The notes: generated by a model not told the origin, from the letters alone. 64,000 bases of DNA from Bacteroidota bacterium (GCA_947479755.1 CANKAM010000001.1:1-64000); one strand, 5' to 3'. Positions 1-64,000 are shown, numbered from the stretch's first letter. A program made the numbers and translations.

Positions 1-263
1 AGGGCTTCATAAAAGTCATCAACCAGCCAAGCGCCTAATTGTTTGGCAACTCTTACCAATGCGCTGGCAGCGCCCTGTGCCGAAAGGGCTGCCGCCACGG
101 CTAATATCTTTGCTTTATAGGCCGAAAAAAACAAATCAAAACGGGTAACCGTTCCGGGTGTAATAGGTACCTGTGCCGGAGGGGTTACGGTTTTGCGGTC
201 GTTAATCATGCGCAGGGCGCGGTAACGTTTGGGGTTGCTGTCAGGCAGTCTTCTTGAAGGCAT
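1..263 (-). CDS. Unrecognised protein, N-terminal fragment (runs off the left edge)
   Basis: An open frame on the minus strand starts at an ATG at 261-263 and runs without a stop to the edge, giving 87 codons. It begins MPSRRLPDSNPKRYRALRMI and continues with a proline-rich stretch, then an alanine-rich helix-like segment. It has no signal peptide and I do not recognise the family. Codon use and GC look like ordinary coding DNA of this genome, unlike the repeat array next to it. The 80 bp upstream of its start hold nothing clear before the array begins. Confidence 0.5.
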   Translation of the reverse strand, partial: MPSRRLPDSNPKRYRALRMINDRKTVTPPAQVPITPGTVTRFDLFFSAYKAKILAVAAALSAQGAASALVRVAKQLGAWLVDDFYEA

Positions 264-343
264 GGTGTTTAGGATTAGTTAATAGTTATGAGTGATAAGT
301 TATAAGTGATGGGCGAACGGGCATTTTCATTTTAAAACGTGTA

Positions 344-569
344 GTCGCACATGTGCGAGCAGGCAAAATGAAATCAAAACATGCATTCGAACATGTGCGA
401 ATGGCTAAAATGAATTTAAACACCCCATTCGCACATGTGAGAATGGATGAATGAAAAACAAAATGCCCGTTCGCACATGTGAGAATGGATATACTGAAAT
501 GAAAACACCTGTTCGCACATGTGCGAATGGCTAAAATGAAATTGAAACAGGCATTCGCACATGTGCGAA
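344..569. repeat. Array of six 16-bp palindromes at exact 42-bp spacing
   Basis: Six copies of a self-complementary core, TTCGCACATGTGCGAA, start at 344, 386, 428, 470, 512 and 554, always 42 bp apart. Copies 5 and 6 are perfect, and copy 6 extends to a 20-bp palindrome. Copies 2, 3 and 4 have one change each, and copy 1 keeps the inner 14 bp. The 26-bp intervals are degenerate versions of one another (tggctaaaatgaa...), so this is a diverged tandem repeat rather than a set of unrelated spacers. The array fills most of the gene-free stretch 264-741; I see nothing else there except a hairpin at its right end. Reading frames through it are artefacts of the 42-nt (14-codon) period. Confidence 0.9.
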
Positions 570-716
570 TGGATAAATTATATGGAAGTGTTTCAGTCGT
601 CATTGCGCTATTGGTGAATTTGAAATGCGAATGTCGGCTGCAAACCCTACTAAAGTCAATAGTGATTTTTCAGATAAGGGTTTTCAGTTTCCCAACGGGC
701 TATTTTGGCTCCGAAT

Positions 717-742
717 GCCCTGTTTTTGGCTCCCGACAGGGC
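717..742 (-). terminator. Hairpin at the 3' end of the LytTR gene, possible terminator
   Basis: GCCCTGT (717-723) pairs with ACAGGGC (736-742) across a 12-nt loop. It overlaps the LytTR stop codon on the minus strand. No clear U tract follows, so termination is only a possibility. Confidence 0.3.
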
Positions 743-1083
743 TAAAACTTATTGAAAGCCTCTATAAATAAGGTTCTTTGGCCATCCGAAACAGGTAAAA
801 TTTCGCCACTGAATAGCTCAACCTTACTTTTAGTTTTGTGATAATGCTTTAGTTTTTCAAGATTGATAACATGCGAACGATGGATTTTAACAAAGCATTC
901 TGCTTTATCCATTTCGCCCTCCATCACCTCTTTCATGCTTTTTGGTATGAGCAAAAAATCTACCTCCCACTCATCAAGGTATATTTCACAGGACGAGCGT
1001 CTGGCTTGCAGGCGTTTTATTTTGCAGTAAGGAATATTATGAACTATTCCGTTCTCAGAAATGTGAAGATGATTTTTCTCCAT
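742..1083 (-). CDS. Stand-alone LytTR DNA-binding domain protein
   Basis: This 113-residue protein is almost entirely one LytTR domain. The conserved second half is visible as FVKIHRSHVINLEKLKHY followed by VELFSGEILPVSDGQR. LytTR proteins bind DNA, usually as the output domain of AlgR/LytR response regulators, but here there is no receiver domain and no histidine kinase neighbour, so the input signal is unknown. The ATG at 1081-1083 is used because the domain begins almost at once. The gene sits between the 42-bp palindrome array (downstream) and a 10-bp inverted repeat pair (upstream). Either could be its target, but LytTR sites are normally direct repeats, so this is inference. Confidence 0.85.
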   Translation of the reverse strand: MEKNHLHISENGIVHNIPYCKIKRLQARRSSCEIYLDEWEVDFLLIPKSMKEVMEGEMDKAECFVKIHRSHVINLEKLKHYHKTKSKVELFSGEILPVSDGQRTLFIEAFNKF

Positions 1084-1084
1084 T

Positions 1085-1212
1085 CTGTATGCCCTTTCAT
1101 TTGTTTAACAATACAAATGCACAACACCATCTTTTCAGATGGTAATTTTACTCTCCAACCCTACTTAAAAATAAATTAGGGATGGGTTTAAAAACTCTGT
1201 GTGGGCATACAG
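1085..1212. repeat. Perfect 10-bp inverted repeat pair upstream of the LytTR gene
   Basis: CTGTATGCCC at 1085-1094 and its exact complement GGGCATACAG at 1203-1212 bracket the region directly upstream of the LytTR start. A small hairpin (ACCATC / GATGGT, 1126-1143) lies between them. This could be an operator pair or a long-range stem in the leader. Confidence 0.5.
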
Positions 1213-1250
1213 ATATTAATTGAGGCAATAATAGAAAATATTTTTGTATA

Positions 1251-1280
1251 AAAAAAGCTCCCTTTATGAGGAGCTTTTTT
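1251..1280. terminator. Bidirectional rho-independent terminator
   Basis: An 11-bp stem, AAAAAAGCTCC / GGAGCTTTTTT with an 8-nt loop, has A and T tracts suitable for both directions. It lies about 65 nt past the stop of the minus-strand lipoprotein gene at 1347, which it most likely terminates. Confidence 0.85.
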
Positions 1281-1346
1281 TAGTGTCTGTAACACCTGAG
1301 TTAATCAGATGTATTTTTGAAAATTATTAATTGATTCTTAAGCGTT

Positions 1347-1541
1347 TTATTTCGGTTTCACCGTCATGCTGTCAATGGTAGTGGTGGTTTTTGTTACTGC
1401 CGTCATGCTGTCGATGGTTCCTGCTTTAGGTTTCACGGTCATGCTGTCGATGGTGGTAACACTGCCTGTTTTTGTTTCGCCACCGCATGATGCGATAATT
1501 ACTGTTGATACTACTGCTGCAAATAGGATTAAGTTTTTCAT
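1347..1541 (-). CDS. Tiny repeat lipoprotein (64 aa)
   Basis: The protein has a short lysine start, a hydrophobic stretch and the lipobox-like IIASC, so Cys19 is the likely lipidated residue. The mature part is only about 45 residues and consists of three copies of a TIDSMTV/A unit separated by K/T-rich linkers, two of them ending VKPK. No enzyme domain is possible at this size. Bacteroidota genomes carry many such small surface lipoproteins of unknown role. It has its own terminator downstream (1251-1280) and is divergent from the TonB receptor at 1723. The repeat structure suggests slippage-driven length variation between strains, which is inference. Confidence 0.7.
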   Translation of the reverse strand: MKNLILFAAVVSTVIIASCGGETKTGSVTTIDSMTVKPKAGTIDSMTAVTKTTTTIDSMTVKPK

Positions 1542-1722
1542 TGTTTAGTGGGTTTAGTTTTTTGTTGTCTGCAAACGTATTGCTTCTTTTCTCTCCTCAA
1601 TTCTTATAGTTCAGTAAAATGCTAACAGCCGGTAGTTAGCACACAATAACTTCCTTTTTTTTTAAACGGGATAGGGGGTAGCAAAAAATCATTCTATATT
1701 CACATCCGAAAATCTATCCGCC

Positions 1723-4122
1723 ATGAAAAAAACGGCTGCCCTTCTATTACTTATTACCTGTTACCTATTACATAACCCTGCCCACGCCCAGCAAACCCTG
1801 CGCGGCTCTGTTAAAGACCAGGAAAGCAAAGCCACCCTCATTGGTGCCAATATTGCCGTATATAAAGACACCCTGTTTATTGACGCCACAGCAGCCGATG
1901 CCGATGGCTACTACAAAATTGAAAACATCCCTTATGGACGGTATACTGTAGTTGCCACCTACCTTGGCTATACTAAAGCAGCTTTTCAAAACATCATTGT
2001 CAATGCCGGAAAAGAAACCATTCTCAATATTGAACTCGAAGAATCAGTAGTGGAAATGAAAGAAGTTTCCATTGCCGGTGCGCGCAAAGGCGAAGTGCTG
2101 AACGAGATGGCTGTAGTAAGCGCCCGCGCCTTTTCGGTAGAAGAAAGCGACCGCTATGCAGGCTCGCGTGGCGACCCTGCCCGCATGGCCAGCAACTTTG
2201 CAGGCGTTAGCGGTGCCGATGATTCGCGCAACGATATTACCGTGCGCGGAAACTCGCCTTTTGGTGTGTTGTATCGTATGGATGGAGTAAACATTCCTAA
2301 CCCCAATCACTTTGCAGTGGCAGGCACAGCGGGTGGCCCTGTTGGTATTCTCAACAATAAAGTACTGGCAAACTCCGACTTCATGACCGGAGCTTTCCCT
2401 GCCGAATACGGTAACGCTATCTCAGCCGTGTTTGATATAAAAATGCGCAACGGTAATGACCAGAAGCATGAGTTTACCGCACAGCTCGGTCTCTTTGGTA
2501 CAGAGCTGACTGCCGAAGGACCTATTTCTAAAAAGAGCCATGCATCGTATCTTGTAAACTACCGCTACTCCACCATCGTACTCTTCTCGGCAATAGGCAT
2601 TGACTTAGGCACCGATGCAAAACCCTACTATCAGGATGGCTCGTTCAAATTCAACTTCCCCACCAAAAAGGCAGGAACATTCTCCCTCTTTGGTATGGGC
2701 GGAAAAAGCAAGATTGACATTCTTACCAGTCCCGACAAAACAGCCGAAAACCGCGAACTCTATGGTGATGCCGATAAAGATGAATACTTCCGCTCGGGCA
2801 TGGGTGTTGCAGGCCTTAACTGGCTGTTGCCTTTAGATGATAAATCATACCTGCGCGCCACGCTGGCCGTAACAGGCGACTACACCAAAAATCACCGCGA
2901 CTTGGTTGAGCGACATAAAGAAGGACCTGATTCTCTTTTCGTTATTGATTCAATATTTCCTGAGTTGGATTATAATTTTACTACTACAAAATATTCGGTA
3001 AATCTTTTTTATAATCGCAAGTTAAATGCGCAGCATACGCTGCGTGCCGGCATCTTCACCGATTTGTTGCAGTTCAATTATCAGGACAGTTCGCTGCTTC
3101 CAAATGACACGTTAAACCGCTTTCATCACCGCCTGCGCGATAAAAGTAATGCCTACATGTTGCAACCATATCTACAATGGTCTTACAGAATTACCGAGCA
3201 ACTCACTTTTAACGCAGGGGTGCATTCACAATACTTTACACTCAATACCAATAGCTATAGCATAGAACCGCGTGCCGGATTGAAATGGAGATTTAAACCC
3301 ACACAATCACTCAGCTTCGGATACGGAATGCACAGCCAAACGCAACCTTACTATATCTACCTGCAGGAAAATACCACCACAGGCAATCAGGATAATAAAG
3401 ACCTGCCCTTTATGCGCAGCACCCACTATGTGCTGGGCTACGATAATGCACTTACACCTTACCTGCGCATTAAGTTAGAAACCTATTACCAGAAACTCAA
3501 CAACATTCCCGTTGATACCTTTCCTTCCTCTTATTCAGTCTTGAATGAAGGAACAAGTTTCGACCGCTACTTTCCCGGAAAACTGGTAGCCGATGGCACA
3601 GCCGAGAACTACGGAATAGAACTTACCATCGAAAAATTCTATAACCGCAACTACTTCTTTATGTTCTCAGGAACGCTTTACAACTCTATTTACAAACCCA
3701 GCAACGGCAAAACCTACGACACCGATTTCAACGGCAACTATATTCTTAATCTACTCGGAACAAAAGAATTCAAGTGGGGCAAAAAGCGCCCTAACACCTT
3801 TGGAATAGGAGGTAAACTAACCACCGCAGGCGGCAGAAGATACACACCTATTGATGTGACTGCATCCGGTGCAGCGGGCAAACCCGTATTCATTGATGCC
3901 GAGCGCAACAGTCTGCAATACAAATACTATTTTCGCTTTGATGTAAAAATCAATTACGCCATCAACGCCAAGAAGCTGCGCCACGAAATAGGAGTGGACC
4001 TTGTGAATGTAGCTCAAACAAAAAATGTATTGCGCAAGATTTATGTGGGTGCTGCAGAACCCATCAAAACAGATTATCAGCTGGGCTTTTTGCCGGTGTT
4101 TTATTACAGGGTAGATTTTTAA
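1723..4122 (+). CDS. TonB-dependent receptor with N-terminal carboxypeptidase-regulatory-like domain
   Basis: This 799-residue outer-membrane active transporter starts with a signal peptide (residues 1-22, ending AHAQ). A carboxypeptidase-like regulatory domain follows (about 25-110, with SVKDQESKATLIGANIAVYK and the typical YTVVATYLGYT). Then comes a plug (about 130-240, with DITVRGNSPFGVLYRMDG and a YGNAISAVFDIKMRNG segment), and the rest is beta-barrel with the usual aromatic C-terminus (YYRVDF). No SusD partner lies beside it, so the substrate cannot be named and a polysaccharide role is not implied. It stands alone, followed by a 62-bp palindromic repeat that may act as its 3' hairpin. 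Confidence 0.92.
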   Translation: MKKTAALLLLITCYLLHNPAHAQQTLRGSVKDQESKATLIGANIAVYKDTLFIDATAADADGYYKIENIPYGRYTVVATYLGYTKAAFQNIIVNAGKETILNIELEESVVEMKEVSIAGARKGEVLNEMAVVSARAFSVEESDRYAGSRGDPARMASNFAGVSGADDSRNDITVRGNSPFGVLYRMDGVNIPNPNHFAVAGTAGGPVGILNNKVLANSDFMTGAFPAEYGNAISAVFDIKMRNGNDQKHEFTAQLGLFGTELTAEGPISKKSHASYLVNYRYSTIVLFSAIGIDLGTDAKPYYQDGSFKFNFPTKKAGTFSLFGMGGKSKIDILTSPDKTAENRELYGDADKDEYFRSGMGVAGLNWLLPLDDKSYLRATLAVTGDYTKNHRDLVERHKEGPDSLFVIDSIFPELDYNFTTTKYSVNLFYNRKLNAQHTLRAGIFTDLLQFNYQDSSLLPNDTLNRFHHRLRDKSNAYMLQPYLQWSYRITEQLTFNAGVHSQYFTLNTNSYSIEPRAGLKWRFKPTQSLSFGYGMHSQTQPYYIYLQENTTTGNQDNKDLPFMRSTHYVLGYDNALTPYLRIKLETYYQKLNNIPVDTFPSSYSVLNEGTSFDRYFPGKLVADGTAENYGIELTIEKFYNRNYFFMFSGTLYNSIYKPSNGKTYDTDFNGNYILNLLGTKEFKWGKKRPNTFGIGGKLTTAGGRRYTPIDVTASGAAGKPVFIDAERNSLQYKYYFRFDVKINYAINAKKLRHEIGVDLVNVAQTKNVLRKIYVGAAEPIKTDYQLGFLPVFYYRVDF

Positions 4123-4143
4123 CAGTAAAGAAGTGGGGCCATT

Positions 4144-4205
4144 CGTCATGCTGAACTTGTTTCAGCATCTCTTAATTAAGACCCCGAAACAAGTTCGGGG
4201 TGACG
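4144..4205. repeat. 62-bp interspersed palindromic repeat, copy A
   Basis: The element begins CGTCATGCTGAACTTGTTTC and ends with its near complement, GAAACAAGTTCGGGGTGACG. A second copy of the same length lies at 26165-26226. It sits just after the TonB receptor and can fold into a long hairpin, as REP/BIME-type elements do. It may serve as a transcription-end hairpin. Confidence 0.8.
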
Positions 4206-4250
4206 ACACAGAGATAACCATTTTCAAAACTTAGCGTTAAACCTGCGCTT

Positions 4251-6218
4251 ATGAAAAACAGAATATTCTTAGTTGCCTGTCTGCTCGCCCTCGCAGGGCT
4301 TGTTCTAACCTATTCCAACCATTTCAACAATCCTTTCCATTTCGATGATGCGCACACCATTGAAACCAATGCCGCCATCCGCGATATAAAAAACATTCCT
4401 TCGTTTTTCAGTGACGGAACTTCGTTCAGTTCGTTGCCCGCAAATCAGGCATACCGTCCGGGGCTAACCACACTCAATGCAATTGATTTCTGGCTGGGAG
4501 GAAAAGATGAACCTGTTCCCTTTCAATATCATTTAAGCATTTTCATTGTTTTTCTATTGCTGGCAATTGCACTCTTTTTCTTTTTCAATACTATTTATGA
4601 TGCCGCCTCACCTCATGAATACAATAAGTGGATTGCGCTTTTTTCCACTGCGTTTTTCTGTTACCATACTGCCAATGCCGAAACCATTAATTACATCATA
4701 CAGCGCGCTGAATCATTCAGCACATTCATGATTATTCTTGGCTTTCTTATCTACATCTATTTTCCTGCGCAACGGAAATTCCAATTGTTTCTGCTTCCGA
4801 TGATAGTTGGCTTTAGTGTAAAGGAACCAACCCTCATGTTTGTTCCTTTACTGTTTACTTACATTCTGCTGTTTGAAAAAGAAACATCGCTAACAACCGT
4901 TTTTTCAGCAAACGGTTTCACCAATGTTTTAAAAACACTGTTAATGGTATTGCCCGGCTTAATACTTGGTGGGTTGCTTTTTGCTTATTCACAACACAAA
5001 ACACCGGAATTATTTACTCCGGGCGGAGTAAATGTTATTACCTATTTACAAACGCAAACGTTTGTAATTGTCCACTACGTTAATAATTTCTTTTTGCCAT
5101 TTAATCTCAGTGCTGATACCGATTGGAGACCAATTCAAAATATGTTTGACGACCGTGTGATTATCGGAACACTGTTCATTATTTTTCTTTTGTCAGTTGC
5201 AGTCAACGCTTCCCGTAAAAAAGAATCGCGCCCCATTGCATTTGGAATTTTATGGTTCTTTATTGCGCTTCTTCCTACATCCAGTTTTTTCCCCTTTGCT
5301 GAAGTGTTGAATGATCATCGCCCGTTCTTTCCTTATATCGGTTTGGTAATGGCAACGGTCTGGGGTCTGTGGCTTGTTATTAAAAAACAGGAAACCATCA
5401 TCAGCAATCCTTTGAAAAGATACGCGTTAATAAGCAGCTGTTTAGTGTTGCTGGTTGCTCATGCAATAGGTGCCCATCTCCGGAATGATGTATGGTCGTC
5501 TGGCGAAAAACTATGGAAAGATGTTACTGTAAAATCGCCCGGCAATGGTCGCGGTTGGATGAACTATGGTAATTCACAAATGGCAAAAGGCAATTACGCA
5601 GAAGCATTAATAGCCTTCAACAAAGCCAAAGAATTGTGGCCTTATTACTCGTATGTACATATTAATCTTGGAATTCTCCATGCTTCAATGGGCAAGCCAG
5701 TTGATGCTGAAAACTATTTCAAATCAGCAATTTCATTGGATAACAAAAATCCTGAAACCTATCGTTACTATGGAAAGTATTTAATTGAGCAGATGCGTAG
5801 CCAGGAAGCGCTGAATATTCTGCAGCAAGGTTTGCAATTAAGTCCCAAACACCGCGATATCCAACTGTACTATAGTATGGCATTGCAAAGCAGCGGAGGA
5901 AAAAATATGCGCCTTGAAAATATGATTGAACAGTTGAAAACAAATCCCACTGCTGATGGCTATCTTAACCTCAGCCTGGAATATTACAACATGGGCGATT
6001 ATGAAAAATGTATTGAAGCCTCAGAGAATGCATTGAAAATAAAACCGGATTACGCACTTGCCTATAACAACATGTGCTCGGCATACAATGTATTAAAGCA
6101 ATACGACAAAGCAATTGAAGCCTGCAGCCAGGCTATCCGTGTTCAACCTGATTTTCAATTGGCAAAAAACAACCTGAAACTGGCTGTTGACGAAAAGAAT
6201 AAACAAAAAGGTAAATAG
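4251..6218 (+). CDS. Polytopic GT-C-like membrane protein with C-terminal TPRs (TMTC/O-mannosyltransferase-like)
   Basis: The protein has 655 residues. The N-terminal 420 or so contain about ten hydrophobic segments. An FDDAHTI motif just after the first membrane helix matches the acidic lumenal motif of GT-C glycosyltransferases, and NDHRPFFPYIGL resembles the conserved loop of the TMTC/PMT group. From about residue 430 to the end there are tandem tetratricopeptide repeats (GNSQMAKGNYAEALIAFNKA, YYNMGDYEKCIEASENALKI). This architecture is that of TMTC-type protein O-mannosyltransferases, which transfer sugar from a lipid carrier to secreted proteins, but the donor and target are unknown here. 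A methyltransferase follows after 3 nt, so the two are probably co-transcribed. Confidence 0.75.
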   Translation: MKNRIFLVACLLALAGLVLTYSNHFNNPFHFDDAHTIETNAAIRDIKNIPSFFSDGTSFSSLPANQAYRPGLTTLNAIDFWLGGKDEPVPFQYHLSIFIVFLLLAIALFFFFNTIYDAASPHEYNKWIALFSTAFFCYHTANAETINYIIQRAESFSTFMIILGFLIYIYFPAQRKFQLFLLPMIVGFSVKEPTLMFVPLLFTYILLFEKETSLTTVFSANGFTNVLKTLLMVLPGLILGGLLFAYSQHKTPELFTPGGVNVITYLQTQTFVIVHYVNNFFLPFNLSADTDWRPIQNMFDDRVIIGTLFIIFLLSVAVNASRKKESRPIAFGILWFFIALLPTSSFFPFAEVLNDHRPFFPYIGLVMATVWGLWLVIKKQETIISNPLKRYALISSCLVLLVAHAIGAHLRNDVWSSGEKLWKDVTVKSPGNGRGWMNYGNSQMAKGNYAEALIAFNKAKELWPYYSYVHINLGILHASMGKPVDAENYFKSAISLDNKNPETYRYYGKYLIEQMRSQEALNILQQGLQLSPKHRDIQLYYSMALQSSGGKNMRLENMIEQLKTNPTADGYLNLSLEYYNMGDYEKCIEASENALKIKPDYALAYNNMCSAYNVLKQYDKAIEACSQAIRVQPDFQLAKNNLKLAVDEKNKQKGK

Positions 6219-6221
6219 CCT

Positions 6222-7022
6222 ATGTCTTTGTTTGTTGCGGTACGCAAATTTCTTTACGAACCCCGTTTGCAGGGCGTGGATGTAAACAGCGATAAGCTGC
6301 TGGAGATTCACCGTCAGGTTTTGATGGAGAAAAAAATAATGCGTCACGTTTTCCGCGAATTTTATGATGCCTGTATTAATGCAGATAATAAATACTTTTC
6401 AGCAACGGGCGACAGGATAGAGATTGGAGCAGGTGTAAGTTTTTTTAAAGAAGTATATCCTGAAATTATCAGCACAGATATTAAGTCATCACCCTGGCTC
6501 GACAGAATACTAGATGCACAGAAAATGGATTTGCCCGACAATTCAACACGGGCATTTTATGCTATTAATTGTTTTCACCATTTGCCTGATGTTGACAGTT
6601 TTATTAATGAGTTGCTGCGGGTTTTAAAACCTGGTGGCGGATGCATACTGATAGAGCCCTACCACGGTGCAATTGCTTCCCGCTTTTACAAGCGCATATT
6701 CGATACGGAGACATTTGATAAGTCACAAAATGAATGGAAGTATAAGGTAGGCGGTGTGATGGAAGGCGCAAACCAGGCATTAAGTTATGTTGTGTTTAAA
6801 CGTGACCTGAGTGTGTTCCTTAAGAAATACCCTCAACTGGAAGTGGTGGAACAAAAAGTGTTACCTAATTATCTTAGGTATTTATTGTCAGGTGGTTTAA
6901 ATTTCAGACAAATTCTCCCATCCTTTTGTGAACCTGTAATTAAACTAATGGAATTTTTGATTAGTCCGTTTAACTCAATTTTAGGACTTCATCATTCAAT
7001 TGTTATCCGTAAAAAGGATTAA
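6222..7022 (+). CDS. Class I SAM-dependent methyltransferase
   Basis: The protein has 266 residues with a Rossmann methyltransferase core. Motif I is RIEIGAGV (about 65-72), followed by the acidic strand end IISTDI, then a FHHLPD segment and LLRVLKPGGGCILIEP, as in methyltransferase type 11 (UbiE/SmtA-like) enzymes. The C-terminal 90 residues carry hydrophobic stretches that may contact membrane or lipid. Its start is 3 nt after the GT-C/TPR gene, so it may methylate a lipid-linked sugar or glycan made by that enzyme, which is inference from position only. It converges on the TPR gene at 7029 with only 6 bp between stops. Confidence 0.8.
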   Translation: MSLFVAVRKFLYEPRLQGVDVNSDKLLEIHRQVLMEKKIMRHVFREFYDACINADNKYFSATGDRIEIGAGVSFFKEVYPEIISTDIKSSPWLDRILDAQKMDLPDNSTRAFYAINCFHHLPDVDSFINELLRVLKPGGGCILIEPYHGAIASRFYKRIFDTETFDKSQNEWKYKVGGVMEGANQALSYVVFKRDLSVFLKKYPQLEVVEQKVLPNYLRYLLSGGLNFRQILPSFCEPVIKLMEFLISPFNSILGLHHSIVIRKKD

Positions 7023-7028
7023 CCGAAA

Positions 7029-8516
7029 TTACTTTCCTTCAATCCTGTTCAGGCCAGCTTTTGCTTTTTGTCCGATACTGTTGCGGTATTCCTTGTTTTT
7101 AAACGAAGGGCACATCTCAAAATAATTTCGTGCTTTTTTGTAATCTTTTTTCTCTTCGTAAATCAGTCCAAGTTGTAGTGATGAGTTAGCAGCAAAGTAA
7201 TAGGTGCTCTTTGCTCCGTTTTTAATTGTCATTTCATAATACGGAATTGCATCATCAGCTTTGCCCCAACTATGATAGATTCTTCCAAGGCGGTAGGTGA
7301 ATTCCAATTGATCTTTTTCCGTTGTAAAATCTTTTGCATTGCCTTCTTTCACCAATATAGTTAATGCCTGCAGGTAATAGCCGCCATCAAAAAGCAAACG
7401 CGCTTTCAGCAATTTTAAGTTGGGAGCTTCACCATTTTCTGCTTCCTTCTGCGCCTGTTTATCTTCGTCTGCAATATCATTTCCTTTACTTAAAACCGAG
7501 CTTAGGTTTTTGCGGTATTCATCATAATCGCCCACCAACAGGCTGAACCAGCCAAGTTTCTGATACGCGGATTTAATATAACTCGCACCTTTAAAATTGT
7601 CAATGTACTTTTTGATGTAAATATCTGCATCCATATCTAAGCGGTTCAACTTTGCTTCGCCTGTCAATAAATCCAAATAGTAAAATGGATATTGCTCCAC
7701 ACTTTCAGCACGTTTTTCCAAAAATGAAATAGCATCATTGTTGCGTGAAGTTTTTATTGCAATGCTTGCTTTCGCAAAGGTGAGCAGCGGATTGTATCCG
7801 GGAAGATATTTCAGCGTTGTATAAAGTTTTTCAATATTGTCTTTGTCTTTTGAAAGATTAAGCTCAACAAACGAAAGAAGGAAAAGCGATTCGGTAAGCA
7901 GGTAATTATATTCAGAATTTGTTTGCGACTGTGCAACAACGGTGTTCAGTTCTTTCACGCCTTGTTTGATGGTTCCATCAATTCCCATGATGTTTACCGC
8001 CCATTTGTAATTATCAGGCACTGTTCCTATAATGGCATGTAGCAAGCCCATACTTTTCATATTGGGCAAAAAGCCGGGATGTTTACTTTGATTGTCTTCC
8101 AGTAATTTGTAAGCTTTGTTTATTTCCCCTACAGCGGCAAGATATTCTCCGAACTTAACGTGAATAAAAGCCCATTGTAAATTCACCTCCGCCTGCGAAT
8201 AAAGAAACCATGGAGATTTTGAATCTCCTTTTTCCAGTTGTCTTAATCTAATGTCTTTGTTCTTTTGTAGCGCACTGAAATCATTTGGATTTTCACCAAT
8301 GATGAGCGTAAAGAAGTCAATGTAGTTGTCAAGAAAAACAGGAATGGTGTTTCCCGGATTGTCTTTCTTTTCACTGTCTAATTTTTCTTTTGCTGCTTTA
8401 AATTTAAGATTTACAATGTCTTCGTATGCATTACGGCAATTTGCATTAAAATCAAATCCTGCAAACGATTGTAAAGAGAAAAGAAGAAAAATAAAGACGA
8501 CAGAAAAGTATCTCAT
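7029..8516 (-). CDS. Secreted or periplasmic TPR protein
   Basis: The protein has 495 residues with a signal peptide (about 1-19, ...FSLQSFAG). The remainder is all-helical with degenerate TPR-like units. The clearest are near the C-terminus (YRLGRIYHSWGKADDAIPYY, LGLIYEEKKDYKKARNYFEM). No catalytic motif is visible. Proteins of this kind in Bacteroidota are annotated only as tetratricopeptide repeat proteins; a scaffold role in the envelope is likely but unproven. The gene starts just after a terminator for the upstream minus-strand gene, so it needs its own promoter in the short gap 8517-8528 or read-through. Confidence 0.75.
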   Translation of the reverse strand: MRYFSVVFIFLLFSLQSFAGFDFNANCRNAYEDIVNLKFKAAKEKLDSEKKDNPGNTIPVFLDNYIDFFTLIIGENPNDFSALQKNKDIRLRQLEKGDSKSPWFLYSQAEVNLQWAFIHVKFGEYLAAVGEINKAYKLLEDNQSKHPGFLPNMKSMGLLHAIIGTVPDNYKWAVNIMGIDGTIKQGVKELNTVVAQSQTNSEYNYLLTESLFLLSFVELNLSKDKDNIEKLYTTLKYLPGYNPLLTFAKASIAIKTSRNNDAISFLEKRAESVEQYPFYYLDLLTGEAKLNRLDMDADIYIKKYIDNFKGASYIKSAYQKLGWFSLLVGDYDEYRKNLSSVLSKGNDIADEDKQAQKEAENGEAPNLKLLKARLLFDGGYYLQALTILVKEGNAKDFTTEKDQLEFTYRLGRIYHSWGKADDAIPYYEMTIKNGAKSTYYFAANSSLQLGLIYEEKKDYKKARNYFEMCPSFKNKEYRNSIGQKAKAGLNRIEGK

Positions 8517-8530
8517 GTTTTCAGAAACAA

Positions 8531-8559
8531 AAAAGGGACTTCAACTTGAAATCCCTTTT
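8531..8559 (-). terminator. Terminator of the zinc-ribbon gene
   Basis: On the minus strand AAAAGGGA and TCCCTTTT form the outer stem and TTCAA/TTGAA an inner stem with one mismatch between them, followed by a T run. It ends the transcript of the gene whose stop is at 8580. Confidence 0.75.
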
Positions 8560-8579
8560 CTGTATTTTTAAATTTTAGT

Positions 8580-9506
8580 CTATGCTTCTTCTTCTACAAC
8601 TTCAATTCCTGCAAGTTCCTGATCAACCAAAATACGTCCGCAGTATTCGCAAACGATAATTTTCTTTCTCATGCGGATATCCATTTGACGCTGTGGAGGA
8701 ATATTGTTAAAGCAACCACCGCATGCATCACGCGAAACGTTTACAACAGCCAAACCATTGCGTGCATTTGAGCGCAGACGTTTGTAAGCTGTCAGCAGTC
8801 TCTCGTCCATTACTTCTTCTGCCTTTACTGATTCTTTTACCAACGATTTCTCTTCTTTTTCAGTTTCTTTGATAATATCATCAAGTTCAGCTTTCTTATG
8901 TTTCAGATCAGCTTTGCGGTCATCCAATTCAGTTTGCGCTTTTTCAACAAATTCGTTTTTAGCTGCAATGTTTGCTTTTGCTTCTTTAATTCTTTTTTCA
9001 GAAAGCTGAATCTCCAGATTTTGGAATTCAATTTCTTTGGTCAGCGAATCAAACTCACGGTTATTGCGGACTTTATTCTGCTGCTCTTCGTATTTTTTAA
9101 TCAAAGCCAGCGAATCTTTCATCTGCTGTTTTTTCTGTACGATGGTGTCTTCAAAAACATTCACTTCGTCAGTGTAGTTTTTTACGCGGGTTTCAAGTCC
9201 AACAATTTCATCTTCCAAATCCTGAACCTCTAAAGGCAACTCACCTCTAACGATTCTGATTTTATCAATTGCTGTATCAATCTGCTGAAGATTGAAAAGC
9301 GCTTTTAAACGTTCTTCAATTGTTACATCAGGGCTGATGTCTTTATGTTTTGCTTTTGGTTTAGCAGGTTCTGCGTAATCTAATTGGTTTTTAGCTGTTT
9401 CCTTTTTAGCAGGTTTAGCTTCAACTTTTTTTGCTTTCTTTTTTTCTTCTTTTGAATTAGCAACTGGTTTTGCTGATTCTTTAGCTTTTACTTTGGCTTT
9501 TATCAT
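8580..9506 (-). CDS. Coiled-coil protein with C-terminal C4-type zinc ribbon
   Basis: The protein has 308 residues. Residues 1-60 are a lysine/alanine-rich tail, about 65-245 form a long coiled coil (heptad-rich Glu/Lys/Leu), and the end carries a four-cysteine zinc ribbon, CGGC at 262-265 and CEYC at 286-289, 20 residues apart. This is the family of C4-type zinc ribbon proteins (DUF164/zf-RING_7). Structures resemble nucleic-acid or protein-binding hairpins, but the exact function is not settled. The gene is 5 bp downstream of the Nif3-like gene, the usual pairing in Bacteroidota, so they are probably one operon. Confidence 0.88.
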   Translation of the reverse strand: MIKAKVKAKESAKPVANSKEEKKKAKKVEAKPAKKETAKNQLDYAEPAKPKAKHKDISPDVTIEERLKALFNLQQIDTAIDKIRIVRGELPLEVQDLEDEIVGLETRVKNYTDEVNVFEDTIVQKKQQMKDSLALIKKYEEQQNKVRNNREFDSLTKEIEFQNLEIQLSEKRIKEAKANIAAKNEFVEKAQTELDDRKADLKHKKAELDDIIKETEKEEKSLVKESVKAEEVMDERLLTAYKRLRSNARNGLAVVNVSRDACGGCFNNIPPQRQMDIRMRKKIIVCEYCGRILVDQELAGIEVVEEEA

Positions 9507-9511
9507 GTTTT

Positions 9512-10606
9512 TCAGAGATAGTTTACCGGATTTGTGTTAGTTTTTGACAAACGGACGGCAAAAGTAGGAAATTTTTCCATTAGTAAGTCATAAAATATTT
9601 CTCCCGTAAACTGCTCACTTTCAAAGTGTCCCACATCGGCAAGCAGTATTTTGCCCTCGGCATCAAAAAACTGGTGGTATTTAAGGTCTGCTGTAACAAA
9701 AGCATCTGCTCCTGCTGAAATGGCATTTTTTAATAGAAAACTCCCTGAGCCACCACATATAGCAACCCTTTTTATTTTTTTGCCAGTAAGTGCTGTGTAG
9801 CGAATGCAATCTGTTTTTAATGAAGTTTTTAAATTCTTGAGGAAAGCCAATTCATACAAGGGATCTTCCAACTCGCCTACAAGCCCAGAGCCAACTTGTT
9901 TATATTCATTTTCAAGTGGATAAATATCATAAGCCACTTCCTCATACGTATGTGAAGCAAATAATGCCTTTAAAATAGTTGATTGCAGTTTTGAGGGGAA
10001 AATGGTTTCAATTCGGGTTTCTGGTTCCTGGTGTTGTATATTTTGTTCTCCAACAAATGGTTTAGTTCCTTCGCCTGCACGGAAAGTTCCGAACCCTTCC
10101 AAATTATAGCTGCATTCATCGTAGTGTCCGATTTTTCCTGCTCCTGCTTTAAATAGTGCATCGCGCACTTCAGCAGCTTTATCACTTGGGCAAAATGTCA
10201 CTAATTTTTTAAGTAACCCAGATTTAGGTTCAAGAACTGAACAGTTTTTTAAACCTAATTTGTCTGCAATTTTTGAATTTACGCCCTGTTGTACATTATC
10301 CAGATTGGTGTGAGCAGCATAAATGGCAATATCATTTTTAATGGCTTTTATGATAGTACGTTCCACATAATTTTTGCCATTAATCTTTTTAAGCCCACTA
10401 AAAATAATCGGGTGGTGAGCAATTACAAGATTGCATTTTTCACGAATAGCTTCGTCAATAACTTCTTCAATACTATCCAGACAAATTAAGGCACCTGTAA
10501 TTTCCTGTGCCGGATTTCCGGTAATTAAACCTGCATTGTCGTAGCTTTCCTGATAAGACAGCGGAGCAAAAGCCTCAATAGCTTTTATGATTTCTGATAA
10601 TTGCAT
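9512..10606 (-). CDS. Nif3-like dinuclear metal centre protein
   Basis: The protein has 364 residues and belongs to the Nif3/YbgI family (GTP cyclohydrolase I type 2 homologues), hexameric rings with a two-metal site. Visible signatures are the start QLSEIIKAIEAFAPLSYQES, the LVIAHHPIIFSGLKKI metal motif, AAHTNLDNVQQGVN, and near the C-terminus FVTADLKYHQFFDAEGK with DVGHFESEQ. At 364 aa it is the long form, with an extra domain inserted in the middle (about 130-245) compared with the 250-aa E. coli protein. The biochemical role is uncertain. It is followed by the zinc-ribbon gene with 5 bp between. Confidence 0.9.
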   Translation of the reverse strand: MQLSEIIKAIEAFAPLSYQESYDNAGLITGNPAQEITGALICLDSIEEVIDEAIREKCNLVIAHHPIIFSGLKKINGKNYVERTIIKAIKNDIAIYAAHTNLDNVQQGVNSKIADKLGLKNCSVLEPKSGLLKKLVTFCPSDKAAEVRDALFKAGAGKIGHYDECSYNLEGFGTFRAGEGTKPFVGEQNIQHQEPETRIETIFPSKLQSTILKALFASHTYEEVAYDIYPLENEYKQVGSGLVGELEDPLYELAFLKNLKTSLKTDCIRYTALTGKKIKRVAICGGSGSFLLKNAISAGADAFVTADLKYHQFFDAEGKILLADVGHFESEQFTGEIFYDLLMEKFPTFAVRLSKTNTNPVNYL

Positions 10607-10628
10607 GTTTTATGAAAAGAAATCGCGC

Positions 10629-11255
10629 TTACTGGTCGCAAAAATCTTTAAGTTCGGGATTAGCTTTGAATGCGCCTAGTTCTTTGGCTTTTTGAAGGTC
10701 TTCGCAGCCACCGGCCTTGTCGTCCATAAAGCGTTTTACGCTTCCACGTTTGTAATAGATATCGCCCATGCGGGTTTTAATATATTCCGCTTTTGCATAG
10801 TCTTGTCTTGAACCTTTCAGATCGTCCAACACCTTTTTTACATCACCTGTTTTCTGAAATTGCTTTGCTTTTTTTTCGGTGATTTGTATGGCGCGATTAT
10901 AGTCGGCTAATGCTGTTTCAAAATCCAGTAAAAGAAACCTGATTCCTGCTCTTGCAACAAAGGCTTCGTAAAACACAGAGTCTAATTCTACTGCTCTGTC
11001 GTAATTTTCCAAAGCTTCTTTGTATTCTTTTTGACTTTGCTTGTTTTGCGCAATGGTAAAATGCTCCAAAGCAACTTCGCTTTCTGTTTTGGGTAATTCT
11101 ACATTTCCTGCTTCGGCCTGTTTTACCGGTGTTTTTGCAGCCGCACCCGGAGTTTGTTCTGCCGTTCCGCTTGTTGAGCCGTTACCTTGTGTTTGAGCAC
11201 AAATAACTGATGATAAGAGAATTAAGTACGTAAAAATAATTGATTTTATTCTCAT
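10629..11255 (-). CDS. Secreted TPR protein
   Basis: I place the start at the ATG at 11253-11255 because it begins MRIKSIIFTYLILLSSVICAQ-type signal sequence directly; an upstream in-frame ATG at 11286 would add 11 unlikely residues. The mature protein has a T/G/A-rich linker, then about three TPR-like helices pairs (YKEALENYDRAVELDSVFYE, FETALADYNRAIQI) and ends with a cysteine-containing cap (AGGCEDLQKAKELG) seen in many Bacteroidota TPR proteins. It lies 22 bp upstream of the Nif3-like gene in the same direction. No specific function can be assigned. Confidence 0.78.
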   Translation of the reverse strand: MRIKSIIFTYLILLSSVICAQTQGNGSTSGTAEQTPGAAAKTPVKQAEAGNVELPKTESEVALEHFTIAQNKQSQKEYKEALENYDRAVELDSVFYEAFVARAGIRFLLLDFETALADYNRAIQITEKKAKQFQKTGDVKKVLDDLKGSRQDYAKAEYIKTRMGDIYYKRGSVKRFMDDKAGGCEDLQKAKELGAFKANPELKDFCDQ

Positions 11256-11442
11256 AAAAAATGATTCTGCCGTCTTTTGACCAGACAAATAAAGGGGCTA
11301 AAATAGGAAGTTTTATGTTTGGTTGATATTAACAACGTAAATATTTCAATTTAACGGCTAAAGAATACTTCCTGTCTGTGTTTTTATAAGGTGTCAAAAA
11401 TCAAAAAACAGGTATTAAAAACCTTTCTACCTTTATCGCGGT

Positions 11443-12483
11443 ATGAATTTCCAGCTTTTACTTCTTCCATTTTCAATTGTTTACGGCATAGTTGTTTTTG
11501 TCAGAAACAAGTTTTTTGATTTAGGAATTTTAAAGGAAAACAAATTTGATGTTCCCGTTATTGGAATTGGAAATATCACAACAGGTGGAACAGGCAAAAC
11601 ACCGCATGTTGAATACCTGGTAAGACTTCTTTCATCATATAAAAATATAGCTACACTGAGTCGTGGCTACCGAAGAAAGACAAGTGGTTTTTTATATGTT
11701 TCTGAGAATAATACGACTGAAATGGTTGGCGATGAGCCCTTGCAACTAAAAAATAAGTTCAAAGAAATTACGGTAGTAGTTTCTGAAAAAAGAAAAGATG
11801 GGATTGAAAAAATTCTGAAGGACAATCCGCAAACATCTGTTGTTTTGCTTGACGATGCTTTCCAGCATCGCGCAGTAAACCCCGGACTTTCCATTTTGTT
11901 GTTGGATTATTCAACTATTTTCAAAACAGACTTTTTGCTTCCTGCAGGAAATTTACGAGAGCCCTTTTCAGCAAAAAAACGTGCAGATATTATTGTTGTA
12001 AGCAAGTGTCCACAGACATTGCAGGATAATGAACGTAATAAAATAATTGAAAGAATTTATCCTGATAAAAAACAGAACATGTTTTTTTCTTCGGTGGTTT
12101 ATGCGATTGAAATTAAATCAGTCTTTAGTTCAGAAAAGCTAGCGCTCTCATCTAATCTCAATACGATACTTGTTACAGGAATTGCAGATTCTAAGGGGAT
12201 AAAAGCCTATATAAAAACCTCAGCTAAACTTATTAAGCACATTGAATTTTCAGATCATCATATATTTTCAGATGCTGACATCAAAAAAATAGTTGAAATA
12301 TTCTCTACTATTGCAAACGAAATTAAAATTATTCTTACAACGGAAAAAGATGCCATGCGGCTTAAAGACATAGAAGAATTAAGAAAGTTGCCTATTTATT
12401 ATCTGCCAGTTGAGATAAAATTTAATGAAAAAGACAAAGAGGAATTTAATAAAATGATATTAAAGTATGTTGGAAAAAATTAA
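11443..12483 (+). CDS. lpxK: Tetraacyldisaccharide 4'-kinase (lipid A synthesis)
   Basis: The protein has 346 residues. LpxK phosphorylates the 4' position of the lipid A disaccharide, late in the Raetz pathway, at the inner face of the cytoplasmic membrane. An N-terminal hydrophobic helix (about 5-20) is followed by the P-loop GGTGKTPH (48-55), then LSRGYRRK, VGDEPLQL, VVLLDDAFQHR and FSDHHIFSDADI, all family landmarks. The last 17 bp overlap the start of the purine nucleoside phosphorylase gene, a coupling found in other Bacteroidota. A TACCTTTA element at 11428-11435 could be its promoter -7 box. Confidence 0.93.
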   Translation: MNFQLLLLPFSIVYGIVVFVRNKFFDLGILKENKFDVPVIGIGNITTGGTGKTPHVEYLVRLLSSYKNIATLSRGYRRKTSGFLYVSENNTTEMVGDEPLQLKNKFKEITVVVSEKRKDGIEKILKDNPQTSVVLLDDAFQHRAVNPGLSILLLDYSTIFKTDFLLPAGNLREPFSAKKRADIIVVSKCPQTLQDNERNKIIERIYPDKKQNMFFSSVVYAIEIKSVFSSEKLALSSNLNTILVTGIADSKGIKAYIKTSAKLIKHIEFSDHHIFSDADIKKIVEIFSTIANEIKIILTTEKDAMRLKDIEELRKLPIYYLPVEIKFNEKDKEEFNKMILKYVGKN

Positions 12484-13279
12484 AGAAACAGGAACATATA
12501 TACAGACAAAAACCAAGTTTAAACCCGAGGTTGGAATTATATTGGGAACCGGATTAGGTGGCCTTGTAAAGGAAATTGAAATTGAGCATTCATTGGGTTA
12601 TGAATCAATTCCAAATTTTCCTGTTTCAACTGTGGAAGGACACAGCGGTAAATTAATTTTCGGAAAACTTGGTGGAAAAAATGTGGTTGCCATGCAAGGG
12701 CGTTTTCATTACTACGAAGGTTATTCAATGAAGGAAGTAACCTTTCCGGTGCGCGTGATGAAATTTTTAGGTGTTCATACCTTGCTTGTTTCAAACGCAA
12801 GCGGAGGAATGAATCCGGATTTCAGTATTGGGGATTTAATGATATTAAATGATCACATCAATCTCTTTCCCGATAATCCATTGATAGGAAGAAATTACAA
12901 AGAATTGGGATCGCGCTTTCCAGATATGAGCAAAACCTATGACAAAGAACTGATAAGTAAAGCAGTTGAAATTGCCGGCAAAAAAGGCATAAAAGTGCAG
13001 CAGGGTGTTTATGCAGGTCTTACTGGTCCTTGCTTTGAAACACCTGCTGAATATAAATATATAAGAATCATTGGAGCAGATGCAGTAGGAATGTCAACTG
13101 TGCCCGAAGTTATTGTTGCAAGGCATGGTGAGATGCGTTGTTTTGCAATGTCAATTATCACTGATCTTGGTGTGGAGGGAAAAATAGTTGAAGTAACCCA
13201 TCAGGATGTTATTGAAGTTGCAGCAAAGGCAGAGGTTAAAATGACACAAATAATGAAAGAACTGGTTAGTAATCTGTAA
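12467..13279 (+). CDS. punA: Purine nucleoside phosphorylase (trimeric, PNP-II type)
   Basis: The protein has 270 residues. It cleaves inosine/guanosine with phosphate to base and ribose-1-phosphate in purine salvage. Visible motifs are the phosphate loop GTGLGG (27-32), GHSG (58-61), QGRFHYYEGY (77-86), SNASGGMN, and the substrate-site segment TGPCFETPAEYK with VGMSTVPE. Length and motifs fit the low-molecular-weight trimeric class rather than the DeoD hexameric class. It overlaps the 3' end of lpxK by 17 bp, so it is probably translated by coupling. It should not be confused with the polynucleotide phosphorylase gene pnp at 26232. Confidence 0.93.
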   Translation: MLEKIKETGTYIQTKTKFKPEVGIILGTGLGGLVKEIEIEHSLGYESIPNFPVSTVEGHSGKLIFGKLGGKNVVAMQGRFHYYEGYSMKEVTFPVRVMKFLGVHTLLVSNASGGMNPDFSIGDLMILNDHINLFPDNPLIGRNYKELGSRFPDMSKTYDKELISKAVEIAGKKGIKVQQGVYAGLTGPCFETPAEYKYIRIIGADAVGMSTVPEVIVARHGEMRCFAMSIITDLGVEGKIVEVTHQDVIEVAAKAEVKMTQIMKELVSNL

Positions 13280-13316
13280 AATGGCAAATGGCATTGTTTC
13301 TGTATTGAAATTAATA

Positions 13317-14252
13317 ATGAAAAACGTATTTCTTTTTCTACTATTTCTATTTCTGAACTGTCAATTCTCTTTTGCACAGGAAACCTCTGAGGATTATTAC
13401 ATCCAGGGTTTTTTAGCTTATAACAAAGGCAATAATGAACTTGCGTTGAAGCATTACAACCATGCTATTGAGCTGAAAGCTGATTATTTTGAAGCATATT
13501 TTGCCAGGGCAAATGTTAAGAGTGAATTGGGATTTCATCAGCAGGCAGTTTATGACTACGATAAAGCAATTGATATTAAACCTGATTTTGTAAAGGCTTA
13601 TAATTACCGTGGTTATGAATATTACATTTTAAAGGAATATAAGTTTGCTATTCAGGATTACAACAAAGTTGTTTTCTTGAAAGCTGATTATCCCAATGCG
13701 TATGTCAGTCGCGGTGATTGCAAGTTTATGCTGAATGATTTGCCCGGAGCAGAATCTGATTACAATAAGGGTTTGGAACTGAAAGCAGATTTTGCAGAAG
13801 CCTTTTTCGGCAAAGGAAATATTTACATGAAACAGAAAACGTTTGACAAAGCAGCTGCGGAATACACCAGTGCACTTGACATTAATCTGAAATATCATGA
13901 AGCACAGAATGCCCGCGGTAAAGCATATTTTTCTCAAAAGCTTTACAAAGAGGCAGAAAAGGATTTCAGCGAAGCAATAAAGCTGAAACCTGATTTTGCT
14001 GAAGCATGGTACAATCGCGCAAATACCAAATCAGCAGCCGACAATAAGCCTGAAAAAGGTTGCAAAGACTGGACGAAAGCTGCAGAACTTAAATTCCAGG
14101 CAGCAGCTGATTCTATGTCTGTACATTGTGTAGATAAGAAGAAAGAAGAAAAAGTAGAAGACAAAAAGGAACCTGCCAAAGAGGAAAAGAAAGAAGAGAA
14201 GAAGGAAGACAAGAAAGAGAAAAAAGAAGATAAAGCGACTAAATCTGAATAG
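13317..14252 (+). CDS. Secreted TPR protein with Lys/Glu-rich tail
   Basis: An in-frame ATG at 13281 exists one base after the preceding stop, but the ATG at 13317 gives a clean signal peptide (MKNVFLFLLFLFLNCQFSFA), so I prefer it. About six tandem TPRs follow, with a regular 34-residue period (for example ALKHYNHAIELKADYFEAYF, AVYDYDKAIDIKPDFVKAYN). The C-terminal cap contains a Cys (GCKDWTKAAELKF), and the last 40 residues are almost only K, E and D. It probably acts as an envelope scaffold, but no partner is evident. It shares a direction and a tight gap with the nucleoside phosphorylase gene. Confidence 0.8.
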   Translation: MKNVFLFLLFLFLNCQFSFAQETSEDYYIQGFLAYNKGNNELALKHYNHAIELKADYFEAYFARANVKSELGFHQQAVYDYDKAIDIKPDFVKAYNYRGYEYYILKEYKFAIQDYNKVVFLKADYPNAYVSRGDCKFMLNDLPGAESDYNKGLELKADFAEAFFGKGNIYMKQKTFDKAAAEYTSALDINLKYHEAQNARGKAYFSQKLYKEAEKDFSEAIKLKPDFAEAWYNRANTKSAADNKPEKGCKDWTKAAELKFQAAADSMSVHCVDKKKEEKVEDKKEPAKEEKKEEKKEDKKEKKEDKATKSE

Positions 14253-14318
14253 TCGAAAATACAAATCCTCAAAAATTTTATCAGTATTTTTACCTTGTCT
14301 AATTAATTAAGACAACTA

Positions 14319-15593
14319 ATGCAGCATTTGCCTTTAGCAGAAAATATGCGACCTACCGGGCTTGACGATTATATCGGGCAGAAACATCTGGTTGGTGAAA
14401 ATTCAACGCTGCGTAAAATGATTTCAACGGGATTAATCCCGTCTATGATTTTTTGGGGGCCGCCAGGCACAGGAAAAACAACGCTTGCAAATATCATTGC
14501 AAAATCACAAAATCGTCCCTTTTATACGTTGAGCGCAATTAGTTCTGGAGTAAAAGATGTACGAGAAGTGATTGAAAAAGCAAAAGAGAATAATCTTTTC
14601 AGCAAAGGCAATCCGATATTATTTATTGATGAGATTCATCGTTTCAGCAAAGCACAACAAGACTCATTGTTAGGTGCAGTTGAAAAAGGAACAGTTACGC
14701 TGATTGGCGCTACCACCGAAAACCCTTCGTTTGAAGTTATTCCCGCTTTACTTTCGCGTTCTCAGGTTTATATTCTCAAACATCTGGAGAAGAATGATTT
14801 GGTTGAACTGATTGAACGTGCGGTGCACTATATCCGGAAAGAAAGAGGTATAAATATGCAGGTTCAGGAAAGTGAGGCCATCATGCGTCTTTCCGGAGGT
14901 GATGCGCGGAAGCTGCTTAACATCATGGATATTCTTTGTGGTTCAGGAAAAAAAGAAATTACTGTTACTAATGATTTGGTAACTGAAACAATTCAGCAAA
15001 ATATTGCACTTTATGACAAAGCTGGAGAAATGCATTACGATGTTATTTCAGCTTTCATAAAAAGCATTCGCGGTAGCGACCCCAATGCTGCTGTATATTG
15101 GTTAGCGCGAATGATTAATGGTGGAGAAGACCCATCGTTTATTGCAAGAAGGTTATTGATTTTAGCATCGGAAGATATTGGAAACGCAAATCCTACTGCA
15201 TTGGTTATTGCCAATAATTGTTTTCAGGCCGTGAATGTGATTGGCTATCCCGAGTGCAGAATTATTCTTTCGCAGGCTACCGTTTATCTTGCTACTTCGC
15301 CCAAAAGTAATTCTACTTACATGGCAATTAACAATGCAAAGGCAGAAGTGGAGGCCACCGGACATTTGCCTGTTCCTTTGCATTTGCGAAATGCACCCAG
15401 TAAGTTGATGAAAGATATTGGTTACGGTGCCGAGTATAAATACTCACACGAGCACGAAAATAATTTCTCAGGACAGGAACATTTACCCGGAGAAATTGCC
15501 GGAAAAATATTTTACGAACCGGGTAATAACCAACGTGAACTGCAAACGCGCGAGTGGTTAAAAAAGTTGTGGAAAGAGCAGTATAATTATTGA
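14319..15593 (+). CDS. rarA: Replication-associated recombination protein A (RarA/MgsA)
   Basis: The protein has 424 residues and is an AAA+ ATPase acting at stalled replication forks. Walker A is GPPGTGKTT (47-55) and Walker [10 protein letters not shown] (101-109), then the sensor segment [19 protein letters not shown] and the RarA-specific C-terminal tetramerisation domain ([42 protein letters not shown]). Length is typical. Its last 7 bp overlap the 3' end of tamB on the other strand, so the pair ends tail to tail with no room for a terminator. Confidence 0.95.
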
Positions 15594-18500
15594 ATTAAAG
15601 GAGCAGCTTCTTTCTGCTTCTTTTTCCTGATAAACATATTTCTGAAAAACTCCTCAAAAGTGTTGAATTCCTGACGATACGAAATACCTGCACCTTGTGT
15701 GTAAGGTGAGTTGGCGGTAACAACGTTGATTCCATTGGTTTTGTTGAAAGCACGCACACGGAATTTTCCATCATCTGTTATTTTATATTCCAGACTGAAG
15801 TCGCCCAGAATGTTACTGTTTGATGAAGCACTTTGTCTGTTGGTAACACCCACATTTCCGTCAAAAACAACACGGTTATTAAATAGCTGTGTTGAGAAAT
15901 AAGCCTGGATTTCATCACCTGTTAATGTGTTTCCTGTACGATAATTAACACCCAAATCGAAATCATCGCTGATGCGTGAAAGCCAGTTGCTGAGCTGGTT
16001 TGAAAGTAATTCAGTGGAGTTGGAACTGAGCGCTCCGCCAACATCTTGATTTCCTGTAGCTGCAAAACGGTTTAGCACCAGCAAGCTAAAAATCTGCCTG
16101 TTCATTTCCTGTTCGGTTGTTATTGCACTTTTTAAAGCTGTTTTAGTATTTTGATCTGAGTTTGGCAAATCAATATCGAAATTTATAGCAGGGTTCAACA
16201 GTTTGTCAGTCATTTTCATCTGACATTCAACAAGAACCCTTTTAGTAGAGTCTATAACAGGAATAATTTCACCCAATGATGTACGCACTTTGTAAGCTGC
16301 TTCAAGATTAATATCTGCATCATAAGGATCACCGCTCCATTTTATAGCACCACCCTGTTTAACTGTAAATTTTTTGTTAATTACATTCTGCAATGTGAAA
16401 AGATAATCGCCTTCATCAATTACATAATCGCCATACATGTTAAACTGCCCAAGCGTGTTGATATTCATCTGAATATTTCCGTTTCCGCGGCCTTTAATAA
16501 TGTCACCAATCTGCGGGTCAAAAATTATTTGCACCAATGCATCGGGCGTTACTTCCAGATCAAAATTGAGCTGAACATTTGCCGATGCAGCTTTGCGTTC
16601 TGCCACCACTTTAATCAGGCTGTCTTTCTTGCTGACAAACGTTACAAAGTCGGCACCGCTTGCGTTGCTTGCACCGAAAAGAGGAATGTTAAACTTGGTT
16701 CCTTTGTCGGTGGTGGCGGCAATATCCATCACAATTTTTTTGAAAGTGCCTTTGAATTTCATTAGTCCGGAAGCGTAGGCCGTTCCGTAGTAGAGTGAGT
16801 TCATTCCCGCTGTGGTGTTGAGAAATAGCATGTTGTTTGCCTGTAAGGTTGCTTCAAACCGGAAGTTTTTAAACTTGTTGTGCATCAGTTTTCCGTTCAC
16901 AATTCCAATACCGTCATTGATATCGCGCAAACGTAAAACAGAGTTGTCAGAAACATAATCGTGCAACTGAAGATTATTGATGATAAATGCATCTTTGACT
17001 ACATCAACATCGCCTGTAAAGCTGTAATGTGTGTTGAGGTAAGCAATATCAAAATTCACTTTTTGTAAATTCAGTTTTCCCTTAATGTCAGGGTCTTTAG
17101 GTGTGCCTTTCAGCTTCACTTTCCCGCTGGCATAACCTTTCAGGTTGCCCATAACAGCGCCAACATATTTGCTGAAAATACTGAGCGGAGTTTTGTCTAG
17201 CGAAAGGTCAAAATCAAAACTGTCTTCCTTTTTTGCGGTGTAATATTTTCCGCTGAAATCAATGGCAGGAACAGCATCGCGCATCAGTTTTCCTTTTGCT
17301 TCAACTACTTTTGTAACGTTGTCGTAGGTGCTGGACATGGAACCTGTTCCTATCAGTTCGTGGTTTACGGTAAGTTCCGTAAAGTTGAGGTCTGCTGTGA
17401 AAATTAAATCGTGGCGAATGTTATTGAGCGAAGCCTTTCCGTCAATATATCCATCGAACACAAAGCCATTTTTTTCAGTGAAGGAATTAAAGTTTGAAAT
17501 ATCAAACTGACTGAATTTTACATCCAACGGTTCGTTCATTTTTTTAGAAACTTTTCCGTCAACGGTTATACTCTGTTCACGACTGAAGAACGTCAGGCTC
17601 TTAAACGTTATATCCACACTGTCAATACTTATTTTATTGTCGGGGTTTACAGCCCACTGCTGATCCTCGATATAAATTTCTGAAGGCAGGATGCGTATCT
17701 CAACCGAGCGCGGTGCAAAAATTGCTGTGCCGCTTATGTCGGCAGAATTAAGCACTTTGCCATTGTTGTCCCAGCGTACGTTGTAGTCTAATTTGTCTAA
17801 TGCAATTTGTGCTTTTATATCCAGCTTTTTCAGGTAAATGCTGTCGGTAATATTTACTTTTTCAGAAGTGATTGCCGCATGAAACTCATCGCCTACCGAT
17901 TTTGCTGAAATGTTAATGTCATGAATTTTAACACTGTCAATAAACAGTTCAGGAATATCTCCTTTAAGTACAAAACTGCTGATGTTGGAATTGAAGCTTC
18001 CGCTCAGTTTTGCAGGCTTGTTCAGGTGCAGTTTCGGGACAAATAAAAACTCGGGAAGCTCCGTGTTTTTAAGTGTTACGGTGTATTCAAAAACTTCTGG
18101 TACTTTTTCTGCCTCTTTGGTTTTGAAATCGGCAGCATAAGCCGGAAGATAGTTTTGCATCAGCTTGTTGAAAGCTTCGGGCAACTGGCGGAATTTGAAT
18201 CTTCCGGTAAACTCGGCATCTGCAATATCAGAGAGCAAGGTAAGTGTGCGTTGCTTATTTAAGTCTTCGCGGATGTCCAGTTCAAAATCATTAAATGCAA
18301 ATGTTCGTTCGCCTTCGGTGTAAACACTTTTGCTGAGCATAATATTTCCTATTCCGTTATCTATATCATCACCGGTGAAATTGAATTTAAGGTTAGACGA
18401 AACAATAACACTGTCTCTGTTTTTTAGAATGTTGAGCTTGCTGAGGTGGACATCTTTTAGTTCAGCCGTGAAATCCACAACGGGCAGCTCTCCTGCTAAA

Positions 18501-20050
18501 TTCACGTTTCCGTTAAAGGCAAGTTTTATGTTTTCTTCGGCAATGTTCAGTTTACCATCAAAAATTTTGTTGGCAAACAAACCTCCCACCGTTATGTTTT
18601 TGTAGTTGTAGCCATTCAGGTCAATGCTGTTGATGGTTCCGTTTAGTTTGTTGTTGATGGTGGACTTTTCAAACCCGCTGCCGTTGATGGTTGCGTTCAA
18701 CGATACCTTGCCTAGGTACTCTTCCGATTCTAAAAACTTCCCGATGTTAAACTCGCTTGCCGAAAGTTTCCCCTCATAAGCATAGGTGTTTTTCTTTGGG
18801 TCTTTTTTGAGTGAAATATCCGATGCAATGTTTCCGATTGCTGTGTTAAAATTTCCGTAAGCGGTAAAGCTGGTGAAGAATCCGGTAAAGCTTCCTTTGA
18901 AATTTATTTTACCCAGATAGCCAACGTTTTCGGGCATTTTAAGGTAGTTGCCTTTTTGAAAGGGTGGCAGCGGAATGCGGTTGAGGTCGGCACGGGTGGT
19001 GGTTAATTTTTTTATGTTCAGGTGCATGAAGGTTGCCTTGATGTCGGGCAAACCTTCCAGTTCCACGTTGCCGATAAAGTGAGTATTATCACCAAAACGG
19101 ATGTCTAATTTTTCGCCTTTGAGGTTGCGCACAGGGCCTTTCACTTTTCCGGTAACATCAATGGTGGTGGTCATTCCGCGCAGGGCAGTAGCAAAATAGG
19201 CAATGTCGAAAAAACTTACACGGCTGTCGGTAAGGTCAAAGTTCATGTTCACCTTGTTTACATAATCCAGGAAATCGCCCCAGCGCGAATACGTGAATTC
19301 AAGTTGCGTAACAATTTTGCTCGAGGGTGTGGTAATGTGCAGGTCATCCACCTTCAGCAATACGGGACTTACGGTCGCCTTTCCTGAAAACTCCTGCAAA
19401 ATAAAACCACTTTGTTCGGCACAGGTAAGGCTGAGCATGTTGCCTTTTATGGTATCGCCACGGATGATGATATCGTCAAGGTCAACGTTGATGTGTTTTA
19501 CAAACAGGTGGCTGTAATCCATTCCCCATTCTTTGCGCGGCTTTAGCTGGTCGTCATACTGAAAGGAGGTTTGCCTTAAACGCAAAGCATTAACATCAAA
19601 GGTCCAGGGTGCTGAAACTTTGGTAGTGTCTTTTTTGCCCATGGCATCAATGATGAATTGAAGATTTAGTTTGCCCTTATCTTCGGGATATTTGCGCAGG
19701 TAAACTTTTGCTTCTTCGAGGGTAAGGCGGCTTACCTGCAAATGATTTTGCTGTATGCCCACACCGGTTATGTTTGCTTTTATTTTGTTGGCATAGATCA
19801 GCGTGTCGTGATGCAAATCTTCTACATATAAGCCTTCCAGAATAAGGCTGTTGAAAAAGCCGATGTCAACACCGCGCACCGAAACGGTGGCCCCTAATTG
19901 TTTGGAAATATAAGAGGCAATGTATTGTGTAAGTCTGGTTTGCACCCTGCTGCTGCGGAATCCAAAGTAGGCGCAAGTAACAAGCAGAATGATAACTGCC
20001 AGTGTAACCGAAGATATTTTAAGTGTTTTTTTCAATACTTTTGAAGACAC
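15587..20050 (-). CDS. tamB: TamB-like translocation/assembly module protein (DUF490)
   Basis: The protein has 1487 residues and is an AsmA/TamB-type bridge between inner and outer membrane, implicated in barrel assembly and phospholipid transport. There is one N-terminal membrane anchor (about 9-30), then a very long run of short beta strands, and the conserved C-terminal DUF490 domain (about 1100-1470: GNGNIQMNINTLGQFNMYGD, GDYLFTLQNVINKKF, YRQEFNTFEEFF). The likely start is GTG (20048-20050). There is no in-frame ATG nearby, and this GTG is part of a CACTAATTA repeat unit, so the true start could also be a TTG a few codons in. No tamA gene is adjacent; an Omp85-like barrel lies at 30852. 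Confidence 0.9.
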   Translation of the reverse strand: MSSKVLKKTLKISSVTLAVIILLVTCAYFGFRSSRVQTRLTQYIASYISKQLGATVSVRGVDIGFFNSLILEGLYVEDLHHDTLIYANKIKANITGVGIQQNHLQVSRLTLEEAKVYLRKYPEDKGKLNLQFIIDAMGKKDTTKVSAPWTFDVNALRLRQTSFQYDDQLKPRKEWGMDYSHLFVKHINVDLDDIIIRGDTIKGNMLSLTCAEQSGFILQEFSGKATVSPVLLKVDDLHITTPSSKIVTQLEFTYSRWGDFLDYVNKVNMNFDLTDSRVSFFDIAYFATALRGMTTTIDVTGKVKGPVRNLKGEKLDIRFGDNTHFIGNVELEGLPDIKATFMHLNIKKLTTTRADLNRIPLPPFQKGNYLKMPENVGYLGKINFKGSFTGFFTSFTAYGNFNTAIGNIASDISLKKDPKKNTYAYEGKLSASEFNIGKFLESEEYLGKVSLNATINGSGFEKSTINNKLNGTINSIDLNGYNYKNITVGGLFANKIFDGKLNIAEENIKLAFNGNVNLAGELPVVDFTAELKDVHLSKLNILKNRDSVIVSSNLKFNFTGDDIDNGIGNIMLSKSVYTEGERTFAFNDFELDIREDLNKQRTLTLLSDIADAEFTGRFKFRQLPEAFNKLMQNYLPAYAADFKTKEAEKVPEVFEYTVTLKNTELPEFLFVPKLHLNKPAKLSGSFNSNISSFVLKGDIPELFIDSVKIHDINISAKSVGDEFHAAITSEKVNITDSIYLKKLDIKAQIALDKLDYNVRWDNNGKVLNSADISGTAIFAPRSVEIRILPSEIYIEDQQWAVNPDNKISIDSVDITFKSLTFFSREQSITVDGKVSKKMNEPLDVKFSQFDISNFNSFTEKNGFVFDGYIDGKASLNNIRHDLIFTADLNFTELTVNHELIGTGSMSSTYDNVTKVVEAKGKLMRDAVPAIDFSGKYYTAKKEDSFDFDLSLDKTPLSIFSKYVGAVMGNLKGYASGKVKLKGTPKDPDIKGKLNLQKVNFDIAYLNTHYSFTGDVDVVKDAFIINNLQLHDYVSDNSVLRLRDINDGIGIVNGKLMHNKFKNFRFEATLQANNMLFLNTTAGMNSLYYGTAYASGLMKFKGTFKKIVMDIAATTDKGTKFNIPLFGASNASGADFVTFVSKKDSLIKVVAERKAASANVQLNFDLEVTPDALVQIIFDPQIGDIIKGRGNGNIQMNINTLGQFNMYGDYVIDEGDYLFTLQNVINKKFTVKQGGAIKWSGDPYDADINLEAAYKVRTSLGEIIPVIDSTKRVLVECQMKMTDKLLNPAINFDIDLPNSDQNTKTALKSAITTEQEMNRQIFSLLVLNRFAATGNQDVGGALSSNSTELLSNQLSNWLSRISDDFDLGVNYRTGNTLTGDEIQAYFSTQLFNNRVVFDGNVGVTNRQSASSNSNILGDFSLEYKITDDGKFRVRAFNKTNGINVVTANSPYTQGAGISYRQEFNTFEEFFRNMFIRKKKQKEAAPLIQ

Positions 20051-20098
20051 TAATTACATGGATTGTTTGCCACTAATTACACAGATTGCCACTAATTA
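20048..20098. repeat. Three short direct repeats (CACTAATTA) between tamB and tsaD
   Basis: CACTAATTA occurs at 20048, 20071 and 20090, with partly shared following sequence (ACA..GATTG). It fills most of the divergent gap between tamB and tsaD. The first copy includes the tamB GTG start on the opposite strand. It looks like part of an intergenic repeat family common in Bacteroidota, though only this locus is visible here. Confidence 0.6.
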
Positions 20099-20143
20099 TT
20101 TAACAACCGATTGTTTGACTTTATTATTTGCAAAATTAGGTAA

Positions 20144-21211
20144 ATGAACACGAAGCCTGTCATCATTCTTGCTATTGAATCATCCTGTGACGAAACGGCT
20201 GCTGCTGTGCTGTCGGATACCAACATTCTTGCCAACATCATAGCAGGGCAGGAGGTACATAAAAACTTTGGCGGTGTAGTGCCAGAACTGGCTTCACGGG
20301 CGCATCAGCAAAATATTATTCCGGTGGTGGATGAGGCAATGAAAAAGGCAGGTGTAAAACGCGAAGACATAAGTGCAGTTGCCTTTACTCAAGGTCCCGG
20401 TTTGTTGGGCTCGTTACTGGTGGGCGGCTCATTTGCAAAGGCATTTGCGCAGGCACTGAATATTCCGCTGATACCGGTTAATCATATGCAGGCGCATATT
20501 TTGGCGCACTTTATAAAAGCCTCACCCCCCGGCCCCCTCTCCGAGGGAGAGGGGGAGCAGAGCAAGCCTTCGTTTCCTTTTTTGTGTCTTACTGTTTCGG
20601 GAGGGCACACACAGATTGTGATGGTGAAGGATTATTTAGAGATGGAGGTAATAGGGCAGACTATTGATGATGCCGCAGGTGAGGCTTTTGACAAAGCCGC
20701 AAAAATTATGGGCTTGCCTTATCCGGGCGGACCACTGATAGATAAATATGCCAAGCTTGGTAACCCCTTGCGCTACAAATTTCCGGAGGCAAAAATTCCG
20801 GGATATGATTTCAGTTTCAGCGGACTGAAAACGGCTTTTATGTATTTCATCCGCGACAACGGATTGGATAATACCTGCACTACGCCCGAAGAATTTATCA
20901 GCAAAAACCAGAACGACATTTGTGCTTCGCTGCAACATACCATTGTGCAAACGCTGATGAATAAACTGAGGTTAGCCACAAAGGAGTTAGGGATTACCCA
21001 GGTAGCAATCGCTGGTGGTGTTTCGGCAAACTCGGGATTGCGCAATGCTTTGCTTGCCGAGCAGGAAAAAGGAAACTGGAAAGTGTTTATTCCGCCTTTT
21101 GAGTACTGCACCGACAATGCTGCCATGATTGCCATAACAGGACACTACAAATTTTTGCAGGGCGATATTGCAGGACAGGACACGGGTACAAAGGCACGAT
21201 TATATTTTTAG
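20144..21211 (+). CDS. tsaD: tRNA threonylcarbamoyladenosine transferase subunit TsaD, with a repeat-derived insertion
   Basis: The protein has 355 residues. TsaD transfers threonylcarbamoyl to A37 of ANN-decoding tRNAs and is nearly universal. Landmarks are the start ILAIESSCDETAAAV, the metal ligands HMQAH (His114, His118), LTVSGGHTQIV, DDAAGEAFDKAAKIMGLPYPGG, and the C-terminal AGGVSANSGLR with CTDNAAM. Between HILAHF and KPSFPF, where homologues have only a few residues, this protein carries KASPPGPLSEGEGEQS. This is the translation of a GC-rich palindromic repeat (20517-20563) that also occurs at 36433-36475. The frame is kept and all catalytic motifs are intact, so the gene is probably functional. 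Confidence 0.96.
   Translation: MNTKPVIILAIESSCDETAAAVLSDTNILANIIAGQEVHKNFGGVVPELASRAHQQNIIPVVDEAMKKAGVKREDISAVAFTQGPGLLGSLLVGGSFAKAFAQALNIPLIPVNHMQAHILAHFIKASPPGPLSEGEGEQSKPSFPFLCLTVSGGHTQIVMVKDYLEMEVIGQTIDDAAGEAFDKAAKIMGLPYPGGPLIDKYAKLGNPLRYKFPEAKIPGYDFSFSGLKTAFMYFIRDNGLDNTCTTPEEFISKNQNDICASLQHTIVQTLMNKLRLATKELGITQVAIAGGVSANSGLRNALLAEQEKGNWKVFIPPFEYCTDNAAMIAITGHYKFLQGDIAGQDTGTKARLYF
20517..20563. repeat. GC-rich palindromic repeat inside tsaD
   Basis: AAGCCTCACCCCCCGGCCCC leads into CCTCTCC-GAG-GGAGAGG, a strong hairpin, and then AGCAGAG. The complement of 36433-36475 has the same order: AAGCCTCA, C-rich run, CCTCTC, GGGAGAGGGG, AGCAGAG. This copy lies in frame in tsaD codons 125-140. Confidence 0.85.
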
Positions 21212-21221
21212 AAAAATACAT

Positions 21222-21288
21222 TGCCACAGATTCACAGATTTATCTTTAATCTATTCAGAACCGGATTAAAAGCTGTGAATCTGTGGCA
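21222..21288. repeat. Element with perfect 16-bp terminal inverted repeats
   Basis: TGCCACAGATTCACAG (21222-21237) and its exact complement CTGTGAATCTGTGGCA (21273-21288) enclose 35 bp that also hold TTTAATC/GATTAAA. The whole is a 67-bp hairpin-forming element between tsaD and the next gene, whose start it overlaps. Confidence 0.85.
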
Positions 21289-21979
21289 TTTCTTTTTCCT
21301 GATTTTGTGTTACAGCAGCGTATATGCACAAACTGATTCGCAGCAAAAGGCGCAAAAAGATTCGCTTAAATCATTGCTGAAAACACGCCACTCGCCCAAG
21401 GCGCTTACGGTGTATAAAACCAATCCGTTCAGCATTATGTGGGGACCAATACCTTATACAGCGGAGTATAAATTGATTCGTGAAACGGCATTTTCTGCAC
21501 ACAGCAGTTTTGTGGTGGGCATTTCGTTTTTGGGAAAAAGTCCACTGCTTTCGCAGGCCGAAAAAAGTAATGCAGGCAGCTCACTTAATAATTCGCAGGG
21601 CAACACTAAACTGAAAGTAAGGGGCTGGCGTTTTCAGATGGCGTATCGTTATTATTTAGGTAAACGCAAGGCTCCGCGCGGTTTCTGGTGTGGTCCGCAG
21701 GTGTCGTGGGCCAATGTTTTGATAAGCGACAAGAGCAGCACTGCTGCCAATGATTATCTGGAGGCCACACACTTTAACGTCAATGCATTGGCAGGCTATC
21801 AGATTATTATCCGTGATAAGTGGGCGTTTGATTTTTTCTTTGGCCTGGGTTATAAAAAGAATACCTGGCTGGAGCATTATGCTGGCAAGGTTACTGTTAT
21901 CCGTGATTTTAATGATATACCGCTATACGGTTCACCGGTTAAGGTTACGATGGGAACCAGTTTTGGGATGGCGTTTTGA
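21275..21979 (+). CDS. Small predicted outer-membrane protein, function unknown
   Basis: No ATG precedes the signal sequence. The frame can begin at GTG 21275 (VNLWHFFFLILCYSSVYAQ, a good signal peptide) or at TTG 21221; both starts lie in the 67-bp inverted-repeat element. The mature part (about 215 aa) shows alternating beta-strand patterns with aromatic residues (RFQMAYRYYLGKR, WAFDFFFGLGYKK) and ends in TMGTSFGMAF with a terminal Phe, as outer-membrane barrels do. It resembles DUF3575-type Bacteroidota proteins but I cannot confirm that. The natural start may have been replaced by the repeat. Confidence 0.6.
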   Translation: MNLWHFFFLILCYSSVYAQTDSQQKAQKDSLKSLLKTRHSPKALTVYKTNPFSIMWGPIPYTAEYKLIRETAFSAHSSFVVGISFLGKSPLLSQAEKSNAGSSLNNSQGNTKLKVRGWRFQMAYRYYLGKRKAPRGFWCGPQVSWANVLISDKSSTAANDYLEATHFNVNALAGYQIIIRDKWAFDFFFGLGYKKNTWLEHYAGKVTVIRDFNDIPLYGSPVKVTMGTSFGMAF

Positions 21980-22046
21980 AATAGTTTGTTAAGTTTGGTT
22001 TCAAATAAAAAACAATGAAGAAGTTTAAATAATAATATTGCAAAAC

Positions 22047-22712
22047 ATGAAAACAACACTACTCCTCTTCTCAAACCTAATCTTTTCATTAACCCTGTTT
22101 GCCCAAGGCGCCATCCTAAGTTTTCATACCCTGCCTGCATCACCCACTACCAATGATGTGGTAAAAGTTGTGGCCAGCCTCAGCTTTACCTCAGGAGGTT
22201 GCGAATTATCTGAACAGGGACATACCACCAACGCCTCGCGCACCGATGCCTATGCCCTGCATTGTTTAGGAATGCTGACTGTTATCTGCCCTACCACCGA
22301 TACCTTTCTGCTTGGCACCCTGCCTGCAGGTGACCATACTTTTGTGCTTAGCCTCAGCTCTGGCGGAGGTCCGGCACCCTGCAGCCCGGGCATTGTTATT
22401 GACGACACTGATTCCATAACCTTTACTGTTGACCCCGGAGTAGGCATAAATGTGCCCAATGCAAAGGCGGTAGAATTTTCGTTGTATCCTAATCCCGCCA
22501 GCACAAACCTAACCCTACAAACCGAACACCGATTACCGAATACCGATTACCGTTTACAAATCTACAACGCACAGGGGCAGGTTGTCTTCACTTCTATATT
22601 CGACATTCAGCATTCGACATTCGATATTTCTTCATTTTCCCCCGGCCTGTACTACCTCACCCTGCAAAGCGCAGAAGGAGTGGGAGTGAAGAAGTTTGAG
22701 GTGATACGGTAA
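22047..22712 (+). CDS. Secreted protein with type A T9SS C-terminal sorting domain
   Basis: I start at ATG 22047, which gives a signal peptide directly (MKTTLLLFSNLIFSLTLFAQ). The 222-residue product has an unrecognised middle domain (about 20-135) with four cysteines, then a Por sorting domain from about 145 to the end. This domain is recognised by FSLYPNPASTNLTLQ, LQIYNAQGQVVF, SSFSPGLYYLTLQS and the terminal KKFEVIR. Such proteins are exported by Sec, then by the type IX system, and attached to the surface. The linker before the domain contains short DNA-level repeats (accgattac, gacattc), suggesting recent slippage. Confidence 0.82.
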   Translation: MKTTLLLFSNLIFSLTLFAQGAILSFHTLPASPTTNDVVKVVASLSFTSGGCELSEQGHTTNASRTDAYALHCLGMLTVICPTTDTFLLGTLPAGDHTFVLSLSSGGGPAPCSPGIVIDDTDSITFTVDPGVGINVPNAKAVEFSLYPNPASTNLTLQTEHRLPNTDYRLQIYNAQGQVVFTSIFDIQHSTFDISSFSPGLYYLTLQSAEGVGVKKFEVIR

Positions 22713-22724
22713 AACTGCATTCAT

Positions 22725-22732
22725 TATATTTG
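22725..22732 (+). promoter_or_regulatory. Promoter -7 box of the first toxin-antitoxin module
   Basis: TATATTTG matches the Bacteroidota TAnnTTTG element and lies 13 nt before the antitoxin ATG, implying a very short leader. No well-spaced -33 TTG is seen. Confidence 0.5.
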
Positions 22733-22745
22733 TAAAAAAAACGCA

Positions 22746-22985
22746 ATGAATTTACAAACCGAAAAAGCCCGCATAAAAGATGAACTGGATGCTATAAATG
22801 ATGTTCGTCTTATAAAGGCAATCCGTGAATTGCTCAACTATGCAAAACAAAGTACAGAAGAACGTTTGTTAAAACCGTTTACAAAACAACAGCTTGTTAA
22901 ACGTGCGCTTGCCTCAGAAAAAGACATTGCCGCAGGCCGCACCACTACCTTAAAACAATTGCGCAAAGAAGTAAAGAACTGGTAA
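22746..22985 (+). CDS. Antitoxin of a type II ParE/RelE module
   Basis: This 79-residue, charged, helical protein has a C-terminal segment FTKQQLVKRALASEKDIAAG followed by a basic tail ending RKEVKNW. This layout is typical of the small antitoxins that pair with RelE/ParE toxins in Bacteroidota, where the C-terminal helix wraps the toxin. The call rests mainly on the next gene, a clear toxin starting 3 nt after this stop. A TATATTTG box sits 13 nt upstream, so the pair should form one transcript, usually self-repressed in this class. Confidence 0.78.
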   Translation: MNLQTEKARIKDELDAINDVRLIKAIRELLNYAKQSTEERLLKPFTKQQLVKRALASEKDIAAGRTTTLKQLRKEVKNW

Positions 22986-22988
22986 ACC

Positions 22989-23297
22989 ATGCAGGTAGCA
23001 TTAACCGACTTTGCCAAATCCGAACTCAGAAATATTTACAACTACTATTCAGAAGCTGCTACTGCTGAAATTGCAGCCAAAATAATCGCCCGTATTTTAG
23101 ATGATATTGAACTGCTTGAAAAATATCCGCAGGCAGGGGCAAACGAACAACAACTTGCAGAATTAGGCAGAGAACATAAAAACATCATAAGCGGAAATTA
23201 CAAAATCATTTTCCGTATTCATAAAACCACCGTTTACATCACCGATATATTTGATTGCCGGCAAGACCCTAAAAAAATACCGGAGAGAAACAGGTAA
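22989..23297 (+). CDS. ParE/RelE-family toxin
   Basis: The protein has 102 residues with the ParE/RelE fold signature: LTDFAKSELRNIYNYYSE at the start, LLEKYPQAG in the middle, and the end strand pattern NIISGNYKIIFRIHKTTVYI followed by DIFDCRQDP. Members inhibit DNA gyrase (ParE) or cleave ribosome-bound mRNA (RelE); the sequence does not settle which. It is directly downstream of its antitoxin. The next gene starts 3 nt after its stop. Confidence 0.85.
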   Translation: MQVALTDFAKSELRNIYNYYSEAATAEIAAKIIARILDDIELLEKYPQAGANEQQLAELGREHKNIISGNYKIIFRIHKTTVYITDIFDCRQDPKKIPERNR

Positions 23298-23300
23298 CCC

Positions 23301-23768
23301 ATGCAAACCCAATTCCCCGTCCGCTATGGCCGCAACTACAAAGTAGTGATGGCAATCGTATTACCATGTCTGCTGATATGGCCCTTTATAGAAGCCCTGC
23401 AATTAATAGAACCCTTGGAGGAGTGGCAGTTGTGGGTAAGCATTTTTGCTTTTCTGGGTATCATCATCACCTTCAGCGTTTGGCTGGCAATGCGTGTTTA
23501 TCCGCCTGCATTTATGAGCATAGATAAAGACCAGGTAAGCCTGAAATTCGATCCCTCTAATTTCCTTAGTCCTGCAGATTTTACCTTCCCCATTTCCGAC
23601 ATCACCGCCTTTACCCTTGGCGAAATCCGTGGCGATGAATACTATGTAATCACCACCCAAAACCCAAGGCGCAAATTTCAAATCTCGGCCTCCACCTATA
23701 GTGTAGAAGATATGTTGCTCTTTAACGAGGCAATGGCAGAAATAAGTGAAAAGGTAAGGGGGGTATGA
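23301..23768 (+). CDS. Small membrane protein with PH-like soluble domain, unknown
   Basis: The protein has 155 residues. Two hydrophobic helices (about 14-32 and 43-65) are followed by a soluble beta-rich part (about 70-150) with the pattern FMSIDKDQVSLKF, FPISDITAFTLGEI and YVITTQNPRRKFQIS. This resembles bacterial PH-like membrane proteins (YcxB/bPH groups). The start is 3 nt after the toxin stop, so it is likely read from the same promoter. It may be a third component or simply a passenger between two toxin-antitoxin modules. Confidence 0.65.
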   Translation: MQTQFPVRYGRNYKVVMAIVLPCLLIWPFIEALQLIEPLEEWQLWVSIFAFLGIIITFSVWLAMRVYPPAFMSIDKDQVSLKFDPSNFLSPADFTFPISDITAFTLGEIRGDEYYVITTQNPRRKFQISASTYSVEDMLLFNEAMAEISEKVRGV

Positions 23769-23783
23769 AGCAAAAAATAGCTT

Positions 23784-23791
23784 TATATTTG
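23784..23791 (+). promoter_or_regulatory. Promoter -7 box of the second toxin-antitoxin module
   Basis: TATATTTG, the same octamer as before the first module, lies 14 nt before the ATG at 23806. Confidence 0.5.
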
Positions 23792-23805
23792 CATAAACAA
23801 ACGTC

Positions 23806-24048
23806 ATGAGCACCACCGAATTAAAAACCAATCTTCACCAACTTATTGACGGTATCAATAATGAGTTGCTGCTCTCAAAAGTTTACAACCTCATTTCACA
23901 GCTCAGCAACAAAGAAGCCGGTACCTTATGGAACAGATTATCAGATGAAGAGCGGCAGGAACTCATACAAGCTGATCTGGAAAGCGAAGACGAGAAAAAT
24001 CTGATACCACATACTCAGGTAAAAGACAAGCATAAAAAATGGCTTTAG
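23806..24048 (+). CDS. Antitoxin of a second type II module
   Basis: The protein has 80 residues: a helical N-terminal half (LHQLIDGINNELLLSKVYNL), the segment WNRLSDEERQELIQADLESE and a basic tail ending KHKKWL. The LSDEERQ.L....ES pattern is common in Bacteroidota antitoxins next to RelE/ParE toxins. It overlaps the toxin gene by 10 bp, which implies translational coupling. Confidence 0.78.
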   Translation: MSTTELKTNLHQLIDGINNELLLSKVYNLISQLSNKEAGTLWNRLSDEERQELIQADLESEDEKNLIPHTQVKDKHKKWL

Positions 24049-24335
24049 AACTTTATTGGTCGCCCCGAGCCGACAAAAAGTTTGACAAAATAATTGAATA
24101 CCTCCATGAAGAATGGGGCGAAAAAGTTACCACCGCATTCGTTAAAAAAGTCTATGAGTTTCTCGACATACTAGTTGAGTTTCCAGAAGTCGGAAAAATA
24201 GAAAATCAGGAGCGTAATATCAGAGGGTTTGTAATTGTAAAACAAGTAACAGTGTTTTACAAAATCAAAGGAAACAAAATCATTCTGCTTAATTTTTTCA
24301 GCAACAGAACCAAACCAACAAAAAAGAAGTTTTAA
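24039..24335 (+). CDS. ParE/RelE-family toxin, second module
   Basis: The protein has 98 residues. Hallmarks are LYWSPRADKKFDKIIEYLHE (first helix), ILVEFPEVGK, and the terminal strands GFVIVKQVTVFYKIKGNKII then LLNFFSNRTKP. This is the plasmid-stabilisation ParE group. It overlaps its antitoxin by 10 bp, unlike the first module, which has a 3-nt gap; the two toxins share only the fold pattern, so this is probably not a recent tandem duplication. Confidence 0.85.
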   Translation: MALELYWSPRADKKFDKIIEYLHEEWGEKVTTAFVKKVYEFLDILVEFPEVGKIENQERNIRGFVIVKQVTVFYKIKGNKIILLNFFSNRTKPTKKKF

Positions 24336-24340
24336 AGTTT

Positions 24341-24408
24341 ACTTTGCGCTCTCCGCGCCTTAGCGGTAAAAACCTTTGTGAACTTAGTGCCCTTAGTGGT
24401 AAAATCCT
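24341..24408. repeat. Intergenic repeat with two 18-bp half units
   Basis: CCTTAGCGGTAAAAACCT (24358-24375) and CCTTAGTGGTAAAATCCT (24391-24408) match at 16 of 18 positions with a 33-bp period. They lie in a 'tttgcgctct.cgcgcctta' context that looks like a dispersed intergenic repeat. It ends at the 3' end of rpe. Confidence 0.6.
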
Positions 24409-25054
24409 AAAGCTTCTTCAGCCCCGCAATAGTCCCCACCGGGTCGCCTGACGAGAAAACAAAGTTGCCAGCCACCAATACATCAGCCCCAGCCTTGATA
24501 AGTTCGGCAGCATTGCTGCTTCCTACGCCACCATCAATTTCAATACGGGCTTTTGAGCCGGTGCTGTCAATCAGTTTGCGCAGTTTCTCTAACTTTTGAA
24601 ACGTGCCGGGAATAAATTTTTGTCCTCCAAAGCCGGGGTTCACACTCATCAGGCATACCAAATCAACATCAGTAATAATATCCTCCAGTTGGTTAATAGC
24701 CGTATGCGGATTAACGGCCACACCCGCCTGCATACCCGCAGCTTTTATCATTTGCAGCGTGCGGTGAAGGTGAGTGCTGGCTTCAATATGCACGGTAAGA
24801 ATATCGGCACCGGCATCTTTAAAATCCTGCACATAACGCTCGGGCTGCACAATCATCAGATGCACATCCAATGGCTTGGTGGCATACTTCTTCACCTGTT
24901 TTATAACCGGAAACCCGAAGGAGATGTTAGGCACAAAAACCCCGTCCATCACATCCACATGAAACCAGTCGGCATTGCTGCTGTTAATCATTTCCACCTC
25001 TTCACGAAGTTTAGAAAAATCTGCCGAAAGTATTGAAGGTGCTATTAGTGCCAC
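24407..25054 (-). CDS. rpe: Ribulose-phosphate 3-epimerase
   Basis: The protein has 215 residues and interconverts ribulose-5-phosphate and xylulose-5-phosphate in the pentose phosphate pathway. It is a TIM barrel with metal and catalytic motifs visible: ILSADFSKL, WFHVDVMDGVFVPNISFG (His and Asp ligands), DVHLMIV, MSVNPGFGGQKF and IEIDGGVGSSNAAEL. Length is typical. The gene appears to be transcribed alone; a gap with a small hairpin separates it from the sigma factor gene. Confidence 0.95.
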   Translation of the reverse strand: MALIAPSILSADFSKLREEVEMINSSNADWFHVDVMDGVFVPNISFGFPVIKQVKKYATKPLDVHLMIVQPERYVQDFKDAGADILTVHIEASTHLHRTLQMIKAAGMQAGVAVNPHTAINQLEDIITDVDLVCLMSVNPGFGGQKFIPGTFQKLEKLRKLIDSTGSKARIEIDGGVGSSNAAELIKAGADVLVAGNFVFSSGDPVGTIAGLKKL

Positions 25055-25115
25055 GGATTAGAAGTTAGAGGTTAGAAGTTGGATGTTGTAGATTTCGATG
25101 TCACCCTGAGCACGG

Positions 25116-25136
25116 CAAATGTCCAGCGGACATTTG
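25116..25136. repeat. Perfect 9-bp hairpin between rpe and the sigma factor gene
   Basis: CAAATGTCC and GGACATTTG are separated by AGC. No T run follows on either strand. It may be part of a dispersed repeat (a 'gtcaccctgagc' segment lies just left of it). Confidence 0.5.
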
Positions 25137-25164
25137 AGCGAGCAAGTGTGAAAGCGTGCCAAAG

Positions 25165-26028
25165 TTACCCTAAATATGTTTTCAAGATTCGGCTTCTCGA
25201 TACATGTTTCAATCTGCGCAGCGCTTTCTCCTTTACCTGACGCACACGCTCACGGGTAAGGTCAAATTTTTCGCCTATTTCTTCCAGCGTAAGGGCGTGT
25301 GTTCCGCTCAAACCAAAGTAGCAGCGCAGAATATCGGCCTCCCGTTCATTAAGCGTAGTAAGGGCGCGCTCAATTTCTTTGCGTAATGAGTCGTCAATCA
25401 GTTCCTTTTCAGGGCTTGGACTGTCGCTGCTTTTCAGAACATCATACATATTGCTGTCCTCACCATTAAGCAGCGGTGCATCCATGGAAACGTGGCGTCC
25501 TGCATTTTTCATGCTTTCCTTCACCTCGTTTTCGGTCAGGTCAAGCAGTTGTGCTATTTCAGCAGCCGAAGGCTCGCGCTCGTGCTCCTGCTCCAGCTTT
25601 GAAAATGCTTTGTTTATTTTATTGATAGAACCGATCTTGTTCAGCGGCAGGCGCACAATACGCGACTGCTCGGCAAGCGCTTGCAAAATACTTTGGCGTA
25701 TCCACCACACCGCATACGAAATGAATTTAAACCCTCGTGTTTCATCAAAACGCTGGGCGGCTTTTATCAATCCGAGGTTACCTTCATTAATTAAATCGGG
25801 CAGGCTCAACCCCTGATTCTGGTATTGTTTTGAAACCGAAACCACAAAGCGCAGATTGGCTTTGGTCAGCTTTTCAAGGGCTGCTATATCGCCCTTCTTT
25901 ATCTTTTTGGCAAGTTCTACTTCTTCGTCAGCGGTTATCAGCTCAACGCGACCTATCTCCTGAAGATACTTATCAAGTGAAGCGTTTTCGCGGTTGGTAA
26001 CCTGTTTGGTAATTTTTAGCTGCCTCAT
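25165..26028 (-). CDS. rpoD: Primary (RpoD/SigA-type) sigma factor, short Bacteroidota form
   Basis: The protein has 287 residues. It starts [20 protein letters not shown] (region 1.2-like) and lacks the long acidic region 1.1, as is usual in Bacteroidota. Region 2 is clear ([33 protein letters not shown]), then region 3 ([20 protein letters not shown]) and region 4 with the -35-binding helix-turn-helix ([20 protein letters not shown], then KALRRLKH). This is the factor expected to read the TTG/TAnnTTTG promoters seen in this window. A palindromic terminator and a dispersed repeat separate it from pnp. Confidence 0.94.
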
Positions 26029-26126
26029 TTGAAATACTTGTTTTTAGTGGTTAATAAAACGAAGTCTCCTGCCCTTTGTTGCCCCAACGCGCAGCTAAAA
26101 GTAAAATTTTAGACGAACGGAAATAA

Positions 26127-26154
26127 AAAAGGACGAAAATATTTTCGTCCTTTT
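26127..26154. terminator. Perfect 28-bp palindrome, terminator of pnp
   Basis: AAAAGGACGAAAAT and its complement form a perfect stem of up to 14 bp with A/T tracts on both sides. It lies about 80 nt past the pnp stop on the minus strand, beyond a 62-bp dispersed repeat, and could work in either direction. Confidence 0.8.
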
Positions 26155-26164
26155 CTTTTTTTAC

Positions 26165-26226
26165 CGTCATGCTGAACTTGTTTCAGCATCTTTTTTGTAA
26201 GACACTGAAACAAGTTCAGGGTGACG
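26165..26226. repeat. 62-bp interspersed palindromic repeat, copy B
   Basis: It has the same length and arms as 4144-4205: it starts CGTCATGCTGAACTTGTTTC and ends GAAACAAGTTCAGGGTGACG. It lies 5 bp past the pnp stop, like copy A just past a gene end. Confidence 0.85.
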
Positions 26227-26231
26227 AAAAC

Positions 26232-28370
26232 TTAGTTCGCTTGCTCTGTTTTCTCAGGTTTTGGTAATAAAACCTTGCGTGAAAGTTTCAGTTTGCCGGT
26301 CTTTTTATCAACCTCAATCAGTTTCACTTCAATCACCTGACCTTCTTTCAGTGCATCTTCTACTTTTTCTAATCTGCGGTGTTCAATTTCTGAGATGTGC
26401 AGCAGTCCGTCTTTTCCGGGAAGTATCTCTACAAACGCACCAAACGGCATGATTGATTTTACTTTTCCGGTGTAGATATCGCCAACCTCTGGTGTTGCAG
26501 TAATGCCTTTGATTTTGGCAACAACTTTATCAATTGCTTCTTTGTTTACCGCAAGAATATCAATGATACCCATTCCGTTTACTTCTTCAATAGAAATAGT
26601 AGCACCTGTTTCGCGTTGCATTTCCTGTATTACTTTTCCTCCGGGCCCGATTACCGCACCAATGAAGTCTTTAGCAATAGTCATTTTAACTACACGCGGA
26701 GCATGTGGTTTGTAATCTTCACGCGGAGCAGAAAGGGTTTTGCCCATTTCATTCAGAATGTGTAAACGCCCTTGTTTTGCTTGTTGCAATGCTTCAGCCA
26801 AAACTGCATATGATAAACCATCTACTTTCAAATCCATCTGGCAGCCAACGATACCGTCTTTTGTTCCGGTAACCTTAAAGTCCATATCACCCAGATGATC
26901 TTCATCACCAAGAATATCAGAAAGCACCGCATATTTTCCAGCGCTGTTAGCGATAAGTCCCATTGCAATACCCGAAACCGGTTTTTTTATTTTAATACCT
27001 GCATCCATCAGTGCCAAGGTTCCTGCACAAACAGTAGCCATTGAAGAAGAACCGTTTGATTCCAGAATATCTGAAACTACACGCACTGTGTAAGGGCTTT
27101 CTTCTGAGCTTGGCAATACTTGTTTCAATGAACGCATAGCAAGATTTCCGTGTCCTACTTCTCTTCTTCCAACACCACGGTTAGGTCTTGCCTCACCGGT
27201 TGAGAATGACGGGAAATTATAGTGTAAAAGGAAGTTGTTTTTCCCTTCAAACACAGCTCCGTCAATAATTTGTTCGTCTTGTTTGCTACCCAATGTTACG
27301 GTAGTCAAAGATTGTGTTTCACCTCTTGTGAAAATAGCAGAACCGTGCGCAGATGGCAGGTAATCTACTTCACTCCAGATAGGACGAATTTCATCTAATT
27401 TACGACCATCCAGACGGGTTCTCTCATTCAATACTGAATCGCGAACCGCATCTTTCTCCACATCGTGAAAATATTTACCGATAAGCGCTTTTTTAGCTGC
27501 GGCATCTTCTGGAGTAAGTGTTGCCACAAACTCTGCTTTAATAGCATCAAATGCTTCTTTGCGTTGTGTTTTATTCGGGTTGCCTGTTTTAGCTACAGCG
27601 TAGCATTTATCGTAGGTTGCCTTTGCAATCTGTGCTTTCAGATCAAGGTCGTTCTCCTCGTGGTTGTAAGTTCTTTTGATTTTGCTCTTCTCAACACGTG
27701 AAGCAAGTTCAATCTGCCCCTGGCACTGCAATTTAATAGCTTCGTGACCAATTTTAATGGCTTCAATCATTTCCTCTTCCGAAACCTCTTTCATTTCGCC
27801 TTCCACCATGTTGATGTCATGCAGTGAACCTGCAACAATAATATCAAGCGTTGCATTCGGCATTTCCGAACGAAGTGGGTTTACAACATATTTTCCGTCA
27901 ATTTTAGCTACACGTACTTCAGAAATTGGTCCCTGAAAAGGAATATCAGAAACGCTGATTGCCGCAGAAGCTGCAAGTCCTGCCAATGAATCAGGCAGAA
28001 TATCAGCATCTGATGAAATCAATGAAATCATTACCTGCACATCAGCATGGTAATCATTCGGGAAAAGCGGGCGCAGTGCGCGGTCAACAATACGAGAAAT
28101 CAGAATTTCGTATTCAGATAAACGTGCTTCACGTTTGAAAAAACCACCGGGAAATCTTCCTACGGCAGCATATTTTTCCTGATAATCAACTGATAGTGGT
28201 AAAAAATCGGTTCCCGGTTTTGCTTCTTTGTTGGAAACAACGGTAGCAAGCAGCATGGTGTTTCCTGTTTTCAGGACAACTGAACCATCAGCCTGTTTGG
28301 CAAGTTTGCCGGTTTCAATGGTGATGGTTTTCCCATCGGCCATCGTTATAGTTTGTGTTTGTATGTTCAC
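26232..28370 (-). CDS. pnp: Polynucleotide phosphorylase
   Basis: The protein has 712 residues. It is a phosphorolytic 3'-5' exoribonuclease of the RNA degradosome. Domain order is RNase PH 1 (about 10-220, with [20 protein letters not shown]), linker helices, RNase PH 2 (about 310-540, with [20 protein letters not shown] and [12 protein letters not shown]), KH (about 560-615, [12 protein letters not shown]) and S1 (about 625-695, [20 protein letters not shown]). Length matches the family. It is downstream of rpsO in the same direction, the near-universal bacterial order, with a terminator hairpin between them that may tune read-through. Confidence 0.97.
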
Positions 28371-28438
28371 GTGTTAATTTATTAGAGTGTTAATTGTTCA
28401 GGTGTGAGTATCACACTGAGCGAAATGAATAAATAACG

Positions 28439-28468
28439 AAAAAAGGCAATTAAAGAATTGCCTTTTTT
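28439..28468 (-). terminator. Terminator/attenuator between rpsO and pnp
   Basis: AAAAAAGGCAATT pairs perfectly with AATTGCCTTTTTT across a 4-nt loop. It is 16 nt past the rpsO stop and 69 nt before the pnp start. Confidence 0.88.
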
Positions 28469-28484
28469 CAATTATCTGAGGAAA

Positions 28485-28754
28485 TTATTTCCTTATTTTG
28501 AGTTTCTTGATGACTTCTCTGTAAGCTTCAATATCCTTGTTTTTCAAGTATCCAAGGAGGCTGGTGCGTTTACCTACTAAGTTCACAAGTGCACGCTGGG
28601 TGCCAAAATCTTTGTGATTTTTTTTAAGGTGTTCGGTAAGGTGGTTTATTCTAGCTGTGAATAATGCCGCTTGTCCTTCGGTAGAGCCGGTGTCTTTAGC
28701 TGATTTACCGTGCTTTTTGAAGATTTCTTGTTTCTTTTCTTTTGTCAAATTCAT
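28485..28754 (-). CDS. rpsO: 30S ribosomal protein S15
   Basis: The protein has 89 residues, the standard S15 length. It binds the central domain of 16S rRNA and starts assembly of the platform. Landmarks are FKKHGKSAKDTGSTEGQAAL, ARINHLTEHLKKNHKDFGTQ, LVNLVGKRTSLLGYLKNKD and the YREVIKKLKIRK end. It has an excellent promoter of its own (28802-28831) and a strong hairpin downstream before pnp. Confidence 0.98.
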   Translation of the reverse strand: MNLTKEKKQEIFKKHGKSAKDTGSTEGQAALFTARINHLTEHLKKNHKDFGTQRALVNLVGKRTSLLGYLKNKDIEAYREVIKKLKIRK

Positions 28755-28801
28755 GTTGCGTCTTTTTTGCGTCTTTATTTATTTTTCGTTTTGTAGGGCG
28801 G

Positions 28802-28831
28802 CAAAGGTAGAAATTTATTCCTAACAGCCAA
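28802..28831 (-). promoter_or_regulatory. Promoter of rpsO
   Basis: On the minus strand TTG (28831-28829), a 19-bp spacer and TACCTTTG (28809-28802) match the Bacteroidota consensus. The implied transcript start leaves a leader of about 40 nt. Confidence 0.8.
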
Positions 28832-28846
28832 CACCTTATAAAAAAA

Positions 28847-29704
28847 TTAAGCGGCAAAGAATTTTAAGGTCTGGGCTAACCTGCTTTTCAGGTTCTTGCG
28901 CTCCACTATAAAGTCTAAAAACCCATGCTCCAGAAGGAATTCAGAGGTTTGGAAGTCTTTTGGCAGGTCTTTTCCTATGGTTTCCCTTACCACGCGGGGA
29001 CCTGCAAAACCTATTAATGCACCGGGCTCTGCTATATTCAGATCTCCTAACATGGCAAAAGAAGCTGTAACTCCACCCGTTGTAGGGTCGGTAATTAAGG
29101 ATATATAAGGAATTTTCGCCTTGCTAAGTTGAGCAAGTTTAACCGAAGTTTTAGCCATTTGCATCAGTGAGTGAGCAGCCTCCATCATTCGTGCACCTCC
29201 TGATTTTGAGATAATGATCAAAGGCGTTTTCTTTTTTATGCAGCAATCAATGGCGCGTGAAATTTTTTCGCCCACCACGGCACCCATTGAACCACCAATA
29301 AAGGTAAAATCCATGCAGGCAACCATTGTTTCAACGCCTTCAATTTTTCCGGTTGCAGTGGAAATGGCGTCTTTCAAACCCGTTTTCTTTTCTGAAGCTG
29401 CTAAACGCTCTGTATATTTCTGCGTGTCAGAAAAATTAAGCGGATCGGCAGAAACAAGGTTAGCATTTACTTCTTTGAATTTTCCTTCGTCAAATAAAAT
29501 TCCAAAATATTCTGCAGAGCCAATGCGCTGGTGATGATTGCATTTCTGGCAAACCCATAAATGTATTGCATTATCATTGGTATCAACTATGTGTTTACAC
29601 GAAGGACATTTATACCACAATCCCTCGGGAGCTTCTTTCTTCTCCCTAGTTGAGGTAGTAATGCCTCCGCGAATACGTTTAAACCAACTTACTTTTTCAG
29701 ACAT
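28847..29704 (-). CDS. accD: Acetyl-CoA carboxylase carboxyltransferase subunit beta
   Basis: The protein has 285 residues and is the beta half of the carboxyltransferase that makes malonyl-CoA for fatty acid synthesis. The N-terminal zinc ribbon is complete (Cys33, Cys36, Cys52, Cys55) and is followed by the crotonase-type core ([71 protein letters not shown]). It starts 7 bp after the aldolase gene ends, so the two are probably co-transcribed; the accA partner is not in the window. Confidence 0.96.
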
Positions 29705-29711
29705 TATTTAT

Positions 29712-30776
29712 TTAAGCAATCGTAATCTGTTTTTCAAGATATACATCCTGAATTGAGTTCAGCAGACTGATGCCGTCTTTAAAGGGTTTCTGGAAAGCTT
29801 TGCGTCCTGAAATTAACCCGTGTCCGCCCGCTCTTTTATTGATAACTGCAGTTGCAACGGCTTCTGACAAATCGCTTTGAGCCGCTCCTGTTGATGCTCC
29901 TCCTGAATTAATCAAACCGATTTTTCCGCTGTAGCAATTCAATACCTGATAACGGGTAAGGTCAATCGGGTGGTCGCTGCTCAAATCGCTGTAAACTTTT
30001 TTATGGGTTTTGCCAAAATTTAAAGCATTATAACCGCCATTATTCGTTGGCAATTTTTGTTTGATAATATCTGCCTGAATGGTAACACCCAAATGATTGG
30101 CTTGTCCTGTCAAATCTGCTGCTGTGTGATAATCAACACCATCTTTTTTGAAGCCATTATTTCTCATGTAGCACCAGAGAATGGTTGCCATTCCTAATTC
30201 GTGGGCTCTTTCAAAGGCTTCCGCAACTTCCACAATCTGACGACCTGATTCTTCAGAACCAAAGTATATGGTTGCGCCCACTGCAACTGCGCCTAAATTC
30301 CATGCTTCTTCTACAGAACCAAACATGATTTGGTCAAATTTATTCGGGTAAGTAAGAAACTCATTGTGGTTTATTTTTACAATAAAAGGAATTTTGTGAG
30401 CATATTTTCTGGAGCATAATGCAAGTCCGCCAAAAGTAGATGCAACAGCGTTGCATCCGCCTTCAATCGCCAGTTTTACAATATTTTCGGGGTCAAAAAA
30501 AGCCGGGTTTGGAGCAAAAGAAGCTCCTGCGCTGTGCTCAATTCCCTGGTCAACCGGTAGAATAGAAACATAGCCCGTTCCTGCCAAACGCCCATGGTTA
30601 TAAAGTGCATTGATGCTGCGCAACACCTGATTACTGCGATTGCTATCAGGGAAAACGCGGTCAACAAAATCACCACCGGGAAGGGTGAGTGTGTTTTTAT
30701 CCACCGTTTTGCATTCGTGTTTCAGCAGGTTGTCGGCATCCTTGCCAAGAATTTCAACTATTTTATTCAGTGACAT
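29712..30776 (-). CDS. fbaB: Class I fructose-bisphosphate aldolase (DhnA/FbaB type)
   Basis: The protein has 354 residues. It cleaves fructose-1,6-bisphosphate through a lysine Schiff base, in glycolysis and gluconeogenesis. Signatures are [65 protein letters not shown] and the phosphate-binding [16 protein letters not shown] and [13 protein letters not shown]. It is the archaeal-type class I enzyme, as in E. coli FbaB, not the zinc class II form. A TATGTTTG -7 box lies upstream at 30817-30824, and accD follows after 7 bp. Confidence 0.94.
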
Positions 30777-30816
30777 TTTAAAAAGATTTAACTAATTGTA
30801 AAAATTAAAAGGGGTG

Positions 30817-30824
30817 CAAACATA
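30817..30824 (-). promoter_or_regulatory. Promoter -7 box of the aldolase-accD transcript
   Basis: TATGTTTG on the minus strand fits TAnnTTTG and lies about 41 nt before the aldolase ATG. The -33 region has no clear TTG. Confidence 0.5.
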
Positions 30825-30851
30825 AGAAAATCTAAAATGTTTAGCCCCTTG

Positions 30852-31943
30852 CTAAAACGCCTCTGAAAAATCCAGATAAATTCCGTAACTGTCTTTCCCG
30901 AAACCGGCATCAAGGCGTATATTCACTTTTTGTGTTTTCAGCAGACGCATTCTTATTCCTGCGCCACCTGTAAGTTTCATTTTATTCAACGCAAATTGAT
31001 TTATACTTGGGCTTACTTCTCCAACACTCCCAAAGACAGCCAGTGAAAATCTTTTCCAAACCGGGATGCGCGCTTCTGCCTGAATAGCTAATACGTTTTT
31101 ATCTCGAAAACGTCCCTGAAAAAATCCGCGCATCAGTTGTGTGCCTCCCATCATACTTAGCATGTGGAAAGGAATAGTTCCGTTCCCATGTTCAGCATAA
31201 AGTTGAAGTGCCAGAATGTTTTCTTTGTAAACACTAATGAACTTCCGCAAATCAAGGGTATAATTTCTAAAACTATAATTACTTCCGAACGCTTTGTCAT
31301 AAAGCATCCATGTAAATTTAAAGTAATTACCTTTTGAAGGATAAAAAACATTATCGCGGTTATCAAAACTTGCGTTAAGTCCGAAACCGGAAATATGCCC
31401 GCCATTTTCACCGGGAATACTTTTTCTGGCAAACTCACCGTAAGACAAATAGCTGATTATATCGCAGTAGCGGTAGTTCTGTGTTATGCCTGCAAAAAAG
31501 TTTTTTGTAAATCTTCTTTCAAAGGTGTTTTTAAAATCTACAAACACGGCATCATACTTTTCGTAGGTTTTGTCGGTGTTGTTTCCTATTCCATAAAAAC
31601 GGTTAGGAAAGCGCTGAAAACTGACATAAGAAACGATGTGGTATTTATTACCATTGGTATAAATATCACTTAGCAGATTTGCCAACAACTGTTTATTTAG
31701 TGTATACAGCTGTGTTCCTGTAATTTTTGAAGGGCGCGTGAGTGAATCTTTTCTTGAAGTTTTGAACGTGAATGCTTCGCCAAGTCCAAATGCAAGACGT
31801 GTTTCAGGCGCATACATAATTAAAGGAAACCAGAAGAATTCTGATTTTTTTGCGGTGTCGCGCAACTCAGGAAATCGGTTTTGCTGAGCAGATGCTTGTT
31901 TGCAGAGAAATAGAAAAATAAAAATGAACGATAGAAGCCGCAA
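30852..31943 (-). CDS. Omp85-like outer-membrane barrel (surface antigen D15 type), no POTRA domains
   Basis: The protein has 363 residues with a signal peptide (1-19, ...CKQASAQ). The rest reads as one 16-strand-like barrel. GTQLMRGFFQGRFRDKN contains the (V/M)RGF motif of loop 6 that defines the BamA/TamA superfamily, and the C-terminus ends in Phe. There is no room for POTRA domains, so this is the short 'BamA/TamA family outer membrane protein' type common in Bacteroidota, whose substrate is unknown. It starts 4 bp after the yajQ stop and is probably co-transcribed with it. Confidence 0.85.
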   Translation of the reverse strand: MRLLSFIFIFLFLCKQASAQQNRFPELRDTAKKSEFFWFPLIMYAPETRLAFGLGEAFTFKTSRKDSLTRPSKITGTQLYTLNKQLLANLLSDIYTNGNKYHIVSYVSFQRFPNRFYGIGNNTDKTYEKYDAVFVDFKNTFERRFTKNFFAGITQNYRYCDIISYLSYGEFARKSIPGENGGHISGFGLNASFDNRDNVFYPSKGNYFKFTWMLYDKAFGSNYSFRNYTLDLRKFISVYKENILALQLYAEHGNGTIPFHMLSMMGGTQLMRGFFQGRFRDKNVLAIQAEARIPVWKRFSLAVFGSVGEVSPSINQFALNKMKLTGGAGIRMRLLKTQKVNIRLDAGFGKDSYGIYLDFSEAF

Positions 31944-31947
31944 AATA

Positions 31948-32439
31948 TCAGCTTTTCATATTGTCGAACTGAAGCGGAATTCCAAACTCGCCTGCTCTGC
32001 AATGCGCCATTACGGCTTGCAAATCGTCAAGTTTTTTGCCGGTAACACGTACTTGGTCTTCCATAATAGAAGTCTGTACTTTCAAACCGGTTTCTTTGAT
32101 TGATTTCGCAACCTTCTTGGAAGTTTCTTTATCAATTCCCTGTTTTATTTTTATGTCTTTTTTTACCATGTTTCCTGAAGCGTACTGCTCCTTGCCGAAG
32201 TCAAGACTTTCACCGCTGATTCCCTGTTTCATGCAGCGTGAAATAATGATATCACCAATTTGGCTTATTTTCATTTCGTCTTCGGTAAGCACATGTATGT
32301 TCATGGCTTTTTTATCCAAATCAATTTCGGTTTTTGAATCACGAAAATCCCAGCGAGTGAGTATTTCTTTTCGCACGGTATTAATCGCGTTGTCTAAGCT
32401 TTGCAAATCAACTTTGCTTACGATGTCAAATGATGGCAT
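31948..32439 (-). CDS. yajQ: YajQ-family nucleotide-binding protein
   Basis: The protein has 163 residues and consists of two ferredoxin-like halves. Landmarks are MPSFDIVSKVDLQSLDNAIN, ILTRWDFRDSKTEIDLDKK, IKQGIDKETSKKVAKSIKE, DQVRVTGKKLDDLQAVMAHC and the QFDNMKS-type end. In Xanthomonas a homologue binds cyclic di-GMP; whether this holds here is unknown. It is the first gene of a two-gene unit with the Omp85-like protein. Confidence 0.93.
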   Translation of the reverse strand: MPSFDIVSKVDLQSLDNAINTVRKEILTRWDFRDSKTEIDLDKKAMNIHVLTEDEMKISQIGDIIISRCMKQGISGESLDFGKEQYASGNMVKKDIKIKQGIDKETSKKVAKSIKETGLKVQTSIMEDQVRVTGKKLDDLQAVMAHCRAGEFGIPLQFDNMKS

Positions 32440-32500
32440 GGTTTTGAAGTGTTAGTTCACGAAAGTAAATTTTTTCTACTTTCATCCGGGCAAATATCTT

Positions 32501-33289
32501 ATGAAATCGGTTCAACTTCTAATTTTTTTCTTTTTATTTTCGGTAAAACTTTTTGCGCAATACTCACTTGCCACAGAGGTTGCGGTGAAGGCTGATTACT
32601 TTACTTCAGACAATCTTGGTAACGCTTACATTATTAAAGGCAACGAGATTTTTAAGTATTTACCCAACGGAAAACTATTCAACCGATTCAGTAATCTGAT
32701 GTTAGGAAACATAACTTCCGTAGATGCTACCAATCCTTTAAAATTGCTTCTATTTTACCGTGATTTTTCAAAAATTCAAATTCTGGACAATCAACTTTCA
32801 GAGAACCGTGGAGTAATTTATTTGCAGGATTTAGGTCTTGAACAATCAACGCTTGCCTGTACTTCATTCGACAATGGTTTTTGGGTTTATGATCAAATCA
32901 GTTTTTCGTTGATTCGTTTTAATCAGGCCTTTGATAAAACTCAGGAAGCTCGCAACATCAATCAGAATATCGGTTACGAGCCGCAACCGAATTTTCTTCA
33001 CGAATCAGGCGATTGGGTTTACCTGAATAATCCTGAAACAGGAGTGTTGGTGTTTGATATTTTCGGCACCTATTTTAAAACTATTCCACTGAAAGGCTTG
33101 AAAGATTTTCAGATTGCGGGCGACAATCTTTTGTATTTCAATGATGGTAAATTACAGAGCTACAATCTTAAAACATTGCAGCAAGCGGAAGTGGAAATTC
33201 CGGCTGATGAAATTCAAATGCTGCGAGTAGAAAAAGAAAAGCTGATGATTCTTACAAAAGAAAGTCTGAAAGTTTATGAAGTGAAATGA
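32501..33289 (+). CDS. Exported protein with propeller-like strands, unknown
   Basis: The protein has 262 residues with a signal peptide (1-19, ...FSVKLFAQ). The mature part contains repeated four-strand patterns with turns such as DNLGNAYIIKGNEIFKYLPN, CTSFDNGFWVYDQISFSLIR and AGDNLLYFNDGKLQSYNLKT, consistent with an incomplete beta-propeller. No catalytic residues stand out. It is divergent from yajQ and upstream of the deoxynucleoside kinase gene; co-transcription with the latter is unlikely, given an 85-bp gap. Confidence 0.7.
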   Translation: MKSVQLLIFFFLFSVKLFAQYSLATEVAVKADYFTSDNLGNAYIIKGNEIFKYLPNGKLFNRFSNLMLGNITSVDATNPLKLLLFYRDFSKIQILDNQLSENRGVIYLQDLGLEQSTLACTSFDNGFWVYDQISFSLIRFNQAFDKTQEARNINQNIGYEPQPNFLHESGDWVYLNNPETGVLVFDIFGTYFKTIPLKGLKDFQIAGDNLLYFNDGKLQSYNLKTLQQAEVEIPADEIQMLRVEKEKLMILTKESLKVYEVK

Positions 33290-33374
33290 AAATCATTTTT
33301 TCGTTTTACGTTGATTGATTTTTTTACTTTCGCACACTATCTCAAACCAAACATCACTATCACACATCTGAAAT

Positions 33375-33989
33375 ATGCATATAGCAGTAGCAGGAAACAT
33401 CGGCTCAGGAAAAACAACACTAACCACTTTGCTTGCCAAGCATTATAAATGGGATGCGCACTTTGAAGATGCAGATGACAATCCTTATCTGAATGATTTT
33501 TATGAAGAGATGCAGCGCTGGTCATTCAACCTGCAAGTGTATTTCCTGAACAAACGTTTCAGTCAGGTTTTGGAATTTCGTAAAGGGAAGAAGACGGTTA
33601 TTCAGGACAGAACAATTTTTGAAGACGCGTATATTTTTGCTCCCAATCTTCACTCAATGGGTCTGATGACCACTCGTGATTTTGATAATTATTTTTCATT
33701 ATTCAAGTTGATGAACACGTTTGTGCAAGCTCCAGATTTGATGATTTACCTGCGTGCTTCGGTGCCGACATTGGTTACACAAATTCAAAAACGCGGAAGA
33801 GTTTATGAAGAATCAATTCGCATCGATTATCTGAAAAGATTGAACGAACGTTACGAAGCATGGATTTCAACTTATGAGCAAGGTAAGGTGTTGATTATTG
33901 ATGTGGATAACAATAAATTTTCTGAAAATCCTGAACATCTTGGCGAGATAGTCCGCAAGATTGATGCAGAGATTAATGGGTTGTTTTAA
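33375..33989 (+). CDS. Deoxynucleoside kinase
   Basis: The protein has 204 residues and phosphorylates deoxynucleosides for dNTP salvage (dNK/dGK/dAK family). The P-loop GNIGSGKTT is at 7-15. It is followed by the substrate-site FEDADDNPYLNDFYEEM, WSFNLQVYFLNKR, the catalytic QDRTIFED (normally DR[ST]IYED) and the lid RGRVYEESIRIDYLK. The exact base specificity cannot be read. The YggS-like gene follows after 6 bp. Confidence 0.92.
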   Translation: MHIAVAGNIGSGKTTLTTLLAKHYKWDAHFEDADDNPYLNDFYEEMQRWSFNLQVYFLNKRFSQVLEFRKGKKTVIQDRTIFEDAYIFAPNLHSMGLMTTRDFDNYFSLFKLMNTFVQAPDLMIYLRASVPTLVTQIQKRGRVYEESIRIDYLKRLNERYEAWISTYEQGKVLIIDVDNNKFSENPEHLGEIVRKIDAEINGLF

Positions 33990-33995
33990 TTTTTA

Positions 33996-34661
33996 ATGAG
34001 TGTTGCTGAAAATCTGAATGCTCTGCGTTCTGCAATTCCTGCGAACGTAAGACTTGTTGCTGTTTCGAAAACCAAACCCGTAAAATCAATTCAGGAAGCA
34101 TACGATGCAGGACAACGCGTCTTTAGCGAAAATCGTGTGCAGGAATTAACACAAAAACAGCCGCTGCTGCCTAATGATATTGAGTGGCATCTCATTGGGC
34201 ATCTGCAAAAAAATAAAGTAAAATACATAGCCCAGTTTATCAGTTTAATTCATTCGGTTGACAGCCTTGAATTATTAGAGACAATAAATAAAGAAGCAGC
34301 AAAATGCGGACGGACAATTTCGTGTTTACTGCAATTTCACATTGCCAAAGAAGAAACAAAATTTGGGTTAAGTTTTGAAGAAGTTGTTGCGTTGATTCAT
34401 TCTGAAAAATTTCGTGAAATGAAGAACGTGAAAATTTGCGGAGTAATGGGAATGGCAACACTGACAGACGATGAGAGCATTGTCAGGAAAGAATTTCGTG
34501 AGTTGCAGGGGATTTTTACAACATTGAAAGAACAGGATTTCCGCACTTCAAAAGACTTCAAAGAACTGTCAATGGGAATGTCGGGCGACTACAAAATCGC
34601 TATTGAAGAAGGCAGCACGTTGGTGAGAATTGGCAGCGCTATTTTCGGTGAACGCGCCTAA
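33996..34661 (+). CDS. yggS: YggS/PROSC-family pyridoxal phosphate homeostasis protein
   Basis: The protein has 221 residues and is a TIM-barrel PLP-binding protein that buffers PLP without known catalysis. The PLP lysine is in LVAVSKTKPV; NRVQELTQK, WHLIGHLQKNK, GVMGMATL and the phosphate-binding SMGMSGDYKIAIEEGSTLVR are present. It forms a short operon with the deoxynucleoside kinase upstream. Confidence 0.94.
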   Translation: MSVAENLNALRSAIPANVRLVAVSKTKPVKSIQEAYDAGQRVFSENRVQELTQKQPLLPNDIEWHLIGHLQKNKVKYIAQFISLIHSVDSLELLETINKEAAKCGRTISCLLQFHIAKEETKFGLSFEEVVALIHSEKFREMKNVKICGVMGMATLTDDESIVRKEFRELQGIFTTLKEQDFRTSKDFKELSMGMSGDYKIAIEEGSTLVRIGSAIFGERA

Positions 34662-34692
34662 ATGTTTATTTTCGTCCTCCCAAATTTAAAAA

Positions 34693-35232
34693 TTGAAACA
34701 GGAAACGTTTAATAAGTTGGTTGCAAAATTGCGCTCAGGACACGATGGTCAGGTGCTGGAAGCTATTGATGAGATTGGTCGTAACGGCAGCCCTGAGATT
34801 TTACCTGAGCTTGCCCGCCTGATTACTAAAAACCGCAATCGTGAAGTGCTTTCCGCAGCACGAACTATTTTCTTCGATTTAAAAAATCCTGAATCGGTTG
34901 AGGTGCTGAAAAGTATTATTGACGAAACAAATGATAAAGACACCAAGCAGGTTTTGGTAGCAGCGTGTTGGGAAAATGGTTTGAATTTCAGCGTGCAACT
35001 TCCGTTTTTTGTTGACCTTGTTCTGGATGAGGATTACCTGATAAGTATAGAAGCATTCACTGTAATTGAAAACATGCCCGGACCTTTTGTAAACGAAGAT
35101 GTGCAGCAATGTTTAGACACAGTTTACAGCTGGCTGGACGGACCCGAGAATGAAGGAATAGTAAACAGTTTGTTGGAAGTGTTAAAAGGATTCGCAAATT
35201 CGGGCATGCACAATAATTGCATTTATAATTAG
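34693..35232 (+). CDS. HEAT-repeat-like protein
   Basis: The protein has 179 residues, all helical. Two HEAT-type repeats are evident (LRSGHDGQVLEAIDEIGRNG, SPEILPELARLITKNRNREV), with weaker ones after. The only start before the conserved part is TTG (34693), since no in-frame ATG exists upstream, so the start is uncertain. It has no signal peptide. It lies 31 bp after yggS in the same direction. Function unknown; HEAT proteins act as protein-protein adaptors. Confidence 0.7.
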   Translation: MKQETFNKLVAKLRSGHDGQVLEAIDEIGRNGSPEILPELARLITKNRNREVLSAARTIFFDLKNPESVEVLKSIIDETNDKDTKQVLVAACWENGLNFSVQLPFFVDLVLDEDYLISIEAFTVIENMPGPFVNEDVQQCLDTVYSWLDGPENEGIVNSLLEVLKGFANSGMHNNCIYN

Positions 35233-35260
35233 TTATTACAAACAGGATGTTTGATAGAAA

Positions 35261-35757
35261 ATAGCAAATAGAAGATAGGTAATAGAAAATTGTTGTTAAA
35301 CTATAATGGAAGAAAGCGGGAATAATTTTAGAGATCAAATGGTTGAGCGATTGCTGGAATTTGCTGCGCGTATCATTAAACTTGATTCTAAACTTTGTTC
35401 AACTTATACAGGTAAACATATTTACGGACAATTATTTCGTTCAGGTTCGTCAGCAGGTGCTAACTATGAAGAATCTATTGGTGCGGAATCCAAAGCAGAT
35501 TTCATACATAAATCACAAGTTGTTTTAAAAGAATTAAGAGAAGCATATTATTGGTTGCGATTAATCCTTAAATCGCAATTATTATCTAAAGATGATGATG
35601 ATTTGAAGTTGCTTCTTCCCGAAAATCTTGAACTGATTAAGATAATAAGTAAGTCATTAGTTACTGCTAAACAAAACAGAACCACATAAACTATTTTCTA
35701 TCTACAGCTAATGAAACGCTATTTTCTATTTTCTATTTTCTATCTTCTATTTTCTAT
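35261..35757. mobile_element. Putative four-helix-bundle (IVP) cassette bounded by 30-bp inverted repeats
   Basis: The arm at 35261-35290 is the complement of 35728-35757 at 27 of 30 positions (core CTATCTTCTATTT). Between them is only the four-helix-bundle gene and the start of the next gene. Both arms are A/T-rich and built of a repeated 'ctatttt' word, so chance similarity is a real alternative. The arrangement recalls IVP genes that occur within inverted repeats as intervening sequences in 23S rRNA genes. Confidence 0.45.
35306..35689 (+). CDS. Four-helix-bundle protein (S23/IVP family)
   Basis: The protein has 127 residues: four amphipathic helices with the family signature QLFRSGSSAGANYEESIGAE and the following HKSQVVLKELREAYYWLRLI. 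The family was first seen inside intervening sequences of 23S rRNA genes and is related to the Avd accessory protein of diversity-generating retroelements. Free-standing genomic copies are common in Bacteroidota, and their role is unknown. No reverse transcriptase is near. The gene is enclosed by the inverted repeats described for this locus and separates the HEAT gene from the next secreted protein. Confidence 0.9.
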   Translation: MEESGNNFRDQMVERLLEFAARIIKLDSKLCSTYTGKHIYGQLFRSGSSAGANYEESIGAESKADFIHKSQVVLKELREAYYWLRLILKSQLLSKDDDDLKLLLPENLELIKIISKSLVTAKQNRTT

Positions 35758-36343
35758 AGTTACTTTGGCGCAGAGCATTGACAATAATCTTGTTCAGATT
35801 TCGGGTGTTGTTTTAACAAGCGACAGTCTTCAGCATGTATCGTTTGCAAATATTATTGCCAAAAATTCGCGCCACGGAACTATCAGTGATTACTTTGGTT
35901 ATTTCTCATTTGTGGCGCAGAAAGGTGATACCATTCAATTCTCGGCATTGGGTTTCAGAAAAGCATATTTTGTAATTCCGGATACTTTGACCAGCAATAA
36001 ATATTCGCTCATAAAAATTATGGAGGCCGAAATTTATGAGTTGGATGAAGCCATCATTTTTCCATGGCCTTCGCGTGAGCAATTCAAAAATGCTTTTCTG
36101 AACCTGAAAATTCCTGATGATGATTTGGCGATTGCCAACAAAAATCTTTCAAAGGAAGAAATGATGCGTTTGTATTATGCAGTTGGAATGGATGGAAGCA
36201 TGAATTACAAAAATTATATCAAAGGCCAAACCGATCAGTTGTATTATGCAGGACAACTGCCTCCACAAAATATTTTGAACCCCATTGCGTGGGCTAAATT
36301 TATTCAAGCCTGGAAAAACGGAGATTTTAAGAAAAAACAATAA
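35711..36343 (+). CDS. Exported protein with carboxypeptidase-regulatory-like domain
   Basis: The protein has 210 residues. The signal peptide MKRYFLFSIFYLLFSIVTLA is encoded largely by a 'ctattttctatt' DNA repeat that is also the right arm of the IVP cassette. A CarboxypepD_reg-like domain follows (about 28-105: VQISGVVLTSDSLQHVSFAN, GYFSFVAQKGDTIQFSALGF). A conserved helical C-terminal part (LSKEEMMRLYYAVGMDGSMN, QLYYAGQLPPQNILNPIAWA) has no known function. It precedes a TonB receptor, but a 130-bp repeat region lies between. Confidence 0.78.
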   Translation: MKRYFLFSIFYLLFSIVTLAQSIDNNLVQISGVVLTSDSLQHVSFANIIAKNSRHGTISDYFGYFSFVAQKGDTIQFSALGFRKAYFVIPDTLTSNKYSLIKIMEAEIYELDEAIIFPWPSREQFKNAFLNLKIPDDDLAIANKNLSKEEMMRLYYAVGMDGSMNYKNYIKGQTDQLYYAGQLPPQNILNPIAWAKFIQAWKNGDFKKKQ

Positions 36344-36344
36344 T

Positions 36345-36475
36345 AAGCCCCACCTAACCTCCCCAAAGGGGAGGAACAAAAACAGCACATTATCGAAGAA
36401 ACCTTTACTTTAGATTTTTAATTTTTTTAACACTCTGCTCCCCTCTCCCTTTGAGAGGGGCAGGGGTTGAGGCTT
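36345..36475. repeat. Composite GC-rich palindromic repeat upstream of a TonB receptor
   Basis: It has two hairpins. CCTCCCC-AAA-GGGGAGG lies near 36356-36374. A second element at 36433-36475 is the complement of the one inside tsaD. The outer ends (AAGCCCCACC... and ...GGTTGAGGCTT) are also roughly complementary. The right end touches the ATG at 36476. Confidence 0.75.
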
Positions 36476-38974
36476 ATGAAAAGGTTTTTTTTATTTTTTA
36501 TTTCGTTCGTGTATGCTTCACTGGCTTTCAGTCAGAGCGAAGCTGTTGTGTATGGTCAGGTAAAAGACACAACCGGCAAAGTGCTTGAGCTTGTGAACAT
36601 TTCTGTGAACGGACTTTCGGTTGGTATTTCTACTGACAATGCCGGGAAATTTGAGTTGAAAGTTCGTGCAGGTGAACGACTAACTGTAGCTGTTTCTCAC
36701 CTTGGTTACGAAACCAAAGTCTATACAGTGAAACTGAAGCCGGGCGAACGTTATGAGCTGAATACAACGCTTTCAGGTGCTTCAACTGAGTTGGTAACTG
36801 CTACTATTGAAGATAAAGAAACCCGCCAGACAACTCTTAACCGCATTGACCCGAAAGCAGCTTCGGTAATTCCTACATCGGGTGAGGGTGTATTTGCTTT
36901 GCTGAAAACATTGCCGGGTGTTTCTTCTAATAACGAGACAAGTTCTCAATATAATGTGCGTGGAGGAAATTATGACGAGAACCTTATTTATGTAAACGAT
37001 ATTGAAATCTATCGCCCTTTTCTTGTGCGCGCAGGACAACAGGAAGGCTTGAGTTTTGTGAATTCAGATCTGGTTTCATCCATCCTTTTTTCAGCCGGTG
37101 GTTTTGATGCAAAATATGGCGACAAAATGTCTTCGGTGCTTGACATCACGTATAAAAGACCACGAGAGTTTGCGGGTTCGGCCACAGCAAGTTTACTTGG
37201 TGTGGCTGCACATCTGGAAGGTGTTACAAAAGATAAACGCTTTTCTTTTTTATTTGGTGTAAGGCAACGCACCAATAAATATGTGCTCACCAGTTTAGAC
37301 ACAAAAGGTGCCTATCAGCCGCGTTTTACTGATATCCAGACCTTGCTGACTTTTGATGCAAGCACCAAACTGACTTTTGAAGTAATGGCGAATTACAACC
37401 GAAACAAATACACGTTTGTTCCGCAGGACAGAGAAACCGATTTTGGTACCATCAATGAGGCGTTGCGCCTTACCGTTTATTTTGACGGGCAAGAGGTAAA
37501 CAGTTTTGAAACTGCAATGGGCGCGTTGGCGGCTACATGGCGGCCAAAAACAAATCTGAAAATAAAATTTATTACTTCCGCATTTAATTCAAATGAGAGC
37601 GAAACCTTTGATGTAAGTGGAGAATACTGGCTCGACCAGCTGGAAAATAATTTTGGTTCCGATAATCTGGGCGAAGTTAAATTCAATCGTGGGGTAGGAG
37701 CATACCTTAACCACGCACGCAATTACCTGAGTGCTTTGGTTGTAAATGCCGAACACAAAGGCTGGCTTACTTTGCCCAAGAGCAGAATTTTGTGGGGCGT
37801 AAAATATCAACACGAGTATATAAATGATGAACTGAATGAGTGGAATTTAATTGACTCTGCCGGCTATTCCATTCCGCAGCAACCGGGTGATGAAATAAAC
37901 CTCAAATATGTTTACAAGGCAATTAATGTTCTGGAGACAAATCGCTACTCGGGTTATTTAGAGCAGGACTGGCATTTTAGTGACAGCTCCAACTTTGCGC
38001 TGCACTATGGTGCACGTTTTAATTACTGGGATTTGAATAATCAGTTATTGGTTAGTCCGCGCGCCACATTGTCGTATCAGCCCGATTGGAAAAAGAGAAA
38101 TATTCTCTTTCGTTTTTCGGCAGGATATTATTACCAGCCGCCATTTTACCGTGAGTTGAGAAATCTTTACGGAGAATTGAACCGCAATATCAAGGCACAG
38201 GAATCCATTCATTTTGTGTTGGGAGGCGACTACAATTTCACGGCATGGAAACGCCCGTTTAAATTGGTTGCCGAGGTGTATTATAAATACATGGACAACC
38301 TTATACCTTACGAAATTGACAATGTGCGTATCCGCTATTATGCTAATAACAATGCACGCGGTTATGCCACCGGACTGGATTTGCGGGTTAACGGTGAATT
38401 TGTGAAAGGCATTGAATCGTGGTTTACCATGTCAATTATGCAAACGCAGGAAGACATAAAAGATGATTTTTATTACGACCGCTTTAATTCTGATGGCGAC
38501 AAAATTATTCCGGGATATACCATCAATACAGTTGCGGTAGATTCCATTCGCTATGAGCCCGGTTATATTCCGCGCCCTACCGACCAACGCGTGAACTTTG
38601 GTATTTTCTTTCAGGATTATATTCCCAGAGTGCCATCCTTGAAAGTGCATCTTAATTTTCTGTTTGGTAGCGGTTTGCCTTTTGGTCCGCCATCGTACGA
38701 CCGCTATAAAGACACCTTGCGCATACCGCCTTATCGCAGGGTTGACCTTGGTTTCTCGTATCAATTGCTGGGCGAAAAGAAAAAATTATTAGGCCCTAAA
38801 AATCCGCTGAAACACCTGAGCTCGGTTTGGCTGAGCATGGAGGTTTTTAACTTGCTTCAGGTAAATAATACCATCTCTTATCTGTGGGTTGCCGATGTTA
38901 CGGGCAGGCAATATGCCATACCCAATTACCTTACCGCGCGGCAGTTGAATGTGAAGCTGATTGCGAGGTTTTAG
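36476..38974 (+). CDS. TonB-dependent receptor with carboxypeptidase-regulatory-like domain
   Basis: The protein has 832 residues from the ATG at 36476; an in-frame TTG 9 nt earlier lies in repeat DNA and is rejected. A signal peptide (...YASLAFSQ) is followed by the CarboxypepD_reg-like domain (about 25-105: VYGQVKDTTGKVLELVNISV, VSHLGYETKVYTVKL), a plug (about 115-225: QYNVRGGNYDENLIYVNDIE, YGDKMSSVLDITYKRP) and a barrel ending LNVKLIARF. There is no SusD neighbour, so the substrate is unknown. The repeat directly in front of the start leaves no ordinary promoter spacing, so the promoter must lie within or before the repeat. Confidence 0.92.
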   Translation: MKRFFLFFISFVYASLAFSQSEAVVYGQVKDTTGKVLELVNISVNGLSVGISTDNAGKFELKVRAGERLTVAVSHLGYETKVYTVKLKPGERYELNTTLSGASTELVTATIEDKETRQTTLNRIDPKAASVIPTSGEGVFALLKTLPGVSSNNETSSQYNVRGGNYDENLIYVNDIEIYRPFLVRAGQQEGLSFVNSDLVSSILFSAGGFDAKYGDKMSSVLDITYKRPREFAGSATASLLGVAAHLEGVTKDKRFSFLFGVRQRTNKYVLTSLDTKGAYQPRFTDIQTLLTFDASTKLTFEVMANYNRNKYTFVPQDRETDFGTINEALRLTVYFDGQEVNSFETAMGALAATWRPKTNLKIKFITSAFNSNESETFDVSGEYWLDQLENNFGSDNLGEVKFNRGVGAYLNHARNYLSALVVNAEHKGWLTLPKSRILWGVKYQHEYINDELNEWNLIDSAGYSIPQQPGDEINLKYVYKAINVLETNRYSGYLEQDWHFSDSSNFALHYGARFNYWDLNNQLLVSPRATLSYQPDWKKRNILFRFSAGYYYQPPFYRELRNLYGELNRNIKAQESIHFVLGGDYNFTAWKRPFKLVAEVYYKYMDNLIPYEIDNVRIRYYANNNARGYATGLDLRVNGEFVKGIESWFTMSIMQTQEDIKDDFYYDRFNSDGDKIIPGYTINTVAVDSIRYEPGYIPRPTDQRVNFGIFFQDYIPRVPSLKVHLNFLFGSGLPFGPPSYDRYKDTLRIPPYRRVDLGFSYQLLGEKKKLLGPKNPLKHLSSVWLSMEVFNLLQVNNTISYLWVADVTGRQYAIPNYLTARQLNVKLIARF

Positions 38975-39058
38975 TCTGATTATCTATTCAATTTACAATT
39001 TGATTATGGTTAATAAAAACCATTGGTCGGTTGAATTCTGCAAATTCCCAAATTGATG

Positions 39059-39089
39059 TTGATGAAATTGATTTTTTAGTTTAGGTTTG
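39059..39089 (+). promoter_or_regulatory. Promoter of the M36 peptidase gene
   Basis: TTG (39059-39061), a 20-bp spacer and TAGGTTTG (39082-39089) match the Bacteroidota consensus, 37 nt before the ATG. Confidence 0.7.
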
Positions 39090-39126
39090 TTAAAATTTCA
39101 TAAAAAACGTTAAAACTAATATCATA

Positions 39127-42090
39127 ATGATGAGACAGATTTTTCTTGCTGCATTCCTGATTTTCAATTCCACAATTTACTTTTCTTCTTTCGCCTCGGG
39201 CGGAGTAGAATCCACCAACGATAAAAACGAAATCCGTTTTATAACAGACAACAAACGTATGCCCGATGTGGAGTTGCAAAACGAATTGCGCAACCGCGCC
39301 AATTGGCAAAATTTTGTGCAGCAGAACGGAACATGGTTCGTTATTTTTAACGAAGAAAACTCACGCCCTCATCGCGCTTTCGGAAAACCGATTTCGGTTT
39401 TTGGAGTTGATGGAAAAGGCCGTGCACTTAATTTTATCGGCACCCATTTGCAGGGATTTAACATACCTGCTGCCGAGTTGAATTTTGTGAGTGCGGTAAA
39501 ATCCGAGAACTACGAATATGTAAACTTTACGCAGGTTCACAATGGATTGAACGTGTTGAATAGTCGCTTTACAGTTAAGCTAACAAACGATGGAAGAGTA
39601 GTGCTCTTCGGTGCTGATGTTTTCAGTGATATTACTGTTTCAACTATTCCGGCAATTTCAGAAAGTGAAGCATTGCTTAAAGCAAAAGAAAACCTGGAAG
39701 GAACAATTATCAGCGTAGTTGCAACAGATGAACTCAGCATTCTTCCCGTTCCCCAATTCAAAAGAAATGTTTACAAATTAGTGTACGAATTTTTGATTAA
39801 AACAGTGGATGCAAGCGGTGTTCCTGCCAAATACAAAACGCTGGTAGATGCAGCAACAGGCGATGTAGTGATGCGCAAAAATCTGGTTTCGCATTTTCAC
39901 CCAACACCCGGTGGCGCTGAAGTAAATGTTACAGGAACGCTTTACACCACGCATAACTACGACCCAAGTTCGGTAAATCCGTTGGTGAATTTAAAAGTTA
40001 CGCAAGGCGGCAATACCGCTTATACCGATGCTTCAGGCAACCTGACAGGATTAAATACGGGAGCAACAACCTTTGAGTTAGAAGGTCTGTGGAGTTCAGT
40101 GCGCACAAACGGAGTAACACCTACATTTGATGCTACCCTTGTAAACGGAGCCAACGCCATCAACTTCGACAGCGATGCAAACATCCGCGAGCTTTCGGCT
40201 TATTACCATGTAAACATTGTGCACGATTACATGAAAACATTCTATCCCTCTTTCACCGATATGGATAATGCCCTGCCTACCAATGTTGACCTTACAACAG
40301 ATAATTGCAATGCATTTTACGATGGCTCGTCCATTAATTTTTATGCAGCGGCAAACGGTTGCGCATCTTTTGCTCAAATCGGTGATGTGGTTTATCACGA
40401 ATACGGACATGGAATTAATGACAAATATTATCAGTCAGTAGGAGCCTTTTTTCAAAACGGAGCAATGGGCGAGGGCTATGCAGATGTATGGGCCTTGGGC
40501 ATTACACAAACCGGTGTACTTGGAATTGGCAACAGTTCAACCGATGCAACCAGCTTTATCAGAAGATACGATCAGGAGCCAATGGTTTATCCTCAGGATA
40601 TTTCCGGTGAGGTGCATAATGATGGCGAAATCATTGCCGGAGCATGGTGGGATTTGGGAGTTAACCTCGGGAACATTCAGCAAATGATGGCGCTTTATGC
40701 CGAAACATTTAATGCCGCAGTTACCGGACCTGACGGTGATGAAGGACAGGTGTATGTTGATATTCTTATTGAAGCATTAACAGAAGATGATGCCGTAAGC
40801 AACGGAGGCGATAATGATATCACAAACGGAACACCCAATGACCTTGATATTGTTAATGCGTTTGACCGTCACGGTATAACATTGCTTTCCAATGCAACGC
40901 TTAATCACAATGCAATAACTGCAAACAACGGAAGCACACCCATTGATATCAATGCTACCATTACACTACAATATCCATGGGCACTGGAAGATGCTAAGTT
41001 GTTTTACAAACTAAACAGAAACGGTGCATGGACTGCTGCTTCATTGAATAACACAGGCGGAAATAATTACACGGCTCAAATTCCTGCGCAGCCATTGGGA
41101 ACGTTGATCTCCTATTATCTTGCCTTGGAAAATCTCAATGGTGTTCTGTCTTCTGTATTGCCTGTAGCAGCTGAAGTTGATCCATATCCTAATACACCTT
41201 ATTTTATTCTGAATGGTTTTAATCTGGAAAGCACCGAAGATTTTGACAACACGCAAGGCCAATGGACAGAGGGCTTACCTTCTGATAACAATGGAACAGG
41301 TAGTTGGGTAATTGATATTCCAATGGGCTCTTTTTCTGACGGAAATATTGTGCAAACGGATGAACAAACTACACCCGGAGGAATAGCATGCGCCCTTACA
41401 GGTAATGCAAGTTCAAGCTCTGCAGGAGTTGGAGAAAGTGACGTAGATGACGGGCATACAACATTGGTTTCACCGGTTTTTGATTTAACGGGCTATACCA
41501 ATCCTCTTTTCTCATTTATGAAATGGTACACCAATAATCCTCCTACAGGTGCAAACCCTGGTGCTGACTGGTGGCAGGTGCAGGTTTCGGATGACGGAAC
41601 AAACTGGGAATACGTTGAAAATACCTTAACCGGAGAACGCAACTGGAGAAGATATGCATTCCGCGTATCTGACTACGTTCAGCTTACCTCCAATTTTCAG
41701 GTTAGATTTATTGCATCTGACAGCACAAGATTAGGACAAAACCTTGATGGCGGAAGTCTTATAGAAGCTGCAATTGACGACCTTAAATTGTATGAAGAAG
41801 GAATTGATGACAACTACGTTGAAGAAAATAATGTAAGCCATTTCAATGTTTATCCTGTTCCGGCAAAAGAAAATATCACTATTTCGTTTGAACTAAAACA
41901 GAGTGAAAACTTAAGTATTCAGTTATTTAGTTCAGCCGGACAATTGGTAAAATCAATCAACGAAGGAAAAACTTCTTCCGGTTTTCAGAAATATACATTG
42001 GATGTTTCAAAACTATCAGCCGGTGTGTATTTCCTGAATCTTAAATCAGGAGAAAATGTGGTTACAAGGAAAGTAACTGTAGTTCGGTAA
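39127..42090 (+). CDS. Secreted M36 (fungalysin-like) zinc metallopeptidase with T9SS sorting domain
   Basis: The protein has 987 residues. A signal peptide (about 1-25) is followed by an FTP/PepSY propeptide (about 45-230: YEYVNFTQVHNGLNVLNSRF), which is removed on activation. The M36 catalytic domain has HEYGH at 424-428 and the third zinc ligand Glu449 in GEGYADVWAL. A module with an MAM/carbohydrate-like sandwich follows (about 690-890). A type A Por sorting domain ends the protein (FNVYPVPAKENITISFEL, LSAGVYFLNLKSGENVVTRK). The protein should be exported by T9SS and act on extracellular protein. Two ATGs stand in tandem at the start. It ends directly at the convergent gene's stop with no gap. 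Confidence 0.93.
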   Translation: MMRQIFLAAFLIFNSTIYFSSFASGGVESTNDKNEIRFITDNKRMPDVELQNELRNRANWQNFVQQNGTWFVIFNEENSRPHRAFGKPISVFGVDGKGRALNFIGTHLQGFNIPAAELNFVSAVKSENYEYVNFTQVHNGLNVLNSRFTVKLTNDGRVVLFGADVFSDITVSTIPAISESEALLKAKENLEGTIISVVATDELSILPVPQFKRNVYKLVYEFLIKTVDASGVPAKYKTLVDAATGDVVMRKNLVSHFHPTPGGAEVNVTGTLYTTHNYDPSSVNPLVNLKVTQGGNTAYTDASGNLTGLNTGATTFELEGLWSSVRTNGVTPTFDATLVNGANAINFDSDANIRELSAYYHVNIVHDYMKTFYPSFTDMDNALPTNVDLTTDNCNAFYDGSSINFYAAANGCASFAQIGDVVYHEYGHGINDKYYQSVGAFFQNGAMGEGYADVWALGITQTGVLGIGNSSTDATSFIRRYDQEPMVYPQDISGEVHNDGEIIAGAWWDLGVNLGNIQQMMALYAETFNAAVTGPDGDEGQVYVDILIEALTEDDAVSNGGDNDITNGTPNDLDIVNAFDRHGITLLSNATLNHNAITANNGSTPIDINATITLQYPWALEDAKLFYKLNRNGAWTAASLNNTGGNNYTAQIPAQPLGTLISYYLALENLNGVLSSVLPVAAEVDPYPNTPYFILNGFNLESTEDFDNTQGQWTEGLPSDNNGTGSWVIDIPMGSFSDGNIVQTDEQTTPGGIACALTGNASSSSAGVGESDVDDGHTTLVSPVFDLTGYTNPLFSFMKWYTNNPPTGANPGADWWQVQVSDDGTNWEYVENTLTGERNWRRYAFRVSDYVQLTSNFQVRFIASDSTRLGQNLDGGSLIEAAIDDLKLYEEGIDDNYVEENNVSHFNVYPVPAKENITISFELKQSENLSIQLFSSAGQLVKSINEGKTSSGFQKYTLDVSKLSAGVYFLNLKSGENVVTRKVTVVR

Positions 42091-43641
42091 TCATCGCTGA
42101 AGCGCATTCCTTTTCATAATTTCATGAAAAGGAATGCCTTCAATTTTGCTATCAACCCAGGCTAAAAGATCAATAGTTGAAAGAGAATTTCTTTCGCCCG
42201 GCTCGTACCGGGCTTTCTCAAGTTGCTCGCGCAATTTTTTGAAGTTCTTATGTAAATCTTTCTTTGATTTTTTTGTTGTTATTGTTGTGTTTTTCTTCAA
42301 AAATGAAAGTAAGATATTCTCAAAATTGTACAGCCCTTCAAGCTTATTCAGGTAGCGTTGTGTTGATCGCGCCAGATAACTGAGCAATTCATCCCTGCCT
42401 TGCTCAAACTGTAAAATCATAGTAAGAATATGAGATGATGAATGGATATCTTCTACTGATTTCAGGCTGTTGTCATTATGAATGTTATTCATCCATTGAT
42501 TAGCTTGAGAGTATTTGCCAATGGAGAAATAGAAATAAGCTATATTATAATATAAGTGTAGCAGCGGAAATTTCCTGATTATCCGTTCGTTCTCAGTTAT
42601 AAAAGGAGTTATTGTTTCTATAAGTTCTAATCCTTTATCAACCTCTCCAATCCTCACAAACAGACTAAGTTCAGCAATATTGGAATGTGTGAAAATTTTC
42701 ATTTCAAGATCTTCCGAAACTTTTACCTTAGGGTAATTTTCGGTGATGTTGCGCATTTTCACCAATAAGTCTTCAACTTCTTTGTAGTTGCCTGCATGCA
42801 GACTTACCGGCAATAAATTATTGATTGCAGCAAAATGCATATTCATTTCTTCCGGGCTTATGCGCTCACTTTCTTCAAATAACTGCAAAAGTTTTTTTCT
42901 GTATTCATAAGCCTTTTCCCAATTGTTATTTATCTTATAATAAATGGAGTGAATATTATAAAAACAGCAACGTGCTTTAAAAGACAGGGCGCGGTTTTCA
43001 TCTTTCAGAATAAACTGATTAATGATTTGGTCATTTGTTTTGTAGTTCTCGTTTTTGCGCTCAATACCTTCTTTATAGTAGTTGTTAAACATTTTCGACT
43101 GCAAATCATTGTATTCCCTTGAATTCTGAAGCTTTTCAAGAATTTCATAATACTTGTCAGAAATGTTGTCAATATCTTTTTCAATACTGCCTACATAAAA
43201 CTGAGATGCAAGAATTTTTGCTTCCCAATCTAAAACCTCTAACTGGGTTGTATATTTCTCATGCTCCTCAGAAAGATTTTTTACCCTTCTTAATATGGTC
43301 TTTGCCTGATTAACCAAACGCTTATCAAAAAGAAACTGAACATCGTGCAACATGCTCTTTAGCTTGTGATCAAGAGATTTCTCAATATTGAAAGCCCTCA
43401 TGGACTTGAGTATGCCTTCGTATAGATGATTTTTAGTTACATGAAGCTGTTGTGAAAAATTTTCATCAGCAAATTTTTTCAGAATTGCTTCTTCATTATA
43501 AGTTTTCTGACTGGAGAGAAATTCGAACAATTTTGAGAGATTACTATCCTTACGCTTGGAGGTAGCCTCAAGCATAAAATAGCGCTTTTCGTTATTATTT
43601 AGTGAATGAATCAGTTCAAAAAGAGAATTTTCCTTCTTCAT
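42091..43641 (-). CDS. Cytoplasmic helical repeat protein, function unknown
   Basis: The protein has 516 residues, with no signal peptide and predicted almost fully alpha-helical with weak TPR-like units (WEKAYEYRKKLLQLFEESER, NIAYFYFSIGKYSQANQWMN). It begins ENSLFELIHSLNNNEKRYFM, a start I associate with conserved Bacteroidota proteins of unknown function. A phosphorylation- or DNA-binding motif is not visible. It is divergent from the large S74 gene with a 235-bp gap between, so it might influence that gene, but this is only positional. Confidence 0.7.
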   Translation of the reverse strand: MKKENSLFELIHSLNNNEKRYFMLEATSKRKDSNLSKLFEFLSSQKTYNEEAILKKFADENFSQQLHVTKNHLYEGILKSMRAFNIEKSLDHKLKSMLHDVQFLFDKRLVNQAKTILRRVKNLSEEHEKYTTQLEVLDWEAKILASQFYVGSIEKDIDNISDKYYEILEKLQNSREYNDLQSKMFNNYYKEGIERKNENYKTNDQIINQFILKDENRALSFKARCCFYNIHSIYYKINNNWEKAYEYRKKLLQLFEESERISPEEMNMHFAAINNLLPVSLHAGNYKEVEDLLVKMRNITENYPKVKVSEDLEMKIFTHSNIAELSLFVRIGEVDKGLELIETITPFITENERIIRKFPLLHLYYNIAYFYFSIGKYSQANQWMNNIHNDNSLKSVEDIHSSSHILTMILQFEQGRDELLSYLARSTQRYLNKLEGLYNFENILLSFLKKNTTITTKKSKKDLHKNFKKLREQLEKARYEPGERNSLSTIDLLAWVDSKIEGIPFHEIMKRNALQR

Positions 43642-43801
43642 TTTAGCCCTTGGGAAATAAATTATTTGTTTATTTGCGACACAAAAGTACTACGAAAACT
43701 ATTGATTTTACAAATAAATACTACTTTTGAGCAGATTAATTTAATTATTGGAAACTTAAAAATTCGCGAATCTTTGTAATTTTTATTTCAGAATAATGCT
43801 T

Positions 43802-43809
43802 TATATTTG
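43802..43809 (+). promoter_or_regulatory. Promoter -7 box of the S74 surface protein gene
   Basis: TATATTTG fits TAnnTTTG and leaves a leader of about 60 nt. A TTTG at 43773-43776 is 25 bp upstream, longer than usual for the -33 element. Confidence 0.55.
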
Positions 43810-43876
43810 TTTCAGAAATTTTTCAAACCCAGTTTAACACCAGCGAAAAATAATATTTCGTTATAATTTCAAAACT

Positions 43877-46800
43877 ATGAAAAAACGTTTTTACCAACTC
43901 GGAAAAAAAGTAGCAATCCTTAGCGCAGTTGCCATCTGTGCGTTGCTGACAGCAAATCAAACCTTCGCACAAGGTGTTAGCATTAATGCTACCGGAACGG
44001 GAACCGCTCCTGATGGCTCAGCCATTTTGGATTTGAATATTGTAACAAAAGGTTTCCTTGTGCCCAGAATGACGCAGGCTCAGAGAAATGCTATAGGCCT
44101 TCCGGCTACCAGTTTGTTAATTTATCAAACTGATAATACACCTGGTTTTTACTATAACTCAGGTACACCAGGTGTTCCTGTTTGGACAACATTTGGAGGC
44201 GGTTCAGGACCAACTGCAGGTAACGATATTGATGTTACAGGAACTCAAGTTGATGTTGAGTCTGACCTTGATTTTGTTAAGCAAATAACTGCACCACTAT
44301 TTCAGGATTTAACTTTACGAACACAAGGATCGAACATTATTTTCGGAACAAGTACGCCTACAGAGTTCGGCAGATTTAATACGAGCGGGAATTTTGGTGT
44401 TGGAGATGCAAACCCTGCTTCTTTATTTACAGTTGGAAGTGGAGATTTATTTCAGGTAAATTCAAGTGGTAATTTAATTGCTATTAATGGTTTGACTGGT
44501 TATTCTTGGCCGGCTGGTCACGCTTCAGGAGTGTTGAGAAATAATGGAACAGGTACTTTAACATGGGGTGCTCCTACAATTTCAGGTGCAGCAGCTCTAA
44601 CAAATGGAAGAATATGGATTGGTGATGCATCAAACATTGCTCAAGAACAAACAATGAGTGGTGATGCAACTATCAGCAATACCGGTGCATTAACTTTGGC
44701 AACCGTAGCCACAGCAGGAACAAATACTAAAGTTACGTATAATGCTAAAGGTCTTGTTACCTCAGGAACAGCAGCCATATTAGCTTCTGCTGATTTTGCT
44801 AATCAGGGTGCAACAACAAATGTTTTACATGGTAATGCTTCAGGAAATCCTACATGGGGTGCAGTTACAGGTGCTGATTTTGGAACCCAAGTTGCAAATA
44901 CAGTTTTTTCAGGACCTGCAAGTGGTGCAAACGCAATTCCTACTTTTAGAACAATGGTTCCTTTAGACCTTGCAACAGGCCCTGTTAATGGTCAAGTATT
45001 AGGTGTTACCGCTGGTGTTTTGGATTGGGTTGCTACATTAACTAACCCAATGACAAATGCAGGAGATATGATTTATGCTCCCGTAGCCGGTGCACCTGCT
45101 GCTGCAGTGCGTTTTCCTGCTGGAACTAACGGTAATGTATTGCATACAACAGGCGGTCTTCCATCATGGAGCCCTTTAAATATGGCTGGTGGTGTAGATG
45201 AGGTTACCGGTATTTTACCTGTTGGCAATGGTGGTACAGGTCTTGCTACACTCACTGCTGGTTCAATATTATATGGTAACGGAGCAGGAACAGTAAATTT
45301 ACTGGCGGGAACAGATGCTCAGACAATTAGATTTAATGGCACAACTCCAATAGCTAATAGTAATTTGCTAAATAATGGAACTAATATTGGTATTGGTATT
45401 CCTGTTGGCGATTTTGCTACTACAGATGCTATTTTAGATATCATTGGTTCTAATACATTATTAGGTACTGGAGATTCTGTAGCTCTTAGTTTAAGAATGG
45501 GTGATGGACAAAATTTACCAAGCGATGTATCTCAAATTACCTTTGGGTATTCTGGAACTAAAAATTATAGACATGCAATAAAAACAAGACATAACAGTAC
45601 TGTAGGAACTGCAAATGCAATTGATTTTTATGTATGGAAGCCAGGTGTTGATGCAGCTGGATCAATAGGTACTAATAGAGTGTTTACCATTTTTAATAAT
45701 GGAACTTCTTCAGGGGTCGAACTCTATGGCGGAATATTAACTAATGCTTCTTGGGGTACTGCAGGACAGGTTCTTGCTTCGGGTGGTGCAGGCGTAGCAC
45801 CAACTTGGACTAGTGCAGCTTCTGGAACAGTAACAAGTGTTACCGGAACATCCCCAATTAACGTTGCTACTGGTACAACTACTCCTGTTATTTCATTGCA
45901 AGGTGCAGCAGGTACTATTGCCTATGGTACAGGTGGTGGTTCCGCTTTTTCTGCAGCAGGTACTGTTGTAGGGCAAATATTGCAAAGCAATACAACAGGT
46001 GCTCCAACATGGTCAACTGCAAGCTATCCTGCAACTACAGCTATTAATACGTTACTGTATTCTTCAGCTGCAAATACAGTTGTTGCTTTACCTACAGTAA
46101 ATAGTTCAGTACTTACTACCACAGCAGGAGGTGTTCCTACATGGTCAACTGTTGCTTCAATGAATGCTGATTTAACAGTTCAAAATGGTTTATATCTTAG
46201 TGCCGGAACTACTTATGATGGATCAGCAGCAGTTACTATTAAGCAGGGTGGTATTTTAACTGAAACAACATTAATTGATAATACAGGATTTGCATATACC
46301 TTAGGAGGCGCAGCCGCAACGCACACTATTACTATCGGTTCCTCTTCTGCAGCACAAACTTTGAATCTTGGAACAGGTGCAGGTCTTTCTACTGTTAATA
46401 TAGCTAATGGTGCAGCAGCAAACGTTGTAAATATCAATAACGGTGCTTCTGCTGGTACTATCCAGATTGGTAATAATAATAAAATGACCATCACAAACTT
46501 AGGAGTTGGTATTGGTGGTTTGGCAACTGCTACTAATGCCCTAGTTGTTGTAGGTAAAGTAAAATCTACAGGTATCAATGAAACATCTGACGTAAGATTG
46601 AAAAAGAATATTGTCTCTATTGATGGTGCTTTAAACAAAGTGCTTTCTATGAATGGTAAATACTATGATTGGAGAACAACTGAATTCCCTAACAAAGGTT
46701 TGGAAGAAGGTCGTCAGGTTGGTGTAATTGCTCAGGAAATCGAGAAAATACTTCCTGAGGTGGTTGTAACTGATGATGATGGTTTCAAATCTGTAGAATA

Positions 46801-46969
46801 CGGACACATTGTTCCTGTATTGATTGAAGCAATAAAAGAACAACAGAAAATTATTGATGGTCAGAAATCGACTATCAGTGATTTGAAAGCTTCTTTGGAA
46901 AATGTGTTGAACAGAGTAAACGTTATCGAGAAAAATGTAGACATTAACAACTCAAAAGTTGAGAAATAA
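43877..46969 (+). CDS. Large exported protein with C-terminal S74 (tail-fibre intramolecular chaperone) domain
   Basis: The protein has 1030 residues. A signal peptide (about 1-32, ...NQTFAQ) is followed by about 860 residues of low-complexity T/G/A/S/N-rich strand repeats (NGTGTLTWGAP, VLHTTGGLPSWSP, VLTTTAGGVPTWSTV), likely a trimeric beta fibre. The end is a peptidase S74 chaperone domain (about 900-990: ETSDVRLKKNIVSIDGALNK, GRQVGVIAQEIEKILPEVV, YGHIVPVLIEAIKEQQK), then a coiled coil. In phage and other fibres this domain drives trimerisation and often cleaves itself off. There are no phage structural genes nearby, so it is a cellular surface fibre. A strong terminator follows. Confidence 0.88.
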   Translation: MKKRFYQLGKKVAILSAVAICALLTANQTFAQGVSINATGTGTAPDGSAILDLNIVTKGFLVPRMTQAQRNAIGLPATSLLIYQTDNTPGFYYNSGTPGVPVWTTFGGGSGPTAGNDIDVTGTQVDVESDLDFVKQITAPLFQDLTLRTQGSNIIFGTSTPTEFGRFNTSGNFGVGDANPASLFTVGSGDLFQVNSSGNLIAINGLTGYSWPAGHASGVLRNNGTGTLTWGAPTISGAAALTNGRIWIGDASNIAQEQTMSGDATISNTGALTLATVATAGTNTKVTYNAKGLVTSGTAAILASADFANQGATTNVLHGNASGNPTWGAVTGADFGTQVANTVFSGPASGANAIPTFRTMVPLDLATGPVNGQVLGVTAGVLDWVATLTNPMTNAGDMIYAPVAGAPAAAVRFPAGTNGNVLHTTGGLPSWSPLNMAGGVDEVTGILPVGNGGTGLATLTAGSILYGNGAGTVNLLAGTDAQTIRFNGTTPIANSNLLNNGTNIGIGIPVGDFATTDAILDIIGSNTLLGTGDSVALSLRMGDGQNLPSDVSQITFGYSGTKNYRHAIKTRHNSTVGTANAIDFYVWKPGVDAAGSIGTNRVFTIFNNGTSSGVELYGGILTNASWGTAGQVLASGGAGVAPTWTSAASGTVTSVTGTSPINVATGTTTPVISLQGAAGTIAYGTGGGSAFSAAGTVVGQILQSNTTGAPTWSTASYPATTAINTLLYSSAANTVVALPTVNSSVLTTTAGGVPTWSTVASMNADLTVQNGLYLSAGTTYDGSAAVTIKQGGILTETTLIDNTGFAYTLGGAAATHTITIGSSSAAQTLNLGTGAGLSTVNIANGAAANVVNINNGASAGTIQIGNNNKMTITNLGVGIGGLATATNALVVVGKVKSTGINETSDVRLKKNIVSIDGALNKVLSMNGKYYDWRTTEFPNKGLEEGRQVGVIAQEIEKILPEVVVTDDDGFKSVEYGHIVPVLIEAIKEQQKIIDGQKSTISDLKASLENVLNRVNVIEKNVDINNSKVEK

Positions 46970-46992
46970 TAGTAATATTTCCTTAAATTAAT

Positions 46993-47024
46993 AAAAAAGC
47001 CCTGCAATATAGCTGGGCTTTTTT
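46993..47024. terminator. Terminator of the S74 gene
   Basis: AAAAAAGCCC pairs with GGGCTTTTTT across a 12-nt loop, 23 nt after the stop. It may also serve the convergent glycosyltransferase operon. Confidence 0.88.
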
Positions 47025-47054
47025 ATTTAATGAATTTATTGAGCAAGCAAATCA

Positions 47055-48083
47055 TTATACCTTTTTGAGTTTTTTCCAGGTGTTATTTTTTATGAAAAAT
47101 ACTGAAGGTAATAGTTTGTAAAAAATAAAGCGTAATCGACTAAAAAGTGGAATAAGTTCTTTTTTATTTAATGAAAGATAGTGAAAATAAATAATAGCTG
47201 AATTGAAAACAAAATTATTAAGCAATTTCAATTTTGCGACTTGTTTCCAGAGTTGTTGTGCCTTTTTAAAATCATTTTGTTGTATCCAGAAATTGCAAAC
47301 TCGGAAATAAAATCCGGCAAGACTTATCTTTCTGTCTTCTGTAAGTTTACCTGACTTTATTAGCTCCTCATAAAGTTGTATTAACAACCGTTCGTGGGAG
47401 TAGAGGTGTTTAGGTTGTGCACAATGAATGCCAATTCTTTCTTCATCATGCTCGCGAACAAATGAATCAATTTCACCCGGTACATAAGCATAATTTAAAT
47501 TCTTTATTAGAGCTCTCAGGTGAATATCAATATCTTGAAAACTCAACACTTTTTCATCAAACTTTCCTATGGCTATAAGACTTGACTTTTTCCATATTAC
47601 AGAGACAATACCCCATGAGGGATCCCAATTTAAAAAACGACAAATCTCATCTTTATTATTTGGTAAATTCCAATAGGTATTGTAATCAGGAAATTCCCAC
47701 CCGAATATGATTGTTGGGAAAGCAGCAAAATCAAGTTGTTTGTTTCCCGCAATAAATGCGACTCTGTCTTCAAGGCATATTTTAGTCAGCAAATCATCCG
47801 AGTCAAGAAAAATAATATATTCTCCCTTCGCCAACTTTATACCTATATTTCTGCATACCTGCGCCCCTCCAGTGTCTTCTTTTCTCTGATGGTAAAATAT
47901 ACGATTTTCCGAAGAAAATTCTTTCAGCATATCAACAGTGTTGTCTGTTGAAAAGTCATCAATAATTAACATTTCCCAATTAGTATAGGTTTGAGAAATA
48001 ATAGCAAGTATAGTTTCTCTTAACAGTGATGATCTGTTTTTCGTAGGTGTAATAATTGAAACTAATGGAAGCGATTCAGACAT
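47055..48083 (-). CDS. Family 2 glycosyltransferase
   Basis: The protein has 342 residues with a GT-A fold. The start LVSIITPTKNRSSLLRETIL, the NWEMLIIDDFSTDNTVDML strand and the DxD-type IIFLDSDDLL are standard GT2 motifs. The C-terminal third is helical, with a basic end (KNNTWKKLKKV) that may lie on the membrane. It is the last gene of a three-gene minus-strand cluster (4 bp after the methyltransferase gene), probably building a surface glycan. The DNA looks more A/T-rich than the core genes. Confidence 0.88.
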   Translation of the reverse strand: MSESLPLVSIITPTKNRSSLLRETILAIISQTYTNWEMLIIDDFSTDNTVDMLKEFSSENRIFYHQRKEDTGGAQVCRNIGIKLAKGEYIIFLDSDDLLTKICLEDRVAFIAGNKQLDFAAFPTIIFGWEFPDYNTYWNLPNNKDEICRFLNWDPSWGIVSVIWKKSSLIAIGKFDEKVLSFQDIDIHLRALIKNLNYAYVPGEIDSFVREHDEERIGIHCAQPKHLYSHERLLIQLYEELIKSGKLTEDRKISLAGFYFRVCNFWIQQNDFKKAQQLWKQVAKLKLLNNFVFNSAIIYFHYLSLNKKELIPLFSRLRFIFYKLLPSVFFIKNNTWKKLKKV

Positions 48084-48086
48084 TAA

Positions 48087-48794
48087 CTAACAGGGTAAGC
48101 AAGAGTGTTGAATGAAATTGTCATCTGAAAAAAGAGCAATCCTGTTATTAATGAGATTGTATGAATAATTGAACTCGTCTTTCCAGTATTTAATAACTTC
48201 TTGTTCTCCTTTTCTTGATGCATCATCTAAATAAATGGAATATGATTTATTTAGCTTCTTTTTTATGAAAGGCAATGCAGGGTAACGGCTTAATGATTTA
48301 CTCTTTTCATGGGCAGGGGGGCCATCTATGATAACTAAATCAAAAAGAAGATTCTCTGAAATATGAGTATTTATAATTTTATTGTTATACCATTCAAGAT
48401 TATTCTTTGATTTTTCAGAAGCACAGAGGGGAGAAAAAATAGTAATAGTATTTTCCATTGTCCCTTCTTTCTTTAAAATGGAATTTAGTAGGTCAAACCA
48501 CTTTTTATCATGCTCAACCGAGTAAAGCTTACACGGAAGATTATTTTTCTTTATCAGCCTTGATATAAGTATGGTTGATAGTCCGGATCCAAATTCTAAT
48601 ATGTTTTGTCTGTGATTAATCTGAATATCATTCATAATCATTGCAATTGCAAAAAAACTCATTGACGATTTAGTAATCGGTAATTGCTCGTAGCCTTCAA
48701 ACAGGTTATTTAGAAGTTGTCGACAATAAATATCTTCGGTTAATTTCTTTTCAGCATCACTTAAACTGCTACTGTTATTATTTCTTGCAAACAT
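48087..48794 (-). CDS. SAM-dependent methyltransferase-like protein
   Basis: The protein has 235 residues. A Rossmann motif I is visible in ILEFGSGLSTILISRLI, with the next strand LYSVEHDKKWFDLL and motif LLFDLVIIDGPPAHEKS, as in methyltransferases of the class that modify sugars or glycan ends. The substrate is not known. It overlaps the upstream glycosyltransferase gene by 1 bp and precedes the GT2 gene by 3 bp, so all three are likely one transcript. Confidence 0.78.
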   Translation of the reverse strand: MFARNNNSSSLSDAEKKLTEDIYCRQLLNNLFEGYEQLPITKSSMSFFAIAMIMNDIQINHRQNILEFGSGLSTILISRLIKKNNLPCKLYSVEHDKKWFDLLNSILKKEGTMENTITIFSPLCASEKSKNNLEWYNNKIINTHISENLLFDLVIIDGPPAHEKSKSLSRYPALPFIKKKLNKSYSIYLDDASRKGEQEVIKYWKDEFNYSYNLINNRIALFSDDNFIQHSCLPC

Positions 48795-49816
48795 TATTTA
48801 CTGGTTTTAATAGGATTTGCTTTTTTATAAAAGGACTTAACTCCTAATTTCACATTTGCCGGTAACATAGCGGCAAGTTTATGATAAATGCTGCTTATTT
48901 GTTCACTAAATGTTAGTTTCGTCTTTGCAATATGAAAATTCATCAAAGCTGTTTCGCCTAAGCTGGAAATTACTACTTTTTCTTTATTTACGGTTGTGCT
49001 ATTTCCGATTTTTTGTTTTTCATAAATTCCCGAAGGATAGCAGTGCACCCCGCTTCCATCAAAGCCATTGTTTCTTGATAATGAAATACTAGGGTGTAAG
49101 CATAATCCGCTGTATAGATAAACACTTGTAGCCCATTGTATATCCCATGTGTCTAATTTTCCGGATGCAATGTCTTTCAGTTGTTTAGTGTAATTATAAG
49201 TCCCGTTTACATCCAATTTAAATGCAAAATTTTTTCCGAACGTTTTTTCAATTTTTTCTAATAAAACTGATGCATTAACTTCAAATTTATCCCACGCTCT
49301 TTTCCATGTACCCCATCCCCAAATTGTTGGAGCTTTAAGAAAAAAAGTATCAGGTAAATTTAAGTTATGCGGTGCCATATACCCCCCAATATGCATCACC
49401 CTTTCTTCATTCTCATAAAGGTTAAGCGCGTCATTCATATACTTTAGGAAACCAGACGATAATTCCAAATCATCCTCAATCACTATAATTTTTCCAAATT
49501 GATTAACGATTTCAGTAATTCCTGAAACTATTGAAGTTGTAAGTCCAAGATTCTTATCAGAAAACCGAAAAAAAACATTTTTCCTCTCCTTTAATGGTTC
49601 AAAAAGTTTCCTAACATCATTAATTTTAGCAAGATCATCTGCACCGGCATTTTCTTTTGGGCCATCCGCAAAAACAAATACTTCACTTTCTTCAAAAAGC
49701 GGATTGCTCATAAGACTTTTTAGCATTTTTTCAGTATGCTGTGGTCGATTATAAACAAATATACAGATGGGTGCAAGTGAGGCAGACGTCAAATCTATAA
49801 TATAATTATTGTGCAT
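48794..49816 (-). CDS. Glycosyltransferase (GT-A, GNT-I/sugar-transferase-like)
   Basis: The protein has 340 residues. APICIFVYNRPQHTEKMLKS at the start, the VFVFADGP strand, and the metal-binding KIIVIEDDLELSSGFLKYMN are hallmarks of a GT-A group related to GNT-I-like and family 2 enzymes. WGWGTWKRAWDKF follows, typical of Bacteroidota members. It is the first gene of the three-gene cluster and is divergent from the T9SS-B protein gene. Confidence 0.83.
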   Translation of the reverse strand: MHNNYIIDLTSASLAPICIFVYNRPQHTEKMLKSLMSNPLFEESEVFVFADGPKENAGADDLAKINDVRKLFEPLKERKNVFFRFSDKNLGLTTSIVSGITEIVNQFGKIIVIEDDLELSSGFLKYMNDALNLYENEERVMHIGGYMAPHNLNLPDTFFLKAPTIWGWGTWKRAWDKFEVNASVLLEKIEKTFGKNFAFKLDVNGTYNYTKQLKDIASGKLDTWDIQWATSVYLYSGLCLHPSISLSRNNGFDGSGVHCYPSGIYEKQKIGNSTTVNKEKVVISSLGETALMNFHIAKTKLTFSEQISSIYHKLAAMLPANVKLGVKSFYKKANPIKTSK

Positions 49817-49889
49817 GCAAAGCTAAGAATTTAACAAGTTAATATTCCCGGAATAACTACTTTCTCTGTTAGCTTTTCAATTCTTTCCT

Positions 49890-49897
49890 TACTTTTG
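49890..49897 (+). promoter_or_regulatory. Promoter -7 box of the choice-of-anchor-L gene
   Basis: TACTTTTG fits TAnnTTTG and lies 30 nt before the ATG at 49928. It also argues against any start upstream of 49928. No clear -33 TTG. Confidence 0.5.
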
Positions 49898-49927
49898 GCT
49901 TTTGCCAATGAAAATTGTATTTATAGA

Positions 49928-51553
49928 ATGAAGAAAATCCTCCTCTCAATTGCTTTCTTGCTTTCATTAAACTCAGGTTTTGCCCAACTTACAGTAAATG
50001 GTTCATTAACTCCCCTGCAGTTAGTGCAAAGCATATTAATAGGCAATGGTGTTTCTGTTAGTAACGTTACTTATACTGGAGCTCCTGCAGCAATAGGATC
50101 TTTTAATGGTACCGCCAGTAACATTGGCATAGCAAGCGGAATATTACTGACAACCGGAAATCTGACAAATGCAGTAGGTCCTAATAATTTGGGTGGTCAG
50201 GGTATTGATAACAACCGCTCAGGTGATGCAGACTTAAACATAATTTCCGGGGTTACCACTTTTGATGCTTCTGTGCTTGAGTTTGATTTTGTTCCGGCTT
50301 CAGATACGTTGAGATTTAATTATGTTTTTGCATCAGAGGAATACCCTGAATTTGTGGGTGGTTTGGTAAATGATGCATTCGGTTTTTTTATTTCCGGTCC
50401 TGGGATTTCCGGACCTTTTTCTAGTAATTCTCAAAACGTAGCTATTATTCCCGGAACAACAACTCCTGTAACTATTAATGATTTGAATAATGGCGACAAT
50501 GATTGTGATCTCGGAGGTCCAAACGGACCCTGTTCAAACTGCCAGTATTATGTGGATAACTGCAATGGTTCAACCGTTCAATACGATGGTTTTACAACTC
50601 CATTAACTGCTATGGCAGTGGTGGCGTGCGGTGAAACGTATCACATAAAAATTGCAATTGCTGATGGCGGTGATGGTGTTTATGACTCGGGAGTTTTTCT
50701 TGAAGCAGGAAGTTTCGGAACATCAGGGGTTCAGATTACAGCCACAGCTTCTGCATCGGGTGATTCAACAATTGTTGAAGGCTGCGGTTCAGCGGTATTT
50801 ACCTTTTTTCGTCCTGATACAAGTTCGGCTTTTACTATTAATTTTAACATACAAGGCACAGCAATACCGGGTTTAGATTACAACCAAATACCAGACAGCA
50901 TTGTAATTCCTCAAGGACAATTCAGCGAGCAGCTATTTGTAGATGCTTTTGTCGATGGCATTCCTGACAGCATTGAAACAATTACACTTACCATTGATTT
51001 CATTAGTGGTTGCGGAGGTGATACTCTTTATGCAACTATCTTTATTCAGAGTGTTGACTCAATTAAAGTGGTTAAAGGAGAAGATTATAATATCTGCACA
51101 CCTGACGAGACCGCAACGCTTAAAGCAACTGCAACAGGAGGCAGCGGACCACTTACATTTACCTGGAGCAATGATGCAGGTGTTGGCGATTCAGTAGTAG
51201 TTGTTCCGCTTGAAACAACCAAGTATTTTGTAACCGTTACCGATACGTGCGGCAATTTCGCTTACTCCGATTCTATTGAAGTGGTAGTGCAATGCGATGT
51301 AATTGTTCCAAACATATTTACACCTAACGGTGATGGGTTTAACGACACTTTTTTTGTAGGAAACTTAGACCAGTATCCCGGTAGCGGAATAAAAATTTAC
51401 AATCGATGGGGACGTAAAGTTCATGATACCGATGATTACAAAAATGATTGGGATGGTGAAAAAGTTGCCGAAGGAACCTACTTTTATGTTCTCTCAGTTT
51501 CAGATCCTGAGCAAGGCGAAAAAAAAGGACACGTTACCATTTTAAAAAATTAA
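49928..51553 (+). CDS. Choice-of-anchor-L protein with T9SS type B (gliding-motility-associated) C-terminal domain
   Basis: The protein has 541 residues from ATG 49928, which gives MKKILLSIAFLLSLNSGFAQ as signal peptide. About 30-270 is the choice-of-anchor-L domain (LLTTGNLTNAVGPNNLGGQG, YVFASEEYPEFVGGLVNDAF). About 270-365 looks Calx-beta-like, then an Ig/PKD-like domain (ATATGGSGPLTFTWSND). The end is the type B sorting domain (VPNIFTPNGDGFNDTFFVGN, IKIYNRWGRKV, GTYFYVLSV). It is exported by T9SS and either secreted or held at the surface. It is followed after 10 bp by a small exported protein. Confidence 0.9.
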   Translation: MKKILLSIAFLLSLNSGFAQLTVNGSLTPLQLVQSILIGNGVSVSNVTYTGAPAAIGSFNGTASNIGIASGILLTTGNLTNAVGPNNLGGQGIDNNRSGDADLNIISGVTTFDASVLEFDFVPASDTLRFNYVFASEEYPEFVGGLVNDAFGFFISGPGISGPFSSNSQNVAIIPGTTTPVTINDLNNGDNDCDLGGPNGPCSNCQYYVDNCNGSTVQYDGFTTPLTAMAVVACGETYHIKIAIADGGDGVYDSGVFLEAGSFGTSGVQITATASASGDSTIVEGCGSAVFTFFRPDTSSAFTINFNIQGTAIPGLDYNQIPDSIVIPQGQFSEQLFVDAFVDGIPDSIETITLTIDFISGCGGDTLYATIFIQSVDSIKVVKGEDYNICTPDETATLKATATGGSGPLTFTWSNDAGVGDSVVVVPLETTKYFVTVTDTCGNFAYSDSIEVVVQCDVIVPNIFTPNGDGFNDTFFVGNLDQYPGSGIKIYNRWGRKVHDTDDYKNDWDGEKVAEGTYFYVLSVSDPEQGEKKGHVTILKN

Positions 51554-51563
51554 TCAAACCCAA

Positions 51564-52154
51564 ATGAATACTATTAAAACCATTGCTGCTCTTATTCTTC
51601 TCACAGGTTTAACTGCTTCATCTTTTGCACAAAAAAAAGTAAAAGACCCCTACCTGCACAAAAAAAATTACTTAATTGAAGTTACCATGAAGGGAGGAAA
51701 AAAGACTAAAATTTTTTCTGATGAATTGGGTTTTTCTTCCGGTAAAATAAAAACAAAACACATGATGATGGCTGATAACGGTGGTTTTGTGCAGGGTGAT
51801 TATGAAGTTACTAAAGCAGACACTACCGGTGAAGCCCGCACATTTGATTTCAAGGGTTCAATCAAAAACAGTAAAGAAGAATACCTTCTTATCAGCGGAA
51901 CTGTATTTGGCGATATGATTGACGGAACCATGACCTGGGAAACATCCAAGCATAAGGTGAAATCTGAAATGACTTTTACAGGCAATTCGAAAGAAAAAGG
52001 ACAAAAGTATGTGCCAGCCGAAAAAACTGTTTCAAGCCCATCTTCAAAGACTAAAACATCATCAGAAAAATCGAACGACTCAAAATCTCCGGAAAAGAAA
52101 ACCAAAGAGGATAAATCTTTGGACGATGAAATCCTGAATGACGATTTAGAATAG
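51564..52154 (+). CDS. Exported protein with acidic/basic low-complexity tail, unknown
   Basis: The protein has 196 residues: a signal peptide (1-22, ...TASSFAQ), a compact beta-rich domain of about 115 residues (NYLIEVTMKGGKKTKIFSDE, MIDGTMTWETSKHKVKSEMT) and a K/S/E/D-rich tail from about 148 ending DDEILNDDLE. I do not recognise the family. It follows the T9SS-B gene by 10 bp and may be co-transcribed with it. Confidence 0.65.
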   Translation: MNTIKTIAALILLTGLTASSFAQKKVKDPYLHKKNYLIEVTMKGGKKTKIFSDELGFSSGKIKTKHMMMADNGGFVQGDYEVTKADTTGEARTFDFKGSIKNSKEEYLLISGTVFGDMIDGTMTWETSKHKVKSEMTFTGNSKEKGQKYVPAEKTVSSPSSKTKTSSEKSNDSKSPEKKTKEDKSLDDEILNDDLE

Positions 52155-52183
52155 AATTATCCCCATTTCCGTGATCTCTTATG

Positions 52184-52260
52184 CCTTCTAATCTGCGGTA
52201 AGAGCACTACCGAGTTCTCGCTAACCTTCTAATCTCCGGTAAGGGCATTGACGAGTACTC
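52184..52260. repeat. Two 36-bp direct repeats, period 41 bp
   Basis: Copies at 52184-52219 and 52225-52260 share CCTTCTAATCT.CGGTAAG.GCA and end CGAGT.CTC. They lie in the 256-bp gap before the DUF4856 operon, well upstream of its promoter. Confidence 0.7.
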
Positions 52261-52335
52261 TGAAACCTAACCGAACACAATAAAGAGTAGTCAAATAGTA
52301 TTTGGTTGTAAGTGAAAATTACCTCATTTAGGGTA

Positions 52336-52366
52336 TTGCACACCCCTTAAGTCAAACCTACTTTTG
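52336..52366 (+). promoter_or_regulatory. Promoter of the DUF4856-imelysin-HTTM-TonB operon
   Basis: TTG (52336-52338), a 20-bp spacer and TACTTTTG (52359-52366) match the consensus, giving a leader of roughly 38 nt. No Fur box could be identified by eye. Confidence 0.7.
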
Positions 52367-52410
52367 TCCTCGTTATTTAAAATCATTCTAAACAAAAGAT
52401 ATAAACCCTA

Positions 52411-53499
52411 ATGAAAAATATATTTTCTCTTACACAATTCGCTGTACTTGCCGCTTGTCTTGTTCTTGTTCAATCCTGCAAACCCGATGATGACGGACCG
52501 CAGTATGAAATTCCTACTACTTACAACTTTGTTAATGTAAATTATTCTGGACAAACTTTCCGCCTTTCAATGCTTGAAGAAATGGTTGATTACATGAAAA
52601 CAGCTCGCACGCAGGGAACCACATTGAGTTCAGCAACTCTGAAGAATATGTTTGCCAACAATGGTTCACCCTTTAGTGATGTCACGTTAAATAATTCAGG
52701 AAAGCAATTGAAAGATAAATGCTACGCTGGAGATCAATCACTGATTGAATCATTTATAGACAGCGTTGCCTTGGCAAGCCAGTCAGTTACTGAAGGCAGC
52801 AACGGTGTTGCAGGAATTGTAACCAGTTCTGTTTACCCGGATAAAAAATATGTATTGAGTGCCAATGGGTTTGATTATACTGAAATGATTGAAAAAAGTA
52901 CAATGGGCGGTGTGTATTATTATCAGGCAGTAAGCAATTATCTTGAAAATATTTCGGAGGATGACAATAATACAATAACTACTGGAGAAGGCACAGAAAT
53001 GGAGCACCATTTTGATGAAGCCTTCGGTTATTTTGGTGTGCCTGTTGATTTTCCAACCAATAATACAGATGTTTTGTTTTGGGGAGAATATTGTAACGAT
53101 TTGAACGCTGTTTTGGGTAGTAATTCAAAAATGATGAATGCTTTTCTAGCAGGCAGAGCAGCAATTTCAAATAAGGATTATACCACCCGTGACGAAAAAA
53201 TAAATTTCATTCGTGAAAACTGGGATCAATTAATTGCTGCTGCTGCAATTCACGAAATAAACGAATCAATCGAATATTTTGGTGATGATGCTTTGCGTAA
53301 CCATACACTGTCAGAGTTTCTTGGTTTTTTACATTCATTAAAGTATAACCTGAACGCTAAAATTACGACAACTCAAATTGATGAAATTGCCTCACATATT
53401 GGCAACAGCCTTTATAACGTTACACTTAATGATTTGAATGCTGCAAAAAACGCGCTCAGTTCTATTTATGGTTTAGATGATATAAAAGACACACTTTAA
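52411..53499 (+). CDS. DUF4856 lipoprotein
   Basis: The protein has 362 residues. The signal sequence ends in the lipobox LVQSC (Cys23), followed by KPDDDGP, an acidic stretch typical of Bacteroidota surface lipoproteins. The remainder matches the DUF4856 pattern (TTYNFVNVNYSGQTFRLSML, HHFDEAFGYFGVP, AAIHEINESIEYFG). It is mostly helical, with His and acidic pairs that could bind metal. The family has no established function but is regularly found beside imelysin-like proteins. Its stop overlaps the next start by 1 nt (TAATG), so translation is coupled. Confidence 0.88.
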   Translation: MKNIFSLTQFAVLAACLVLVQSCKPDDDGPQYEIPTTYNFVNVNYSGQTFRLSMLEEMVDYMKTARTQGTTLSSATLKNMFANNGSPFSDVTLNNSGKQLKDKCYAGDQSLIESFIDSVALASQSVTEGSNGVAGIVTSSVYPDKKYVLSANGFDYTEMIEKSTMGGVYYYQAVSNYLENISEDDNNTITTGEGTEMEHHFDEAFGYFGVPVDFPTNNTDVLFWGEYCNDLNAVLGSNSKMMNAFLAGRAAISNKDYTTRDEKINFIRENWDQLIAAAAIHEINESIEYFGDDALRNHTLSEFLGFLHSLKYNLNAKITTTQIDEIASHIGNSLYNVTLNDLNAAKNALSSIYGLDDIKDTL

Positions 53500-54620
53500 T
53501 GAAACTAAAACACATTTTAACTAACACTATTCAATCCTGCCTTATAACGGGATTGCTCGTTTTTCCTTCCTGTAATCCCGAAGAAAATACGAATGTGAAT
53601 TTTGACCGTGCTGCAATGCTCGAAAACATTGGCAGCAATATTATTATTCCTGCTTATACCGACTTATCTGATAACATGAATTTACTGCAACAGGCTGCAA
53701 ACGATTTTACAACAGCACCAGATAATTTAAAGCTGACAACACTTCAAACAACATTTAAGAATGCTTATTTATCATGGCAAAAATGTTCTGCTTTTGAATT
53801 TGGTCCGGCTATGCAGGTTTCGTTGCGCATGAGTGTAAATACTTTTCCAACGGATACCACTCAAATTCAAACCAACATTAATTCAGGTTCTTATAATCTG
53901 GAAGCAGCCAATAACATTGATGCCCGTGGCTTTCCTGCTCTTGATTATCTGTTACACAAGCGCATTGAAAACAATACGGATGTATTGGAACGATTTACAA
54001 CAAACCCTGAGGCGCAGGCATGGAAAGATTATTTGGCTGCCTTGGTAAACGACACCAAAAACCTTGTTGATACTGTGAAAAATAGCTGGGAACCAACATC
54101 AGGAAATTACCTTGACACTTTTAGCAGCAATGATGGAACAGATGTAGGAAGTTCTTTAGGTGAATTGGTAAACCAGCTCAATTACGATTATGAACAATTG
54201 AAAAATGCACGCATCGGAATTCCTGCCGGTAAGCAAACATTAGGCGTTGCACTTCCCGAGAAATGTGAAGCATATTATGCAGGATATTCAGTTGAATTGG
54301 CATTAGAACACATCAACGGAATAAAAAATTTGTACCTCGGAGCAGGTGATGCAGATGGATTAGGACTGGACGAGTATTTAATTGCCCTAGATGCAAAACA
54401 CGGAAGCGGACAACTTTCAGATGCAATTAAAACTCAGTTAGACCTTGCCATTGCTGCTTTGCAGAATGTTCCCGACCCTTTATCTGAAACAGTTGTAAGT
54501 AATCAGACTATTGTAAACACTGCTTACACCGAAATTCAGAAAGGTGTGGTTTTGCTAAAAACTGATATGCCTTCGGCACTCAGCGTTTTAATTACTTATC
54601 AGGATGGTGATGGTGATTGA
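53499..54620 (+). CDS. Imelysin-like (M75/EfeO-related) lipoprotein with a degenerate GxHxxE motif
   Basis: The protein has 373 residues with a lipobox near LLVFPSC (Cys25). The fold is that of imelysin: two helical bundles, seen from FKNAYLSWQKCSAFEFGPAM and, in the second half, AYYAGYSVELALEHINGIKN. The family's metal-linked GxHxxE site is GFPALDYLLH (144-153) here, with Pro for His and Asp for Glu. It may therefore bind iron differently or not at all, or belong to a distinct subgroup. Imelysins are iron-regulated envelope proteins. It is coupled to the genes on both sides (1-nt and 17-nt overlaps). Confidence 0.88.
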   Translation: MKLKHILTNTIQSCLITGLLVFPSCNPEENTNVNFDRAAMLENIGSNIIIPAYTDLSDNMNLLQQAANDFTTAPDNLKLTTLQTTFKNAYLSWQKCSAFEFGPAMQVSLRMSVNTFPTDTTQIQTNINSGSYNLEAANNIDARGFPALDYLLHKRIENNTDVLERFTTNPEAQAWKDYLAALVNDTKNLVDTVKNSWEPTSGNYLDTFSSNDGTDVGSSLGELVNQLNYDYEQLKNARIGIPAGKQTLGVALPEKCEAYYAGYSVELALEHINGIKNLYLGAGDADGLGLDEYLIALDAKHGSGQLSDAIKTQLDLAIAALQNVPDPLSETVVSNQTIVNTAYTEIQKGVVLLKTDMPSALSVLITYQDGDGD

Positions 54621-56004
54621 TAGCGTAAAGAAATATTTTGCTTCCACCATGCACATAGCCCCGCTGGCAGTGTTTCGCGTTGTTTTTGGAGGAATGATGT
54701 TTGCCTCTGTTATTCGATTCTGGCTTAACGGATGGATTGAAACACAATACATTTTACCAAAACTGTTTTTCCCATTTTATGGTTTTGAATGGATAAAGTC
54801 GTTGAGCGAAACAGGTATGTATGCAGTATTTGCGCTGATGGCAATTGCTGCACTGTTTGTTATGTTGGGCTTATTTTACAGGTTTTCATCAATCGCTTTT
54901 TTTCTTCTGTTTACCTACGTTGAACTGATTGATAAGAGCAATTATCTCAATCATTATTACTTTGTAAGTATTGTTTCTTTACTGCTTGTGTTGGTTCCTG
55001 CCAACCGCTATTTTTCATTGGATGTTTTGCGTAAGCCATCTCTGTTGGTAACTCAAATTCCAAGTTGGATGGTGGACATTTTTAAACTGCAATTAGGCAT
55101 TGTTTATTTTTTTGCAGGCATCGCAAAGCTTAACTACGATTGGCTTTTCCGCGCCATGCCGCTTGCCATCTGGCTGCCTGCAAAATCTAATCTTCCTTTA
55201 GTTGGCGAGTTGTTGAATTACAAGTTCACGGCTTATGTGTTCAGTTGGTTTGGTGCTTTGTATGATATTCTGATTCCGTTTTTTCTTTTTAATAAGTGCA
55301 CAAGAAATGTTGCATACATTTTTGTCATTATTTTTCATGTTGCAACCGCAATCATTTTGCCTGTAATTGGCATGTTCCCTTACATTATGATTTTGGTGAC
55401 ACTGATTTTTTTCTCGCCTGAATTTCACAAGAAACTTATTCAACGGATTGTTGAATTATTTTCTTTTGGTAAAAAAAATCTTCTTAATCATCGTCAGGAT
55501 ATTAGCTTTTCATTTTCCCGTCCGCTTATCGGAAAGGTGTTGATTGCAGCATTGTGTCTGCATTTCGTCTTTCAACTTTTTCTGCCTTTTCGTTACCTGC
55601 TTTATCCCGGAAATCTTTTTTGGACAGAACAGGGTTACCGTTTTTCATGGCGTGTAATGCTTATGGAAAAAGGTGGCACTGCTTTTTTCTACGTGAAAGA
55701 TGCTACAACAGGAAAGGAAAGTGAAGTGGATAACTCACATTATTTAACGCACCAGCAGCAGAAAATGCTTTCAACTCAACCCGACATGATTCTGCAGTTT
55801 GCACATTTTCTTGCTGCAGACTATGAGAAGAAGGGTTATGTAAATCCGAAAGTTAGAGTTGAAAGTTTTGTAACGCTGAATGGCAGTGGCAGCAAACCCT
55901 TTATTAATAGTTCAGTTGATTTGACAAAAGTGAAAGAATGTTTTGCTTCAAAAAAATGGGTACTACCTTTTGAAGAAACCAAGTTGGGTTACTCAGAGAG
56001 ATGA
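54604..56004 (+). CDS. HTTM-domain membrane protein (vitamin-K-dependent carboxylase-like)
   Basis: The protein has 466 residues and about seven or eight membrane helices in the first 350. The segment LIDKSNYLNHYYF corresponds to the LDKTxWNNHxYL motif of vitamin-K-dependent gamma-glutamyl carboxylase. Lys111 aligns with the proposed catalytic base and His117 is kept. A second region, GYRFSWRVMLMEKGGTAFFY, is also conserved in HTTM proteins, and a soluble domain ends the protein. Bacterial members are mostly uncharacterised. It overlaps the imelysin gene by 17 nt and the TonB receptor gene by 4 nt (ATGA). Confidence 0.85.
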   Translation: MVMVIDSVKKYFASTMHIAPLAVFRVVFGGMMFASVIRFWLNGWIETQYILPKLFFPFYGFEWIKSLSETGMYAVFALMAIAALFVMLGLFYRFSSIAFFLLFTYVELIDKSNYLNHYYFVSIVSLLLVLVPANRYFSLDVLRKPSLLVTQIPSWMVDIFKLQLGIVYFFAGIAKLNYDWLFRAMPLAIWLPAKSNLPLVGELLNYKFTAYVFSWFGALYDILIPFFLFNKCTRNVAYIFVIIFHVATAIILPVIGMFPYIMILVTLIFFSPEFHKKLIQRIVELFSFGKKNLLNHRQDISFSFSRPLIGKVLIAALCLHFVFQLFLPFRYLLYPGNLFWTEQGYRFSWRVMLMEKGGTAFFYVKDATTGKESEVDNSHYLTHQQQKMLSTQPDMILQFAHFLAADYEKKGYVNPKVRVESFVTLNGSGSKPFINSSVDLTKVKECFASKKWVLPFEETKLGYSER

Positions 56005-58466
56005 AGTTGGGCAGGTTCTTATTTTTTATAATTCTCTATTCTGCATTTTGCATTTTGCATTCGTTTGCCCAGCCGGCACCTTTGCCTGATAACGAATTTC
56101 ATGCAGCAGGCTCGGTTTACGGTATTATAACTGACAAACAAACTGGCGAACCTCTATATCTGGCTGAGGTTTTATTGAATAATTCTTCGCGCTCAATTCG
56201 CAGTGACGAAAAAGGAAAATATCATCTGCGTCATTTAAGTTACGGCAGTCACAAGTTGATTTATTTTGCTTATGGCTACGAAAAAGTGGAGCGATACATT
56301 GATATCAAAGACGAAAAATTAGAAATCAATATAGAATTAGAGCCATTGGTGCGTGAACTGAATGACGTTGTTGTGATAAATGAAAAGGAAAATGACTTTG
56401 GTATTACACGATTGAAACCTGTTGACGGAATGGCTATTTATGCAGGTAAAAAATCTGAAGTTATTATGTTAGATGATGTGGCTGCAAACCTTGCCACTAA
56501 TAACAGTCGTCAGGTTTTTGCAAAAGTTGCCGGGTTAAATATTTGGGAAAGCGATGGAGCTGGTTTGCAGATAGGAATTGGCGGGCGAGGGTTAAGTCCT
56601 AATCGTACATCTAATTTTAATACCCGCCAAAACGGATATGATATCAGTGCAGATGCGTTGGGCTATCCCGAAAGTTATTACTCACCACCAACCGAAGCAT
56701 TGGAAAAAATTGAAGTTGTTCGTGGTGCGGCATCATTGCAATATGGAACACAGTTTGGCGGCTTCATCAATTTTGTTTTCAAAAAGCCAAATCCAACTAA
56801 AGCATTTGAAGCAGTGTTGCGACAAACTGCCGGTTCTTTTGGTTTGTTTAATTCGTTCAACAGCATCAGCGGAACAAAAGGTAAGGTTGGATATTACGCC
56901 TACTATCAGTTTAAACGCGGTGATGGCTGGAGGCCTAATTCGGGTTTCAATAATCATGCTGCTCACGCTTCGGTTGTTTTTCACGCTAATAAAAAATTAT
57001 CGTTTACGCTGGAGCATACATATATGCACTACCTCGCGCAACAACCCGGTGGACTTACCGATGCAGCATTTGCGCAAGACCCTCGACAATCTATTCGTGA
57101 ACGCAACTGGTTTCGCGTGAACTGGAATTTAACTGCACTGATGGTGGATTATAAATTCAACGAGCGATTAAAACTAAACAGCCGTTTTTTTGGGTTGATT
57201 GCTGACCGTGCTGCTCTTGGTTTTCTCGGGCTTATCAGCAGAGCAGACCCAATGGAAGAGCGTGATTTGCTTTGGGATAAATACCAGAACTTCGGAAATG
57301 AAACTCGCATTATGTATGGCTATAACCTGTTTGGGAATCACAGCACATTTCTTGCAGGTGTTCGTTATTATCAAGGATATACCGACCGTAAGCAAGGTCT
57401 TGGAAACAATGGAAGCGATGCTGATTTCTATTACCTGCATCCGGATAGTTTAGAGCATTCTGCATACACTTTTCCTAGCAGAAACATTTCTGTTTTTGCT
57501 GAAAATATTTTTGCAATTACTTCTGAGTTCAGCGTAACACCCGGTGTGCGTTATGAATATATCAGCACATCTTCAGACGGATATTTCAATCTGGAAAATA
57601 AAGACCTTGCAGGAAATGTGATTTACAGCGAACACACAATTGATAAACGAAATCGTTCACGCAATTTTGTTTTGCTTGGAGTAGGAGCGAGCTATAAACC
57701 GTCAAGCAGCCTTGAATTTTACGGAAATTTTTCTCAAAACTATCGCGCTATTACGTTCAGCGATATGCGTATTGTAAATCCCAATTTTCGTGTTGACCCC
57801 AATTTGCAGGACGAAAAAGGATACAGCACCGACCTTGGTGTTCGCGGAAACATAAACAGAATGCTCAACTTTGATGTGAGCCTGTTTATGATTTCTTATA
57901 ACAATCGTATTGGTGCTGATCTGCGTTTGGATAGTAATACCTATGTTGTTTACCGTTACCGCACCAATATTGCAGATTCGCGCAACATGGGAGTTGAAGT
58001 TTTTGCTGAACTTGATTTGCTTAAACTATTTTCAAGTACAAAATCAAAATCTATGCTTTCGGTGTTTACCAATTGCTCATTTATTAATGCACATTATTTT
58101 AATAGCAGCGAGGCTGCTTTCAATGATAAAAAGGTGGAACTGGTTCCAGCATTTACCAATAAATCAGGCATCACTTTCAAGCGCAAAAATTTTCAGGCTA
58201 CTTATCAGTTTTCTTATACAGGTAAACAATTCAGTGATGCCACCAATGCAGAGTTTAGCGCAAACGGAGTTTACGGAATCATTCCTGCTTATTATGTGAT
58301 GGATTTTTCTGTAAACTATTCATGGAAATTACTCAGTTTCTCAGGTGGATTAAACAACATAGCCAACAATAAATATTTTACACGCAGGGCAGAAAGCTAT
58401 CCCGGCCCCGGAATTATTCCTTCAGATGGAAGGAGTTTTTATATCACAGTTGGTCTGAAACTGTAA
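56001..58466 (+). CDS. TonB-dependent receptor, iron/siderophore (FecA-like) type
   Basis: The protein has 821 residues. A signal peptide (...LHSFAQ) is followed by a carboxypeptidase-regulatory-like domain (about 35-115: VYGIITDKQTGEPLYLAEVL). The plug is about 130-260, with LNIWESDGAGLQIGIGGRGL and VVRGAASLQYGTQFGGFINF, the arrangement typical of ferric-citrate-type receptors. A barrel ends in SFYITVGLKL. It is the last gene of a four-gene coupled operon, and its receptor type supports metal uptake as the operon's job; the ligand itself is not readable. Confidence 0.92.
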   Translation: MKLGRFLFFIILYSAFCILHSFAQPAPLPDNEFHAAGSVYGIITDKQTGEPLYLAEVLLNNSSRSIRSDEKGKYHLRHLSYGSHKLIYFAYGYEKVERYIDIKDEKLEINIELEPLVRELNDVVVINEKENDFGITRLKPVDGMAIYAGKKSEVIMLDDVAANLATNNSRQVFAKVAGLNIWESDGAGLQIGIGGRGLSPNRTSNFNTRQNGYDISADALGYPESYYSPPTEALEKIEVVRGAASLQYGTQFGGFINFVFKKPNPTKAFEAVLRQTAGSFGLFNSFNSISGTKGKVGYYAYYQFKRGDGWRPNSGFNNHAAHASVVFHANKKLSFTLEHTYMHYLAQQPGGLTDAAFAQDPRQSIRERNWFRVNWNLTALMVDYKFNERLKLNSRFFGLIADRAALGFLGLISRADPMEERDLLWDKYQNFGNETRIMYGYNLFGNHSTFLAGVRYYQGYTDRKQGLGNNGSDADFYYLHPDSLEHSAYTFPSRNISVFAENIFAITSEFSVTPGVRYEYISTSSDGYFNLENKDLAGNVIYSEHTIDKRNRSRNFVLLGVGASYKPSSSLEFYGNFSQNYRAITFSDMRIVNPNFRVDPNLQDEKGYSTDLGVRGNINRMLNFDVSLFMISYNNRIGADLRLDSNTYVVYRYRTNIADSRNMGVEVFAELDLLKLFSSTKSKSMLSVFTNCSFINAHYFNSSEAAFNDKKVELVPAFTNKSGITFKRKNFQATYQFSYTGKQFSDATNAEFSANGVYGIIPAYYVMDFSVNYSWKLLSFSGGLNNIANNKYFTRRAESYPGPGIIPSDGRSFYITVGLKL

Positions 58467-58487
58467 CAAAGGTTGCGTTTACAAATT

Positions 58488-58495
58488 TATCTTTG
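58488..58495 (+). promoter_or_regulatory. Promoter -7 box of the thioesterase gene
   Basis: TATCTTTG fits TAnnTTTG and lies 18 nt before the ATG at 58514. An apparent upstream TTG start at 58493 falls inside this box and is rejected. Confidence 0.5.
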
Positions 58496-58513
58496 CGCAC
58501 TTATTCTAAAATT

Positions 58514-58933
58514 ATGATACCTCCATATAAACACCACGCTGCAATACAAATACGTTTTTGTGATACCGATTCACTGGGACATGTAAACAACTCCAACTAC
58601 CTTTCTTATATGGAACTTGCGCGTATCAGCTATATTGATAAAGTTTTCGGCAACACAATTAACTGGAATACTGATGGTGTTATTCTTGCCAAAGCCGTGG
58701 TTGATTTCAAATTGCCCGTAATGTTGCACGATAAACTTTTTGTTTACATCCGCACCTCGCGTTTGGGCACAAAGAGTTTTGATATAGAATATCTTTTTGT
58801 GCGTGACGTTAATGGCGAAAACGAAATTGTTTCTTCGGGTTCAACAGTAATGGTTGCCTACAATTATGCAAACAATAAAACCATTGAAATTCTACCCGAG
58901 TGGAGAAAACGATTGGAGGAGTTTGAAAAATAA
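58514..58933 (+). CDS. Acyl-CoA thioesterase, hotdog fold (4HBT type)
   Basis: The protein has 139 residues from ATG 58514. IRFCDTDSLGHVNNSNYLSY is the 4-hydroxybenzoyl-CoA thioesterase motif with the catalytic Asp in DTDSLGHVNN, followed by YMELARISYIDKV and the hotdog strands DFKLPVMLHDKLFVYIRTSR. The likely reaction is hydrolysis of an acyl-CoA; chain preference is unknown. It converges on the FadL-like gene with stops directly adjacent. Confidence 0.9.
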   Translation: MIPPYKHHAAIQIRFCDTDSLGHVNNSNYLSYMELARISYIDKVFGNTINWNTDGVILAKAVVDFKLPVMLHDKLFVYIRTSRLGTKSFDIEYLFVRDVNGENEIVSSGSTVMVAYNYANNKTIEILPEWRKRLEEFEK

Positions 58934-60388
58934 TCAGTAACGGATTCCAAACGTAAGCATAAAGCTTCCTGCAACATTATTTACCTCTGCCGAAGCAGCT
59001 GTTGTTGCATCCAACACATAAAGGTTATATCTGTTCTTTTGTGAGAAATTCAACAGATAAGCAGCATCCATGTAAAAACCTTTTGTGCGAAAACCTGCAC
59101 CAAGAGAGGCGGTTGAATTATCAATTTTAAATGTTTTGGAATAAGGACTTCCAAATATTGCATAACCTGCACGAGCGCTGAAGATTTTGTATCTCCATTC
59201 TGTTCCGATGCGGATATTTCCTGTGCCGTGATAATTGTCTTTCACATTTTTATTCTCAGCAGAAAAATTGTAGTTAGATGAATTCAATTTTGCTGTGGAA
59301 TAATTCACGTATTCATAATCAGCACTTATTAGTCCGGCTTTGCCTGCAATAAATCCTACACTTGCTATTGCTTTCAAAGGCGTGGTAAGTGTGTACTGAA
59401 AATTGCCTGCCGGAGATTCTGCTGTAAAATCCTGATTATAAATTTTTGAACTCATGCCGGATATCCAGTTGTCGGTAAGCCTGAAGTAGGTTGGCGTATG
59501 GAACGCTCCACCAACGCGCACCCAATCAGTTATTCTATAAATAATACCTAATTTCAGGTTAAAACCGTTGCCAGAAGTTTTCAGTGTTTCAGTATATTTT
59601 AGTGAGGTAAATTGTGGTATTGTGTCTAAATCATCAGTTTCTTCATAAACTTTTTCTTGCGTGTATTTTACGTTTGGAATTCCTATTGTTGCTCCAAGAT
59701 AAAGTTTGTTACTGTAGTTGCCTCCGAATGCAATTACTGTTTCACCCATTGAGCCCCGGGTAGTTGCTTGTAATTTTTGCAGTTGACCGTAATTGCCCAT
59801 GGGAGTATTATAAATACTGGTCTCTCCTGAAGCTGTATCTATAACATATGTTTGCCATGCCAGGTTTGCATCAAAAGGATTTGAATTTGCCAAATCACTG
59901 TAAGATGTTCCGTAAGCCTGGCTTGCAAAGGCATCAGCAATAGAGTGATCAAAATTTCTGCCTTCAATGCTAACTCTGTTTTGAAAACTGTTGAGACGAT
60001 TGTAACCAATACCAAAATTGAAATTCAACCAACCATAAGTGCTTCCCTCTTTATTTCTAACGCGGGTAAATACAGCTCCTAAGCTTCCGAAATTGAAATT
60101 CAGTTTATTGTCTTTGGTTCTGGTTCCGCGGTAATCAGCTGTTGATGTTGAGTTGTAAAGCGAAGGAGTTAATGATAATTCGCTGCTTCGGTAAAGAGCA
60201 ATACCTGCCGGATTGAAACTCAGTGTTGTGAAATCACTTCCCAGTGCTCCGAAAGCGCCACCCAGTCCAGCAAATCTAGCTGTTCCGGTTGGTGAAGTTT
60301 GCGAATAACGCAAAGCATCTGCTTCATTTTGTGCTGTTGCTGATAGTGCAAGTAGACCTAATATACTGTTTAAAATCTTTGTTTTCAT
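58934..60388 (-). CDS. OmpP1/FadL-family outer-membrane transport protein
   Basis: The protein has 484 residues with a signal peptide (about 1-19, ...LSATAQ). The start of the mature part, ALRYSQTSPTGTARFAGLGG followed by AFGALGSDFTTLSFNPAGIA, is the FadL/TodX-type hatch sequence with the NPAG motif. A beta-barrel follows to SFMLTFGIRY. FadL-type porins pass hydrophobic compounds such as long-chain fatty acids. It lies 31 bp downstream of the N/Q/Y-rich lipoprotein gene and probably shares its transcript. Confidence 0.88.
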   Translation of the reverse strand: MKTKILNSILGLLALSATAQNEADALRYSQTSPTGTARFAGLGGAFGALGSDFTTLSFNPAGIALYRSSELSLTPSLYNSTSTADYRGTRTKDNKLNFNFGSLGAVFTRVRNKEGSTYGWLNFNFGIGYNRLNSFQNRVSIEGRNFDHSIADAFASQAYGTSYSDLANSNPFDANLAWQTYVIDTASGETSIYNTPMGNYGQLQKLQATTRGSMGETVIAFGGNYSNKLYLGATIGIPNVKYTQEKVYEETDDLDTIPQFTSLKYTETLKTSGNGFNLKLGIIYRITDWVRVGGAFHTPTYFRLTDNWISGMSSKIYNQDFTAESPAGNFQYTLTTPLKAIASVGFIAGKAGLISADYEYVNYSTAKLNSSNYNFSAENKNVKDNYHGTGNIRIGTEWRYKIFSARAGYAIFGSPYSKTFKIDNSTASLGAGFRTKGFYMDAAYLLNFSQKNRYNLYVLDATTAASAEVNNVAGSFMLTFGIRY

Positions 60389-60419
60389 TTTCCGTTTTCT
60401 GAAATAAATCGGTCAAAAA

Positions 60420-62057
60420 TTATCTTGGGCCTTTTCCGTTTCCGCTGCCACTGCCACTTTTGCTGTTTGAGCCACCCGAGTTGAAATTTCCACCGCCTTT
60501 GTTGCCGCTTCCATTGCCAAAACCTTTGTTGTTGTTATTGTTCTGATTGAAGTTCTGACGCTCATTCTGTTGAGGTTTATAATCATTTCCGCGGTTGTTG
60601 TTATTCGGCTTCTGTTGCTGCTCATACTGAGGTTTGCTGTTGTTATTTTGTCGCTGGTTATTATACTGGTTGTAGTCATAATTCCTCTGAGGCTGCTGAT
60701 TTTGCTGATAACCTTCATTCCTGTTGTATTGTTGATTCTGCTGGTTGCCATTATTGCGCTGGTAATATTCCTGCTGAGGCTTTGTTCTTTCAGGAGCCAC
60801 GTATTGTTCAGGTCTTGCCTGTTGTGTCTGGTTAGGCACTATACGGCTTGATTCAGGGCGGGTATAAACTCCTTGTTGTTGCTGAGTTGTTGTCTGAGGT
60901 CTGCTGTATTTATCAGCATTATTTTCAGGTTTTGCATACTCCGTTTGTTTAGGTAATTCTTTGCTTTGTTGTGTTGTACCGTTTACATTATTTTCTTTTG
61001 TAAAGCGGTCGGCACCGTTTTGCTGAACACCAGGATTTTTCTCCAGTTCTTTTGTTCCCTGTGTTTGCTGTTCCTTGCCAACAGAAGTGTTTCCGGGTTT
61101 AATCTCTTTTGTATTCGGATTGTAAACCGGGTCTTTAACCTTGGTAGCATTCTCTTTGCCGATATTGAAACCATCAATGTTTGGTTTGTTGGTTTCTTTT
61201 GAATAGTTAGCAACATTCAATTTGCTTCCGGTAACAGTTCCCTGAGTAACAGAAGACATGTATTGTTCTTTGAAAGAAGTTTTCCCTGCATAACCACTTC
61301 CTGTCTGATTTACACTCCTGTGTCCGTAATAGAAGTTGCTGCTGTTATCATAAGTGTTATAATAGTTATTGTAATAACCGTTATTATAACCATTGTAGTA
61401 ACCGTTATTATAGCCGTTCCAATAACCGTTGTTGTAGCCATTCCAGTAGCCATTGTTATAACCCCAACCATTGTTGTAAGGGTTTCCATACCAGTTATTG
61501 TAGCAGTTGAATCCGTTGTAACCGTAATAAGGTGAACCCCAGCCACCATAACCATATGGGTAGGATCCCCAGCCATAGTTAAAAGTTATTGATGGTCCCC
61601 AAAAGTTATAGCTTGAATAAATGCTGGTTCCATAAAAATACGGATCGTAGTTATAGTAGTAAGAATTAGTGTAATAATTATTATAGTAGCCGAAACCATA
61701 AGAAGGATTTTGGAATCTTCTTATGCGTGCTGCGTATGAATAATCGTAATAATCATCATATACAAACTGGTCATCATAATAATTGTTGTTGGTAACGTAC
61801 GTATTACCTGTTGTGCTGTCGGTATATTGTTGCGTGTTTGAATTATTACTGTAACCGTTGGGGTCGTAATAATCATCTTGTTGTTGGTTGTTGCCCTGAT
61901 TATTTTGAGCAGGTGTATAGTTGTCAGGGTTGGTCTGATAAGCCTGACTTGCCGGTGTATAAACATCATCATCGCTATATGCACCTAAATAGTAACTTGA
62001 TTTACAACCTGCAATCGTTAGCAGTGTTGCTGCAAATAATATTGATAAAGTTCTCAT
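60420..62057 (-). CDS. Large N/Q/Y/G-rich repeat lipoprotein with prion-like tail
   Basis: The start is at ATG 62057, 7 nt behind a perfect AAGGAGG, giving 545 residues; a further upstream ATG at 62099 adds a non-signal leader and is rejected. The lipobox LLTIAGC puts the lipid on about Cys18. The next 220 residues are Y/N/G/D-rich with tandem units such as NGYWNGYNNGYYNGYNNGYY. After a short globular-looking part (about 250-290) the tail is Q/N/P/R-rich, then G/N/S-rich (GKGPR end). No domain is recognised. Such composition suggests a self-associating or adhesive surface polymer, which is inference. Confidence 0.82.
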   Translation of the reverse strand: MRTLSILFAATLLTIAGCKSSYYLGAYSDDDVYTPASQAYQTNPDNYTPAQNNQGNNQQQDDYYDPNGYSNNSNTQQYTDSTTGNTYVTNNNYYDDQFVYDDYYDYSYAARIRRFQNPSYGFGYYNNYYTNSYYYNYDPYFYGTSIYSSYNFWGPSITFNYGWGSYPYGYGGWGSPYYGYNGFNCYNNWYGNPYNNGWGYNNGYWNGYNNGYWNGYNNGYYNGYNNGYYNNYYNTYDNSSNFYYGHRSVNQTGSGYAGKTSFKEQYMSSVTQGTVTGSKLNVANYSKETNKPNIDGFNIGKENATKVKDPVYNPNTKEIKPGNTSVGKEQQTQGTKELEKNPGVQQNGADRFTKENNVNGTTQQSKELPKQTEYAKPENNADKYSRPQTTTQQQQGVYTRPESSRIVPNQTQQARPEQYVAPERTKPQQEYYQRNNGNQQNQQYNRNEGYQQNQQPQRNYDYNQYNNQRQNNNSKPQYEQQQKPNNNNRGNDYKPQQNERQNFNQNNNNNKGFGNGSGNKGGGNFNSGGSNSKSGSGSGNGKGPR

Positions 62058-62064
62058 GGTTTTT

Positions 62065-62071
62065 CCTCCTT
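62065..62071 (-). promoter_or_regulatory. Perfect Shine-Dalgarno site
   Basis: AAGGAGG on the minus strand, 7 nt before the ATG at 62057. It decides the start and is unusual, because most genes in this window lack a recognisable site. Confidence 0.85.
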
Positions 62072-62117
62072 GAAATTTTGTAGTAGTAGATGTGTTCATG
62101 ACAGCGATTTTTAATTT

Positions 62118-62125
62118 TAACTTTG
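62118..62125 (+). promoter_or_regulatory. Possible -7 box for proS
   Basis: TAACTTTG fits TAnnTTTG, 53 nt before the proS ATG. No -33 TTG at usual spacing. Confidence 0.35.
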
Positions 62126-62133
62126 CCGGGCAT

Positions 62134-62162
62134 CAAACTTAAGCCCGCTACAAATTTACAAA
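62134..62162 (-). promoter_or_regulatory. Promoter of the N/Q/Y/G-rich lipoprotein gene
   Basis: On the minus strand TTTG (62162-62159), a 17-bp spacer and TAAGTTTG (62141-62134) match the consensus; the leader would be about 70 nt. Confidence 0.65.
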
Positions 62163-62178
62163 GACCATACCAAGATTT

Positions 62179-63651
62179 ATGAGCAAAGATTTTTCAACCC
62201 GAGAAGAGAATTATTCCAAGTGGTACAACGATATAGTAACCAAAGCTGATTTAGCTGAAAACTCGGCTGTGCGCGGCTGCATGGTGATAAAACCATATGG
62301 CTACAGCATCTGGGAAAAGATGCAGGCCGTTTTGGACAAAATGTTTAAAGATACGGGGCATGAAAATGCCTATTTTCCGTTGTTTATTCCTAAGTCTTTT
62401 TTCTCAAAAGAAGCAAGCCATGTTGAAGGTTTTGCCAAAGAATGTGCTGTGGTAACACACTATCGCCTTAAAACCGCTCCCGATGGTAAAATTGTAGTGG
62501 ATGAAGATGCAAAACTGGAAGAAGAACTGATTGTTCGCCCTACTTCTGAAACCATTATCTGGGATACCTATCGCAGTTGGATTCAATCGTATCGTGATTT
62601 GCCGTTGCTGATTAATCAGTGGGCGAATGTGGTACGCTGGGAAATGAGGACACGATTGTTTTTAAGAACTGCTGAATTCCTTTGGCAGGAAGGACATACG
62701 GCACACGCAACCAGGCAGGAAGCTGTTGAAGAAGCTGAAAAAATGCTGAATGTTTATGCTGATTTTGCTGAAAATTTTCTGGCACTTCCGGTTTTAAAAG
62801 GAGTGAAATCAGAAAACGAACGTTTTGCAGGTGCTATTGAAACCTATTGCATTGAAGCGCTGATGCAGGACGGGAAAGCCTTGCAGGCAGGAACTTCGCA
62901 TTTTTTAGGACAAAATTTCGCCAAAGCTTTTGATGTAAAATTCACAGGAAAAGACGGCAAGCAAGAATATGTTTGGGCTACTTCATGGGGTGTTTCCACA
63001 CGATTGATGGGTGCTTTGATTATGGCACATTCAGATGATAATGGTTTGGTTTTGCCTCCAAAATTGGCGCCTAATCAGGTTGTAATTGTTCCTATTTATA
63101 AATCAGACGAGGAATTGGCAAAGCTGAACGATAAAGCATCTGAAATTAAAAAATCATTGGAAGCACTTGGTATTCGCGTGAAATATGATAACCGCGATAC
63201 GCATAAACCCGGTTGGAAATTTGCAGAATATGAATTTAAAGGTGTTCCATTGAGGATTGCTATTGGTCCCCGTGATTTGGAAAACGGAACAGTAGAGTTA
63301 GCTCGCAGAGACACAAAGGAAAAGGCAACCTACCAACAGACTGATTTAGCACATAAAATTGAGCATCTGCTTGGACAAATTCAAAGTAATCTTTACCAGA
63401 AAGCGCTTTCGTTCCGTGAGCAAAACACCACCAATGTTGATACATGGGAGGAGTTTGTAAACCAGATTGAAGGCAAGGGTGGCTTTGTTTATGCACATTG
63501 GGACGGCACAAAAGAAACCGAAGAAACGATAAAGGAGAAAACAAAAGCTACGATTCGTTGCATTCCACTTGATAATAAGAAAGAAGAGGGTAAATGCATT
63601 CTTACCGGAAAGCCATCAACACAGCGCGTAGTGTTTGCAAGGGCTTACTAA
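62179..63651 (+). CDS. proS: Prolyl-tRNA synthetase (archaeal/eukaryotic type)
   Basis: The protein has 490 residues and charges tRNA-Pro. It is the short ProS type without the editing insertion: class II motif 1 region ([20 protein letters not shown]), motif 2 ([20 protein letters not shown]), the proline-site segment [16 protein letters not shown], motif 3-like [17 protein letters not shown], the anticodon-binding domain (about 285-385) and the C-terminal domain (to VVFARAY) typical of this type. The N-terminal [15 protein letters not shown] loop is also conserved. tRNA-Glu follows 113 bp downstream with its own promoter. Confidence 0.96.
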
Positions 63652-63692
63652 TAAGCTAAGTACTGAAGGTGAACGTTGTTTTTCAAATAATT

Positions 63693-63723
63693 TTTGCAGA
63701 AAACCTTTTTACTGTTACATTTG
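63693..63723 (+). promoter_or_regulatory. Promoter of tRNA-Glu
   Basis: TTTG (63693-63696), a 19-bp spacer and TACATTTG (63716-63723) match the consensus closely, about 40 nt before the mature tRNA. Confidence 0.8.
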
Positions 63724-63764
63724 CGCTCCCATTTCGGGAAAAACGTCAGTTCTTTATCATATTT

Positions 63765-63836
63765 GGCCCGTTCGTCTAGGGGTTAGGACGTCAGGTTTTC
63801 ATCCTGGTAACAGGGGTTCGATTCCCCTACGGGCTA
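63765..63836 (+). tRNA. tRNA-Glu (anticodon TTC)
   Basis: The 72-nt cloverleaf has acceptor GGCCCGT/ACGGGCT (first pair G-U), D arm GTCT...GGAC, anticodon stem TCAGG/CCTGG with loop TTTTCAT (anticodon TTC), T arm GGGG/CCCC with loop TTCGATT, and discriminator A. CCA is not encoded. A terminator follows. Confidence 0.96.
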
Positions 63837-63849
63837 CGTTAATAACTTT

Positions 63850-63887
63850 AAATCCGCTGTAAGTCAATGTCTTGCAGCGGATTTTTT
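63850..63887 (+). terminator. Terminator of tRNA-Glu
   Basis: AAATCCGCTG pairs with CAGCGGATTT across a 15-nt loop and is followed by a T run. It ends the tRNA transcript before the presumed integrase gene. Confidence 0.85.
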
Positions 63888-63954
63888 GCTTACAGGTGGA
63901 TATTTTGGTGGATTTTTGTATACTTTTAAGGTGTAAAACACAAATTATAACAAC

Positions 63955-64000
63955 GTGAAAGCATCCCTTGAATTATCCACCAAGCCCAACAGAAACGGTT
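63955..64000 (+). CDS. Probable tyrosine-recombinase/integrase, first 15 codons only
   Basis: A GTG at 63955 opens a frame reading VKASLELSTKPNRNG to the window's end. The pattern K.SL.L.T......G is how the arm-binding N-terminus of many Bacteroidota site-specific integrases begins. The position just downstream of a tRNA gene supports this, and the leader contains a repeated GGTGGAT word (63895 and 63908). Only 15 residues can be seen, so this is a context-based guess and the rest must be read beyond the window. Confidence 0.45.
   Translation, partial: MKASLELSTKPNRNG

What the first reader, a model, noticed from the sequence alone, without database searches (positions are those of the whole stretch)
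52336..58466. Coupled operon joining a carboxylase-like HTTM enzyme with two lipoproteins and a TonB receptor
DUF4856, imelysin-like, HTTM and FecA-type receptor genes overlap by 1, 17 and 4 nt behind one good promoter, so they form one machine. The HTTM protein keeps Lys111 and His117 in the motif equivalent to LDKTxWNNHxYL of vitamin-K-dependent gamma-carboxylase, and Bacteroidota contain menaquinone. One speculative model: the membrane enzyme modifies glutamates (or another group) of the lipoproteins, creating metal-binding sites that feed the receptor. The function of the set is, to my knowledge, not established.
Basis: partly seen in the sequence, partly recalled or inferred. Interest (0 to 1): 0.75.

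Follow-up and report, generated by a model that had tools for sequence, protein, structure and literature searches.

The report
Iron-regulated operon with vitamin-K-type carboxylase
Many bacteria of the phylum Bacteroidota carry, in one iron-controlled gene cluster with an outer-membrane uptake receptor, a relative of the human vitamin-K enzyme that activates clotting factors, with its catalytic residues intact; it probably modifies a partner surface protein, which would be a new role for this chemistry in bacterial iron uptake.

Summary
Four genes (DUF4856 lipoprotein, imelysin-like lipoprotein, HTTM enzyme, TonB receptor) overlap by 1, 17 and 4 nt behind one Bacteroidota-type promoter. The HTTM protein is a VKGC homologue (HTTM plus VKGC lumenal domain; human GGCX E ~1e-41). 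The cassette is a phylum-wide unit: 73/80 close relatives keep all four genes in order; 61 of 79 other VKGC homologues in 297 Bacteroidota genomes sit in it.

The catalytic base K218 corresponds to K175, invariant in all cassette enzymes, as are Glu-pocket residues N159 and H160.

Two further findings: a 23-bp palindrome precedes 122/136 cassettes and matches the published Fur box of Riemerella, where a gene run annotated receptor, carboxylase, imelysin, hypothetical protein responds to iron; and 136/137 partner imelysins end exactly in D-G-D, unlike the non-cassette imelysins checked. No conserved Glu cluster exists.

Best reading: a Fur-controlled iron-uptake cassette in which a menaquinol-dependent carboxylase modifies a partner lipoprotein, most likely its acidic C-terminal tail. 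Regulation, co-conservation and active-site conservation are shown; substrate and reaction are inferred.

The parts
52336..52366 (+). Promoter of the Bacteroidota type: TTG (52336-52338), 20 nt, TACTTTTG (52359-52366)
   Evidence: Sequence; consensus from knowledge; not tested
52373..52395 (.). Fur-box-like palindromic operator TTATTTAAAATCATTCTAAACAA
   Evidence: De novo conserved in 122/136 cassettes; matches published Riemerella Fur box; regulon partners in own genome
52411..53499 (+). DUF4856 lipoprotein (lipobox Cys23, acidic residues after Cys)
   Evidence: PF16148 5e-42; AF2 pLDDT 94, no PDB fold match; invariant G153, K162, D202, Y227, A251, E302 in 74 sequences
53499..54620 (+). Imelysin-like lipoprotein (lipobox Cys25); GxHxxE replaced by GFPALD
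   Evidence: PF09375 9e-38; fold of 4ecg, E 1e-11; motif count
54603..54620 (+). Codons of the invariant C-terminal tail D-G-D-G-D plus stop: candidate modification or recognition site
   Evidence: 136/137 cassette imelysins end in DGD; no other protein with this end found in the genome
54604..56004 (+). VKGC homologue (HTTM + lumenal domain), predicted inner-membrane menaquinol-dependent carboxylase/epoxidase
54949..54954 (+). Codons of N116 and H117 = GGCX N159, H160 (Glu-pocket residues)
   Evidence: Invariant in 159/159 homologues; roles from PMC12589487
55126..55128 (+). Codon of K175 = GGCX K218, the catalytic base
   Evidence: Invariant in 159/159 homologues; role from PMC12589487
56001..58466 (+). 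TonB-dependent receptor with carboxypeptidase-regulatory-like N-terminal domain
   Evidence: Pfam; next to the cassette VKGC in all 61 sampled cassettes

Best explanation
A Fur-repressed, iron-responsive outer-membrane uptake cassette. The TonB receptor imports an iron (or other metal) species with the help of two lipoproteins. The VKGC homologue sits in the inner membrane with its active site facing the periplasm, uses menaquinol, O2 and CO2 as GGCX does, and modifies a partner lipoprotein on its way to the outer membrane. The most likely target is the flexible, invariant acidic C-terminal tail of the imelysin-like protein (...[D/S]xDGD-COOH), for example beta-carboxylation of an Asp, giving a malonate-like hard-metal ligand. 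Shown: operon, phylum-wide co-conservation, conserved catalytic and carboxylate-pocket residues, Fur-box-like operator, tail invariance. Published elsewhere: iron response of like-annotated genes in Riemerella. Inferred: topology, carboxylation, target, ligand and transport.
For: Full HTTM + lumenal-domain homology to GGCX; K218, N159, H160, W223, F286, F299 invariant in 159 homologues and G259, A214 nearly so; fixed four-gene cassette, one clade; Fur-box-like operator in 122/136, own-genome sites beside suf, a TonB receptor and Fe-S genes; Riemerella iron/Fur table and Fur box; DGD end in 136/137 cassette imelysins, absent from seven non-cassette imelysins, not explained by gene overlap (94 of 136 loci have none); tail predicted flexible; menaquinone genes.
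Against: No modification shown. The human enzyme acts on Glu and the tail has Asp only. A few loci keep the enzyme without a nearby imelysin (L065, L084, L165, L195). Receptor ligand unknown. No VKOR in this genome and no VKOR correlation. Tail invariance could reflect docking to the receptor or the enzyme rather than modification. The Riemerella genes were matched by annotation and order only.
Confidence: 0.42

Rival explanations
1. One reading: the enzyme gamma-carboxylates glutamates of DUF4856 and/or imelysin, and the Gla residues bind metal for the receptor.
For: GGCX-type carboxylate pocket conserved; E302 of DUF4856 invariant; Glu is the natural substrate of the family; one locus keeps enzyme + DUF4856 without imelysin (L084).
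Against: No Glu cluster; only isolated conserved Glu residues, within helical, confidently folded parts of the models; propeptide-exosite residues and the C-terminal GGCX domains are absent.
Confidence: 0.18
2. The enzyme keeps quinol epoxidation/oxygenase chemistry but does not carboxylate; it oxidises or otherwise alters a partner (tail, receptor or a small ligand).
For: Substrate-side changes N158L, M401V, K217A/S and exosite loss; altered activity was reported for the Leptospira homologue (from memory, Rishavy 2005).
Against: N159, H160 and mostly Y395, which hold the substrate carboxylate, are kept.
Confidence: 0.17
3. The DGD tail is a docking handle (for receptor, enzyme or surface export), not a modification site; the enzyme acts on something else.
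For: The very last residue is invariant, as in C-terminal recognition signals; the receptor is always adjacent.
Against: Tail sits on a protein co-inherited with a protein-modifying enzyme, and non-cassette imelysins lack it.
Confidence: 0.15
4. Plain co-regulation: independent iron-stress genes share one Fur-controlled transcript with no joint mechanism.
For: Fur-box-like sites also precede separate loci such as suf.
Against: Fixed order and strand across many lineages; DUF4856 and imelysin are rare outside VKGC genomes.
Confidence: 0.08

Closest known systems
Vitamin-K-dependent gamma-glutamyl carboxylase (GGCX/VKGC)
   Same: HTTM + lumenal domain; K218, N159, H160 and most of the quinone pocket
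   Different: No propeptide-binding second lobe or arch domain; no C99-C450 disulfide; N158L, M401V, K217A; substrates unknown; encoded with a TonB receptor and lipoproteins
M75 imelysin-like proteins (ICMP, IrpA, EfeO/EfeM)
   Same: Pfam M75 and predicted fold (4ecg E 1e-11); lipoprotein; iron link
   Different: GxHxxE replaced by GFPALD; invariant C-terminal DGD; VKGC partner; no EfeB/DUF1111 peroxidase among recurrent neighbours
HmuY-HmuR and other TonB receptor + surface lipoprotein pairs
   Same: Fur-controlled TonB receptor with lipoproteins carrying acidic residues after the Cys
   Different: Encodes a membrane carboxylase homologue; different lipoprotein families
Riemerella anatipestifer RAYM_09779-09794 (PMC5609570)
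   Same: Annotated TonB receptor, VKGC, imelysin and hypothetical protein; listed as iron/Fur-regulated
   Different: Only table entries there; no function proposed for the carboxylase; sequences not compared here

Membership tests
VKGC/GGCX family | HTTM transmembrane domain plus VKGC lumenal domain | tested here: met
   PF05090 2e-76, PF22777 6e-56; GGCX 1e-41
VKGC/GGCX family | Catalytic base K218 | tested here: met
   Window K175; 159/159 homologues
VKGC/GGCX family | Glu-pocket residues N159, H160, Y395 | tested here: met
   N116, H117 invariant; Y345 here (Y118/F23 in cassette set)
VKGC/GGCX family | Propeptide exosite (Y425, R436), C99-C450 disulfide, C-terminal lobe | tested here: not met
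   substrate-specific features of the animal enzyme
VKGC/GGCX family | Quinol-dependent carboxylase activity | not testable with these tools
   Needs enzymology
Vitamin K cycle | VKOR to recycle the epoxide | tested here: not met
   No PF07884 in genome; no correlation across 297 genomes
Imelysin (M75) | M75 domain and fold | tested here: met
Imelysin (M75) | GxHxxE metal motif | tested here: not met
   GFPALD; P at the His position in 118/137
Gla-domain substrate | Cluster of conserved Glu in a partner protein | tested here: not met
Fur-regulated TonB uptake system | TonB receptor domains | tested here: met
Fur-regulated TonB uptake system | Fur box in the promoter | tested here: met
   by sequence match, binding not tested
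Fur-regulated TonB uptake system | Iron-dependent ligand transport | not testable with these tools
   Needs uptake assays

The most novel reading that the evidence does not exclude
A bacterial vitamin-K-type enzyme carboxylates (or otherwise oxidises) aspartates in a dedicated C-terminal DGD tail of a surface lipoprotein to build a metal-binding tip for TonB-dependent iron uptake: a prokaryotic use of menaquinol-dependent protein carboxylation, on Asp rather than Glu.
Probability: 0.22. Interest if true: 0.92.

Novelty: new variant of a known kind. Interest (0 to 1): 0.74.

Why it matters
Vitamin-K-dependent protein carboxylation is best known from animals, and what the bacterial homologues do is, to my knowledge, unsettled. 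Here a large, conserved bacterial clade keeps the catalytic and carboxylate-binding residues, has fixed partners, an iron-responsive operator and a short invariant candidate substrate. That makes the question directly testable in culturable species. If confirmed, it would add a post-translational modification to bacterial iron acquisition and a use for menaquinone outside respiration.

Tried and rejected
K111 as the catalytic Lys: rejected by mapping to GGCX numbering. VKOR as a partner: rejected. Aerobic-only test with COX1: uninformative, 286 of 297 genomes have it. menA search negative and menB below cut-off, resolved by the futalosine genes. Other proteins with the same tail in the genome: two other pattern hits, neither a protein end. 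Covariation of the tail's D/S at -5 with enzyme residues: several columns differ, but the trait is clade-linked, so not used as evidence. DUF4856 fold search: no PDB or viral match. Recurrent flanking genes: lineage-specific and functionally mixed (metabolic genes, a LuxR-type regulator, LysE, others), none shared across lineages, so not part of the cassette. Thioesterase at 58493-58933: kept only in the nearest relative. Tail conservation as a by-product of gene overlap: rejected, 94 of 136 loci have no overlap there. No structure of the enzyme or of a complex was predicted: the two AF2 jobs went to DUF4856 and imelysin.

Full report
Observation. The four ORFs, their overlaps of 1, 17 and 4 nt and the promoter are as described. 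Domain searches confirm DUF4856, M75 imelysin, HTTM plus VKGC lumenal domain, and a TonB receptor. The HTTM protein aligns with human GGCX over residues 19-456 at E ~1e-41, so it is a homologue over both the HTTM and the lumenal domain, not only the HTTM domain.

Is it a unit? Among the 80 closest relatives in the genome collection (Pontibacter, Mucilaginibacter, Pedobacter, Hymenobacter, Spirosoma, Aequorivita, Fodinibius and others by record title), 73 have DUF4856, imelysin, VKGC and TonB receptor, and in them the four stand in that order on one strand. In a sample of 297 genomes of the phylum, not chosen by similarity, 70 genomes hold 80 VKGC homologues, the window's own among them. Of the other 79, 61 lie in the cassette: 56 with DUF4856 detected, 60 with imelysin (one a fragment at a contig end) and 61 with the receptor. 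The cassette enzymes form one clade with support 0.94, which also holds one solitary copy, L157/L195. The other 17 homologues fall outside that clade; eight or more stand beside ribF and serS. DUF4856 occurs in 50 of the 297 genomes and 46 of these have VKGC (Fisher p 2e-31, not corrected for phylogeny). M75 imelysin was found in only 2 of 40 genomes without VKGC. A few genomes occur in both sets (for example L040/L143, L063/L133, L079/L151, L073/L149), so counts over both sets contain some repeats.

Is the enzyme likely active? Residue roles were taken from the cryo-EM paper PMC12589487, and the human sequence letters recovered agree with that numbering. In 159 bacterial homologues the base K218 (window K175), N159 and H160 (N116, H117), W223, F286 and F299 are invariant; G259 is kept in all but one, and A214 is invariant in the 141 cassette enzymes. 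Exosite and disulfide residues are not kept, K217 is A or S, N158 is L and M401 is V, so substrate recognition has changed while the core chemistry appears retained. The host makes menaquinone by the futalosine route. VKOR is absent here and uncorrelated across the sample, so the epoxide, if formed, must be replaced by synthesis or reduced by another enzyme.

Regulation. I noticed that the stretch after the promoter resembles an iron-box palindrome and tested it. A 23-bp palindrome, consensus TTATTTAGAnTnAnTCTAAATAA, precedes the first cassette gene in 122 of 136 loci against about 1 in shuffled sequence, often as two copies, and no strong site was found around the standalone homologues. The window site lies at 52373-52395, between the -7 element and the start codon. 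In the window's genome the only sites with up to two mismatches are this one and four others: before sufA-sufB, before a TonB receptor, before a LuxR-type response regulator, and between a cytochrome c gene and an ECF sigma gene; a three-mismatch site precedes an Mrp/NUBPL Fe-S gene. The reversed control pattern gave about as many hits in total at up to three mismatches, so three-mismatch sites alone are not evidence. The motif is the Fur box published for Riemerella anatipestifer (ATTTAGAATTATTCTAAAT, PMC5609570). That paper's Table 4 lists loci RAYM_09779-09794, annotated TonB receptor, vitamin-K-dependent gamma-carboxylase, imelysin lipoprotein and hypothetical protein, as induced 2.1-3.1-fold by iron restriction, with weaker ratios (1.4-1.9) for the fur deletion in iron-rich medium. 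I did not compare those Riemerella sequences; the identification rests on annotation and order. The paper does not discuss the carboxylase.

The candidate substrate. In the partner imelysin the only invariant acidic positions are at the C-terminus: 136 of 137 end exactly in D-G-D, with D (S in one group of 17) at -5 and K at -20 in nearly all; the remaining one has one extra residue. Seven imelysins outside the cassette position lack the tail; one tandem duplicate has it (L033) and one duplicate has lost it (L056). In the window's genome no other protein was found to end in DxDGD. The AF2 model ends its last helix at residue 361 and the last residues have low confidence, compatible with a flexible arm. 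The usual metal motif GxHxxE is replaced by GFPALD, so the protein is unlikely to bind iron in the canonical way. Neither lipoprotein has a conserved Glu cluster. A flexible acidic chain end is the sort of substrate that could reach a membrane-buried active site, and Asp could in principle be carboxylated at the beta carbon; this step is inference.

Location. The lipobox cysteines are conserved, and acidic residues follow the Cys more often than expected in both lipoproteins (87/122 and 60/137 with two or more in +2..+7, about 20 expected each), which resembles the surface-export signal of Bacteroidota (from memory). In Tenacibaculum a FecA homologue and four imelysin-like lipoproteins are abundant in outer-membrane vesicles (PMC10288586); whether these are cassette members was not checked.

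What is not known. No modification, no ligand and no phenotype has been shown. Four loci keep the enzyme without a nearby imelysin (L065, L084, L165, L195). Two are named metagenome bins and one comes from a genome 84% complete, so the gene may lie elsewhere or be missing, but they weaken the claim that the tail is the only substrate. The literature search covered only openly licensed papers; DUF4856 is mentioned in none of them.

Verdict. The evidence gives a sharper and testable version: an iron-regulated uptake cassette whose conserved carboxylase homologue has one obvious, invariant acidic chain end next door.

Noticed in passing
window 52184-52206 and 52225-52247: Two copies of a 23-bp repeat CCTTCTAATCT(G/C)CGGTAAG(A/G)GCA, 41 bp apart, between the upstream gene and the operon promoter; none elsewhere in the window.
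   Followed up: partly
L144, L147, L152, L155, L162, L163 and similar: A second VKGC-homologue class stands between ribF and serS in several genomes, with K218, N159 and H160 kept, His at the Y395 position and no Fur-box-like site nearby.
   Followed up: partly
L205:1531-2190 and L048:4933-5586: A LuxR-type response regulator behind a perfect Fur-box-like site in the window's genome is 41% identical to one directly upstream of the cassette in other genomes.
   Followed up: partly
window 52411-53499: The confident AF2 model of DUF4856 (pLDDT 94) has no significant match in the PDB or the viral library, so the fold may be undescribed.
   Followed up: partly
L191:8275-9459: A DUF4856 gene follows a SusC/SusD-type pair and a putative zinc peptidase in a genome without VKGC and without a COX1 match.
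   Followed up: partly
L193:8703-12579: A DUF4856 gene behind a TonB receptor, followed by a flavin amine oxidoreductase-like gene, in a genome without VKGC; one Fur-box-like site precedes the receptor.
   Followed up: no
window 58493-58933: 4HBT-type thioesterase gene 26 nt after the receptor; kept next to the cassette only in the nearest relative L031.
   Followed up: yes
window 49895-51553: Protein with a CHU_C type IX secretion signal domain just upstream of the region.
   Followed up: no
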